Shown: in pieces, positions 1-64,000 of the stretch
How the letters are laid out: each line of letters opens with the position of its first letter
How positions within the stretch are numbered: the first letter of the stretch is position 1
Source of the DNA: Owenia fusiformis
Taxonomy: Eukaryota > Annelida > Polychaeta > Sabellida > Oweniidae
Direction: 5' to 3'
Assembly: GCA_903813345.2 (NCBI GenBank)
Contig: CAIIXF020000007.1
Location: forward strand, 35,926,538 to 35,990,537
Length of the DNA: 64,000 bases
Notes under the pieces: generated by a model
Seen by the model: only the letters and a program-made list of their open reading frames with translations
What the model was told of the DNA's origin: nothing
Database searches by the model: none
Translations under genes and position numbers: made by a program

Positions 1-102
1 CACATGTGTAAGTGGAACACATGTGTAAGTGGAACATATATGTAGGTGGAACACCTGAGTAAGTGGAACACATGTGTAAGTGGAACACATGTGTAAGTGG
101 AA
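1..102. repeat. 17-bp tandem repeat, 6 copies, continuing off the left edge
   Basis: The unit is CACATGTGTAAGTGGAA. Downstream, inverted matches (GTTCCACTT at 130-138 and 150-156) suggest the array derives from the end of an inverted-repeat element. Confidence 0.9.
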
Positions 103-179
103 CATCTATGCTAGTCCTCCACTTGGGAAATGTTCCACTTGTACATTAAGTTCCACTAAAAATACTTTCCAGCAAACAG

Positions 180-335
180 ACCACTGAGACTGGTCAAAAG
201 TGTTTGGATTAGCGCTGGTGTTCATATTTTCTGGTGTTCATATTTTCTTAATATGTAAATCAACGGGAACAAAGAAAAAGTGTTCACATTGAGAGGTGTT
301 TGACTAAAAGAGGTGTTCAGATATACAGGTTTTAG
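180..335. mobile_element. Pogo-like MITE remnant (TACAGTAAAACCTG family)
   Basis: It has the family pattern GGTCAAAAGTGTTTGGATTAG, GTGTTCATATTT, AAAAAGTGTTCACATTGAGAGG and TGTTCAGATATACAGGTTTT. The left terminus is missing and the right one has lost the final ACTGTA. Confidence 0.6.
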
Positions 336-649
336 TTTAGTCTTTTCTTTATCATTAACTCATATACACTCTATTTCAAACATTATGTACATTCAAGATA
401 TATTTTCCATATGGTTCCTGTCTTAAGTTTATTGTGAGTTAATGTCTAGGCCAGCTGTATTGTATCCTATAACATATCTCATTAAGGAAGAATTGTAAAC
501 AATCAGATTCCAGTTTTAGTTTTTATTGAAGATATAAATGGTGAACTAAGACTTCTAAGCCCTCAGTGCCTTTCTTTACCATAAGTCAAGATGGCATATA
601 TGCAAAAGGAGTATAGAACAGAGTCTCTGAAAAGGCATCATGCAACCGT

Positions 650-785
650 GATCTCCCGAGGGTGATTGGATCCCAGTATAGTTTCGAGATCCCGAGGGTC
701 ATTAGATCCCAGTATAGTTTCAAGATCTTTTGATCTCCCGAGGGTGATTGGATCCCAGTATAGTTTCAAGATCTTTTGATCAGTA
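650..785. repeat. GATCTCCCGAGGG tandem repeat, ~3 copies
   Basis: Units of about 40-52 bp carry GATCTCCCGAGGGTGATTGG, ATCCCAGTATAGTTTC and AAGATCTTTTGATC. The middle copy is shortened. Confidence 0.85.
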
Positions 786-3687
786 TAGAGATTTTGGTTA
801 TAATAGTACCTTAATGTTCATCTCCGGATCAACTATTTAGTTGCAAGTTGAACATTATGGTAACATTAATACCCGATCGCTCCATGTGAGTTAAAACACT
901 GCATGCTGGGAGTTAATCTACCTTGCCCCATTATATATTTTTATACATTTTTATGCATTATACCATTTATAGAAGGAAACTTGTATGTATTGAGCCAGGT
1001 TGACCAAATGATGAGGCAACATTACAAAAAGACCCAATATAACATATTTATTCAAAACTTTTGCCAATTATTATCTTATTCCAATTCATCAGAGGGATTA
1101 TTCACGTGGATAATCTGTAGTATAAATCCAAATGAACTCTGTAAAGGTGAAATGTACATATAAAGGTAAAGGTATACTATATATATCATGGATTGTTTGC
1201 ATGACATGTTTTTCATATGGGTTGGTTGACCCATAGTTTGGAAAAATGCAATACTAATTCAGTACCACGTATGAAAATGCAGGCTTTGTTTTTTTCATTT
1301 TAGGCCGATTCATTTTGCTATGTCATATACCAGAAAATAAAATTATGCCAAAAGGTTTTTATCTCACATTAATAAGAGTTTTATGTTCTAACAAATAATT
1401 TAATTTAAAACCACTTTTCAAAATCCAAACATGCCAAGGGAACCCTTTTTGGAATCATAGCGTGCAACATATTTCAATTTGGCTCTATTCTGTGATTTTG
1501 GCTCCCGCATTTAGCCTTGAAGCAGCTATACAAGTCTAATATTGATATTGCAAATTGAAAGTAAGCGAAGTTGCTTAAAGTTGCCTAAGACCTATTGACA
1601 AAAGCGTTGTACAAAAATTTAATCCCTTGAATCCAAACACGAACAGTTGCGATTCAATTCACAAACTTTTCAATTATTCACAATTTCTAAATTTCTTTTT
1701 AGATAACATAGCCGAACAAGGAAATAATTATAATACAAGTGTTAATAAAGGAAGTACTTTAAATGCCTGCGTTCAAAAATAGATTTTTGAAACATTCAAA
1801 AAATGTTATATAGTTTGACACATATTTTACGTGAAAAACATCAAATAGAATTTCTAAACAGGAAATGTCTGAATTGAAACATGCCAACAAATTCAATAAT
1901 TTTCAATTTCAATTCAACATGTGAAATTTTAAATTACTTTTAAATGATATTTTAAACAACAAAATTATCTTTTTCATATCTTCTATGATTTATTTTGTAT
2001 TTGTCAAACAGATTTAGGGACATTAGGATGGTGTACAAAGTCTACAATTACTATTTTAGAAAAAGAACATGGTGAAGCAAATAATAGTTGAATACCTGCG
2101 TCTTGACATATTGACACATATAAACGGCTTAAGTTGATAACGCCCTCGGGGAAAATACGACATACCATAAAGAAACACGAATGCATTTTTTGAGAAAAAA
2201 CATCTCAACATTCTTGAACAGATTATTTTAGAAAATGATCCATTTAAATCGAAAAGACCACAACAAAATGACAATCCATAAGTGGCATATCAAACGTGAT
2301 ATTCAATCATTTTAATCCTCAAGTGGTATACCAATCCACAGAGAGAGAAAGACAGACGGAAAGAGTCACGATGACCTCCAATGTCACGAAGACCCCCAAG
2401 AATCTAAAACAGTAAATGGAACTCGCAGACAAACAACATAACACACTGACATTAAACATATTAGTTAACATAATGCAATTAGACATCTATTCAATTATGT
2501 AAAACCCAGACTCAGATATTCAATTATTCCTGACAACTGCACTATTCACCCTTGGTATACACAGCCACCGATAATGGACCCAGTATGTATATAGGTACGA
2601 TTTAGTGAACGGGTGGTGCCAAAAGTTGTTTTTAAATTGAAATTACCTATATCCCAAAGTGATTATCTACTGCAGGATTTTAACTTAAACTATACTCTTA
2701 AAATGAGAGATGATTTTTAGATCTCGCTGACATCAACCTAAAATTCAGGAAAATCATGTAAAATTGTATGTCCATTTCCTGGCCATATGTAGCCTCACAT
2801 TTATACTCCTATAAAAGGCCACAAACGCTACATTTGAGATTGTAAGCCTTCAAAACATCAAATCATCTGCAATACTAAGAGTGAAGAACAAACGATGAGA
2901 AGTCAGGGTAATATTCTAAAGCATTCAGCCAAAACAACAGGGTGTAATATATCGCAAGAAACAATGGATTGGTAATCTGAGGAAACAGATCCTATACAGA
3001 TTAACAACAACGAAATGTTCCTTAAAAGGGTGATTGTGTAATATACACCTGACCACAAAATACCTTCACACCCTTAACTAGCACTAACAGTTTTGCTAAT
3101 CAGGGGTTAAAAGAAACTTCGTCAAGCTAGGAATTCCATTACTCTGCATTCGTTCGACTTTGCTTCTTAAAAGAGAGCTTCGTCTTTGTCTAGTTATAAC
3201 TGCGTGCAGGGTAGAATTCTTATTTTGATGGCATAGTATCCATGGTTACAGCTATTGCTTCGGGAATTCTCCACTTTATGAAGATTCTGATTCCAATAAT
3301 AAAACTGCTTCTTATGAGACTTAAAAGGAATGAAGTCTAAAATATGTTGTATTAGAACTATAGCTCCAAGCTCTGCATGAGCGTAGACAGACAACATTCC
3401 ACCTTTCAGATGTAAGTCACACCAATAGAGAACAAAAGATAGGATAATCTATTGAGGACAAAAATCTAATATCTTACAGTCGTGCAATCACGCAATTTTG
3501 CGAAACAGGTTTATGTCTTATTAGGTTCGTTCATTTTTTATTAGGTTCGACTTGTGATTAAGCACAAACACCATACAATGTAACTGCCATGTTTCATAAC
3601 AATCTACTAAGATCACATATACAACAAAGAAGAAATAGAATATCCAGATATGTAAATATATATATAACTATGCACCATATGTACCCA

Positions 3688-4025
3688 TTTTGCTGCACCT
3701 ATATGCACCGGTATTGCTACACCAGTATACCTATATGCACCAGTATTGCTGCACCTATATGCACCAGTATTGCTACACCAAAATGCACCAGTATTGCTGC
3801 ACCTATATGCACCAGTATTGCTACACCTATATGCACCAGTATTGCTATACCAAAATGCACCAGTATTGCTGCACCTATATGCAACAGTATTGCTGCACCT
3901 ATATGCACCAGTATTGCTACACCAAAATGCACCAGTATTGGTGCACCTATATGCACCAGTATTGCTACACCTATATGCACCAGTATTGCTACACCTAATT
4001 GTACCAGAATATCGCTGCACCAATA
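3688..4025. repeat. 24-bp minisatellite, ~14 copies
   Basis: The unit is TATATGCACCAGTATTGCTACACC, alternating with a CCAAAATGCACCAG variant. Because 24 is a multiple of three and no unit has a stop in several frames, both strands carry open frames of 87-157 codons. These are by-products. Confidence 0.93.
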
Positions 4026-4241
4026 TGGCCAGTACTACAACACGGTCTTCATCAAACTTTAGCTCATGTTGGCATTATTATACTGTCTCTATCCTTTGAG
4101 AAAAAGTGATATTTTAGAAGTAGGATTAATCGAACTTAATTCTATTTATCTGACACATGTCATCTTATGACATTTAAAGAGTTAATAAAAGTGAACCCAT
4201 GGAGTGCATCGTCGTGAACATTCAATTCTTATGGAAATATA

Positions 4242-4450
4242 AGGCCCGTAGCCAGGGGAGGGGGGGGGGGGTGTTGAGGGGTTCAGGCAAACTGCAAACT
4301 TCCCTGACCAAATATCCTTTCAAAATCATGCATTCTTCACCATTTGAGCACTTAATATGTGATTTTGGGCTAAATTAGTCAAAGTGAACCACCCTTGGAT
4401 TTTATTTGAAAAGTGAACCCCCTTGGCAAAAGCTGGCTATGGACCTGTGC
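4242..4450. mobile_element. CGTAGCCAG MITE
   Basis: It starts GGCCCGTAGCCAGG with a poly-G run, has the family core (TTTCAAAATCATGCA, CACCATTTGAGCACTT, GTGATTTTGGGC, GTGAACCCCCTTGGC) and ends CTGGCTATGGACCTG. Confidence 0.85.
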
Positions 4451-6756
4451 ACCCCCCCCCCCTCCCTCTTACAAATACATTGAGCTCATTGACTTATCAT
4501 GAGAAAACTATCAAATAATCAAGGACTAATATTCATTCATAAACATCCAGACACAACTAATAGAACTCCAGGAGCATGTTGCAATTACAATTATCCAGGA
4601 ATATTATTCTGCAATATTAAAGAATCAATAGCTTGAATTCCATTATGGACTTTTGTTTTACAATGCAATATTATTTTTCATTTTGACATTAAAATCATTC
4701 AGCCATTATGAAGCATTTTTTTGCACCCTTACTATCTATCTCTCGTATCAGATGTGCCGGGTGAGAAACATTTCACTACCCCCCAAGCGAGATCTGTCAG
4801 GAGGGTAAATAGATGGAGTCACAGGTTCAGGGTCTGACTAGCATTGAATTGAATTGAATTGAAGGAGATTCCAAGGTTAGTCATGACGCTTATCGTTTCA
4901 ATTATGCCATCGAAACACTGCTAATTGCGCAGATTAAACCCTCAAACACAAGCAATTTTTTACAATCATACAGCTTCTTATCTGCGATATTTATTAGCCA
5001 GAAAATATTTATATCAGGTACTTGAGGGATTCTAAATGAGTTGTCGAATCATCTACCCAAGATAAGTGCATGGAGACTTATTACCATGAAAACTGGTGAC
5101 ATTTTGCTCATCAGAATCTCATTAGAGTTAGCCTGATTAAGAGAAAACGCACTTTCGTTACAAGTGCAGATTTCAAAAGATAGCGTCTGAAATAACCGCG
5201 TGGCATGTCAGGGAGATTGGTTTTGATAAATCCGCTGAAGTATAATCAAGTATCAAGGAGATAATTAAAGTCACTATTATATTATGAAATATGGCTTAGA
5301 TTTTCTATTATCAACAGAAATTACACTTCATTAGACACCATTCGGAAAGATTGTGTTGAAGTCTTTGATGTATACCTTGTTTTTAAAAATCAATATACCT
5401 TACCAAAATATAGATAAGACATAAAAACATTCAGGAGGGATATACAACCCCTCCACAATTACTTAATAGTCTTAAGGATGCCTTACATAGTAAGAGGGAT
5501 GCCTACTAGTTTTAAGTCATCCTTGGAGGATGGTTTTAAGTACCATAGTCTTTAAGAACACCTCTCATTTCTGTGTGAAAAACTAATCGAATAACCAGGT
5601 TGAAGGATGACAATTCATACACAGGCCTAATATCATATCATTCTCACATCATTGTTTAATGTTAAGATATCAGACTTTTAATTGTAATCTATCCCTTAAA
5701 AGACGTCATAGCTATTCAGAGTCGAAGACATTTACATAACTACATGACGTTGATACCTTAAAACAGAGTTTCTCCGCCCATTTTCTTACATAACAATGTT
5801 ATATGAAACTCTAAAACACGGCAGTTCTCCACCCGCACTCTATATTAATCCCATATCGAGCTAATCCAAAATGCTAAACTAATACCATAATATTTGAAAC
5901 ATGGAGAGAACCAAGAAGTTACATTGCCATTCTTTGGACAAGAGGATTTAACATGGGTCTATAATTGACGGGGACAAAAGTCACACATGTACAAATCTTT
6001 GCACTTCTATTTTGGTTTTAAACCGTTTAAAATCTGGGTGAATTCAATACAGTGAAGAAATGTTGTCCAAGATTTGATCTTTATCATAAATATTGACTGA
6101 GAGTTGCTCTTTTTGGATACAGTGTAAAAATATTGGGTTTTAGTAAGACTTCGGCATAATATTTTACAATGTGAAGTATTCTTTTGCAATATACTTATTT
6201 ATATAAGAATTTATATTGGGATCTTAACTTGCGAGAAAATCCCAACGTGGGGAAATAATTTTCAAGTAATTTAAACTGGAGAACCATTCAGATTATACCA
6301 CACACATTTCAATATTACTAGCAATATTACTCGCAAGAAATAAAAATAGAAAAACACTCAACCTTTTAAGGTCCCACTTGAATCGAAAGTCAAACATTTC
6401 AAATGAAACTCCAAACTGAAGCAGGACATTTTATACTCTTAGTTTGTATACAAAGTGTCTAGGTGTTACAAAGTGGCCGGATGTATCAAATATATTTTTT
6501 TCTGAATGTAGCATAACAATTTATTTTTATTAGAAATATTTGGCTAATTAGTTAATGCTACAAAGTTACATAGGTTGGACCTCACACCATTTTCCTTCCT
6601 CATAGACAGGGTACATAGTCCTGGACCCCCACCCCCTTATATATACAGATGAATTTTGAGGATGGGTGTTCAGGGTTTGATGCCAGACTGGAGTAGAGGT
6701 TACCACAAGGGGATGTAAGGCATGAGTCTTGTTTCAAACCCGAATGCATACTTCTC

Positions 6757-6977
6757 CAGGCCCGTAGCCAGGATTTGCCAAGGGGGGTTCAGTTCTCAAA
6801 AATTTCCAGGGGGAGTTTCACCACATTTGACAATTTAGGCCCAAATATGACTAAAATCACTTGAGAAGTGCTCAAAATGGTGAAAAAATGCATGATTTTG
6901 AAAGAATTTTTGGCCGGGGGGGGGGGGGGGGGCGGGGGTTCACCCGAAACCTGCAAACCCCCCTGGCTACGGGCCTG
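6757..6977. mobile_element. CGTAGCCAG MITE, full length
   Basis: It has perfect 15-bp terminal inverted repeats CAGGCCCGTAGCCAG and CTGGCTACGGGCCTG, and a 16-bp G run. The core is inverted relative to the 4.2-kb copy. TTCTC occurs immediately left and one base to the right. Confidence 0.9.
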
Positions 6978-7169
6978 GTTCTCCTTCCACTATGATATGC
7001 AGTAGTGTTCAGATAAGACAGATTTTACTGTATCTGTATATATTACATAAGAACTTTATGGTTTCTGCATCGCATGAATTCAAAGACATCGAAATATGAA
7101 CACTTTTGTGGGATCCAAGCCATGTTCCAATCAAACTTTTCTTATAATATACATCATATCAGGACTTAC

Positions 7170-7327
7170 TGTTGACATAGATTGATGAGGTCTTTATCTG
7201 TTGTGTTGGGAGTGAGGCCACGGATGTAGAGGTTTGTACGGCTAAGTTGTTCCCCAGAGCTATTACTGGACTGACTGCTTGTGGTATTGGGGCTGGCGGC
7301 AGGCATAGTGCGGCTAGATGGGTAGGT
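7170..7327 (-). CDS. RBMS/shep-family gene, coding exon 3 (linker and start of RRM1)
   Basis: Exon of 158 nt: 52 codons plus 2 nt, acceptor TTTGCAG|ACCTAC, donor CAACA|GTAAGT. A Ser/Asn-rich linker leads into [14 protein letters not shown] and then [24 protein letters not shown] is the diagnostic entry to the first RNA-recognition motif of the RBMS1-3/shep/SUP-26 family; LYIRGL is RNP2. These proteins bind single-stranded A/U-rich nucleic acid through two RRMs and regulate mRNA stability and splicing (family knowledge). TTDKDL is closer to fly shep than to human RBMS, which has TTDQDL. The exon ends inside the codon before the expected YG-I of RRM1. RNP1 (the KGYGFVDF region) and RRM2 were not found in the remaining 7.1 kb, so the gene continues past the left edge. 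Confidence 0.93.
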
Positions 7328-7657
7328 CTGCAAATATACAATATACACGACATTAACATCTATGCATTTACGATTAGACAGTCATATCATTAATATAAAG
7401 ATTACCGTGTAGTTATTATTACAAAGATATTTAAACTTGAATATTGAAACTGATTTAGTCAAAGTTGGACTGAAACTTTTTCAAATTCAACAATAAGATT
7501 ATGAAACAAGGAAGAGTTTCATGTCATGTCATAAATAGGGATGGTTTTCATGTCATATCAAAAATTACAGCACATGACATCCTTAAAAAGTTAGAATATG
7601 ACATCATTATTTCACATTATAGTAAAACAAAGAAGTACTGTAATATTGATTACAGTA

Positions 7658-7839
7658 TACAGTAAAACTGTATATCTGAACACCTCTCTAATCCAACATC
7701 TTTCATTGTGAACACTTTTTCTTCATCATTACTTTCAAATCCTCCATTGATTCTGATATTAGGAAACCTTGAAATGTGAACACCTGCTAATCTGAACACT
7801 AATGACTGGTCAAAATTGTGTTCGGATTAAACAGGTTTA
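7658..7839. mobile_element. Pogo-like MITE (TACAGTAAAACCTG family)
   Basis: The left end is TACAGTAAAACTGTATATC. The interior has TGAACACCTCT, TGTGAACACTTTTT and TGTGAACACCTGCTAATCTG. The right end GTGTTCGGATTAAACAGGTTT lacks the last bases. The ends begin with TA plus CAGT, as in Tc1/mariner-pogo elements. Confidence 0.8.
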
Positions 7840-9604
7840 AATGTGTCGTCAAACCTCATCCAATACGCTGATTCAGTAGTAATTTCATGAATTGGTATAA
7901 TCGCACTTTGTCTTATAACATTGAGTCATTCACTCCCTTTAGTAGAAATTGTTACGAATGCCAAATAAAACGCCTGAATAATTAATGCCAAATGTAGCAG
8001 CACTCTCATAACAAAGAATAAGCAATCGGTGAAGAAATATTAGAAACACAAACAGAAATAACCCACATTTGGTTAAATCATAAGATTTCCAAAGCAATGA
8101 TATGAAATATGTGACGCAAGAAAATCCATATGATCGTACTAATGATCTCATTTTATAGTTTGACTCATTCAAGGGATCAGTTATCTCATCCGAACTATTA
8201 TGCGGTATTCATGGCACGACAATCTCATTGTTGTTTATCACTGCAATATCATGATCTTTACCAATGGGATTGTAACTCACATTCCCGGAGTTTTCGTAAT
8301 AATAGTCAAGCATAAAGCATGTTATTTTTGCATACTTTACATTTGGGCATGATATGGGCTCCAGGTATCTCAAATAGGAGGTGGGGGGGGTGTTTAATAT
8401 TAAAGAGGGGCGGGGAATTGCAGCAATGTGAAATGCACTAATATTTGAAAAAAACATTCATTCTGATTATATTATTACCCTGATAGCAATATACACATAT
8501 AATAAGCAATATCGGAAGCTAGTCATCAATTAATTATAATTTTCATACAGTGTGCTGAATGGGCATATTTAGCCAGCAGTCCGCAAGTTAGCAAATCTAA
8601 AATGGTGCAACGACAAGAAGAATAGATACGTAGATCTTGAACATTACAAGGGAAGCTACCATATGGAATGATTCATAAATTCATATAGGGAGAGAGAGTC
8701 CTAGTTTGTTCGATGATTAATTTAATATAAATGCACGAAAGCATCATAAGAGGATATCTCATTTTCATTATAGTCTTTTCCATCGGCGCTTTTTCCTGAG
8801 TGAAATAAATGTATTTTATCTCCATTGTTGTCCTATCTCTGTTATGAGCTATATATAATGTAATAATACTATACTGTCAGTGCAATATCTCGTAAATTAC
8901 TATCGAAGAGTCTTAGTTAAGCCAAAGAGACTCCAGCAAAACAATTGCAAATTACATAGAACAAATGAAAATATTTCAGAGCTCCCGTGATATCTTGTCT
9001 TTAACAGTAATGAAAACATGAACTGAGACATGCAAAAACATATTTAATCACTTGTAGCCATCACAGAAAATTAAGGAAACCTACAGGGAACTGTCTCAAT
9101 AAAAGCCGCAAAGAAGAATTGGCCATGGGTAATCTTATCTCAAAAACTAAATGCAAGGGGCAAAACTAGAAAGAGTAAAAAACAAGCTCTGATTGAGAAA
9201 AAAGGAGCTAATATGTCCAATTTAGCTTCTTTTCAGACATTCTATATAAAAATTGACATTTGTACAAAATTTAATATTCTCTTAGTCAGCTGATACGAGC
9301 ATCAAATATATTGAAACCCATGAAAAAAATATAACATACATCTTGTTTCTCCGCCCTAAAACATACGCAAATGAGAATTTTCAAACAATAAAATAACAGA
9401 GATGTGAATTCCATATACCAAATTGTAACAAAATTGCAGGAAATGCACCAAATCGAAGTAAAAGAGACTAATATTAAGCCTGGTAAGGGTGTTGTTTCGT
9501 TCGAGGGTGAATACAAGTCTGTGAGCAATCAATGGGTTTTAATCTTACATCACCAGTCACAATGACACCAGAATGGGGAAGTTATAATGAGCAATGCCAA
9601 TCAA

Positions 9605-9800
9605 ACTGTCATGTGGGAGAACCCTTGCACCAAGAATGAGACCCCTTGAGCTAAGAACATATCTCTGCGCTTGCATATAGAATGGGGGTGAGTCTCTGCC
9701 TGCTGGTTGACTTGTCATATGGGAGACCCTATTATACCAAGGAGGAGACCTGTATACCAAGACTAGAGGTTTGCATTTGCACACAGAAGGGGGGGGGGGA
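9605..9800. repeat. Diverged ~105-bp direct duplication
   Basis: CTGTCATGTGGGAGAACCC and CTTGTCATATGGGAGACCC each open a block with ACCAAG, GAGACC and a GCATATAGAATGGGGG/GCACACAGAAGGGGG ending. Confidence 0.7.
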
Positions 9801-11340
9801 TATGTGGAGGGGGGATTGATGAGGTATTCCAAACTGACACAACTATGAATAGCTAAAGTACATCTTGTTGCATTCTTTCCTTAAATGCCATGGTAACTGA
9901 TACAAACATAAGACACTTTTATGGGCTACACCAGAAACATCCATGTTTATGGGATGTTTTTTGCTTCCATCCAAGGACATCACTTGTCGTTTATCCCCCT
10001 ATTTACAGAATGAGTATCCATTTCCATTCAATCATGTTTCCATATTAGACAATACGGAATTAAATCACAAATCACATAATCATGATTAATTCAATTCCAG
10101 GAATAGATCTAACTTCTTGGATAGGTTTTCTTGACCTGTTAATGACTGTAAACATGTGATGTCTGGGGTGTCTCATACTTGAACATTGTTAGAGAATCAT
10201 GAAACAGTGATGAGACACCATTAAAGCCTGAGATAACTCAACTGTCAGCAATATACAATGAAGTAGTTACTAATATAAGCATCCTGGAACAAATTTTTGC
10301 AAAACTCCAAAGTATCATCCCTACAAACAATCATCAAATAATATATTCCCGAATTATCCAAAAATGCTTGTAATTGTATAGTTGATAAAATTCAGCCGAG
10401 GAAATGTGAAAATTAATGAGAAAAGGGCAGAGAAAGATAATATCAGAATGAATCATACCCTGATGAGTTAGACTTTGTATCTACAAAACCAGAACTGGCA
10501 CTTCCAAGTAGACACCACTAATGGCTGATTCAAAACAGTTTCTATTTCGAGTTTAGACTTTTGGATTAATAGATAATCGCACAATAATTGGCAAAACTGT
10601 TTGATTCTCTCCCGGAAAATCGAATCCGAGAACCTTGATGTGGAAATAAAGACAGCCATGATGAGATCATTAAATATACACATGATGGATTATTCTATTA
10701 AAATCACACAATTTCCTTTCGTTTAATTACTTTCACACCTTCAAAGGGTGCTACATACAAACATGCATTTAATTAAACTGATGTTCATATCGTAACGGAC
10801 AACAAGACTTGACATTTGAATCTACTTTATAATATCCATTCAAGTAGTATCAAAATCGATAGTATATTCATCCTATTATTGAAAAACATCCTTCTGTTCT
10901 AATGTCGACTAATCATTTACATAATTATCAATATGGCTAGAGCTGTCATCACGATGATCAAATCACATATATATTGGACTGATACAATATTTGCAGTGAG
11001 CCCAAAACATGCGAAGGCACATGTTCGGTTAAAAACGTTATTGGGGCAATATATAGGTTGATTGTTTTGACAAATGGCTATTATTTTATGTTGGATGTAA
11101 ATATATTCTAAACCTTTCTTATAGTATAAACAATACAGTGCCCCACTGTTTGGTGTTTAGTTATCATGGTATGCCAAGATAAGGGTACATAGCCCCCCCC
11201 CCCTGGTATTTAGTTATCATGGTATAAGCAGATAAGAGTACCCTGGGACAGAAGAAAATCTATATCAGTAACCAATATCAGAATCAGCTGTTTCACTGTT
11301 TCAATTATGCTATAAATGCTCTAACATATGTAATGTACTA

Positions 11341-11403
11341 CAGGCCCGTAGCCAGGGGGGTTCACTCGGACCCATCGACCCCCCCCCCCTGGTTACAGGC
11401 CTG
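11341..11403. mobile_element. CGTAGCCAG MITE, minimal 63-bp copy
   Basis: Both termini are present (CAGGCCCGTAGCCAG and CTGGTTACAGGCCTG) with almost no interior. It is flanked by an exact 5-bp duplication, TACTA. Confidence 0.88.
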
Positions 11404-12194
11404 TACTATAAGCTGGTTGTTTTGACAGTTGCAAGCTAATCTTACTTTTCAATAATTCAATTTTGCTTCCTTAAAAGAAAGATTCATCTACCGAGAGTAC
11501 CAGACTCTGACACTGAAGAGAATGCCAATCTGTTTATGACCTAAATATTGTCTTATAAAAGTACCAAGGTTCTTAGGGAACTTATGCTTCTCATACTCAA
11601 ACAATATACCCCCTCCCTCCCTATCTGCTTCTATATGGAGGATGATCATGACATACACTGAAACACTCTAAATGAAAATGTTGAAAGGGTCATTATGATG
11701 GCAACTTAATTTCACAATGTGATTCAGAGTTCAAGGATATAATCTGGAAAATCAAACAAAATGACCAAAATGCCTCAAATTTCCATTCTTTTACCAGTTA
11801 TTTTATGCCTGAGTGTATTACATTGTATTACATGTACATGACACTCTCTTTTAAGAAACAAAATCAAAACCAATATATTGGAAAGACTGGAAAGAGTACT
11901 GTTATACAGTCTCCCCATCAATATTCATAACAGAGCCTTCCCATTTCCACTGTCCACTTAGCTCATTTTGCAGGCCTTAGGGGAAATGTTCTAAGTTACA
12001 TTTCTTTAAGGTGACCCAAGTAGAATGATTGATCTGGTATTCAGTCTTGAACACTAGTTCCAGACATGTACAAAGGTTAACTTTTGAACCTACCTTAATA
12101 TACTGGACTTTTCTAAGACAAATAGATGAAGTATCCAGGGAAACAATGTCATCTATGATATTAACTCCTTTAATATAAAGCTGATCGCATACAT

Positions 12195-12540
12195 GTACCA
12201 TAGAAGATTGTCCTGCTTTCTGAGGTCCTCTTATTGAGTATTCAACACTAATATGTCCTCTTTAACTAACTCCTTAAATATTTAATAGGTCATTAACACA
12301 CTTACCATAAAAATTGTCCTGATTTTTGAGGTCCTTCTATGTTTATATCCAAGAATAAATATATCCTCTTAAAGCCTATATTAACTCCTTAAATGTAAGA
12401 CTTACCATAAAAATTGTCCTGATTTTTGAGGTCCTTCTATGTTTATATCCAAGAATAAATATATCCTCTTTAAGCCTACACTAACTCCTTAAATAGACGA
12501 CTTACCATAAAATGTTGTCCTGGTTTTTGGTGTCCTCCTT
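12195..12540. repeat. ~101-bp tandem repeat, 3 copies plus a partial one
   Basis: Each unit has TTACCATAAAAATTGTCCTG, ATTTTTGAGGTCC, then ATATCCTCTTTAAGCCTA and AACTCCTTAAAT. The two central copies are nearly identical; the outer ones are diverged. On the minus strand the units carry an ATG|GTAAGT donor-like site. Confidence 0.88.
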
Positions 12541-14904
12541 TTAAATGTTCAACATGGGAATCAGGAACAATATGAAACATATTCAACTAACTCAACTTGA
12601 TAGTCTATATAAACATCCCTTAACCTTATCTTTCCCACCTCTAAAGCTTTCACCTAATTATTAATTAACTTTAGCACTTTTCTGCTGCATCAAGCTGTCA
12701 CTTGGGCCAATTAGCAATCTATGCATGCCCTGATTGGAGTTAATATTCAAATCAAATGTCTATGTTAAGTGAAATACATCCATAGGTTGAGCAGTCTTGA
12801 TCAAAATGAACTAATTTAAGAAATGATAACAAGTTAAAACAATTTTTAGTTATGTTAGTATCTGTTTCCTAGACATAAGTACCTTGGTTGTTTAAATCAC
12901 ATACAACAGGATAAAACAAAGCACTTGAATTCTAATTTATCCTGGTTTGACTTGCAACACATTTCGAAAAACTTACCCCAAAGCAAAAATCAGATTCTGG
13001 TATATCCTATAACTGTAAACCTCTATGATCAGAACTGATTGGTATGCAAAAAATGAACTTGAATTGAGTATTTTTGATCACAGCAGATTGATAGATTTCG
13101 ACAGTTTCTAATTACTAAGCAGAATGAATAATATTTGGTTAAAACAATAGAACTTAGATGATAAATAAAAGTTAATTACGATGTTCTCATTAACATACAA
13201 TGATATCTCACATGTCATACATTTGCCTTTCAGAGGTTACCAACCATGAATTTTGCCTCAGAAATCACATACAGTTTTTGAAGTGCTACTTCTGTATGGT
13301 AAATGCACATGCATTGGAATGGCATATAAATCTTTAAAAGTGAACCGAAATCAGTAATTAATTTGGCAAGGGTCAATTTAAGTTAGTTAAATCTGCCAAC
13401 CATGCCCCGAGAGGGTCAGAAAAAATAAAGTCTCACCCATATTGACCCACATTGCCTTGAAAAGCTATTAGTTCTAAGTGCTTTTGAACATAAAGTTTAT
13501 ATATCCTTTAAACGACTTTTTAACTGTTTGGCCAATTTGTCCATACACATAAAAATGAATGAAAAAACAAATTACCCCCCCAAACTCTCTCTCGCCATCA
13601 GTAGAAACAACCATATTAACCAAATCTTTTTCAAAAAGGCAGGGGGTTTGACCAAATACAAAGGTTATATTATCCCCCCCCCCCGCAATCCCTCCTAACA
13701 AATTAAAAGACCACAACAGAGATGCCATCCATTCCAACCATTTGATTTTGCTTTCAAAAGAGAGATTCATGTATATTATGCACTAGACTTTCACAGTCAG
13801 GGTATACAAATGCCAGATTATGTGAAACATACTAACAAATTCTGCTGACAAGAATAAGTATTGTTAATCCTCTCTATTCTCTACCTAAATGTCATTCTTA
13901 CTAATAGCATGGTCTAATTAAAGCCCATCTTAGTTCACATTAGAATTCCTTATACACAATATCGTGCGACATCCTACATCAAGTTTAATAGAGATTTCTC
14001 GCATGATGCGCAAGGTTTAATTACAAAATAGAGTCTTATGTCGTGTGATATATTGCTCAAGTCCCCATGGAAATACCATTTATTCTAGTTTATATGGAAT
14101 GTGTTCATTATTTTTCCTTGATATATAGCTCTTGGGTTCTACTTTAGGGATAGGCAAAGAGAGAGGTGAGACAATGTTCCTGTTGTAAGTATTAACCACA
14201 TTAAAAAGTATCAACATTATGTCATTAAATGTATTTCATTACCGTATATAAAAGAATGGTAATAATATTATGGGGAGGGGTGGACTGACTTTTTCACATC
14301 AGCCCTTAGCACAGGATTTCATTCTGTATTTTCATTAACTAATATCATTTTAGAAATCTTTGTATAGATTTACAATTGTAAAAGCTAGTTTTTAATTTTA
14401 TTACATTTATCTAAGGGGTCTTCGGAAACAGATGACATCTAAATTTTAGAGTCCCCTATATTTGCATACATCTGTGCTTTGGTATACCATCCCATTAAAA
14501 GACTCAAACCCAGAATTCATCATTTATAAAACAAAATGGCTTACAATTTTTTATTTCAAAAAATACAAAATAGCATGAAGGAAGAAACTTATTTACAAGT
14601 CGATAATAATTATTCAAATTTAAAATTTCATAATTGTATTATAAAAGTTGAAATTGTTAAAATATGAAAAAGAATAGATTTTCTTCTTTGGTTACTCCAG
14701 CAAGAACATTATTTATGTGCTCTTTATCTTCTCATATAAATTGACATGGGTCAAGCTGACATTGGACTAGAGGAAGCAGATGGTACATTGTTGTCAAGGT
14801 TACCGCATCAATACTCAGATAAATACATTTGTCACCCGGGCTCGGGTCAGATCCTTAAAGAAGATGGCAATACCTTGTGAAGGCCCCTAAGCACCCTAGG
14901 CAGA

Positions 14905-15063
14905 TATAGTAAAACCTGTCTTTACCTAAACACCACTGGAGCAAGCCAAAAGTGTTCACATTAGCAGATGTCCACAAGGTTTTTATGAATGGGAGAGTAC
15001 AGAATTAGAACAGGGAGAAAGTGTTCATATTGAGGGGTGTTCAGATACACAAGTTTTACTGTA
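14905..15063. mobile_element. Pogo-like MITE (opposite orientation)
   Basis: TATAGTAAAACCTGTCTTTACC opens the copy; AAGTGTTCACATTAGCAG and GTGTTCATATTGAGGGGTG lie inside; AAGTTTTACTGTA closes it. Confidence 0.82.
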
Positions 15064-15444
15064 TACACATAAGAGCTTCTCATTAAAAGAGAACAATTCA
15101 ATAAAATAAAAGTCTGTAACACAAGTCTGCCCTCGGGAACTAGCTGACATTCAATATTGTAATCTCCCCGCTTGGAACTGAGTCATGTAAGAAGAATATA
15201 CAATTATTATATGGAATAATTAAACATCACTTGAGGCCAATCAGGACATTTTCATTGCATTTAAGAACGTATAGCTGGGAATGTTAGGTGTGAATAAAGG
15301 ATGGGTATTTGTCATAAACTTTTTAATGTTATTTTATTTTACTTGATAAGATGTTCTGAGAAGTATGTATTCTGAGAAGTGAGCATAATTATTGATTATA
15401 CTCAAGTACATGTTGTACTTCTTACTAACTGGCTAATATAGGGA

Positions 15445-15545
15445 GTTACATCTTGCTTATGGTGTTACATCCTGCTATAGGGTGTTACATATTCCTGCAA
15501 GGTGTTACATATTGCTATTAGGTGTTACATATTGCTACACGGTGC
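15445..15545. repeat. ~21-bp tandem repeat, 5 copies
   Basis: Units resemble GGTGTTACATATTGCTATTA, with variation after TTACAT. Confidence 0.85.
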
Positions 15546-16086
15546 CTTCAGTTGGTTATATTGTTATCTTAATACCTAACCAGTAAACTAGTATTACTCA
15601 GAATCTAATTGAATCACAAGATTTCATACCCTGAATGTGCCTCATTTTGCTACACTACCTCTTAGTATTACAGATGATTTCAAGCTGATATGATCTTTAA
15701 TCAGCCTAAAATTGATTCTAAACTGTTCAACCAGATAGGACTAACCAGTCTTAAACATAAAGCACATTGCCTTTTGTGTGAGTTTTGATTGGATGTGAAA
15801 TGTCCACTTATATGAGCAGATAGACATAATCAAAGAATCACCTCTCGTAGTAAGAGTAGATGTGACATCTAGCTCTGGTGAAGGGTATATGTTTTGGTAA
15901 CAACTTCTTGGAAAATCAAAATCCTGAATTCATAACGTGTTCAGGAAATGGAGCGATAACTGGATAAGAATTAATTAGAGTACAAGATTAGGTCATCCTA
16001 CCTTATCAAGTTCTCTCTATGTATATTATTATAATGTCTTAAGATCATCCTACGCTGTTGTTACCTTCAACTTGTCTTATATCGAG

Positions 16087-16185
16087 CCAATCAAGCCCCT
16101 AGCCAGCTTTTGCCAAGGATCTCTGTTTTTCAAAACAATTCAGGGGGTTCATGTTTGACAACTTTGGCCCAAAATCAACCCCTCC
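16087..16185. mobile_element. CGTAGCCAG MITE, half copy
   Basis: AAGCCCCTAGCCAGCTTTTGCC is followed by GGGGGTTCATGTTTGACAAC and TTTGGCCCAAAATC. The distal half is missing. Confidence 0.65.
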
Positions 16186-17111
16186 CATCTTCTGTTCTTT
16201 TTAAAGACTACCTTCTAGTTAGTCCAGCACCAAGTCCCTCTTTTCCTACTTCAGCCCCTTCTATATGATCAAACACAATACGGGATAATGTCCAATTATC
16301 AACATTCATGAAAACGCAGTGTTAATTATTTCACTTTGGTTTGCCCCCCCCCCCCCCCCGATATAAAGAAATTTCAAAATGTTGATTAGTCTTTCAATAT
16401 ATTTTTACAATGTATGTGGAAAAATCCAATGCTCTTTGCTAAGAAAATCATCATTTACCCTTTTCCCTAACACAATTAACTTCTTTCACAATTGTTGATA
16501 ATTGGGTACCCAACTAAAAGGACCCTAGGTTAGGTACAAGTGAACTAAATAGAATGATGTATCTCTCCTATCTTTTCATATAAACGTCATGACGTCCTAA
16601 GGCAATTAACTCGTCCTGTCTACATCTGGGAACCACAACCAAAATTACGCTCAAAATTTTTAGAATCTAAAAAACAGAACAGAAACATACCTTATAACCA
16701 GCAGCAGATAGAAACCGATGAAATTCAAACACAATATTTTCCCAGAATTCCCTTAATGTTGCATTTTTAGGATATCTGTTTTTGCCAGACAGGTTTTGTT
16801 AATGTGTACAAATTGCACGTTTGATTCTGTGGTTATGTTGTACTTTGACTTTACAAACGTGTAGGCTGACATGGTACTCAGGAAATTTAAGAACATTGTT
16901 CACTGAAACTAATTTAATGATTGTGGTTCCTAGCAGGATAAACACTCATGTTGGAGATATTTCAAACATGTGTATGCTAACACGTGAACCTGGTATAAAA
17001 TTCCACAATATTAACTCCAATAAGAAAATAACAGCTCAATACTGATTTAACCAGATATTTCTAAATTCCTTTGCTGTATTTTTAAGAGTCTCTATTTAAT
17101 GTTTTGGGGAC

Positions 17112-17289
17112 ATGTCGGGCGAACCCCCCCCCCTGGCCAAAAATTCTTTCAAAATCATGCAGTTTTTCACCATTTTGAGCACTTCTCAAGTGATTTAGCC
17201 ATATTTGGGCCAGAATTTTCAAATGTGAACTCCCCCTGGAACTTTTTGAAAACTGAACCCCCCCTTGGCAAATCCTGGCTACGGGCCTG
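17112..17289. mobile_element. CGTAGCCAG MITE, left end lost
   Basis: It runs from CCCCCCTGGCCAAAAATTC through the family core to AAATCCTGGCTACGGGCCTG. The open frame here (17099-17290) is MITE sequence, not a gene. Confidence 0.85.
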
Positions 17290-17835
17290 ATATGCCTTAT
17301 ATTTCAGAGGGTTTATTTGTTAGGCCCTCCCTATCATACAGAGTATTACTCCACATCCTCTTATCAAACGCCAAATTGGAAATTAAGCAGATTATTTGAC
17401 AGATATCAGGTCAACATGTAGATTTAAGGCACTTCAACAATAAAAAGAAATCTAATAAAAATGCAAATGTTTGCACTCGAGTGTTTTGTGAAGGATTGAA
17501 ATTCTAGATGGATAAATTAAACATATCATTTCTGTTTACTCATAATGAATATCTCTATGATGGATTTCATAAAAAGTGGTGACATTACTTACCTTAAGAT
17601 TAGATCAGTTTACACAAAGTATTATACTCCTCCAGATCCTTTAAATATGACTGTCAGGATAAATTCAATATCTCGTTTTTACATCAAGCAAGAATAAATC
17701 ATTTTTGGTTTCATTAAAATATGAATTCATGTAGATTTCCAGTAATTGATTGTTATCCGTCTCTGCTTTTCAAAATTCAAGCTGTTGCTTGTGTTTCTGA
17801 CTCAACTTCTCTGTCTGAATGGCCTATCTAAAATA

Positions 17836-18021
17836 TACAGTCAAACCTGTATATATGAACACTTCTGTAATACAAACACCTCAATATGAACACTCTCACA
17901 TTCCAAATCTTGTAATCTACCATTGACTTCCTTATTAAAGAAATTTTGAAATATGAATGACTGCTATTCCGAGCACTTTAAGTCTGTCCCAGTAGCGTTC
18001 GGATTAGATGGTTTTACTGTA
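17836..18021. mobile_element. Pogo-like MITE
   Basis: The termini are TACAGTCAAACCTGTATAT and AGATGGTTTTACTGTA. The interior has the family order of GAACAC motifs and a CCATTGACTTCC spacer. Confidence 0.85.
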
Positions 18022-18795
18022 CTATAATAGTATTTTTAGTAGGTTTGACTCATGTTTGACTACTCATAGGAAAACACATATATCACAGCAGAGCTCAATT
18101 CCAGTGGTGTTTTGAGGTATAGAGACCAGCAGTGAAACTACTTACATCACACTAGGGCACTGTTAGGGTATATTGGATTCCGCTTTGTTGATTTTAACTA
18201 GTTATATTATAGGTGATGTTTCCAAAGTTATCTTGACATATATTATATACTGTACATAGCCTTTCTGTAACTAAAAAACTACATTTTTCATTTATTTGTA
18301 AAGAAATATAGCAAACTCCATTTACTATCTAAATGTTTAACCATCGGATGCCCCAATATTCTCAAGGTATTACACTCTCCTTAGCTTCCCATTATCTAAT
18401 TTGAAATTAACATTTCCATGATTTTTTCCCACTAGAGTTGAAGCACACCAGACCTTGGCAACAAGGTACACAACCTAGGAGTAAAACATCACAGTTGCCA
18501 TGGTAATGTTACACAAACAGAGAGGAATCGCAAGGAAAAAAAAGAAGCCCATTCCCAGAATTCAACTATTTCGATGTATCCAATACAAAATCAGTAATTT
18601 TATTCAGAATCTTAGAAATTTAACCTAATATAAGCGTGACCTCGACACCAACTTCATCAGGGGAATGTATAATTTTTGGTACATAGCCATAGGGTTAGCA
18701 GGTTAGTAACTACTTCAAACACTTTTAATAATTCACATGTGAAATTAGGGAAATATGAACAAATGTGAACAAATATGAACTCAGTCTCATTAATA

Positions 18796-19043
18796 CAGGC
18801 ATGAGGCAGGTGAGGCAATTTGCCTCACCAAAACTGAAACATTTTTTGACAAAAGTGCAGAAATAAAATCTAAGAGTACGTAGTATATTTTCTCATTTGT
18901 AAATAATTACAAATCATCACTGGGCCTCTAAGAAGACCAGTTTTTATACTGATAGAGCGACCCAGAATAAATTTAAGTTTTCCAAATTCAATTATCCTTT
19001 AGCCTCATCTGTATAAATTTGCCTCACCTACTTATGCCCCTGC
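18796..19043. mobile_element. GGTGAGGCAAATT element, copy 1
   Basis: AGGCATGAGGCAGGTGAGGC at the left and TTGCCTCACCTACTTATGCC at the right are inverted ends. A second copy lies near 58.2 kb. Confidence 0.7.
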
Positions 19044-20010
19044 TATTAGAGTATTTATTCTCAATATTTCACCATAATGGTTCGAGTACGAGTATGTCGG
19101 GGACAGATACAATCATATCTTTTGTATCAATTCCTTTTGCAATGTATGAACAGACCATTAAAGCTGAATAGGGTGTTTTCATTAGCGAAATAAACATTAG
19201 TAAATCAACAATATTAGCCTGATTTACAGTAGGCACAAGTCGTGTTTTACCCCATGTTCTAAAACAGAGCATAGTTAACCCTTTAACCCCTGAATTCCTG
19301 TGTGATGAATGTACCCAGAAATAAATAAGATGAAGGGTTAATTCAGGTTACTCTGAGTTATGAGGGACAAGATAAATGAGGGTGAAAAGTTGAAAGATAT
19401 GTTTTTAGTTAAATCAATGAAAATCATTTTTTAATATAAAAGATTTTATGACATTACCCTACCATGTTTTGCTCAGTGTTATAAGTACATGTATATGTAA
19501 CTTCCTGATATTTGAGGTTGAGAAAAATGATTTTATCTTACTTGATAGACCTTCCTTGATTGATAGGGTTAATGGTTGATTGGTTGGATTAGACTGGGGT
19601 AATTATTATTGATTGGTAGGACCAAAATTATTGGTAAGTAATAAGTATGACATATTCTGATTCTGATTTACCATACCCTTTTTTAAACACACATCACTGT
19701 GTGCGAAGCAAGCCCTAAAAATTGTCGTTTTGGGGGTTCACCCCTGTAATTTTTTTAAAATTTACATTGTATATGGTGCAATCTAGGCATTTCAAATTAT
19801 AATTTGTTAATGTTTTTTCAACAATTTTTACAAAATTGCTATTTTCTTTTTCGCACCCCCTGGCTATGACCATGGTACCAGAATTCTTCCTTTAAGAAGA
19901 TGTAAATGTTCTCCTAAATTTATGTTTGAAACACTTGACCTGCCACAACACTGTACCAGAAGCGCAATGGTCCATTTGGAGGCAATGGTTCAACACTAAC
20001 ATGTCTGATG

Positions 20011-20358
20011 CAGTGGCGTAGCGTGGCAATTTTACTAGGGGACGCAAAATTCCAAAATTGGGATGGGGGGGGTTACCCGATACGCATTCATTTCCACTTG
20101 AAGTTTACTCATAAGTACTCATTATAAGTCTTGTAGAAATTCAAGCAAAAATATTTAATGTATCGTTAAGAATGAATGGAGAAATCTAGCTAATTTATTT
20201 AGGATCCAGGAAGTTCAAAGATACGAAATGATAAGGTTGAACAATGGCTTTGCTTATTAAAACTTGAGAAATTTAGAATTTCCTAATATTCAGATAAACA
20301 TTGGATTGTTCCAGTGGACGCATTTGCGTACTTTGCGTAAACGACGCTACGCCACTGG
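20011..20358. mobile_element. CAGTGGCGTAGCG element (348 bp)
   Basis: The terminal inverted repeats are CAGTGGCGTAGCGTGG and CGACGCTACGCCACTG (14 bp perfect), with GATG on both sides. It is non-autonomous. The open frame starting at 20301 begins inside its right end. Confidence 0.88.
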
Positions 20359-22272
20359 ATGATTATGTTAGGGTTAACAACATCAAAAGCAAGGATTACA
20401 AAGTTTTTACTTCAACACATAACATCTTGAACTTATCAATTTGGAATTGTTCTAAGGAGTCTGGATTCATAGATAAGGACCCCTTGAGTAGACATAAAAG
20501 TGAGATGAATGTAATATTTAAAATAATTAAGATTCAAGAGCTGTGGTATGTTTAATTCATAAACTTATGCTAAGTAAAACAACTAACATAGTATAGTAAA
20601 CTGTATATGGACCACTTATTTCAAACACTACATACATATAAGGATATCAAATGAACTTATCCTGAGGTCACGAAATCGAGAAAAGTAGAAAACACACCCT
20701 GAATACTAAATACAAATGTATACCATATGAAATTATAACACATAATTCAAGGTATTTAATGAAGTTTTTTACAAAAATAAAATTGAAAAAATAATACAAA
20801 CTATTGAAAGTTTGTAAGGTTAGCGGAAATTCAATAAATAAATAAAAACCTACAATACCTGTTCTTATATACTATATTCAATATATCCAATATATGTTTT
20901 TAGAATTAGGCTGCGACTAAATCCACATCTCAAGTCAAAATATTTTAGAATAAATGTTTTCATCTACATGAACTATGAATGTTTTATCTACTACTAACTT
21001 TGAGCTTTTATGAATCAGTAAAACAATGTTCACTTCAAACTCCTACTGCTAGTAATGCTAATAGACACCCCTTACCATTCAACTCTCAAAAGATCCAGCT
21101 GTCGAAAATGCAACTTAACCATTACTGGTATACTCAAGCTAGGCACTTATGTGAGGTTATTGGGACCACAGTTGGCAACTTTAACCTGGGGCCAAAAGTA
21201 TTTTTAAAAACTACAGAAAAAAATAATTGTCATAATAAGTCAAATTATCTCCATGGCAATGATGCAAATAGCCTGAGTCCACTGACTCTAACTTTTGAAA
21301 AGGTGAAGACTGGTTTTTATCTTATCCCAACAAACACTTTCATCTTCTGAAGAACAAAAAACAAAATACCAGCCTGATAAGAAAATAGCTACTTAACACT
21401 GCATCTTATAAAAATAAAACATTTTAGGCAATTAAGAACTGGGCTTATTAAAACAAAATGTTTTATTTTTGTAATTACGGTTGTTACTTGTTGTAGTATT
21501 AGGGTGTAATTATGAAACAACTGGAAACATTAATAACCCTGATATGGATCAAATGGGAAATAGATGCGTTGCTATGGCAACTGGTGCCAGGTTTGATTGT
21601 GGGGAGGAAGATACATGAGATAGATGATAGAATGGGTTTCTGGGCCAAGGTCTACAGGTAATTACAAGGATAAAGTAAGATATAGAATTGTACCCCTGCA
21701 GATAAAACACTGTTGACCCCGTGGATTCTCCCAATATCTCCATTTGACGCCATTTTTAATGATCTTATTTTTTGACGATATTTTAACATTTGTTTAGAGT
21801 TAAACAGGAGACTCACAAAGGCAAATATATGTATACACGATTTGGACTTTACAAGGGCAGATACAACCCATTTTAGTACATCCACTGGCATGACAAATGA
21901 TCCCATCTGGTGTATATAACTCTCTTATGTGATAAATTGCTTATGCTCTAATAATTGTCTAATAAAACATAAAACCCAGAATAAAACATTTGGCTAAAAC
22001 GTGTACCACATGGGAAGCACATGAGTAAGAATCAATTATCCGTCATCATAGACTCTAAAATGAATAAATAAATTATTGATTTAGAAAAAAATCTGTCTGT
22101 CTCCTGATCCCATTTCCTGATCATTATGATATATTATTATTTCATTAACTATTATTTTGCTGTCTGATTCACATATGCAGCCTCACAGAAACTCAGTCTA
22201 GCATATAGCCCCGTAAAACACCCAGTGAGAGTATAATTCCATGTTAATCAATAGATTAGAGGCCTCAAGTTG

Positions 22273-22385
22273 AGCCAATTTTTGTGACTGCTCATTAGAC
22301 TGTATAAAAACATTACTTCATAAAAGTGAGAAAATGAGCATTTTTTGTGGCTACTCATCAGACTGATTCCACCAAATATGATATC
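22273..22385. repeat. Short direct duplication
   Basis: CAATTTTTGTGACTGCTCAT and CATTTTTTGTGGCTACTCAT, each followed by AGACTG, about 64 bp apart. Confidence 0.5.
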
Positions 22386-23059
22386 ATAAAAACAAGCCTT
22401 CAAAAGTGTGGGAATATTTCAATATTTCCTACCACTCATGTTGAGAAAGTTGGTTTGACATGAAGCCTAATTGCCCCTACACTTGAGGATATTTTGAAAT
22501 ACTTGGCAAGATTTTTCATCTAAATTACAGTATAGATGCATGTATCCATGTGAAATATACACCAAAATACATCATCAAATACAAATGATACAATAGATGG
22601 AAGCTCAAATAGAAATATACCCTCTCAACTTATGAATACTTACTTATGAATTATGTGTAATAAAAATACCTGACTATAAACAGAAAGGAAAACTAATATG
22701 ACATAATTGACATTCTATGCAGGGGTAACTGTAGCTATATTTTCATAAACTCAAGGGGAGTTGCAATATCTGCAGTCTATCTACAACCAATAGGTCCATT
22801 ATAAAAATATATCAAGAGCTATTTAGAAAAAGGAGAACTCATCTAAAAGTCAATTAAACTGTCGCAATCATACTTGTCAATGATGAGACCATTGTTAATT
22901 GCAGACTTTTATAAAATAGACTAAATTACTTTCCTATTTTCCTGCGTAATAACCAATCAACTTCAAAGACAAACTTCGTACCAGAATAGCTAAAGTTGTA
23001 ATTATGGATGAAATTACCAATGGGTGGGACATATGCTCAAGTTAGTGGTGTTTTATTTG

Positions 23060-23140
23060 ATCATTGATTGATTGTTTGATTGATTGAAGACTTAATTGTT
23101 TGATTGATTGAAGACTTGATTGTTTAATTGATTGTTTGTT
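23060..23140. repeat. TTGATTGATTG microsatellite-like tract
   Basis: Repeated GATTGATTGTTT and GATTGAAGACTTAATTG blocks. Confidence 0.8.
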
Positions 23141-25444
23141 CCTTATTTTAAATAACATAAAATAACAAGACGACAGTAATTTAGCACTTTTCAAAGTATG
23201 ATAAAAATACATCCCCGGTATTTCATGCTTCTAACTCTTCGATAAAAAGATAAAGTGTATCGAAGCTTGAGTTGAATATCTAATACATAGAACAGAGCAT
23301 GACCTGGCATTCTAATAATGCGAACAAAATTAAAACTGACTTATCAACACAATGTAACAGCTTGGTCGGGTTGAATATCAGGAACAACATAGTGTAACTC
23401 CAAATTGTTCGCAACATCCTCCACATTTTCAGGTGATGCTTCATCATTTATCAGTTCAAACAGGAATCAGGTCTTGGCATCTTGACTGTATCAAAATAGA
23501 TTAGATATATCCTAATTAGTAAATAATCACCCCTAAAGAGGAAATAGAATGATAAATCATGAACAAAATCGCTAATATAACCCCTTCAAGGAAATAAGAT
23601 GCTAGACTCCTTTGTAAGCTTGCATAATGTGGTGCCCCTGGTGGAAGAATTTGAGGATCTGAGGCTTACGTTGCTGAGTTCAATCATGATTAGCTAATAT
23701 CTATTAGGATATGCCATATCCTGATCCTAAATGGTCAGAGATCCGTGACAAGAATCAAAATCTTAGTATTAAAAAGGGTAAGTGTACCATTCAAGGTACA
23801 TTAAATATCAAATTCAATCTACCTTGACTCAATGAATGAAACTAGAAGTTGATGGCAAAATGTCAGTGACTCAGGAAATGAAGGAGGTTGATATACACAA
23901 TGCATTAAACACCTATTCATGAAATCACAAAACGGGAAATAACAAATTCGAAACAAATGGCAGAAATGAAAAAAAAGAATCATTTAAGGTTAGGAATGAA
24001 ATGCCAAGGCCAGGAACAGGGTTACAATTATCCAAAAACATAAGAAAACCTGATTTGCATTACTCAAAGTAGAAAGGAGTGAATAGTATCAACTTTTATG
24101 GTGTTTGAGACTGCGTAACAGAATGACCAGTCGAGCAGAATGACCAGTCAAGCAAAGCGACCAGTCATCCATGAGAATATGTCTCATGCAAGGCTAAGCC
24201 CTAAGTAACTGAACAGATTGAATCGCTAGGTATTTCCATGGATAAAACACAGAGCACTATAAACGAAGTAATGCAATAGATACAAGACCCACAAGGTAAA
24301 TGTCCTGAGATGATAATGTCAAAGACTTCCTGCGGGATAACTTGTCAATATTAGTTCAGACATTAGTTCAATAGGTCTCAACACAAAACCCATCCATTAG
24401 CATAGCTACAGCTAGCGTAGATCAGTTCATGAATTCCATGTTTTTTTTATATTGATATTGTAACATTTTTATATATTTTCAAGGTATCCTTCACAAGAAC
24501 CATGCATTTATTTCCTCCATAAACCCCATTCCACATTCAAAAATAGAAACCCTAAATAAGCTACCCAGGAACTCCTATAAATAGCACGTCTGGCAACAAA
24601 AAATGCAAAATTCTAAACGAGAACTAGACCACCAAGCTGACTAACCCAGAAACACATGGATATTGAAAACACGTCTATCTACCTGCGGCGCAATTGTCAG
24701 ATGTTACTTCAATTCAGCATAATAACATTTGTGAAGACATACTGCCATCACGTAAACCACGCTTTATATAGATCTACTAAGACAAAACATATGTGTAAGG
24801 ATTCAAGCAGATATCTTATAAAGCGTTTATGGGATTGGATCAGAGCTGAATGTGCAATAACGGAAAAACTAATACAACTAAAATCGCCTTTGTAATTTAA
24901 AGGAATGTAAAACAATCGCAATATTGACCCGTGAAGTAGAACTAAAGTTTAGTGGAACGCAATGCACTTATTGATGTAAACCTCCTGACGAGGCGAATGT
25001 GCTAAATCTCTTTCTGGACAAACCTTTAGAATAAATCTTTGAAAGCACAAATGAAATTGCAAGATGGCCATTAGGTAAATTAAAGAATATGAGTGAGAAA
25101 TGGAAATAATCGGGTCAGATGGACTTGCTATAAATATTTATTTCTAGCACTAACAAACTAAACCAGCCTCTCTGAACTTTTATTGTGTGAAAGCAATAAT
25201 TGATGTTAATTAAATTATGAAAAGCAATTAATTAATTGAATGTTTAATGTGACATTTTTATATTGCTCATTTAGGGAAAGATATGGACATATGTGTAACT
25301 AGGTAATATTTTATATCCCCTCATATATGCTAGGGACCTCTGTTTTATAGGTCAAGTAGGTATATTCTGATACAGAACCCCATCCATTTCTGAAAAACAT
25401 ACCAACTATAGAGTGAGTCTCTTATACAAGCCAGAAAAACCTTG

Positions 25445-25578
25445 TAAGGGGATACCCTGGCCAAAACCCAAAAATTCTTCCAAAACCATGCACTTTTTAA
25501 CCATTCTGAGCATTTTTCAAGTGAATTTGTGCCAACATTGAAAAATGTGAACCCCCTTGGATTTTTGTGAACTCATTT
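25445..25578. mobile_element. CGTAGCCAG MITE fragment
   Basis: CCTGGCCAAAACCCAAAAATTC, CCATTCTGAGCATTTTTCAAG and GTGAACCCCCTTGGATTTT match the family core. Both termini are absent. Confidence 0.7.
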
Positions 25579-25856
25579 TATTAATGGTGGCAGCGTTGGA
25601 ATTCAATTGCATATTTTTGAAGGTTAAAATACAAAGGAAGACAATTGGCATTCAATGTGAAATATATCATTGTTGCAAAACTACTTGATCAATGTGGAAA
25701 TGTCCATCAAACGTATTGATAATAAATACTCAGTGTAAAGTCACCCCAGAGAAAATATCACACGTTAACCTTCAAAAGTAAGATACATTCCAAATCGTAT
25801 ATAAATACAATTCATCTTTTGATGCTAAGCTTCTTATGCAAGGGACTCAAAACTTG

Positions 25857-25888
25857 GAAAAATTGGATTTGTGACAATCCAATTTTTC
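25857..25888. repeat. Perfect 13-bp hairpin
   Basis: GAAAAATTGGATT and AATCCAATTTTTC are perfect inverted repeats around a 6-nt loop, in otherwise plain intron. Confidence 0.7.
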
Positions 25889-28800
25889 TGTATTAAAACA
25901 GGTATAAGAAAATAATAAAGATTAACAGTTAAATCCCTGCTTAGCATTCATAATATGTTGTAAGAATAAAGAATGATATTAAATTGTAATTTGATTTCAA
26001 TCAAAATTTTTATGAGTATAAGGGTCGTGCCTTAAAGCAATTTTCCCAAAATCATAAGCCACTAGATTCAAATTTTTGGCTTCAAAATCCTGGATGTTGC
26101 TTTTGAAAAAAATATTTCCCAGTTGAATCAAATTCCAATTGATCATCTATTCTATTTACAACTTTGAAATACATATTATTTGGTAAAATCAAAGAAAATA
26201 TTTTTATTCAAAAGACATAATTTTTAGTACAGTTGCAGCCCTTGCTTTATAGCTACGTAGTATAGTCTAGAACATAAACGTTTGTGAGTTGAATAGTTAA
26301 TCAAGACACAATTTGCTTACGACAATTTTCCTAACAATTTGTACCAACATGGAGCCGGCATAATCAGCCGAACATAATTGATATCATTGATTTAACTGAC
26401 TCACCTTTAACGAGATATCAACAAGTAAACAAAGGTCTCCTACACAGGTCAGCAATCCTTTATGTAAACAACGAATAACCGATATCTATATTTGATTTTT
26501 TTACTCAAATCTCAGTGCATAATCAGCACGGTATAGTTGATCAGCGGGATGGCTATTGGTTTGTCCTCTGTCCTCGACGTGTTAAAGTCAACTTCTTCAC
26601 AACTTTTATGTATCCGCTTAGCACACACTGTTTTATAGTGGATATTTGGCCCTGGCTAAGTACACCGGTCAATATTTGAAAACTTCACAGGTTTGAAATA
26701 GATATTCAAATAAATGCTTTTGGATTTATTTCAATAATTGTGAAAACTGTTCCTTTAGTTCCATTCACTTGCCAGGTTTAATGATTTTGTATTTATTTGA
26801 TATTGCGTGTACCGTATTTCGAATCTACTCGACAGGTCACACAGAAAACTTTAATCCTACTTTTAATAAGGAAATAAATAACCTGGTATACAGAAAGCTG
26901 AAAAGGCTGCTCTCCCAACTTGGTGTGACAGTTAAACACTTGACTAGTTAGGTGGATCACAACCAAAACTTGGGTCAAAGTCTCGCTGAAGGATTACACC
27001 CCAATTTCAACAATTTACAACGTGTATCGATAAGAGATTGTAAAATGACAACATTGTATGTGTTTAAGACCAGAGGTACCGCTATTTGTTTGAGATCACA
27101 GGTCATAAAGATACACCTAATCCCAAATATGTACATTCCTCCGATTATATATACATTGTACTGTACAATCTCCAAGTATTAATTTACCTTTCCCTAATCA
27201 AAGGTACACATTGAGGTATCTGGAGTACATGTATGTTGACTATCTACAGAACTGTATTTCCAAATTGATGAACAACACACTCCCATTAAACCTCAACAGG
27301 AATCTAAACACATCCTGTTATATTGTCTGATTAATATTTGTCCACAGTTATTTTCTACTTGTTCTGAAATATTGTCTTCACTTTATCTATTAGAATGCCA
27401 TGCTAAGCCTTTGGGAGTAGATGACCCAGACAAAATGTGACACAAATGCTAAACTAAAGAAACACAATAGGATGTACCGTCAGTAATACTTTATAATGTC
27501 AAGGAATTGCTCTTGAAAGAATTAATAAAAAGAAGACTCAGTGTAAAAGGCACGAGAAAAACAAAAACAAATATATCTAATATTGTCATAGAAACGAGAC
27601 AATGCAAGACTTATCATATGCTCTTAAGTTATGATGTCACAGTGTCCAGATCATTAGTATAATCATCCATGTCATCGCCCTGGCTGCAAAATGAATGTGA
27701 AGGTCACTGACTCAGGTGAAGGTCAAATAGGTCAAGTGAGGGTCAAATGAAGAAAACCCCAACTAAAAGGTCATTTGTATCCAACAATATGAAACCCAAA
27801 TCAAACCCAATTTTACAAAATCAGACAAATATACACTATTTAACCTGAACAATGTTCAAGAAAGAGCAAGACACGACATTTCAAGAACACACATAGGCAC
27901 TTAAATCTGCACTCACCGTGTGACCATCATTCAAAAGGTACAATCGATACTTGTTTGATATAAATCACATTCTGCCTCTTTGAATAAAAGTAACGAAAGC
28001 AGATGTAATAAAATATCTTATTAGTTGGGTATATTGCACGATTTGATGGTGATTTCTCAAGAATGTTCCAATAATGACATGGAAATCTGATTAAGTAGGA
28101 AAAGATGGTTTAAAAACTATGGATGTAAGAGAAAGATAAAGTTGTGCAGGCAAATGATGGAGCTAATGCAAGAATAATTCAATCAGCTTCGGTTATACAA
28201 AGTCGTACATGGGGTTAAAAGCTTTCTTGCCACTTAAATTGCGCTTTTCCATTTGTCATCGTGATGCAATTTCAGCAGCTTGTTTTTTGGTCATGATTGA
28301 CTAAATGCTCATCTCATCATGTCCAAGTTTCTTGATTTTATTCCCGTTTAATCCGTTTGTGCAACGCATTATTCATCACGTCAGACACTCATTTTCTACC
28401 CTTTTAAAAGAAAGCTTCAACCATACTCTGCATTCATTTGAGATAGTCCTTTGATCTAGTCCTAACCAATCAGAAAACAGTTAAAATTCAGCTACCCAAT
28501 CAGAGTAAAATTCCCTGAATTTTATGCTTTCATAAGCACCTGGCATTAAACTATAAAAACTCAATAATATTCATACTTAGTATCTAACATATAACTAGCA
28601 GCAGTAGCACCTACCCGAGATTTTGAAAATAGATTTACACCCACTTGAAAATCCATTTGGACCCACTTGAAAATGAGAAAAATAGGCATATTTTGACCAA
28701 TTTTTGTCTGAATTGTGAAAATGAGAATTTTGCACCCACTTGAGGAAAAATCCTGGAGATCACTGACTATAACCAACCCTTAAACATGAGTATAATGCCA

Positions 28801-29995
28801 ACTCATAGTCCAAACTCTAGATGTAATATAAGGTCCGAAAATCATTCGAGCATTAAGATTTTATTTCAAAACTGTTAAATGATCCACTATAGTCAGAGGA
28901 TAGTGTTGTCAATTACAATGACCACAGGGTAGCGTGGCCTTAGGCAGGATTATGTCCCATAATTGCTCTTTTATTCTCGATGATTGTTCAAATAAAGTTG
29001 ATTGAAAACTACTGAGTTTCAACAACCTTAAACTGACCGATATTAAACATACAAAACTTGTTCACACACTAGTTCTGCACAATCTCGAAATCAATAAAAA
29101 ACTTGCTGATAAAAAATTCATTAAGCATTCACAAATATGAAAATTGAATTTTGATGATGTTGCAAGCAAAATCAATTTAATGTTGATTTATTTAAAGACT
29201 GATCTGTTGATCGATGCAAGTTCAAATATTCTTGGCATTATACTAACATTAATATCAAACTTGCTTGTCATGAATATTTAAATGGGGTTATCACTTGTCA
29301 TGAACTGGGTGAGGCGATGTATATGTTTGTAAATAAAGATCCTAAATAGCATCAAGGGCAAGGATGTTTTTGAGAATTTACAGAGTCGTATTTTCTCCAA
29401 TACCAAAATTTCTAACATTCAATAGGAATCATATAATAATAAATAGCAAAGCAATGTGATAATCGATCATGTTCAATTTGTACCACAAACCCATACAAAA
29501 ATTAATTACTCAAACTCCAGTAAAAATTCTGCCGTTCTAAAACAAAACTTGGAGAGGAAAATGTGACGCCAGTTAAGAATAAAGCATGCAAACAACCCAT
29601 TTAACTTCATGAACATGAGCAGAGCATCGTAATAACCACTAATGAAGATGGACAACGGTGAAGGTTGGCCAGTAGAAAAGTGAACTCAAGACAGCATTTA
29701 CCATTGTACCATAAATCTACTATAAACGTCATCACAATACTGACTTCAAAGAAACGTAAAACCATTTGAAGAAAGTTATTGGTTGGTTTTAAATGGAGTG
29801 TTTACATAGCATTCCTGCTAGCAATATTAGAAAATATAAACTAATTGACACAGAAAGAAAGCAATTCATTAATATTAACTTTATTATTAAACATACAATG
29901 CAATATGAACATACAATACAATATGAACATACAATATTATGCCATATGGACATGCAATGCAAGAGAAACATACGATATTATTATTAAATGCAATA

Positions 29996-30060
29996 TGAAC
30001 ACCTCTTAAGTGGAACACTTTATTGGAACCAAAGGTGTTCCACATATACAATTTATACTA
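29996..30060. mobile_element. Small AAGTGGAACAC hairpin fragment
   Basis: TAAGTGGAACACTTTATTGG and AAAGGTGTTCCACATATA form an imperfect inverted repeat, related to the AAGTGGAACAC sequence at the left edge of the window. Confidence 0.4.
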
Positions 30061-31127
30061 TTTAACTATAACATCTCCATCTGTATCATGAAGAAAATCA
30101 ATGACAAAAAGGTCTCATTGCAATACTTTTCATTGAAGTTCTTACAAAAATACTGAAAGATGAGTCGAGATGATAACTTTGATTAACAACTTAATTACGA
30201 CAACTCAGCACGATAAACCTCACTATACATTTAAATTCTACCTGTATTCTTCTCCCAGTCTCTTAGGCTTTGGTTCAAACTTATCTATAACACCAATAGC
30301 CGTAGCCAATTCTATTTGGTAAGATAATTTATTCCTGCCACACAAAAGGTCAAGAAGAGGCTTTGAACTAAAAGGTTCTAAAAAACGAGATGACCATAAA
30401 AATGACATTTTTACAGGTTTGGACTTAAAACTGTCATAAATTATATGTCTACATGTACTTAAATTTTACAAGTACATATAAAACTTTCAAAATAGCCAAA
30501 GTATATTTTATGTTTAAAACATGAAAAGGGGAATTTGGTCATTTATGTATATTGTACAAAAACAACGACAGGAAGTAAGCCCTAAATTTAAATATTGTTG
30601 TCACCACAGTGATTTTAAGGACGCCACTAGTATATAGGTTAATTGGGAAAAACTACATGTAAATCAAGTATGAGCCAACAATCCCGTTTGATAACAGCTA
30701 GCCATATTTAGACTTAATTATTCATTTAACGAAGTATTCTTTTATCTATAACTTTGAGTCAGCTGTAATTTTGTTCTGATAATCAATTCCTTGTTTATAT
30801 AGTGATAAAAAGCTGATAGACTAATTTTAACGATGAGCAATATGGTATTATTTTGTGCAATGTGGCCTGATTCTATACAAGGTGGTATTATATCATTTAA
30901 GACATGCTTTAAGTGAATGAGCAAAAAACTTTCCTTATTTCCAGATTTTCCTTATTCTATGTGTCAGAGCTTTATAAACTTAGAAACCCTATTTTAAAGA
31001 AGGAAAACCATTGAAAGGGTAGATTTCCTGTTTTTTAATCATTTAGAGAGGTCAACATGGTCAAGTGATGTTTAGCATAAATGTACAGGTATTACAATAA
31101 GTCATTGCAAGGACAGTGAATGTTAAA

Positions 31128-31381
31128 TACAGTAAAACCTGTATCACCTGAACACCAAGGGGACAGGCCAAAGGTGTTCAGATTAGCAGGTGTTCACATT
31201 TTGAGGTTTCATTAACAAAGGAGTCAGTGGAATATTACAAAATCAGGACTGATAGAAAGTATTCATATTGAGAAGTGTTCAGATATAGAGGTGTTCATAT
31301 ACAGATGTGTTCATATAAAGAGGTGTTCATATACAGATGTGTTCATTTGTAGAGGTGTTCATATATACAGGTTTTAATTTA
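31128..31381. mobile_element. Pogo-like MITE with internal subterminal tandem expansion
   Basis: Left end TACAGTAAAACCTGTATCACC. Within the copy, 31289-31370 is a 16-bp tandem repeat of AGGTGTTCATATACAG, 5 units. The right end, CAGGTTTTAATTTA, is mutated. Confidence 0.82.
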
Positions 31382-32079
31382 TAAGCAATACACTTGATTT
31401 GAAGCTATATATTTTATCAGTAACCATTTTACAAAACATGTAGACTATAAAAATGTTATCAAAATCCTTGGTGATATCAAATTGTTAATTGCACGTCCAT
31501 TCATTAATCAAACTAATGTTCATTAATAATATCAATCAAATTATGATGAAACTATTACATGTACTACGAACTGTAATTAAATTCAGATATAAATGTAGTT
31601 TAATTTATTTTTCCTCGTTGCCATGGCACTGCATTTTTTATATCTAAATTAAAACAACTTTTTGATGAAACATTGAAATTAATGTTTATTTTGTGCCAAA
31701 TGAAAACACATCTGATTATATTTTTCTCAGAATTGACATAAAACACGTATTTGTTAAGACTTCAAATTCAATTAAAACTTTAAGGAAACCTTTTCAATTT
31801 CAGGATCTATAAAAAATGCGGATACATGAAATGCATTTAAATATGAAGGAGATCCATTTATAAATGCCATGAAGGCCAATATTATCACAAAGATAAGACT
31901 GAAGTTTGAAAACAGACGTGTCCTTTATTCTATAACATACAAAAATTGTGGTTCAAATCATACAAGGATGCATGCAATTCCAGCTTTGAAAATAAAACTT
32001 TTTCATCCATTTTCTCAAGACAAACTCAATCAAATATATGCTTTAGGGGGGTTAGGTCCCAATGTGAGGATTAAATAGA

Positions 32080-32226
32080 CAGAGGGGGTACATTTGACAG
32101 AGGGGGTAGATTTGAAAGAGGGGGTACATTTGACAGAGGGGGTACATTTGACAGAGGGGGTAGATTTGAAAGAGGGGGTACATTTGACAGAGGGGGTACA
32201 TTTGAAAGAGGGGGTACATTTGACAG
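32080..32226. repeat. 18-bp minisatellite, ~8 copies
   Basis: The unit is GAGGGGGTACATTTGACA, with a GTAGATTTGAAA variant. The 18-bp period keeps several frames open on both strands. Confidence 0.92.
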
Positions 32227-32919
32227 ATGTAAGTGTATGTACAGATGAGTTGGGCCCCTGTAATAGAATCAAGTGTACGCTTTGTAGGATTACCTCCCTG
32301 TGAAATGACCAAATGAATGAATAATTAGAATTTCCATTAAACAATTTCTGTTATCATCTGATGCCACAATCCAAGTTCAATCTCCTTGTACATGTAAAAT
32401 TAAATGACATTTTCAAATACCTGTACCTACAGTCTCCACTCCTGATACAAGATAGGAACATTCCTTCCTTGCTATTCATGATATCAGAGGCCCTCAGGCG
32501 TGTAACATTTGCATGCAAACTTCTTTATGAACTTAACCACAAAACATGTACAATGCTAGTATACATGAACTTTACAACCTGCACTGTTTTGAAAATGAAA
32601 GATAAAACATTGAACGCAAAGTGATATCATACACAATACAAAAAGGAAATTCCAAAATTGCAGTTTATGATTTTTTACATTTTACATGTTTATTTGTCTG
32701 CCAAGAGGAAAATAACAATTTGTAAAAGATGATTGTTTCATGGGTGGTCTTTCATAAGCATTGCATCAATCTTAGTCTTAGTCTGAAACCCTTCACAATA
32801 TTCTTAAAAATGTATTTCTGTACTTTAACCAGTTATACAGTCTAACGAACAATAACAAGAAATGGCTCAACATGATACTACCCTTTCATGCATTTACAAG
32901 GACAAACACTCCTTAAGCA

Positions 32920-33092
32920 AGCCCAAAGCCAGGGGAGTTCAGAGGTAATTCTTTCAAAATCTTGCAGTTTTTCACCATTCTGAACACTTTCAAGTGAATT
33001 TGGCCATCTTGGGGCCAAAGTTGTCTAAAGTAAACCCCCTGGAATTTTTTAAAATTGAGCCCCCCCTGGCAAATCCTGGCTATGTGCCGGTT
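32920..33092. mobile_element. CGTAGCCAG MITE, degraded
   Basis: It runs from AAGCCCAAAGCCAGGGG to GGCAAATCCTGGCTATGTGCC with the usual core. Both ends carry substitutions. Confidence 0.75.
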
Positions 33093-33476
33093 AAGAAACC
33101 TTGAATCGTGAACACATATGTGAGGGTACTGGAAATATGGACACCTGTAATTCTATCACAAAAATCCCAGAAGTCACTTATTAAGGAAACATCATGTTTA
33201 TATCTAACATGGGCATTCAATAAAGCCCATTTTCTAAGGAAAGCTCTATTTCCTCATCTCCCTCAAGGTAAGTCCGACATGGCGATTTCTACAGTGTTCT
33301 TTTGTTTTGTTAAGAAAGGAAGAATTGATGAAAGTTATTTCCGAACAGTCGCCCCCATGTGACCAATAATATTTGCTAAGACATCACGAGGCGTTATGAT
33401 ATAAAGTCAGGATCAACTTCCTGTTACCCCTCCTGCATTTATTTCCAATAACTCTCAAATAATAATGATAAGTAAC

Positions 33477-33684
33477 AGGCCTGTAGCCAGGGGGGGGGGG
33501 GGGTTCGATTGGTTTGAGCGAACCCCTCCCTGGCCAAAAATTCTTTCAAAATCATGCAGTTTTTCGCCATTCTGAGCACTTTTTAAGTGATTTTGGCAAT
33601 TTTTGGACCAAAATTGTTAAAAGTGACTCCCCTGGAATTTTCCTAAAAGTTAACCCCCTTTGGCAGATCCTGGCTACGGGCTTG
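33477..33684. mobile_element. CGTAGCCAG MITE, full length with target duplication
   Basis: It starts CAGGCCTGTAGCCAGG with a long G run and ends CCTGGCTACGGGCTTG. An exact 5-bp duplication, AGTAA, lies on both sides. The open frame 33514-33705 is inside it. Confidence 0.88.
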
Positions 33685-34813
33685 AGTAAGCATGGCCAAA
33701 AATGAATCAGGTCTAGATTTTCATACCAAGAAACATCCTTGAAAATTTCAAATCAATCCTACAAGCAGTTTGGACAACAAAAACATCTCTACAGTGACTG
33801 GGTCAGTGGCCCATAATGTATGTGTGCAGGGATTTTGGCTCTTGCTTCAGCATCCATCAGATTGTATTCTTGGTAAATGTTAAATTATTTTCTATTCGTA
33901 AGGTTTGTCTTCCTCATAACTTCATATCAATTAAGGATCAGTCAAGGGGAACCCATTATCTCCCTACACCTTTGCAATTTTCCTTCATAATGCCCAGATG
34001 CAATTTTTTATGTATAGTAGCCAAAAACTGAAATTAAACAACAATTATAAAATTAAAAAGTCCTTTTTTCTCGATTAACGAAGATCACATTCATATATTG
34101 ACTCATCCTGAACAGCGGGAATGTTCTCAATAACCATTGCAAGTAATAGATCATCATGTAACCCACTGATACAAGCGGGACACCCTCTGTGGGAGTTGAC
34201 AGGGATGGATAAATCTTCCATGTAGTCCACTGTGATTTGGCAGCTCCACCATGGGTGGGAGTGTAACCTTCACGAATACCAACAAAAAGCAGGTATCATA
34301 GTTTATCCTCGAATAACTTGAAATGAAAGAATGAAAATGCCCAAAGTTAACATTTCATAATCCTAAGAAATATGATTAATTAAATTCTAGGAGTGCAAAA
34401 ATCTTTAGTCTTGTATGATCTTAGAGATTTTCTGCCAAGATTGGCACATCCGCCATGGGGAACTCACCTAGAGGATGTTATATGCCAATAATCCTGGAGC
34501 TAATCACAGATTATTTCTATATCATGTCTGATCTAATAGTGTATATACACCAAGGGACTTCATCAGCATGATGAGTTTTGCATGAGGTTTTGACCAAAAC
34601 CCCTCTTCTTTACTATAAGCCAACAATGAAGAGTTGCAAAGAACCATTTTGGTAAGGTAAACTGGTAATGAAGATAGCAACAAAAAAAACATATTTATGG
34701 CAGAATTTATTGACCAACCTGGTAGGTACCCATATGCCTAGAGCATGGCAGTAATATTCCCTTTGGTAACCCAAACTATTTCACAATATACAATGGTAGC
34801 TTATAAGTACATG

Positions 34814-34985
34814 TACAGTATAAGACCTGTCTTGTCTGAAAGCCACTGGGACAAGCCAAACGTGTTCAGATTGGCAGGTGTTCACATCTGAGTTCTTTAA
34901 CCATAGAAGTGTATGGCACAAATGCCAGGTTAAAAAAAAATAGGACTGAAAAAAGTGTTCACTTTGAGAGGTGTTCAAAGAGGTA
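34814..34985. mobile_element. Pogo-like MITE, right end lost
   Basis: TACAGTATAAGACCTGTC, GTGTTCAGATTGGCAGGTG, TGTTCACTTTGAGAGGTG; the terminal TTTTACTGTA is missing. Confidence 0.72.
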
Positions 34986-35085
34986 ATATTGTCTACTATT
35001 ATCAACCCTGCTAAATACGCAACAAGCAACAATTAGGCATATCCCTATAACTAGGCATAATGCATAAGTAGGCATAACCATATAA

Positions 35086-35246
35086 CAAGGTATAACCCAT
35101 ATAACAAGGTATAGCCCATATAACTAGGTATAACCCTATAACTAGGGATAACCCTATAACTAGGTATAACCATATAACTAGGTATAACCCTATAACTAGG
35201 TATAACCATATAACTAGGTATAACCATATAACTAGGGATAACCCTA
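35086..35246. repeat. ~18-bp minisatellite, ~9 copies
   Basis: The unit is TATAACTAGGTATAACCA, with CCTATAACTAGGGATAAC variants. The minus-strand open frame here is a by-product. Confidence 0.9.
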
Positions 35247-35692
35247 TCTGGGTTACTCACCTCAGGAATAGAATAATTCCATGGCACAGACCATAAGAAT
35301 GTCACATTTAATCAAAATCATACTAAACATACAAATACTGTACCCGATTTATTTGCAAAGGGTCAGACAGTTGAACAACCTCGAACATGCTATAAATAAG
35401 TGAAACTACATTCTGCAAGCATTTGTCCTGCCTCATTATCATCTAATTGCATAGCAGTTGATCATAATTATCAATTAGAGCCTAGTTTATTGCGTACAAG
35501 CTGTTGTAGGAAAAAGTTCACATTAATGTACAATTATGAAACAACTTGTTTCTACCAAAGCAATGTGATTTCAGAATCTCACACAAGAGGCAAAACTCTC
35601 AAGCAAAACTTAATTAAAGAAGCTTGGAAAATCCTTATATGGACACAATGACCAAATACAAAACAAGATAAATTATGAGGAAGCATCTCCTC

Positions 35693-36370
35693 CTTAAGAC
35701 CCCCCCCCCCCCTACTTCTAAAACACACATCCTTTTTCCTTATTAAGTTTCATCAGATTCAAAATTATTGATGAAATATCTCTTCCTTAAAGGGTGACGC
35801 ATATCGTTTAGCAAATCGAACGCTCGTTTCTGGTGTTGCTCACCATTTAGTATAAAAGGCTCGATCCATGAATAATACTCAAGGGTTCAAAGGCTCGAGG
35901 TCGTTGTGTCAACACCTCTAACTTTTATATAACATTGGTACAGTATAGATCGTCACACATTTATAAAAGGGAGATTTTCATTTTATATGGGAAGCTTATT
36001 CGAACCCTTTAAGACCCTCCATACTTCTGCAACACACATCCTTTTTCCTTATTAAGTCTCATAAAGTTTCATCAGATTCAAAATTATTGATAAAATATAT
36101 CCTCCTAAAGACCCTCCCATTGCTCCCAACTTCTGAAAACACACATTGGTACAGAATAGATCGTCACACATTTATAAAAGGGAGATTTTCATTTTATATG
36201 GGAAGCTTATCGGAACCCTTTAAGACCCTCCCTACTTCTGAAACACACATCCTTTTTCATTATTAAGTCTCATTAAGTTTCATCAGATTCGAAATTATTG
36301 ATGAAATATATCCTCCTAAAGACCCTCCCTACTTCTGAAAACACACATCACATTTCCTTATTTTAGAGTT
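35693..36370. repeat. 211-bp direct duplication with a partial third copy
   Basis: GGTACAGTATAGATCGTCAC occurs at 35937 and, with one change, at 36148. GGAAGCTTAT, AACCCTTTAAGACCCTCC and ACACACATCCTTTTTCCTTA recur in order. A third partial unit begins near 35693. Confidence 0.85.
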
Positions 36371-36717
36371 TCATCGGATAAGCATATGGCTTTATCCTAT
36401 GCCCAATAGTTTTAGGGAGATATAGGGCTTTATCCTATGCCCAGTAGAGTTTGAGGGAGATATATTGTCTTCTATGCAAAGTAAATGTCGGCAATTTCAT
36501 AAGTGCCTTATTAAAACCTTTTTGGATATTAAGTCAACAGATGTGTCAATTTCCTCAATAATTCTTCCTCGTTTCAGTTTTTACAGCTACCGGTATATTA
36601 ATGTTTTTTACTTTCCTGAAAAGGGCAAATTCCAAGCTGGGTTTTACCAAAAAGTTGAAATATATGATGGTTACTTCTTAATATATTGCAATTAAAATTC
36701 AATTCTAAAAGTTTAAA

Positions 36718-36903
36718 TACAGTGAAACTTGTATACCTGAACACTTCTTTAATCCGTACACTTCTTAATATGAACACTTCGGTCCCGAATTTGTTATGTC
36801 TCATTGACCTACATGTTGAAAAAACCTATTAATGTGAACACCTGCTAATCCGAACACTTTTGGCTGGTGCCAGGGGTGTTTGGATTATACAGATTTTACT
36901 GTA
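36718..36903. mobile_element. Pogo-like MITE adjoining a tandem array of its own end
   Basis: It opens with TACAGTGAAACTTGTATACC and closes with TGTTTGGATTATACAGATTT plus TACTGTA. The closing 27 bp is unit 1 of the array that follows. Confidence 0.88.
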
Positions 36904-37065
36904 TGTTTGGATTATAAAGGTTTTACTGTATGTTTTGATTATACAGGTTTTACTGTATGTTTGGATTATACAGGTTTTACTGTATGTTTTGATTATACAG
37001 GTTTTACTGTATGTTTGGATTATACAGGTTTTACTGTATGTTTGAATTATACAGGTTTTACTGTA
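36877..37065. repeat. 27-bp tandem array of a MITE terminus, 7 copies
   Basis: The unit is TGTTTGGATTATACAGG followed by TTTTACTGTA, repeated seven times with 1-2 substitutions. Each unit is one complete right terminal repeat of the pogo-like MITE. The 27-bp period explains the open frames on both strands. Confidence 0.93.
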
Positions 37066-37800
37066 CATCTACAGTATATTCTGTAAATTAAAATACACCT
37101 ACAGTATATTTGCTACAGGATCTTTGCTAAATAAACATACTACATTTAATTGTTTCATACATATACAAAAACGAAACTGTCATATGATCTCTGATCCCAT
37201 TCAAGTGCCTGCACCTATTTGTTGTTATCAGACCTTAAAAACCACAAATATGCACGTACATGCCATCACGGACATGTTTTCTTAGTTCAGCTTATTTTAC
37301 AAAACTTCTCTATTAAATGTGTTTGAAAGTCCCTGTTTTCTCAAATAAATTTGATAAACTTTTTAGCAAGGATGACAAGTTTTCAAAACTTCCTTGTACA
37401 TGTTTCACGCTTCGGCTTGATTTTGAATTTACAAGTATAACGAAAGTAATATTAAATCAAAAGCTACATTTATGAAGAAGTTCACATGATATCATCAAAA
37501 ATAATTTTATCAACATCCTGCCAAGCCTGTGTACAAAAAGACAAATAATCGACAAAAAAAGAACCACGGTTTGATAATCTTTGTTATTTTCTAATATTAG
37601 GAAATAGTCAAGGAGAAAGCAAAGAGACAATCATACAAGATTTCATTAATAAAATGTGTCCTTAAGCATCCTATAAATGAACCAATATTGATGAGTTTTA
37701 ATATGGCACTCTTCACCCTATTACCCTCGATCAGAGCATCATCTTACACGCAAAATATATTGAAAAGATTAGTAAAATATTCATGCTGTGGAACATAATA

Positions 37801-37912
37801 GAGGGTAGATATAATTCATATAAGAGGGTAGATATAATTCATATAAGAGGGTAGATATAATTCATATTAGAGGGTAGATATAATTCATATAAGAGGGTAG
37901 ATATAATTCATA
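37801..37912. repeat. 23-bp minisatellite, 5 copies
   Basis: The unit GAGGGTAGATATAATTCATA plus TAA is almost perfectly conserved. Confidence 0.95.
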
Positions 37913-39905
37913 TCCTTAATTTAACACCTTATTCAAGTTGAAAATGCAGGGATAAGGAAAAGATAAATTCAATAAATAGTTAATGAACAGGAGGTTTCAG
38001 ATTCCTTCTTTGATAATACACATCATAAATAGCGTCCCCAGGACATGGATTATTGCAGGGTCGTACATCGTAGATCAAAACTGTTAGCGCCGAGCATGCT
38101 CAAGAAATAATACATTTTTGTTATCATGAATACAGAGTGATGAATACTTAAATAATCCCCTCATTCTCAACTGTTTGACAAATTCCTAGGTTCCCAAAAT
38201 AATTTCATTAAAATACCCAACACGTTTTGATTAAAGTGTAAGCATACATGCCACTTTGAATGGCAATTGAAATTCGTATTTATCATAGGTAAATAGATTG
38301 AGAATATCAAAAGATTTAGATCGATGGTTTACATGTTAATGAAATTTTCGCTGTAATACAAAAAATAATTCAAAAATCAAATCAAAAGAACATATAATAA
38401 TTCACAAATGCAATTATTCGAAATATTTCAAGTTTTGGCATGAAGCCTGGCTGCCCCTCCCAAACTAGCAACCAATTATTGTAAAATTTAAAACGTCTTC
38501 CAAAATCTAAAGCCCTTCCACAAAGGACCCCAAATCCAGACCAGAATAGCCATTGAGAAAACATAAATATGGATTGTTATCAAAGCTTAAAGGCCAGGAA
38601 ACATTCAAGGTATCTTTCCCGCAAATTTGACTTAGTTATTCAATTTTTTTGACATGCATGAAATAAGTATGTTTGGCATGACCAGAGGATACTCCAAATG
38701 TCACAAAGAGATTAGCTAATGTACAGCCTAAATCTGCATCTCTTAATCCCGGTTTCACTAGAGTACATGCTATAACCACCACAGCTAATACAGACGCAAA
38801 ATACTGTGTAAATAATAGAAATTTGCCGGGAACACACATAACGTTGTTAATCTCTGCACTCTTAATTGTATAGAAAATGCTAAATATTGAGATGAAGCTT
38901 AAAGCTTAATGTCGAAAATTTGGGATATGAAAATCAGAGTTCATAAGGACTTTTGTCTCTAGGGTTCTCCAGTAATAATTGTTCCTACCAGCTGGTCCTT
39001 TGATCCAACTAAACATGGCATCTGTTCAACTAGTTTGCTCTGTGATATTGGCATATTAATTCATCAATTCAATACAATTCCAATTAGATTTAGCCTTTTA
39101 ACTAGAGCTATATAACCTCTGTGATAATCTATGCATCTATATGGTAGTCAATATTCTATATTGGAGATTATCATCCAGAGTACTGGATACAGATGTTAGA
39201 CTGGATTATACTTTATTACATTGAGATGAGACTTTCTGAAAATGTCAGAATCTCTGATATGACATGATGTTCACTTGGCCTAATGCATATATTGTTCTCT
39301 TAAAGTTTTCAATTCGGAGCCCCATTGATGTGGTACTCAAGTCATTTCTGAAGGGTACAGTGACAACCCTTATAAGGTCTTTTGAAATTTGAACAATAAT
39401 GGTACCTAATTTGACTTTTTGAGATCTGGATAGGGTTAAATATCCATAATATCCTAAGATTCTATTATACAATGGTCTCATCCAGAGTCAGTAACATGAG
39501 ACAAAGTTTCTGAAACATAATACCACTAACCCTCTACAGGATAACATTTCTCCCATCTCAAATTACAGTTTAAAAGGCTAAGACATAGCACAATGCAAAA
39601 CTACAAAGCTGTCAAACTGTCTTGTTAAATGCAAAGTTGGACCAAGCCTCCTGTAGTATAATTTCAAAATTTTCAATTCACCAATCCCTAAAAGTGCATG
39701 GATGTAGGATTCACTAGAGATCAAAGGGTTAACCTATCTAGACATTGGTAGCATACTAAATCAGAGTATAGTTTATTATACATGCATGGTTCAGCATAGG
39801 ACATAAGTAGGAACATCTGTAGTATATATAGACAATATATGGGTTCCCAAAGCTCTTCCTGTAAAACAACACCCCCCTGTGATAAATATAGCTAACGAGA
39901 CTCAC

Positions 39906-39989
39906 CCGAGTATATATGTGATTAGAGGTGACGTGGCCGTTGTATTGTATATCCTGACTTTTTGGTTTTTCAAAGACTCCCATAGACAT
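39906..39989 (-). CDS. Candidate alternative first coding exon of the same gene
   Basis: A 28-codon open stretch on the minus strand inside intron 2. It starts with ATG at 39989 (A at -3; a second in-frame ATG lies two codons later) and ends with CGG|GTGAGT (donor 39905-39900). The peptide begins MSMGVFEKPKSQ and ends TSNHIYTR: hydrophilic and compositionally protein-like. The donor is phase 0, exactly what exon 3 (phase-0 acceptor at 7327) needs. Splicing to exon 3 would give an isoform with 28 residues in place of the 94 encoded by exons 1 and 2, before the same RRM. A TATA-like box and a CCAAT box lie at suitable distances upstream. RBMS/shep genes commonly use several first exons, which fits. 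I do not recognise the peptide itself, and a chance open stretch of this length is possible. Confidence 0.5.
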
Positions 39990-40029
39990 TATGCTCAAAG
40001 TAAAACTGCAGTCACTTGGCCATCTACGT

Positions 40030-40100
40030 TATCTCAAACTTTGAGGGCAATTGAGACCCCTTATAAGCAGAGCAAACAATCTACAGTTATTCAGCCAATA
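40030..40100 (-). promoter_or_regulatory. Candidate TATA/CCAAT promoter for the alternative first exon
   Basis: Reading the minus strand, a CCAAT box (ATTGGCTG, 40099-40092) is followed about 30 bp later by TTATAAGG (TATA-like, about 40066-40059). The putative start ATG at 39989 lies about 75 bp beyond it. Initiation 25-30 bp after the TATA box would give a 5' UTR of roughly 45 nt and place CCAAT near -60, both classical spacings. AT-rich DNA produces TATA matches by chance; the ordered pair next to an ATG and donor is the argument. Confidence 0.38.
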
Positions 40101-42837
40101 GTACACAAGGAAGGAGCTTATAACATTGATTATACACGGGATTAAGACTCTTGATAGTAGACAAGTCATGGGAACACATATGAGGAAATGTTCTTCTGAT
40201 CTCATATTAAAAGATGTGTAATAAAGAGATTTATTGTTTAAATACTTATATCGATGGTAAACAAATCAAGGGGAATAGCCAGGACATATATGCGATGATC
40301 ATTGATCGTAAAGCGTGTCTAGAATATTATATTTAGAATTAATTAATAAATAAAGCATTCAATATGTTTCAACACAATACATTCAATCATTCTAGAATGT
40401 AGATATCTCAAATATGGAATGTTTACAAATATTTTCGATTTGCAAATATCAGGGGTCTTACTTTAACTGTTAAACCTGAAGTTTACAAATCTACTTATGG
40501 GTGATTATGTAAATCTTGCTATCTTTAAACATTATGGCGCTACAATATAAGACTTATAATAAACCTCCTGTATCCAATCCAGACTGAATGCGAGTTTGTT
40601 TAGACTTGGCTTATGGTTTTTGGAGCACATTCAATATAATTGTAAATTGTGCATAAGATTATTTAACATAACTGGCTTGGTTAGTGAATTGTAAAGCATA
40701 TGTCATTCAGCGTGAATTTCGACCTATATTTTGCATACCTTTTCCATAATTCAAATTATATCAACCATCCTCAAAGTCCATCTGACCTTGGATTTCTTTT
40801 CTCAAATTAATAAATAATCTCCCAACACTGACATCTATAATTAATTAAACAAACCAAAAACTATATACAACCTCAAAAAAATATTACAAATGCAACATAA
40901 AATCTGATAAAACCATAAAGACTTGTAAATTAAATTCTGGATATGACCCATTCACTGAGGTAATAAAATGATAATAACATTTGCAATTCTAACAATGGCC
41001 TAATGATATGAAGCCATAAAGATGTACCTTATTGCCCTAAATAAAACAATGAAGCATTGTGAACTTTTAACCTAACCTTATAACTAACGCTTTATTAGAC
41101 TGAGGACATATCAAACCAAGCCTTTTATGTGTCTACCCAAAATCGCTTCCTTTCCAGTCGATTCATCCTTGCTGCAAGGGTATTTTACAAACATAAATGA
41201 AGTCCTTTGAAGAAGGATGAGCCTAATAACTGGTAAGGTTCTGTTGATTTCAAAATATGTTTTGAACTTGGTAGTCTTACATCAAGGACCACCTGTGTAA
41301 GAAAGGAAAGGGGGAGGGGGGGGGGTTAAAAGACAGACAAAAAAACTTGATTCCAAACACATTTGAATCATTCCACAAAATTGTCAAGATTTTTTTACAA
41401 ACAGTATGCATGTACACCGCACCCTGCCCTCCTGTTCCCATATAAATCTGATATTTATCTATTCCAGTAGCTTGACCAGAGACAGATACCCTGCCTATAT
41501 GAGAGATAAATCTAAGTCTGATATCTAACACCTTCTTAATTAAGACTTATTGCATATAGTCCTGTAATATGGCTCAATGGAATCAATCCATCAACTAGTT
41601 GCTACCCTTCCCAGATTTCCACTCTGTTTGAACTCTCAAAATTGAAAATGTTCTTAGATTCATAACAGTACATATCTGCCTATTAAAGCAGCTGATATTC
41701 ATTACATATTCAAACTCTTATAAAAGGCTACATTTGAGATTATGTTAAGATCTGATTGCATCAATTTCACTGTTATAGTCAGAGTAGAGTGTGATTATCT
41801 GGAAGGGATAAAGGGTAGAATCAATGGATTCAATCAATCAACTTGTACATGTCAATCTAGATGTAGACCAGATATATGTTTAGTAAACAGTCTGTACACA
41901 TAATTTACCTAGATTTTCAGGGCTGTATTCCCTTGAACTATTGTGTCTTGCTCAACTGAATCAATCAATCAGCAATTTGTCAATCTTGATACAGGCCAGA
42001 TAAATGTAGAGTAAACTGTCTACAGGGCTGTATTCCCTTGAACTATTGTGCTTTGCTTTAAGGATGAATTACTTCATAAGGATTTTCTGTTTTCCACTTC
42101 GGAAAGTTTGGAGGGTGACAGAAAACAGGTATTGGTTAAACTTATACTAAATACCTGTGATGTGGATGAGGTCAAACAACCAATGAAGCAGTAACGAAAC
42201 ATTTTTTTTCGGAGACATACATTTCACCTCTTAGGACTTAACACAATGCCTTAACATAATATTATTGTAGTAGATTTTTTCATTTTTCTCGCTGTGCCAT
42301 GTAGGATATAAGAGGTTCAAATACATTATCTTATTTCAAATCAGTGTCTCTAAAGATATGGGTAATGTTGGGTTTCCAATATGAATTTCATGAAATTATA
42401 AACACATTCTATAAGTCCAAAAATCTTACATGATCTAGCTCATATACAGTTTAGACAATTTCTCACATATGGTTTTGGGGGGTTTAAGTTATTCTGTATT
42501 TTCTAATTTTGCCATTTGTGCTCCCTCTTCATTTATCACCAGAAAGATAATACATGTAGTTTTAAAAAAACCTGAAACTCAAAAATTTAACAATTAAAAT
42601 CAATTCTCAATACCATATGATCATTACACCACAATACAAGATTTTGAATAATTCATGTTTTAAAAATGTGACTTACCAAAGATCCTAATATATACTGCAG
42701 GTATTTAAGTATCCTAGTATGAACACACCTTAATGTAGTGGTAAAAAACTATGTGGCCTTAGTAAAAGGTGTGGAAAGGTCGGTTATTGGACGGATGTTT
42801 CGAAAAAGTCATATAGCGGATAATTATTGTTTTAACA

Positions 42838-43044
42838 TACAGTAAAACATTTAGATCTGAATACATCTGTAATGTAAACACATCTGTATTGTAAACACCT
42901 CTCAATATGATCACCCCTCTTCAGTCCTAATTTTGAAATCTCCCATTAATTCACTAATTAATGAAACCTCGAGATGTGAATAACTGGAATTTTGAACAAT
43001 TTTGGCTGGTTCCAATGGCATTCAATAAGATGGGTTTTACTGTA
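42838..43044. mobile_element. Pogo-like MITE
   Basis: Termini TACAGTAAAACATTTAG and GATGGGTTTTACTGTA. A direct repeat of the ACATCTGTAATGTAAACAC type lies near the left end. Confidence 0.82.
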
Positions 43045-43574
43045 GGCAATATTTTGTGATTGCAATAGATCTAATTGGCCTAACATTGCCATATGATATG
43101 TGGATTCACTGTTAAGTGTACCTCAATCAACCTATGACCTACAGATATGATACAACCCAACTGGGCATCAAGCTTATTATAGAAATATTTTTTAACACTC
43201 ATCACTCATCTCATAAAGAATGCCATGTTTTAGGGGAGGATGGGGGCGGGGGACACAAGGCGATTTACACTTATTTTTTCAAAACTCTCATAACCACATT
43301 GAAAAATAACAAATTGAAATAACGTTTTTTTAATAGCTAACTCGATAAAAGGCTGGCGCTGGCTAGAATTGTCTATGGTTCTAGCCAGGATAAAGATACC
43401 AGTTCTTCAACTCGACAATGGAAAGAACTGCTCTACCTTAGTGACTAATATGTCATGATATGACATCTAAAGAGTCAATAAAAGATATAATAATAATAAT
43501 CATTTTATTTAGCCAAGAAGGTAACAGTTTACAGTATTTTAGCCCTCCAGGGGTCCAAAATATAGAAGTGAGAA

Positions 43575-43624
43575 TTCACTTGTTAGTTTAACTATTTTTT
43601 TCACTTGTTAGTTTAACTATTTTT
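43575..43624. repeat. ~24-bp tandem duplication
   Basis: CACTTGTTAGTTTAACTATT followed by TTTT appears twice in succession. Confidence 0.85.
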
Positions 43625-43725
43625 TAGTCAAATTCAACATACTGGCAACAAAAACTTGATTGATAAAATGTTCAAGAGCTTATCTTTTTCTTATGTCTTC
43701 TAATAGGAAACTTTACTATGAAAAC

Positions 43726-44296
43726 TAGAGCTGGCATTGAATAGGATTTTAATGTCGACATGTCGGAGCTCACGATCGACGACGATATCGACATTGTCGG
43801 GTCCAATGATATTCGAAAAATGAAAAAAAATTTGAAGAAAAACTGTCTGAATTTTAGATTTTCTAGGCTTGTAATTAGCAATACGATGCACAATAGTCAT
43901 CCTCAGTTGTATGTTTTATATTTAACTTACAGGTAAACCATGTTCAAGTATCAGACTTTGACGAAAAAGCAATAAATAGACGTAAAACTACGATTTCTGT
44001 TGTTATTTCCGGGCAGCCATTGAAAGTAAATCTCGAGGGTAAATCTCGAGAGGCCCCGAGACCTAATTCGAGAGCAGGAAGTCGGTCAAAACAAAAAAGA
44101 AAATTTGAAAATGTAGGCGGTAAAACTTCACTAGAATACACCATACAGCAGGTAGTAACAAATATTTTAATTCATAGGGAAATAGCTTATTATGTTGTGA
44201 GTTCCGATTGTCGATCAAGAGGCGTTGTGTCGACATGGGTGTCGCAGAGAGCATTCGACTGACAATCGACCATTCCGACATTCGATGCCAGCTCTA
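43726..44296. mobile_element. Non-autonomous hAT-like element with 8-bp target duplication
   Basis: The ends TAGAGCTGGCATTGAAT and ATTCGATGCCAGCTCTA are inverted repeats (16 of 17 bp). The exact 8-bp direct repeat ATGAAAAC at 43718-43725 and 44297-44304 is the hAT-type signature. The GC-richer 571-bp interior has short inverted GTCGA/TCGAC motifs near both ends but no transposase; its open frames are short. Confidence 0.9.
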
Positions 44297-44360
44297 ATGA
44301 AAACGAATAAGAATGTTGAACCCAACATAACCATTTTATAGCAAAGATGACCATTTACAA

Positions 44361-44545
44361 AGATTCACCCTGTAAAAATGAAATTCACTCTGAAAAAATA
44401 AGATTCACCCCTTAAAAATGAGATTCACTCTGTAAAAGTAAGATTCACCCTGTAAAAAATGAGATTCACCATGTAAAAGTAAGATTCACCCTGTAAAAAT
44501 GAGATTCACCCTGTAAAAGTAAGATTCACCCAGTAGAAATGAGAC
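44361..44545. repeat. 20-bp minisatellite, ~9 copies
   Basis: GATTCACCCTGTAAAAATGA alternates with GATTCACCCTGTAAAAGTAA, a two-unit higher-order pattern. It begins 57 bp right of the hAT-like element. Confidence 0.92.
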
Positions 44546-44937
44546 CAAGTCTCATCCTCGATTTTATAGTTTTGACCCTTCAATAAATCATAATATAAAA
44601 AACAGGGGTGCAAAAAGTGTAATAATAAAATATTGACATGAAGCCAAAATGGAATGTAATGACACATTGACACACAGCCCTGTAATATGAATAATGAATA
44701 CAAAGCCCCAAAGATGTAACAGGAGTTTAACCTTTTCACTGCTAAGGACACACAGCTGGTTACTTTGAACTCCTGAATCTACTAATTGACTATTAAATAT
44801 CATCACTGGTCAATTATAATTGTTTTGTGTGTGATAATAATCAATTTTGTTGCTCAAATTCTGGCTTATTATTTCACACTGGCTATGAACTAATTATAAG
44901 TAATAAGTACATACTTCAGTGCAATACTTGGGTATCA

Positions 44938-45085
44938 GGCCAGTAGCCAGTAGCCAGGAGGGGGCGGGGGGGGGGCTGGTGTGGAGGAGTAGAAGTTCCC
45001 CCTGGCCAGAAATTCTTTCAAAATCATAACAGTTTTTCATCATTCTGAGCAAAAAACTGTCAAAAAGCTCCTTCTTGGCAAAAGT
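44938..45085. mobile_element. CGTAGCCAG MITE, truncated
   Basis: CAGGCCAGTAGCCAGTAGCCAGG (the TIR motif repeated), a G run, CCCCTGGCCAGAAATTC and the core are present. It ends at CTTGGCAAAAG without the terminal repeat. Confidence 0.75.
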
Positions 45086-45460
45086 TTTACTAAGCATCAC
45101 TTTTTTGATTTTTAGCCTTTATCATAATATTAATGGTTTTCCGCTTGTATACAGGACTATCAACTTACAACAAAGAATAACAGTTCACAGAGGAAATAAG
45201 CCAGACTCAGAAACCCAAAATTTACTGAAACATGAAAAATGTATTTAAAATGAACTTTATCCTCTTACTGCTTGCATGTCAAGGATACTTTATACACTAA
45301 GACATTTAAAATAAAACAAACTTTCAACAAGCTAGTTTTGTGATTTATGTGCCTGTAAATCATGATAAGAAATATTTTACATGAATAAAATTTGATATGG
45401 GGATAAAAGTCTGTGGCTACAAGGGAGAAAGAAGACAGGGATGTTATCCTAAATACCTTG

Positions 45461-45738
45461 TACAGTAAAACATGTCTCATCTAAAATGTTATAGGAACTG
45501 GTCAAAATGCTCATATTAGCAGGTAGTCATATTTTAAGTTTTTTAACATGTGAATCAATGGGAGTTAACAAAATTGCAACAAATAAATCGAATAGTAAAA
45601 CCTGTATATCTGAACACCTCTCAATATGAACACTTTCTATCCTTATTGATTTATCTCCCATTGACTTCAATGTTAAAGAAATGGGAAATGTGAACACCTG
45701 CTTCTTGAACACTTTTGGCTGGGCCAAGTAGAACTTTA
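45461..45738. mobile_element. Two pogo-like MITE fragments in tandem, opposite orientations
   Basis: The first (from 45461) starts TACAGTAAAACATGTCTC and breaks off near 45590. The second (from 45594) starts AGTAAAACCTGTATATCTG and ends with CTTTTGGCTGGGCCAAGTAG, without the last terminal bases. Confidence 0.7.
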
Positions 45739-46819
45739 GTTTCAAACACAAAGATCATCATTCTGTCAAAACATATACGAGAAAGGTGATGAATAAACAC
45801 CAAATATATCAATCTGTAATTCTCCCCTGCCCTGAAAAATCGTATAAACGAGATAAACACATTGAAATGAATGACTCTTTAACAATACAGTACCTTTTCA
45901 TTTGCCTGATACCCCAGACAAGTTTAAGATACATGATTTGATATATGGCTGGGTTTATACATTTTATCTCAAATACCAATTAACCAAATTAGTTTACTCA
46001 TTAAACAAATGTTATTTTTGGAACATATCATTTTCATCCTATCCATACCACTCAGCTTCCAGTTCTATGGGTTTTATCAGACTTTTTCTATTTGTGTTAG
46101 ATTTTGAGCTGTATGGTTACTATGGTAACTAAACAATAGCATTTTTGAAAAGATAAAGAATAAAGGCAAAAATCTGAAAACAAAAAACTGAAAATTGAAA
46201 TATTGAATAACTGACCAATCTCTCACGATATGGACATTTGTCTAAGTCATTGCCAAAAACAAAAATAATTTTGATAAAAAATCATCTTCCTAACAAAATC
46301 CCTCTATTTATCGAAAACACTTTTGTGAACAATGAAACACTAGGAAAAAGTCTTATTCAATCTATCCATATAATAGTAAGATAAAGCAACCGTCCTCACA
46401 TCTTTGCTTCACAGCAACACAGTTCAAAGAAACAAGATGGAATAGATTATCATGATGTTTAGCAGCTTGTTATATAATTATTAAGTTAAGTCAACCAGAT
46501 TGAAAAAATATGGTGTGTCGTCATGGCAATATAGTCTGGGTTAAGATGCCCCTAAATATGGATCATGCATCAAATCTCTTCTCAACTTAACCCCACCCTA
46601 TCTGCCCCTTGCCCGGGCACTGCTAGAGATAGAACAGGAGGGGCAACATAGGGCCTTGATGCAGTACTATATATCTGTATATCTCAGACTTGATTACTGG
46701 TTATACACCCTCAGAAAACTGGCCCAAGAGCTGACTCTGTACCTTGTCCCCTCCTCCACACAGGGATGGTCAATGTAGATGTGGCCCCTTCAAAGTCACC
46801 CTTCTTCAGGAAATTGACA

Positions 46820-47640
46820 GAGAAATTGACAATAGACCTCACGCCTTGTTCTTCTTTTGAAAACTGACCCAGGGGTAGACTATAGACATCTCCCCTTTCC
46901 TTGCAAAACTAGCCCAGGGTTGACAATAAATCTACCCCTTTTCCTTAGAAAACTGACCAAGGGGTTGACAATAGACCTTACCCCCCTCTTCTTTGAAAAG
47001 TTCACTCAGTAGTTGACAATAGACCTAACCCCACCTTCTTTCTCAAAATATGACTCAAGTGTTGACAATAGACCTCACCCCTCCAACTCCCCTATAAAAC
47101 AGACCCAGGGGTTGACAATAGACCTCACCCCTCCAACTCCCCTATAAAACAGACCCAGGGGTTGACAATAGACCTCACCCCTCCAACTCCCCTATAAAAC
47201 AGACCCAGGGGTTGACAATAGATCTCACTCCTCCAACTCCCCTATAAAACAGACCCAGGGGTTGACAATAGATCTCACTCCTCCAACTCCCCTATAAAAC
47301 AGACCCAGGGGTTGACAATAGACCTCACCCCTCCAACTCCCCTATAAAACAGACCCAGGGGTTGACAATAGATCTCACTCCTCCAACTCCCCTGTAAAAA
47401 AACCCAGAGATTAACAATAGACCTCACCCCTCCAACTTCCCTATAAAACAGACCCAGGGGTTGACAATAGACCTCACCCCTCCAACTCCCCTATAAAAAA
47501 GACCCAGGGGTTGACAATAGACCTCAACCCTCCTTCTTTTGAAAACTTACCCAGAGACTAACAATAGACCTCACTCCTCCAACTCTCCTATAAAAACAGA
47601 CCCAGGGGTTGACAATAGACCTCAATCCTCCGTCAAACCC
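46820..47640. repeat. 50-bp minisatellite, ~16 copies
   Basis: The unit is CTCCAACTCCCCTATAAAAC, AGACCCAGGGGTTGACAATA, GACCTCACCC. The left units are diverged, the central ones (47080-47390) nearly identical, the right ones diverged again. Confidence 0.95.
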
Positions 47641-48439
47641 ATTAATAATGAAAACACCACTGACCTGATACATATAAGCTCTAGGCTGGTACATAACTAT
47701 GGCGTAGAAACTTCTAAAGTTGGAGCATTTCCAAGAACCAACACAATTCCTTGTTATCCTGCACTTCCTTTGTATCAAAATATTCCTACGTTTTCACAAA
47801 CTCTGAGAAACTCGCAAAATAGTTGCTGAGAAATGTTTCTGAATGATATCGACTATAATTTTTTTAAGTTGTTCCAAAAAAGCCTGGATTTTATAATACA
47901 GTTGCTGTCTCCAGTTCGAAGTGCATAGCAAGCAAGCAAGTAGGTTAAATGTCAATTCAGCAAGTGAACATGTACATGTAGTTGTAAACCATAACACTCA
48001 GGAATGTCAGCCATGTTTTAGGACACCTCATAAGTCATAAAAATATAAACCACACTTGTAAACCTATTTGATTAGTTAAACATTAAAATATACACTACAT
48101 GTTGGGTGTAGACAGACATACATTTTTGACCAGGTTTTTTGAGCAGCAGAACAGATTGGGACCATATTTGGAGATGATGGGACTTGCACAAAAAGTTTGT
48201 GTTATACGCCCCCTTGCACAAAATACGTAGCCTAAACAATACGATCGGTTTTTGGAAAAAAATCAATGCATATGTATATCTATAAATAAACAAGCAATGT
48301 GCCAAGATAATCAAATCATTTAATGAACTATAAAATAAATTTGTCTTGATATAAACTTGATTTCGACTAAACCACTAAGCCTATGCCGTATCACCATATT
48401 TGGCATCCTAACAATTTAGACGAAATCTCTAATGTAAAC

Positions 48440-48840
48440 TTTCTGAAGCTTAAAAAAATTAATCCAAAATTCAAAAGTTTTATATCTATTTCAGTATGGA
48501 AAATTGTGAAACATTTATGCGGTGAACATATGTACTTTTGCTTACAAAAAAAAAAAAAAAAAAAAATATACAGGCCATCTGGAGTATAAACTTTCCGAAG
48601 CCTTATTTCATCACAAATCTAAGATCAAAAATTTTATATAACTTTTTTACTTATCAGTGTAGAAAATATGAAATGTTCATGCAAAATAGTATTTTTGCAT
48701 GCAAAATAAAAACCATCTCTGGCATAAACTTTCTGAGGTCTAGAATTTTAATCTGATAAACTTTCGTAACCATTTTCCTCGTCACTACAGAAAATATGAA
48801 ACAGCACAGTGCATGCGATAAGACATGTCTTTTTAGAAAA
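48440..48840. repeat. Diverged tandem repeat of roughly 100-140 bp with a poly-A tract
   Basis: The sequence ACTTTCTGAAG, AAAATTTTATAT, AGAAAATATGAAA and ATGC recurs in order about three times. A run of 21 A (48546-48566) interrupts the first unit. Confidence 0.6.
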
Positions 48841-49945
48841 CATTTAACTGTTTTGCAGGTCAAATCCCTGATCAATCTCTTGCTTTATAAGGGTAACTGA
48901 TACCTGTGGAAGTCTCACTAGGAGCAAAAAAGAATTAACTGTGTATCAAGTGAGTTCACCTATACCCCACACCCATATCCAGTTGTTATCCCCCTTACAT
49001 TCAATCAACTGGGTGATGCACCCCATTGAGAATTTAAAAATACCTATGAACCCAGTTGAAACTCAGTATGCATCTAATTGATTATTTGACCAATCAGAAG
49101 ATATTTAAATCAACTATGGGTATTTTTGGGGTATTTATTGGACAAATGAAAATCCTGCATTTTGAAAATGTAGGAGAGAACAGTAAAGGATATCAGTTCT
49201 GACTCAAGGTTAAAATACAGAGGGGTTAAGATCTAAGTTTTGGCTTTGTTTTTTGTTTAAATCAGATATCATCTTAGGCTGCCGTTCTGAACTCTGAAAT
49301 AAGGTCAACTGATTCTTACTTTCAAGTTCTCTCGGCTTGCAATGGATCTGGTTTCATTCAGCCATCACTTAGAATGAAATATAGTTCACTTTATGTTTCA
49401 AATCAAATAGAAAAAACTTTCACCTACTTTGCATCCACAAGGTTGTTTTGGTTCATCACATTTATCATTGGATGAACTTCGTGAGAATTTGACTTGGTAT
49501 CACTAAAAGAGAGTTTCATTGAAACAATTTTTAATCGGTCACATTTTGGCAAAGTTTTGTTCACTGTTTTGATATTTTGAATATTTTCCATGATTTTTAA
49601 ATCAGGCCTTCTCATGCCCAAGGTTTTTTTCTCAATGGGGCACTCAATCTTAATTTTACCTGTTTTGGTCCAAATATCTCAATTTTTCATATTTTGACAG
49701 GACGCTAACAGATTTTCAACAGGATGGCAAAAAATTCTTAAATTTCCAACAGGTGCGACACCCAATTGCTGGAAAGCTGCAAGATCAATGCTTCATATAT
49801 TTTTGATACCTGTATACACAATAATATATAGTATATGACTTGTGTAAATTAGGTTTATTAGCTTGTAACTTATATCAAGGATATGTGTTCCCCTTATCAG
49901 CACATTTCCCTCATTTACACATACTTCACCTTATTAGCATCAATA

Positions 49946-50230
49946 AAGTAAAACCTGTATAATCTAAATGCTACTTGGACCAGCAAAAGTTTTCAGACTG
50001 AAAGGTGTTCACATTTTAAGTTTTTTTAAATGGCAGATCAAAAATAGGACCGAAAAGCATTCAGACTGTGAGGTGTTCAGATTAGAGAGGTGTTCAGATA
50101 TAGGTTTTACTGTAGTAGGTTCATGGATGTTTTAGCATAAAAAATTCACAATTCATGTATTTTCAAATTGAGAGGTGTTCAGATTGTTCAGATTAGAGAG
50201 GTGTTCAGATAGATAGGTTTTACTGTAGTA
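49946..50230. mobile_element. Pogo-like MITE plus duplicated right end
   Basis: The left end is AAAGTAAAACCTGTATAATC. The right end, TATAGGTTTTACTGTA, occurs near 50115 and again near 50230, each followed by GTAGGTTCAT, AGCATAAAAAATTCACAATT or close variants. About 115 bp spanning the terminus and its flank are duplicated. Confidence 0.8.
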
Positions 50231-51182
50231 GGTTCATTCATGGAAGTTTGCATAAAAAATTCACAATTTAGGCATTTTCAACTTCTGGAGTATATAACCA
50301 TTAACCAAACAACCAGACCTGGGACTGAACTAGATTTTGGACACATGAAGATAAGGAAATCACAGTACAAGTGTAAATCAAACACAAGGCTTGTACTTTA
50401 CACTGTAAATAAAGCATTCATGTTATTGCCTCTAGTCAATGCCTGTAGCGCCCTCTTTACAATGTGAACAAAGTTTTATGAACTTGTAGATCAGACTGAA
50501 CTGAAAGAATTGAAGTTTATCGATTAAATTTTGAATGAGTTAAAACACATAGCCAGATGTTGCTTGGTGTATAAATGGATATGAATAAAATAACCATCCA
50601 TCAACCATAACATAACATAGAATTAAATTAAATCTAAATTCAAACATATTTTAACTAATTTTGAATGACATCCCAAGTTTTCATTAACTTATCAAATTAG
50701 TTTTTTTTATTATATTTATACATTTTATAGATTACATGTATCAGAGCAAACTCACCCATGTCATATATTAAACCCTCATAACCTTTCAATAATAAACAAA
50801 TGAAAATATAAATTCTATAACCTTATTCAAAACCAATGCAAATAAAAAAGATGCCAAAAGTACCCTGTATAAACCAAATGTGACATACTCAAACAAAATA
50901 TCATTTATATTTCCTATTCACCCTCCTGTGACTAGGGTGCCGTCTCTTACCAACCTCTCACTAAACGAAACTGAAGTATTTATGGGCGTGGGGGCTATTG
51001 AGATAGATGCCCCCAACCCCATTATGTGTAGAATCTAGTATGACCTAAAGATGCATAAAGATCCTATTAAGAGTGTATTATAGGGTGGGGGCTACTGAAC
51101 TAAGATAAGAAGTCCTTCCCTATCTCCCTATTATGTGTATAATCTAGTGATGCCTTATGATTATATAAAAGATCCTACTTAC

Positions 51183-51365
51183 ATTAGGAGTGTAGCTTCC
51201 ATAGGCAGCAGGGTGTGGACTCGCATAGCGGTTGCCTTGGTTACGATAGAAAGATGGCGGCCAAGCTGTTGCCTGCTGGTTTGGTGGATAGGTGGAGCCA
51301 GGGGTTGCTGGTGTGGCTGTAGGTGACATGGTACTCCTCTTCTGTGTGTACACTGGCCGTGATTG
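51183..51365 (-). CDS. RBMS/shep-family gene, coding exon 2 (low-complexity N-terminal region)
   Basis: Internal exon of exactly 61 codons, phase 0 at both ends. The acceptor is TTTGCAG|CAATCA, ending at 51366, and the donor is CCTAAT|GTAAGT, at 51182-51177. The peptide starts QSRPVYTQKRSTMSPTATPA and ends AAYGSYTPN. It is a disordered Pro/Thr/Ser/Gln/Tyr-rich segment, comparable to the tail before RRM1 of Drosophila shep, which also has an AYTP-type motif and a Thr/Pro-rich stretch. It has no recognised domain of its own. Phase and strand join it to exon 1 upstream and exon 3 downstream. The region is locally GC-rich compared with its surroundings, as expected for coding sequence. Confident as an exon; the assignment to this gene rests on matching phases and on the N-terminal composition of the family. 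Confidence 0.85.
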
Positions 51366-52214
51366 CTGCAAATAAACAAACACAGATTGAAATTAAATCA
51401 TGATTCAAAAAATAGAGAGTTATAAACCAAAGTCATCAATGTAGTGATATAATCAAAATTACAATGTACACTTTGATTTTTCTGCAGATAAACAATTGCA
51501 ATAACTCAAGATGCGAGTAGGTAGTTACCAGTTTCGCCACCATGTGGCTACTTCAGAAGTCACATTTCTATTTTTAATGACGTAAATCAAGATGATTTCA
51601 ACTCGCATCTAGTCTATTACTTCTAGGTATAGTTCCAATAATAGAGTTGTAAACAAACAGTGTAATGATAATCTAAATAAAAAAAACGATGCATTTTCAA
51701 TATATTCTCTATATCGTCCCTTAATTTCCTCACTGGCTGTACATGAATAATGTACGAATAATTACGAACACATACTTAACTCCTTGGAGTATCACTCTAT
51801 CAAATGGGATATTGAAAATTACCTCTAAGTTCAAGATTGCATGTTAGAATTTAGAAAAGTTGTCCTAATCATGTACAGTGATCACTGATCCGTTAAACTG
51901 GTTGATGAAAACACAGAATAACTACACGCAATAATCAAAATACAATATCTCTCTATATAATTGATGATATTATGCATCTGGGATATACTCATATAATGTC
52001 TGCTAATAATCTACAGTTATAAAGATAATACATCCACCTATAAAAATTTCATGTTGACTAAAAAAATATATCTCAGTTTATGAAAAAATAGCGTTATACA
52101 ATTTATAATCAAAATAAAATCCCATTTTATGATTAAGTGCACTAACCATAACTTCTATTGATTAGAGTTTTTTTAGTTAGTTACATACTTTATTGTCAAA
52201 CTATGATACATAAG

Positions 52215-52950
52215 TAATGTAAGATAAGATCAAGAACAGCCTTTAAGACAGGGTAATGTAAGATAATTTCAAGAACAGCCTTTAAGAAATAGTTATGTGA
52301 GATAAGTTCAAGAACAGCCTTTAAGACAGGGTAATGTGAGATAAGTTCAAGAACAGCCCTTAAGACAAGGTAATGCAAGATAAGTTCAAGAACAGCCTTT
52401 AAGACAGGGTAATGCAAGATAAGTTCAAGAACAGCCTTTAAGACAAGGTAATGCAAGATAAATTCAAGAACAGCCTTTAAGACAAGGTAATGCAAGATAA
52501 GTTCAAGAACAGCCTTTAAGACAGGGTAATGTGAGATAAGTTCAAGAACAGCCCTTAAGACAAGGTAATGCAAGATAAGTTCAAGAACAGCCTTTAAGAC
52601 AGGGTAATGCAAGATAAGTTCAAGAACAGCCTTTAAGACAAGGTAATGCAAGATAAATTCAAGAACAGCCTTTAAGACAAGGTAATGCAAGATAAGTTCA
52701 AGAACAGCCTTTAAGACAGGGTAATGCAAGATAAGTTCAAGAACAGCCTTTAAGACAGGGTAATGTGAGATAAGATCAAGAACAGCCCTTAAGACAAGGT
52801 AATGCAAGATAAGTTCAAGAACAGCCTTTAAGACAAGGTAATGCAAGATAAGTTCAAGAACAGCCTTTAAGACAGGGTAATGTGAGATAAGTTCAAGAAC
52901 AGCCTTTAAGACAGGGTAATGCAAGATAAGTTCAAGAACAGCCTTTAAGA
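52215..52950. repeat. 39-bp minisatellite, ~19 copies, in intron 1
   Basis: The unit is GATAAGTTCAAGAACAGCCT plus 19 further bases (TTTAAGACA[A/G]GGTAATGCA type). A 39-bp period without stops on the minus strand leaves a 275-codon open frame of a repeating 13-residue pattern (LKAVLELILHYPV). That is a by-product of the period, not evidence for a gene. Some units form a higher-order pattern (runs of CAAGGTAATGC and CAGGGTAATGTGAG variants repeat in the same order). Confidence 0.92.
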
Positions 52951-53161
52951 GATGATATGAGTAAGAAATAGCTGAATGATTAATGAAACCATAATGGATT
53001 AATAATCCTGGCAAACCAATCATCCAATAGAGGAATATATAATATCCAAGAAATGAAGCATAAACTAGTTTGTTGACGAAAGCCTAGACAGGATTCTGAT
53101 ATGATATTTCACCAATCACTGATGTCCATAATTAACACATTTTGCGGATATGATACTAATC

Positions 53162-53955
53162 CAGTAAAACCTATATATCGAAATACCCGTCTCATCTGAG
53201 GTTACTCACTTCGAGAGCCATGTTAGATTTTGAAACTTATGGCTCTCAAAGGAGAAGTGAACAGCTGATCAATAGTGACCTTTGAAATCGAATTAAGTCG
53301 ATCCGCGGCTTACTTTTGGTCTCTAACTGTGTCTTACATCAGTATCATCAATCCGTGTAAGTATTGGAGCGCTGGAGTGCTTCTTTTTCAATCAAGACTT
53401 GTAAATTGTTCATCGAGTTAAAGTTTTATAGACCTATTTCCAATATGGCGGTTTGCTAGGTGCGAGATACCCAACGAACGAAATGAATTCTGAGAATTAG
53501 TTAGGTTCGGACAACCTCCGGAGATTTACGGAAATGTCCGAGCAGAAACCGCCATATTGGAATTTGGCAGTAAAACGATTCACTCGACTAACAATTACAA
53601 GTCTTGATCGAAAAAGAAGTACTCCAGCGCTCCAATACTTACACGGATTGATGATACTGATGTAAGACACAGTTAGAGACCAAAAGTAAGCCGCGGATCG
53701 ACTTAATTCGATTTCAAAGGTCACGATCATTGAGCTGTCCAAATGCTCCGTGGGAAAGCTATTATATCAAAATCCAAATAGCTTTCGCAGGAAGTAAATC
53801 TGAGGCAGTTTCAATACGAATTGCCTTAAATCAGTCCTGTTTTTTTAAGCTGCCATATACATAGATTAACATGTAAAAAATTGAAATGTGTACCTGTTAA
53901 TCTGACAACTTTTGGCTGGTCCAAGTAATGTTCAGATTAGACAGGTTTCATTGTA
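53162..53955. mobile_element. Pogo-like MITE interrupted by a fold-back element
   Basis: CAGTAAAACCTATATATCG at the left and AGATTAGACAGGTTTCATTG plus TA at the right are the family's termini, separated by about 790 bp instead of about 180 bp because another element lies between them. Confidence 0.68.
53195..53805. mobile_element. Long fold-back (inverted-repeat) element
   Basis: Two long inverted arms, about 53195-53465 and 53520-53805, flank a short centre. The inner core is nearly identical in both arms (TGACCTTTGAAATCGAATTA, then the CCGCGG-containing stretch, then GTAAGTATTGGAGCGCTGGA). The outer parts are diverged but alignable, and each carries a small hairpin (GAGAGCCAT/ATGGCTCTC on the left, GAAAGCTAT/ATAGCTTTC on the right). 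The open frame 53497-53742 is arm sequence. Confidence 0.85.
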
Positions 53956-54583
53956 AATGTTAATATCTTTCTATATAATTGAGGTGAATAAGACTATTTA
54001 CAGCCAACATGCATTTTTATTAATAATCTTTATCACCCATACAGTATATTGAACTTTTCTTTTTGAGGTCTATTATACAGTGTATGAGCCTTCCTTTTGG
54101 ACCATTATTTTGTATTTCTGCCTATTATTAGGATTTGCCTATTGTTTTATGTAATTTTGCCTGAGTTTGTGAATTTTCATTCATGACAATTTATAGTTTC
54201 TGTGGTCAACCACATCCTCCAAACACCTTCCTGATTTAGAATCATACCTGAAATAGAATGTCTCCAATCCAAGGTGATCTTCTATGTTTTTAACACATTC
54301 TCACCCTTTTCAAAACATAAATTCATTCTACTTCAAGACTCTGAGCCTCAGCAAGTAATAGTTGTGATGAGATATAGATAGACATTAAATCTACACAAAA
54401 AACAACAGTTTCCAATTTTATTGTTGAAGCCAGCAAAAAAACTAATAATTCATGTATTTTCCAAAAAACAATAGTAATACTAATGACAGAAAATGAAAAT
54501 TAACAAAACCTCAAAAATACATTTCTAATCCCCTAACCAAAGCATTTAAATATAGATATTTATCAAGAAAATTGCATGTGGTT

Positions 54584-54798
54584 AATACTGCAAAATCCGA
54601 AATTTTCCCTGACGAAAAATTTCACTATTTTGTCAATCTGAAAAGTTTCGTGGGCATTAGATTTCACAGCTTGAAGAAATATCCAAATGAATTCAATGTT
54701 AAATAAAATATTCACCGTGCCTTCAATTTCACGGTCTAGCCTCTTCAGCGGAAATAGCGAAAATTACGGCACCTTGAAAATTTGAGCTTTTACAGTAT
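54584..54798. mobile_element. TACTGTAAAA element (~215 bp)
   Basis: ATACTGCAAAATCCGAAATT at the left is inverted by AATTTGAGCTTTTACAGTAT at the right. The interior has the TTTCGCTATTTCCGC-type motifs of a widespread invertebrate MITE. Confidence 0.65.
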
Positions 54799-55210
54799 CA
54801 TCAAGAACAAATGTGAGAGCTGCAGATCAATAGATAGAGTTCTAATATAATATATAAATGCTATGTTTTTCTTAAGTATGATTCATTCCTATTATGAATG
54901 TGAAATGATTTTACAAGCATAAAAACTATTATCTATAAAATACAAAGCCTTTGGAATTACCCAAGTTTATATTAATCATGCTCCTAAAGAATAACTGATA
55001 AAGTGATAATATATTATTCTATAATGCAGTTCTTGCGATTTATACAAAGATTCAATAATCATTACTGAAGATTCATAAGAGATGGAAAAGACATTTTCTT
55101 TAGTTTTTAAAACTTCGTCTCAATTCCATTTCTTCAGTATTATTCATCTCTTTACAATTGCAATACATGTACTGTACAATATATAAATGTGTGCAATAGC
55201 CTTGGACCTG

Positions 55211-56780
55211 TGACTATCAGTAACCTACCTTATACCTCTGTTGTAAACCACATTGGTGACTATCACAGACCTACCTTATACCTCTGTTGTAGACCACATT
55301 GGTGACTATCACTGACCTACCTTATACCTCTGTTGTAGACCACATTGGTGACTATCACTGACCTACCTTATACCTCTGCTGTAGACCACATTGGTGACTA
55401 TCACTGACCTACCTTATACCTCTGTTGTAGACCACATTGGTGACTATCGCTGACCTACCTTATACCTCTGTTGTAGACCACATTGGTGACTATCGCTGAC
55501 CTACCTTATACCTCTGTTGTAGACCACACTGGTGACTATCACTGACCTACCTTATACCTCTGTTGTAGACCACATTGGTGGCTATCAGTGACCTACCTTA
55601 TACATCTGTTGTAGACCACACTGGTGACTATCACAGACCTACCTTATACCTCTGTTGTAGACCACACTGGTGACTATAACAGACCTACCTTATACCTCTG
55701 TTGTAGACCACATTGATGACTATCAGTGACCTACCTTATACCTCTGCTGTAGACCACATTGATGACTATCAGTGACCTACCTTATACCTCTGCTGTAGAC
55801 CACATTGATGACTATCAGTGACCTACCTTATACCTCTGCTGTAGACCACATTGATGACTATCACTGACCTACCTTATACCTCTGCTGTAGACCACATTGA
55901 TGACTATCAGTGACCTACCTTATACCTCTGCTGTAGACCACATTGATGACTATCACTGACCTACCTTATACCTCTGCTGTAGACCACATTGATGACTATC
56001 AGTGACCTACCTTATACCTCTGCTGTAGACCACATTGATGACTATCAGTGACCTACCTTATACCTCTGCTGTAGACCACATTGATGACTATCAGTGACCT
56101 ACCTTATACCTCTGCTGTAGACCACATTGGTGACTATCACTGACCTACCTTATACCTCTGCTGTAGACCACATTGGTGACTATCACTGACCTACCTTATA
56201 CCTCTGTTGTAGACCACATTGGTGACTATAACAGACCTACCTTATACCTCTGCTGTAGACCACATTGATGACTATCAGTGACCTACCTTATACCTCTGCT
56301 GTAGACCACATTGATGACTATCAGTGACCTACCTTATACCTCTGTTGTAGACCACATTGGTGACTATAACAGACCTACCTTATACCTCTGCTGTAGACCA
56401 CATTGATGACTATCAGTGACCTACCTTATACCTCTGCTGTAGACCACATTGATGACTATCAGTGACCTACCTTATACCTCTGTTGTAAACCACATTGGTG
56501 ACTATCACTGACCTACCTTATACCTCTGCTGTAGACCACATTGATGACTATCAGTGACCTACCTTATACCTCTGCTGTAGACCACATTGATGACTATCAG
56601 TGACCTACCTTATACCTCTGCTGTAGACCACATTGATGACTATCAGTGACCTACCTTATACCTCTGTTGTAGACCACACTGGTGACTTTCACTGACCTAC
56701 CTTATACCTCTGTTGTAGACCACATTGGTCAACTATCACTAACCTACCTTATACCTCTGTTGTAGACCACATTGGTGACT
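55211..56780 (-). repeat. 46-bp minisatellite (~34 copies) made from the exon 1 end and its 5' splice site
   Basis: The unit is 46 bp, with an occasional 47-bp copy. On the minus strand it reads TAGTSACCAATGTGG, CTACARCAGAGGTATAAG, then GTAGGT plus six more intron bases. The rightmost copy is the true end of exon 1: 34 nt of coding sequence plus 12 nt of intron. The other ~33 copies therefore sit at the start of intron 1, each carrying the donor core ATAAG|GTAGGT. Variants are mostly C/T at one Gln codon, A/G in CCAATG/TCAATG, and the TCAGTG/TCACTG/TAACAG spacer. The period is not a multiple of 3, and each copy carries stops after the donor, so read-through would truncate the protein. Confidence 0.93.
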
Positions 56781-56846
56781 AGGTGTGTTATATCCCCATT
56801 CTTGTTGTGGAGCTTGTTGAGGGGCCTCTGGGTAATATCCTCTCAT
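56748..56846 (-). CDS. RBMS/shep-family gene, coding exon 1 (N-terminus)
   Basis: Predicted first coding exon of the RBMS/Alan-shepard-type RNA-binding protein whose RRM lies in exon 3. On the minus strand an ATG at 56846 (A at -3) opens 33 codons, beginning MRGYYPEAPQQAPQQEWGYN and ending LQQRYK, rich in Gln, Tyr and Pro like the N-terminal tails of shep proteins. The exon stops after a complete codon at AAG|GTAGGT (donor 56747-56742), and phase 0 matches the phase-0 acceptor of exon 2. No stop interrupts it, unlike most frames around it. The 34 nt before the donor are the source of the adjacent 46-bp minisatellite. Uncertain: the ATG may not be the true start, because AG dinucleotides after T-rich stretches upstream could make this an internal exon. 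Family membership is inferred from exon 3; this exon was identified by phase, composition and splice site. Confidence 0.72.
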
Positions 56847-56883
56847 AATCACAAAATTAATCTCCAAGTTTAAAATATGAAAA

Positions 56884-56922
56884 CTATCCCTGATAGAAAG
56901 CTTGACCACCGATAGAACTCAT
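56884..56922 (-). other. Short upstream ORF before exon 1 start
   Basis: If transcription starts upstream, the leader contains ATG at 56922 (A at -3) followed by 12 codons, reading MSSIGGQAFYQG and then TAG. It is in a different frame from the exon 1 start 76 nt downstream. It could act as a repressive uORF. It could also mark an acceptor (CTTTCTATCAG|G) at its own end, in which case it would not be in the mature mRNA. Confidence 0.3.
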
Positions 56923-57567
56923 ACTGGTACCAATCTCCACTGCACTGTCTCAGCTGATGATTTTTGAGGTAGTAATTCACTTGAACTCTTGTGGATTAAC
57001 TGTCTTAACATGTGACCGAAAGTGCCGAAATCATATTCATCACCCCAAGTGTGACTGTGGTTTTTAAATCTGTTAAGTCACTCCAAGACGCAATTTCTAC
57101 CAATATACTCCAGCGTAAACAGAAAACTCAAATGTACCTTTTTACATTCCCAGGGTAGCGGTCATTCTCTTTACCTGGTTAACGATTTAGCGAAACATCA
57201 AAGAGAGCACCTCGTTTAAGGTAAACTGTGCCGAATATATATCCCATCTTGCAGGTTCAGAACTGAATACATTAACAAACATATCTCCATATTTCAAGAC
57301 ATTATGATGAAACATCAAGAGAACATTCAAGTCACATAACATGAAAAACTTCATGATTTTACCTGTGTACCTTTTCACTTAATACCTCACAAATTCCTCT
57401 GTTTTTGAACAAAAAAAACAAAAAAGGAGAAGATATTTTATGCACAGGACTTGAGCATCTTCAGGGGACAGAAATAGACTGAGAGAGATAGCAGTAGAAA
57501 ATAGAGAAATCATAGCATATGTTTTGAACACCTGGTAATATAAGACGCGATAGACGATGCAGCTCAC

Positions 57568-57617
57568 CGCAGGATGGACTGATACGGAGACACGAGAGAT
57601 AGGAATTATTTATTTAC
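57568..57617 (-). other. Possible 5' non-coding exon
   Basis: On the minus strand a 50-nt stretch is bounded by an acceptor-like TATATTTGCAG and a donor-like CTGCG|GTGAGC, and is less AT-rich than its surroundings. It lies 0.7 kb upstream of exon 1 on the same strand, so it could be a leader exon. Splice-site pairs of this quality do occur by chance, and there is no coding signal. Confidence 0.15.
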
Positions 57618-58125
57618 CTGCAAATATAATCTCAGCTACCTGGTCAGCTTTAACGGAGAAAAATTTAAAACATGTGGAATTATCAAAAAAATTACAAATG
57701 ATATATTCCACACCAATAAGAAATACAAATAGATTTAGGAATTTAATTATTTCGATTTTAATGAAAAATGAAACAGAACTGAATGAAATGATATTTAACG
57801 CATGAGCATATCAAATGTTATCAAATTCTTCGATACTGACAGTATGTCTTGTACCCTGTCTAAATTCAACCTTCGTTTGACAATATCAACACACTAAATG
57901 CCTTTTATTGAGTTGCTTTTAAATATAAGTGTGTTGAGTAAAATATATTTCTTCATATAACATATGAAACACTGGAATTTAAAAATTGTTATAAAACATA
58001 AAATTGGATATATTTTTCATACATGCAACAAGGTTGGTTTTGAATTTCAAAATCCTTGATCCCTGTGTATAATCTTTTGATCATTGAACCTGTTGAAGAT
58101 AGGGATCAAAGTAGTACATGACCAA

Positions 58126-58313
58126 GAGCATAGCCCAAAACCCAAAATAAGGTGAGGCAAATTTCCTTAGATGAGGCAAAACTTAACAAAATATGACATT
58201 ATACAACCAATTGTGACATAACCTTCATGGCTTCAGTTTGTATTAAACAATCATTGTCTTTAATTATTTTTGTATATAATTTTGCGAGGCCACTTTGCCT
58301 CACCTGTCTATGC
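58126..58313. mobile_element. GGTGAGGCAAATT element, copy 2
   Basis: AGCATAGCCC and GGTGAGGCAAATTTCC at the left are inverted by TTTGCCTCACCTGTCTATGC at the right. Confidence 0.7.
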
Positions 58314-58857
58314 TATGATGCTATGCCAATGCTGACCAATGCTTGATCGATCATTCATATTGGCCACTTTATCATTGAGATCAAAATATACTGCCTCTAT
58401 GTATTTCCCAAATGGATTCAACAACCCATGAAAAAAATGTCAATCGAGAAATGAAAATTTCCCATATTTTCTCCGAAGTTTGATAAATTGTCTATTTGCT
58501 TTTATCGTCTAAAATCTAGTATGAACCTGCTTTACATCTGTTTATAATGCGTAATGTCCCTACAGTTTCTATCCAACAATACTTAATTAGTTTCGTAAAT
58601 CTTTGTCACTTTATTGATGGTTTAGCAAGTAAATTCCCAAATGGAGAAATCAAATGAAACATGTATCAATATTTTAGGGAATTATCACTTCCATGGGGAG
58701 CCGTCTCATATATCTACAAGTAACAGAATGTAATGTCTACAACCAGACCAACAGGATGTTTAGAAAAGTAGATACTTTCGATTTTTTTGATTGATTTCTC
58801 GATTTCATAGAATTACGTGATCTAGGGCATATGTTAGGAAGGAACGATGTGTGAAAT

Positions 58858-58940
58858 GAGTATGTAAACCTGCATATATAAACACATCCTTAATTTGAAA
58901 ACTTGCCAAATATGAACACTTCATTAAAGTTGATTATGAA
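58858..58940. mobile_element. Pogo-like MITE fragment
   Basis: GTAAACCTGCATATATAAACAC, GAAAACTTGCCAAATATGAACAC; only the left half is present. Confidence 0.55.
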
Positions 58941-59537
58941 GTAGTTACCCTGCAACTCAGATAAGAATAAAAATTCTTCCCTCTTAGAATCTCTAATGAT
59001 ATTGAAGTTTCGATTCTGGTAAACAGTTTTGACTTCTCTTTTGAGCCTTTTTTAAAGTAGAGCATTTTATTGCAGTTATGTCAGTTATGAAAAGGTGGAG
59101 GACAGTGATATAATTCAAATCCAGGTAACCAATCAAATTGGGTAGTTATCTTTAGTACAACACATTCTGATCTGGATTTCTGATAAAAATGAATAAAAAG
59201 TTGAAAAAATCCTTTCTCAATGAAAGAGTACAGAGAAAATACTTTTTTTACAAAGAGTAAAGTAGTATGTAATGGTACAGCATAATTCTGTTCTAAACAT
59301 CTATACCATTTTACCCTTTTGAGGATTTCAATTTCATCTACTACTAGCCTCTCCACTAGGGTAAAAATTCAATTTCATCGATGAATGATTATAGTTTCAC
59401 AAAAAATTCTTCTGAGAACTTTTTTCAATCAGAAAACTTGAATGTGTGTACATTGATGCGATTAATACTAATATTATTTATCAGACTGGAGTATGACCCC
59501 TAAGTGATAAATTGCGTTTGTGAGTTCTAGAGAAACA

Positions 59538-59569
59538 CGATAAGTTCTATTTTGAAATAGAAACTTATC
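59538..59569. repeat. Imperfect 15-bp hairpin
   Basis: GATAAGTTCTATTT and AAATAGAAACTTATC pair with one bulged base. Confidence 0.5.
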
Positions 59570-60087
59570 AATTTTGTCCAATTACGCAAGTATTGGACGG
59601 AAACTGGCTCCATAATCAACATAACTCAATGATGCGTATGTGACATTATTTTCTTCATCCTTTGTTCGCAGTATCCATATATCACTTTAGAAGGCATCCA
59701 TCCGAGAATAAAAATTGATGAAAATAGATGGGAAATTGAGCAGAAATTACGTAGAATAACAATGATTTAGATGATAAATTATATGTTTAATACAAGGGTA
59801 GAAGCATATCGTGTCTAATAAATACTATGGTTAAGAGATACACTAGATTAACTTCAATTAAAGACACAGACGCTATATTTAGAATTGCCTTTTTCACGTC
59901 CTTTTTTCCACTTACATTGTAATAATAATATGTGATAACACATTTTACCAACAAGGCTTAAGTTGGAGTATATTTATTAGATTATTTGAAGTGTTTTTAA
60001 ACTAAATGATGATAGTGGCATTAATTTTCCCAGCATTGGATCATTATGGGTGCTGCAACATGTTGAGCAGCAAGTAACATGCCATCT

Positions 60088-60249
60088 CAGGCCCATAGTG
60101 AACTGGCCAAAAAAATTCAGAAACATTCTGTTTTCACAATGCTGAGCGCTTTTCAATTGATTTTGGGCATTTTGTGCCACTGTCGATAGTGAACCCCCTG
60201 GAAATCTTCAAAAGTGAACCCCCTTGGCAAAAGTGGGCTACAGGCCTGG
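60088..60249. mobile_element. CGTAGCCAG MITE, degraded
   Basis: AGGCCCATAGTGAACTGGCC, the core with GCTGAGCGCTTTTCAATTG, GTGAACCCCCTTGGC, and GTGGGCTACAGGCCTG at the right. Confidence 0.75.
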
Positions 60250-61244
60250 GTCTTATTGAAATTCTAAGATATGAAATATTTGGTTTGACCAAAACAGGTC
60301 ATTTATAATACAAATGTAGTTTACACTCTGTAGAGAAAAGAAACAGGGAGATCACTGAATGATATAAAAGAGATTTTCACGTGGTGAGTGTGAGAAATAA
60401 ATCTCGTCTTAACCAAGAATAAATTAAGTATGCATCAATCAGTCATTAGGCCTACAATATACACTCATAAGCCTAGCAGTAAATCTGTAAAACACCTAGC
60501 CAAACTACGCCTTCACTTGAACTACTTCTACCAACTTACACATCAAGCCTAAAATTATCAATCTACCAACCAAAATAAAAAGAACATACACATCGAGAGA
60601 GCCCCTTTGTTTTTGATAACAAGATCAGAATCAACCAATCACCAATTTGGATCTCAGTCCTGATAAAGTAAATGATGGAACCAATAAGAGGCTGGATGCA
60701 CTATTAGAGGAAAAGTACAATTTGTTTCAACTACAACGACATCTATATTTTCACACAGATAATCCATTTAAAAAGTCTTTAAATAATCTGTAGATATTTC
60801 ATTTAACATAATTTTAATCTTAACAAAATATTTTGATTTTGAACTTCATGTATATACAATAATATGTAATGATAGACATAAAATGTTGGAAAATATTACC
60901 CATTATTAGAAAAATGACAATACTCAACATACAGATCTTCAACATTGTCCGCAAAATTGATATGATTTGCAATACATATAATTCCAAAATACATACTTTA
61001 GCCAGTAGTGCTAGCCTCACGCATACTTATACGCCTTCACCTACGTACAAGAGATACTTGTCTCGATTTCTGCTATTTTTGTACAATTCTTGGCAATTAG
61101 TGAAGTAATCAATTTCAGGTTACAAATTCACTGAGACAGTTGAGGAGAGAATCCATATAAACCTTGATGCAGTGGAGAAATGAATGGACAAACCAATAAC
61201 CGCTAATAGGACCCTGAATGGTAAATACCTTACAGAAAATACAT

Positions 61245-61452
61245 TCTGTATAAGTGGTATTTAATCCGAGTGGTTAATTTTCCGAATGGTCAAATTTCAT
61301 CATTTTCCTAATTTTAATTTTCCTAATGACAAGAAACCTCCCATTGGATAACATTATCAAGACAATATTTCCGACATTTAATTTTCCGAACCTGGCAAAA
61401 ATTAGGAAATAGGCAAATTAAATGATTAGGCAAAATTACCACTTATACAGTA
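61245..61452. mobile_element. CTGTATAAGTGGTA element (~208 bp)
   Basis: TTCTGTATAAGTGGTATTTA at the left is inverted by AATTACCACTTATACAGTA at the right. The inside has several TTTTCCTAAT and TTTTCCGAA repeats. Confidence 0.78.
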
Positions 61453-62597
61453 TTAAGACTCAAGGAATGAACCCATATTGGAGAAACATATGGGAGATAC
61501 ATGTATTTTTACAACTATAAATCAAGAGAATGGTTTACATCTCCATGTAGAGATGCATAATTAATTTCTAGTGGAATTATGGAATATTAAAAGCTGTTAT
61601 TCTATATCAAGATAATTTAATGAAATGTAGTTTAATGATTTAATGTAAATTGGTATGATATGATAAGACAAGATATGATATAATATAATATAATATAAGT
61701 AATTAAGATAATATATCTCTATTCTCCTGAATTCACAATCCTCACAATTTCTTTAACAACTTAAAAATAATCTACAATTTGCAACAATTCCATGAGGATG
61801 CGGCTGAGATAATTGATGGCTAAAGTGTAGAAGCCAGCAGGGCAGTGAGAGAGAATCATGTCACTGCCACAAGATGATACATCACCAGTCAAGAGATCTA
61901 GAATAGTTCCTGATTCCTGACACCCTTCCTGATTCCTGACACCCTCCATGTCATCAATCACAATAGCCTGTCATGTGGAGAGCCACAAGTGATGCACCTC
62001 AACTGCTCAAAAATCATTCATTCTGGTTTAATGATTTTACAACTTTTGTCCCACAGGAGGCAATATTCCATAAATAAAAGTTTGATATTTCTTGGCATAA
62101 CCTGGCCTTACAAATATTGACCTAGCAGGATTTTGGCCTAAACAACAAACAAAATCTCATCCGGTTGCTATGGAAACCCACATTGCTATATTTTTATTGA
62201 TGGACAGGTCATATAAGATCAATAGGACACTGTTAGATCTCTTAACCACTTCAATGTTTGGCTGATGAAGCATCTCAATTGTCTCATCTATTCAATTCAA
62301 TCATACTTCATATCTTAAATGATTAGATACTGCATGGTCATACATCATTGGAAAGCTAATAGGGGGAAAACACCAAGGATAGTTTTTTCTCAGTCATAAT
62401 GGAACACAGTAAACCTTGAAAATTCTGAATCATACTTTTACATTTCGGTCCATCAAGGTATTGCATACCAGTAAATGACTGAAGGAACATACTGGTTTAA
62501 CAGTATAGTACAAACTTTTTTGCTTAGAAAAAATGTTCAGTGTTGGTAGATGTTCGCTACAGAGAGGGTAATTTATACAGAAGTCAGTAGAGGAAGG

Positions 62598-62801
62598 GTG
62601 TCCACTGGAGACAGGTCTTCAGTAGTGAGAAGTGTCCAATGGAGACAGGTCTTCAGTAGTGAGAAGTGTCCACTGGAGACAGGTCTTCAGTAGTGAGAAG
62701 TGTCTACTGGAGACAGGTCTTCAGTAGTGAGAAGTGTCTACTGGAGACAGGTCTTCAGTAGTGAGAAGTGTCCACTGGAGACAGGTCTCCAAAAGTAAGA
62801 A
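62598..62801. repeat. 34-bp minisatellite, 6 copies, related to MITE ends
   Basis: The unit is GTGTCCACTGGAGACAGG followed by TCTTCAGTAGTGAGAA. The array is followed by GTGTTCACTAATACAGGTTG, which resembles the pogo-like MITE terminus, so the unit probably derives from such an end. Confidence 0.93.
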
Positions 62802-63652
62802 GTGTTCACTAATACAGGTTGTACTTTCAGGAAATTGACATTTTTAAAGTTAACAATCTTAATATACTAGTCTACATTTCACAAATTTGTATGGAAGAAT
62901 AAAACCTATGAGAAACACAAAATCAAAGCCTTGACATCATAAGACCATATAAGCTCTCCTAAGACCTATAAACCATTAACAACAGCAAGGGAAGTTCAAC
63001 AACCTTATCATGATTACACTCAGCATACTACAATTAAACAAAATCCAACAATTGATAAGTGAGCAGCATCACCATAGTAGAGAACAAGTGATAGAAGGCT
63101 ATAAACACATATATCAAAGATCTCAAAAAGAGAAATTCTCTTAAATAAAAACTGTTTTACTGTGAACTAACCGTTTGGAATTTATAAATCAGTGTAGTGG
63201 TTGTACGCAATAGCTGAATCTTTGAACTGTCAAATAAAGCTGAATAAATGTCTGAATTAATACATAAATGCCAATTACGGGGACTCATCAGTAACTGAGT
63301 CATATTAATGTCTTAAATGTTATATTCAGCACTTAGAGCGTAGGACTTAAGATGGTATATCATTTTTATCCAACACTAGGGAAAAGGCTACACTTTATAT
63401 CCTATGCTTCAAAAGATTTTAGATGAGATATCATTTTTATTTAGGCTTAAAATCTTGCATCAAATCTCTGACCCCCACTCTTCTTCTTCACTTCCCTAAT
63501 GGAGACTAGGTGTGTATTGAGGTTATAAGAACTTGAAGCAAGACTATTAAGTTCTCCCCTACATAATATTTACTTGCCTAATTGAGTATATAAAAGTATT
63601 AGGGAAAATGTTGTAATTATGTCCCTTGAAAAACAATGGTGAGGGAGACAAA

Positions 63653-63856
63653 CTGGCGGATCCTGAATCTAACAAGGGGGGGACAAATTTTGAGTAAGGA
63701 AAAAATCTTCCGTGAGGCCCTAAAATCCGAAATTGGGCCCAAATTTTCTAAATTTAAGGCCTATTTTTTGATAATTTGGCCAAATTATGCCTAAAAAGGC
63801 CCATTTTTTGAGGCCCTACAAAATGTTTACCCCCCCATCCCTGGATCCACCAGTGG
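63653..63856. mobile_element. CTGGCGGATCC element (~200 bp)
   Basis: CTGGCGGATCCTG at the left and CTGGATCCACCAG at the right are imperfect inverted ends, with G and C runs just inside. GACAAA lies on both sides. The interior is rich in GGCCC and AAATTTT motifs. Confidence 0.75.
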
Positions 63857-64000
63857 GACAAAATATTACATATTGATATATTGATAAGTTTTCTTTAACC
63901 TCCTTACTTAACTAGTCTTAACCTCCCCATGTCTAAGAAAGCAGCACTAAAACACAATAGCTCTCTCATTAGTGATCACCATTCTTTACAGCCTCATACA

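Follow-up and report, generated by a model that had tools for sequence, protein, structure and literature searches.

An array of splice donors at an RBMS orthologue

In the annelid Owenia fusiformis, the orthologue of the RBMS/alan-shepard RNA-binding proteins identified here by sequence carries, at its putative first coding junction, a minisatellite whose 46-bp unit joins 34 nt of exon to 12 nt of intron and thus repeats the splice donor in every one of about 34 copies. We consider it likely that this is a tolerated splice-junction minisatellite, one of a class in this genome, in which most or all splicing takes place at the first donor. The array lies in a window of 64,000 nucleotides (C7:35926538-35990537), the whole stretch of DNA that was analysed, and the assembly searched for comparison comprises 498 Mb in 525 contigs. 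The features of the gene are as follows, with positions counted from the start of the window.

56748-56846, minus strand: exon 1, in the long isoform putatively the first coding exon, MRGYYPEAPQQAPQQEWGYNTPSHQCGLQQRYK; 33 codons, ends in phase 0
56736-56747, minus strand: start of intron 1 (12 nt); donor GTAGGT, then an in-frame TAG
55210-56781, minus strand: 46-bp minisatellite, 34.2 copies; donor AAG/GTAGGT in each copy (the slash marks the splice site), copy 1 being the end of exon 1
55210-55216, minus strand: TAGTCAC, partial last copy; its twin at 56775-56781 in the exon is the start of copy 1
52214-52950, minus strand: second minisatellite of intron 1; 39 bp, 18.9 copies, by eye without a splice-site-like unit
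51183-51365, minus strand: exon 2, P/Q/Y-rich; 61 codons, beginning and ending in phase 0, located after exon 1 and before the RRM exons
7170-7327, minus strand: exon with the start of RRM1; further RRM exons lie left of the window

The identity of the gene rests on its two RBMS-type RRMs. Five RRM exon peptides, joined by hand, matched human RBMS1 (PDB 6m75) with an E value of 1.3e-69 over query residues 7-150 of 152. The exons had been placed in order, starting with 7170-7327, by tblastn with approximate RBMS1 and shep queries. A minus-strand Pfam search of the 40 kb left of the window, covering 4 of its 6 loci, also gave an RRM match (E 1.5e-4). In a six-frame Pfam search of the whole window, no usable gene domain was found, and the half-RRM exon at 7170-7327 was missed. 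Matches in the window to nos_propeller (3 members, E 1.1e-7), Cornifin (0.02), KRIT1/FRMD8 (0.07) and Blr (0.06) were taken as repeat or chance effects.

The exon status of the 99-nt frame that starts with the ATG at 56846 is suggested by its reading frame, composition, donor and phase. The array's first unit contains a strong donor that ends this open coding frame. Among 13,168 GT sites in 124 kb, which include those of the array itself, this donor scores within the top 0.56%. Exon 2 joins exon 1 in phase and has a good acceptor (score 4.05). The P+Q+Y fraction of exon 1, 0.45, was the highest of eight candidate frames, with the runner-up at 0.24; the candidates were ATG-to-donor frames of at least 25 codons on both strands of the 124 kb, ending in phase 0 at a donor scoring at least as high as copy 1, and the score was picked after exon 1 had been seen. 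A P/Q/Y-rich N-terminal region before RRM1 is a feature of RBMS/shep proteins, and exons 1 and 2 both have this composition; an alignment of exon 2 to an approximate N-terminal region of fly shep gave weak similarity (E 1.0).

It is nonetheless conceivable that the exon 1 frame is no exon, that the protein starts in exon 2 or later, and that the array is an ordinary minisatellite. The frame is short, and no homologue of exon 1 was found in a paralogue search of the assembly or in a PDB search, both with exons 1 and 2 (besides the locus itself, one weak match at E 0.57 and a single chance-level match at E 0.74, respectively). Codon usage was uninformative as a test, being nearly unbiased in 12 GPCR frames of this genome. 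Moreover, exon 2 contains an internal ATG (ACCATGT), which could be the start of a shorter isoform, and the RRM exon at 7170-7327 also has its own start codon. We regard this explanation as unlikely, given that the frame is the best of the eight by composition, albeit by a post hoc score, that it is in phase with exon 2, and that it sits at the first donor, as in 13/15 other array loci described below. The sequence-only reading had seen in the repeat the donor of a coding exon, multiplied as a minisatellite in the intron; the array, the donor, the frame and the phase bear this out, with the exon itself still putative.

Conservation of the donor block

Tandem Repeats Finder (TRF) gave a period of 46, 34.2 copies and a 95% match, in agreement with the array first described. 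The rightmost unit is the exon end itself, as had been proposed, since copy 1 consists of the final 34 nt of the 33-codon minus-strand frame plus 12 nt of intron. All 34 copies retain ATAAGGTAGGT on the minus strand and with it ATAAG/GTAGGT, and copies are spaced 46 nt apart in 32/33 intervals, the first being 47.

When the units were aligned to compare the donor with the spacer, the donor block was the least variable part: columns -7 to +6 are invariant in 34/34 copies, and all 15 variable columns (of 46) lie outside that block. If the 15 variable columns were placed at random among the 46, the chance of an invariant -3 to +6 would be 0.018, that of the post hoc block -7 to +6 would be 0.0019, and that of any invariant 13-column run would be 0.042. 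Because array copies are homogenised, this invariance is no proof of selection on the donor block; the low variability is suggestive and falls short of proof.

The invariant columns would fit a functional array, in which the share of splicing at copy 1 sets the level of the long isoform and array length tunes RBMS dosage. So would the fact that donors 2-34 all give Val-Gly-stop and that the internal ATG of exon 2 is well placed. We consider such a switch fairly unlikely, because the conservation goes only modestly beyond chance and is confounded by homogenisation, and because the same arrangement occurs at the unrelated genes for UGDH and FANCI, which argues for a genome-wide mutational process over an RBMS switch.

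Predicted consequences of later donors

The frame at donor 1 reads K-V-G-stop, so that Val-Gly-stop follows the donor and use of any later donor would truncate the long form after 35 codons. Thus, the stop that had been foreseen within the repeat is present for every later donor. The predicted loss of frame also stood, whereas the predicted extension of 46n nt did not: with a first spacing of 47, it is 46n+1 (47, 93 and so on). Since later donors add Val-Gly-stop, the first donor should normally be used.

On our proposal for the present state of the gene, the 5'-most donor, which is the sole one continuous with the exon, would carry out most or all splicing, and the 33 identical donors behind it would be decoys that the gene tolerates. 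If donor 2 or 3 were used now and then, this would yield transcripts longer by 47 or 93 nt with a stop after Val-Gly, which may be decayed or restarted at the exon 2 ATG; a restart there would preserve both RRMs.

Each unit also holds an acceptor-like site before the donor, and by sequence micro-exons of 12 nt in CTACAG copies and 9 nt in CAACAG copies are conceivable. Scored with approximate weight matrices, these sites reached 0.38 (CTACAG) and -1.31 (CAACAG), compared with 4.05 for the acceptor of exon 2 and -0.05 for that of the RRM exon.

Two further roles for the repeated donors were considered. One is that RNA structure within each unit masks them, by a 7-bp pairing of -21 to -15 with +1 to +7; the unit does hold this pairing, and several minimum-energy folds include it. 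Compared with their shuffles, five array stretches folded no better (z -0.69 to +0.93). In a tandem of consensus units, the accessibility of the donor was not low, with 71% of up to 300 shuffled flanks at or below it. We therefore rejected masking as highly improbable. The other is that the array titrates U1 snRNP, for which it offers 34 good donors within 1.6 kb, each of the high score given above; U1 snRNP is very abundant, and such a sponge seems to us highly improbable.

Birth and growth of the array

The TAGTCAC at the 3' end of the array, after copy 34, is the same 7 bp that begins copy 1. The first duplication thus probably took place between two 7-bp direct repeats, one in the exon and one in the intron, a pattern that fits slippage at the junction, or repair there, involving short direct repeats. 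The duplicated exon 1/intron 1 junction may then have expanded through multi-unit duplication. Long exact self-matches within the array (183 nt at a two-unit lag and 168 nt at a twelve-unit lag) point to multi-unit expansion after the initial duplication, and such internal duplications make copy-number variation at the RBMS array plausible.

A search of the 498-Mb assembly with a 27-nt core of the unit at no more than 2 mismatches, in which some stretches, gaps included, read N, returned 34 matches, all in this array. One copy of the locus was found in the one assembly searched.

Donor-bearing arrays at other genes

We searched the assembly for other arrays of this kind. A first search, for three tandem AGGTRRGT octamers at steps of 24-54 bp, gave 926 + 1,001 = 1,927 matches; the 100 listed formed 8 clusters at C1:0.44-11.97 Mb, two with a common unit, and thus 7 loci. 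A second, for AGGTAAGT at steps of 36-54 bp, gave 368 matches compared with 118 for the reverse; the 100 listed formed 11 clusters, of which 2 were already in the first search and 2 were near-identical, leaving 8 further loci. At 13/15 sampled loci, the 5' flanks, judged by eye and not blind, were read as showing an array that sets in where a coding exon ends; this reading is uncertain at L028 and L034/L044. L037 failed the rule-based exon call described below, and the array at L042 starts at the GTGAGT donor of a short exon. Extrapolating from about 12.5 listed rows per cluster, about 150 clusters would be expected from the 1,927 matches.

L042 and L043 (C6:14.30 and 14.34 Mb) are near-identical exon-plus-array loci 33 kb apart, so a local duplication seems to have taken the donor array with it.

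Homology supports the exon at 7/15 loci (Pfam or PDB), which encode UGDH, FANCI, CTDNEP1-like, BLOC1S5, Rieske, tetraspanin and USP-like proteins. For the Pfam test, the 252 nt before the first donor were translated in three frames at 12 loci (not L034, L038 or L042/L043) with a threshold of E no greater than 1e-3. Six families were found, one frame each: Muted/BLOC1S5, UDP-glucose dehydrogenase, Rieske_4, NIF phosphatase, FANCI_S2 and tetraspanin. The seventh locus, L045, has a USP-like exon (PDB 2.6e-5). In a separate Pfam search with 10 exon peptides, 5 had no family. An ABCC5-like exon gave a weak match (0.01) and was left out of the homology-supported count.

In several of these genes, the homology runs right up to the array. 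In UGDH (46/46, 2.2e-18), FANCI (58/58, 1.2e-15) and CTDNEP1 (37/37, 7.6e-12), the PDB match ended only with the final complete codon ahead of donor 1, and Pfam matches extended to the last residue before donor 1 in BLOC1S5 (28/28) and to the last residue of the exon peptide in Rieske. With approximate queries, the next exon was found beyond the array in 4/4 genes (UGDH 5.7e-19, FANCI 2e-11, CTDNEP1 1e-29, BLOC1S5 4e-4). A similar arrangement seems to recur in several more of the conserved genes in this genome.

One further array, at C1:20247310-20247610, has a 49-bp unit with TTTTCAG, a 26-nt exon-like stretch and GTAGGC; it is possibly an amplified whole micro-exon.

Association of arrays with true donors

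As a control set we took 20 AGGTRRGT octamers outside arrays, the first listed on C1, skipping the rows of one array and one adjoining site. Pfam matches were obtained at 6/12 array loci compared with 1/20 control octamers, the latter to a reverse transcriptase (one-sided Fisher P 0.006). A rule that called for an acceptor plus an open frame was satisfied by 10/12 arrays and 8/20 control octamers (P 0.02). When exons also had to reach 75 nt, a cut-off chosen post hoc, 10/12 arrays and 3/20 controls satisfied it (P 0.0002). At L032, the frame chosen by the rule differs from the Rieske frame.

Relative to all occurrences of the octamer, 3.27% of AGGTRRGT (1,927/58,958) gave array matches, compared with 0.99% (482/48,490) for GATGRTRG and 1.61% (528/32,804) for GRTRGTAG. 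The rate at which donor-type octamers lie in arrays is thus 2.0-3.3 times that of two control octamers with the same composition; these rates count overlapping matches rather than arrays. A third control, the backward octamer TGRRTGGA, came near the donor's rate (2,082 matches/82,242 octamers, 2.53%) and was set aside because the rows listed were mostly TGGA microsatellite. Three tandem copies of the acceptor pattern TTTTCAG gave 1,599 matches compared with 293 when reversed; we left this excess uninterpreted because a dispersed repeat was prominent among the matches listed.

The probability of 13/15 would be 0.0009 if the share of true donors were 0.44, the upper estimate from the two controls, and 0.03 if it were 0.60. 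AGGTAAGT, which supplied half of the sample, may well have a higher share of true donors, so the excess is not secure. We therefore regard an excess of arrays at true donors as likely but not secure.

Choice among repeated donors and acceptors

Use of donor 2 would bring an in-frame stop in 7/12 arrays (RBMS and 11 others; L028, L034, L038 and L042 left out), and in these the reading frame permits the first donor only. By their sequences, BLOC1S5, UGDH, the CTDNEP1-like gene and Rieske, which belong to this group, would hardly be workable unless donor 1 prevails. The remaining 5/12 arrays have an open frame and a first spacing divisible by three, so later donors could be usable in some genes with an open first unit.

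The FANCI donor array (L067:13-2238; C5:3182612-3184837) has 41 copies of a 54-bp unit, the first of which is open and in frame; its donor 2, if used, would insert 18 residues. Open, in-frame first units also occur at L027, where a tetraspanin-like transmembrane exon has a donor array of 54-bp units (from about 1471), and at L031, where an S/P-rich exon has one of 33-bp units (from about 1482); the units of these two could be used as coding repeats.

Acceptors are repeated as well at two of the genes.

L066:1581-1972 (C2): UGDH acceptor array; 91 bp, 4.3 copies, upstream of the exon
L045:147-2328 (C4): USP-like acceptor array; 81 bp, 27 copies (TRF), 24 exact acceptor copies

In the UGDH exon after the donor array, the acceptor and the first 26 codons are present four times, and the last copy is the full exon. 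The USP-like exon has an acceptor array upstream, whose last copy is the real exon, and a donor array on the other side. In both genes, it is the exon-continuous acceptor copy that preserves the protein.

Classical duplicated-donor experiments have reportedly often favoured the intron-proximal site, which counts against splicing at the first donor, and the slightly greater conservation of the donor block than expected could mean that later donors matter. Splicing mostly at the first donor is supported by the ABCA7 precedent described below, by the stop in 7/12 arrays and by the homology that reaches donor 1. On a wider scale, we tentatively suggest, at a little under an even chance, that splice junctions are preferred birthplaces of minisatellites, that about 100 or more genes (by extrapolation) carry arrays of their own donor and some of their own acceptor, and that the exon-continuous copy is the one used. 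If true, this would amount to a general rule for the choice among identical splice sites, visible in natural sequence.

Comparison with known repeats at splice junctions

Arrays of this kind are themselves already known from human ABCA7, CBS and IFI6; their recurrence across one genome is the new part. A paper by Lievers (2001) reportedly concerns the CBS 31-bp VNTR, and one by Turri (1995) is said to concern the IFI6/G1P3 donor minisatellite. The IFI6 repeat unit is 12 nt long and keeps the frame, unlike the 46-nt, stop-containing unit of RBMS. Intron gain by tandem duplication across an intron-exon boundary is alike in duplicating such a boundary, but it yields a new intron, whereas the RBMS intron instead gains many copies of its own donor.

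The VNTR in intron 18 of human ABCA7 has a 25-bp unit in about 12-427 copies and starts at the canonical donor GT, and retention of one unit, which breaks the frame and brings a premature stop, gives an alternative isoform (PMC5954066). Like the RBMS array, it begins at an exon donor and its units are potential donors. It differs in that its unit starts at GT, whereas 34 of the 46 nt of the RBMS unit are exonic, in lying in another gene, and in coming with allele and isoform data (PMC5954066).

The human CBS 31-bp VNTR, judging by its numbering, c.1444_1467+7(16_21), comprises 24 nt of exon and 7 nt of intron in 16-21 copies (PMC2630376). As in RBMS, its unit spans an exon end and its length is not a multiple of three; it lies at a later exon of a metabolic enzyme, whereas the RBMS array sits at what is putatively the first coding exon in a gene for an RNA-binding protein. 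In a 68-bp duplication of the CBS intron 7/exon 8 junction, splicing uses the more distal of the copies, which is what the acceptor arrays found here would need (PMC2630376). The IFI6/G1P3 minisatellite provides multiple splice donors, and two downstream units are used as donors (PMC4526556); it thus resembles the RBMS array in supplying several donors.

The human examples found were treated gene by gene, and no description of a genome-wide class of donor arrays was found in a literature search lacking most subscription papers; here, at least 7 conserved genes show the arrangement, and the loci judged by eye to do so number a dozen or more. These genes carry several to tens of near-identical tandem donors and so offer a natural test of how cells pick one among many identical splice sites. 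They also raise the question of why splice junctions would seed minisatellites, and donor arrays may disturb gene annotation.

Other minisatellites near the array

The region is generally rich in minisatellites: 34 arrays (period of at least 8, at least 3 copies) cover 8,287 of its 124,000 bp. Further long minisatellites of the window lie at 47061-47631 (50 bp x 11.5) and 62598-62810 (34 bp x 6.3). The 39-bp array of intron 1 (18.9 copies) coincides with a 295-codon open frame on the minus strand at 52196-53083 in which LKAVLELILHYPV repeats; that 39 is divisible by three is probably the sole reason for this frame.
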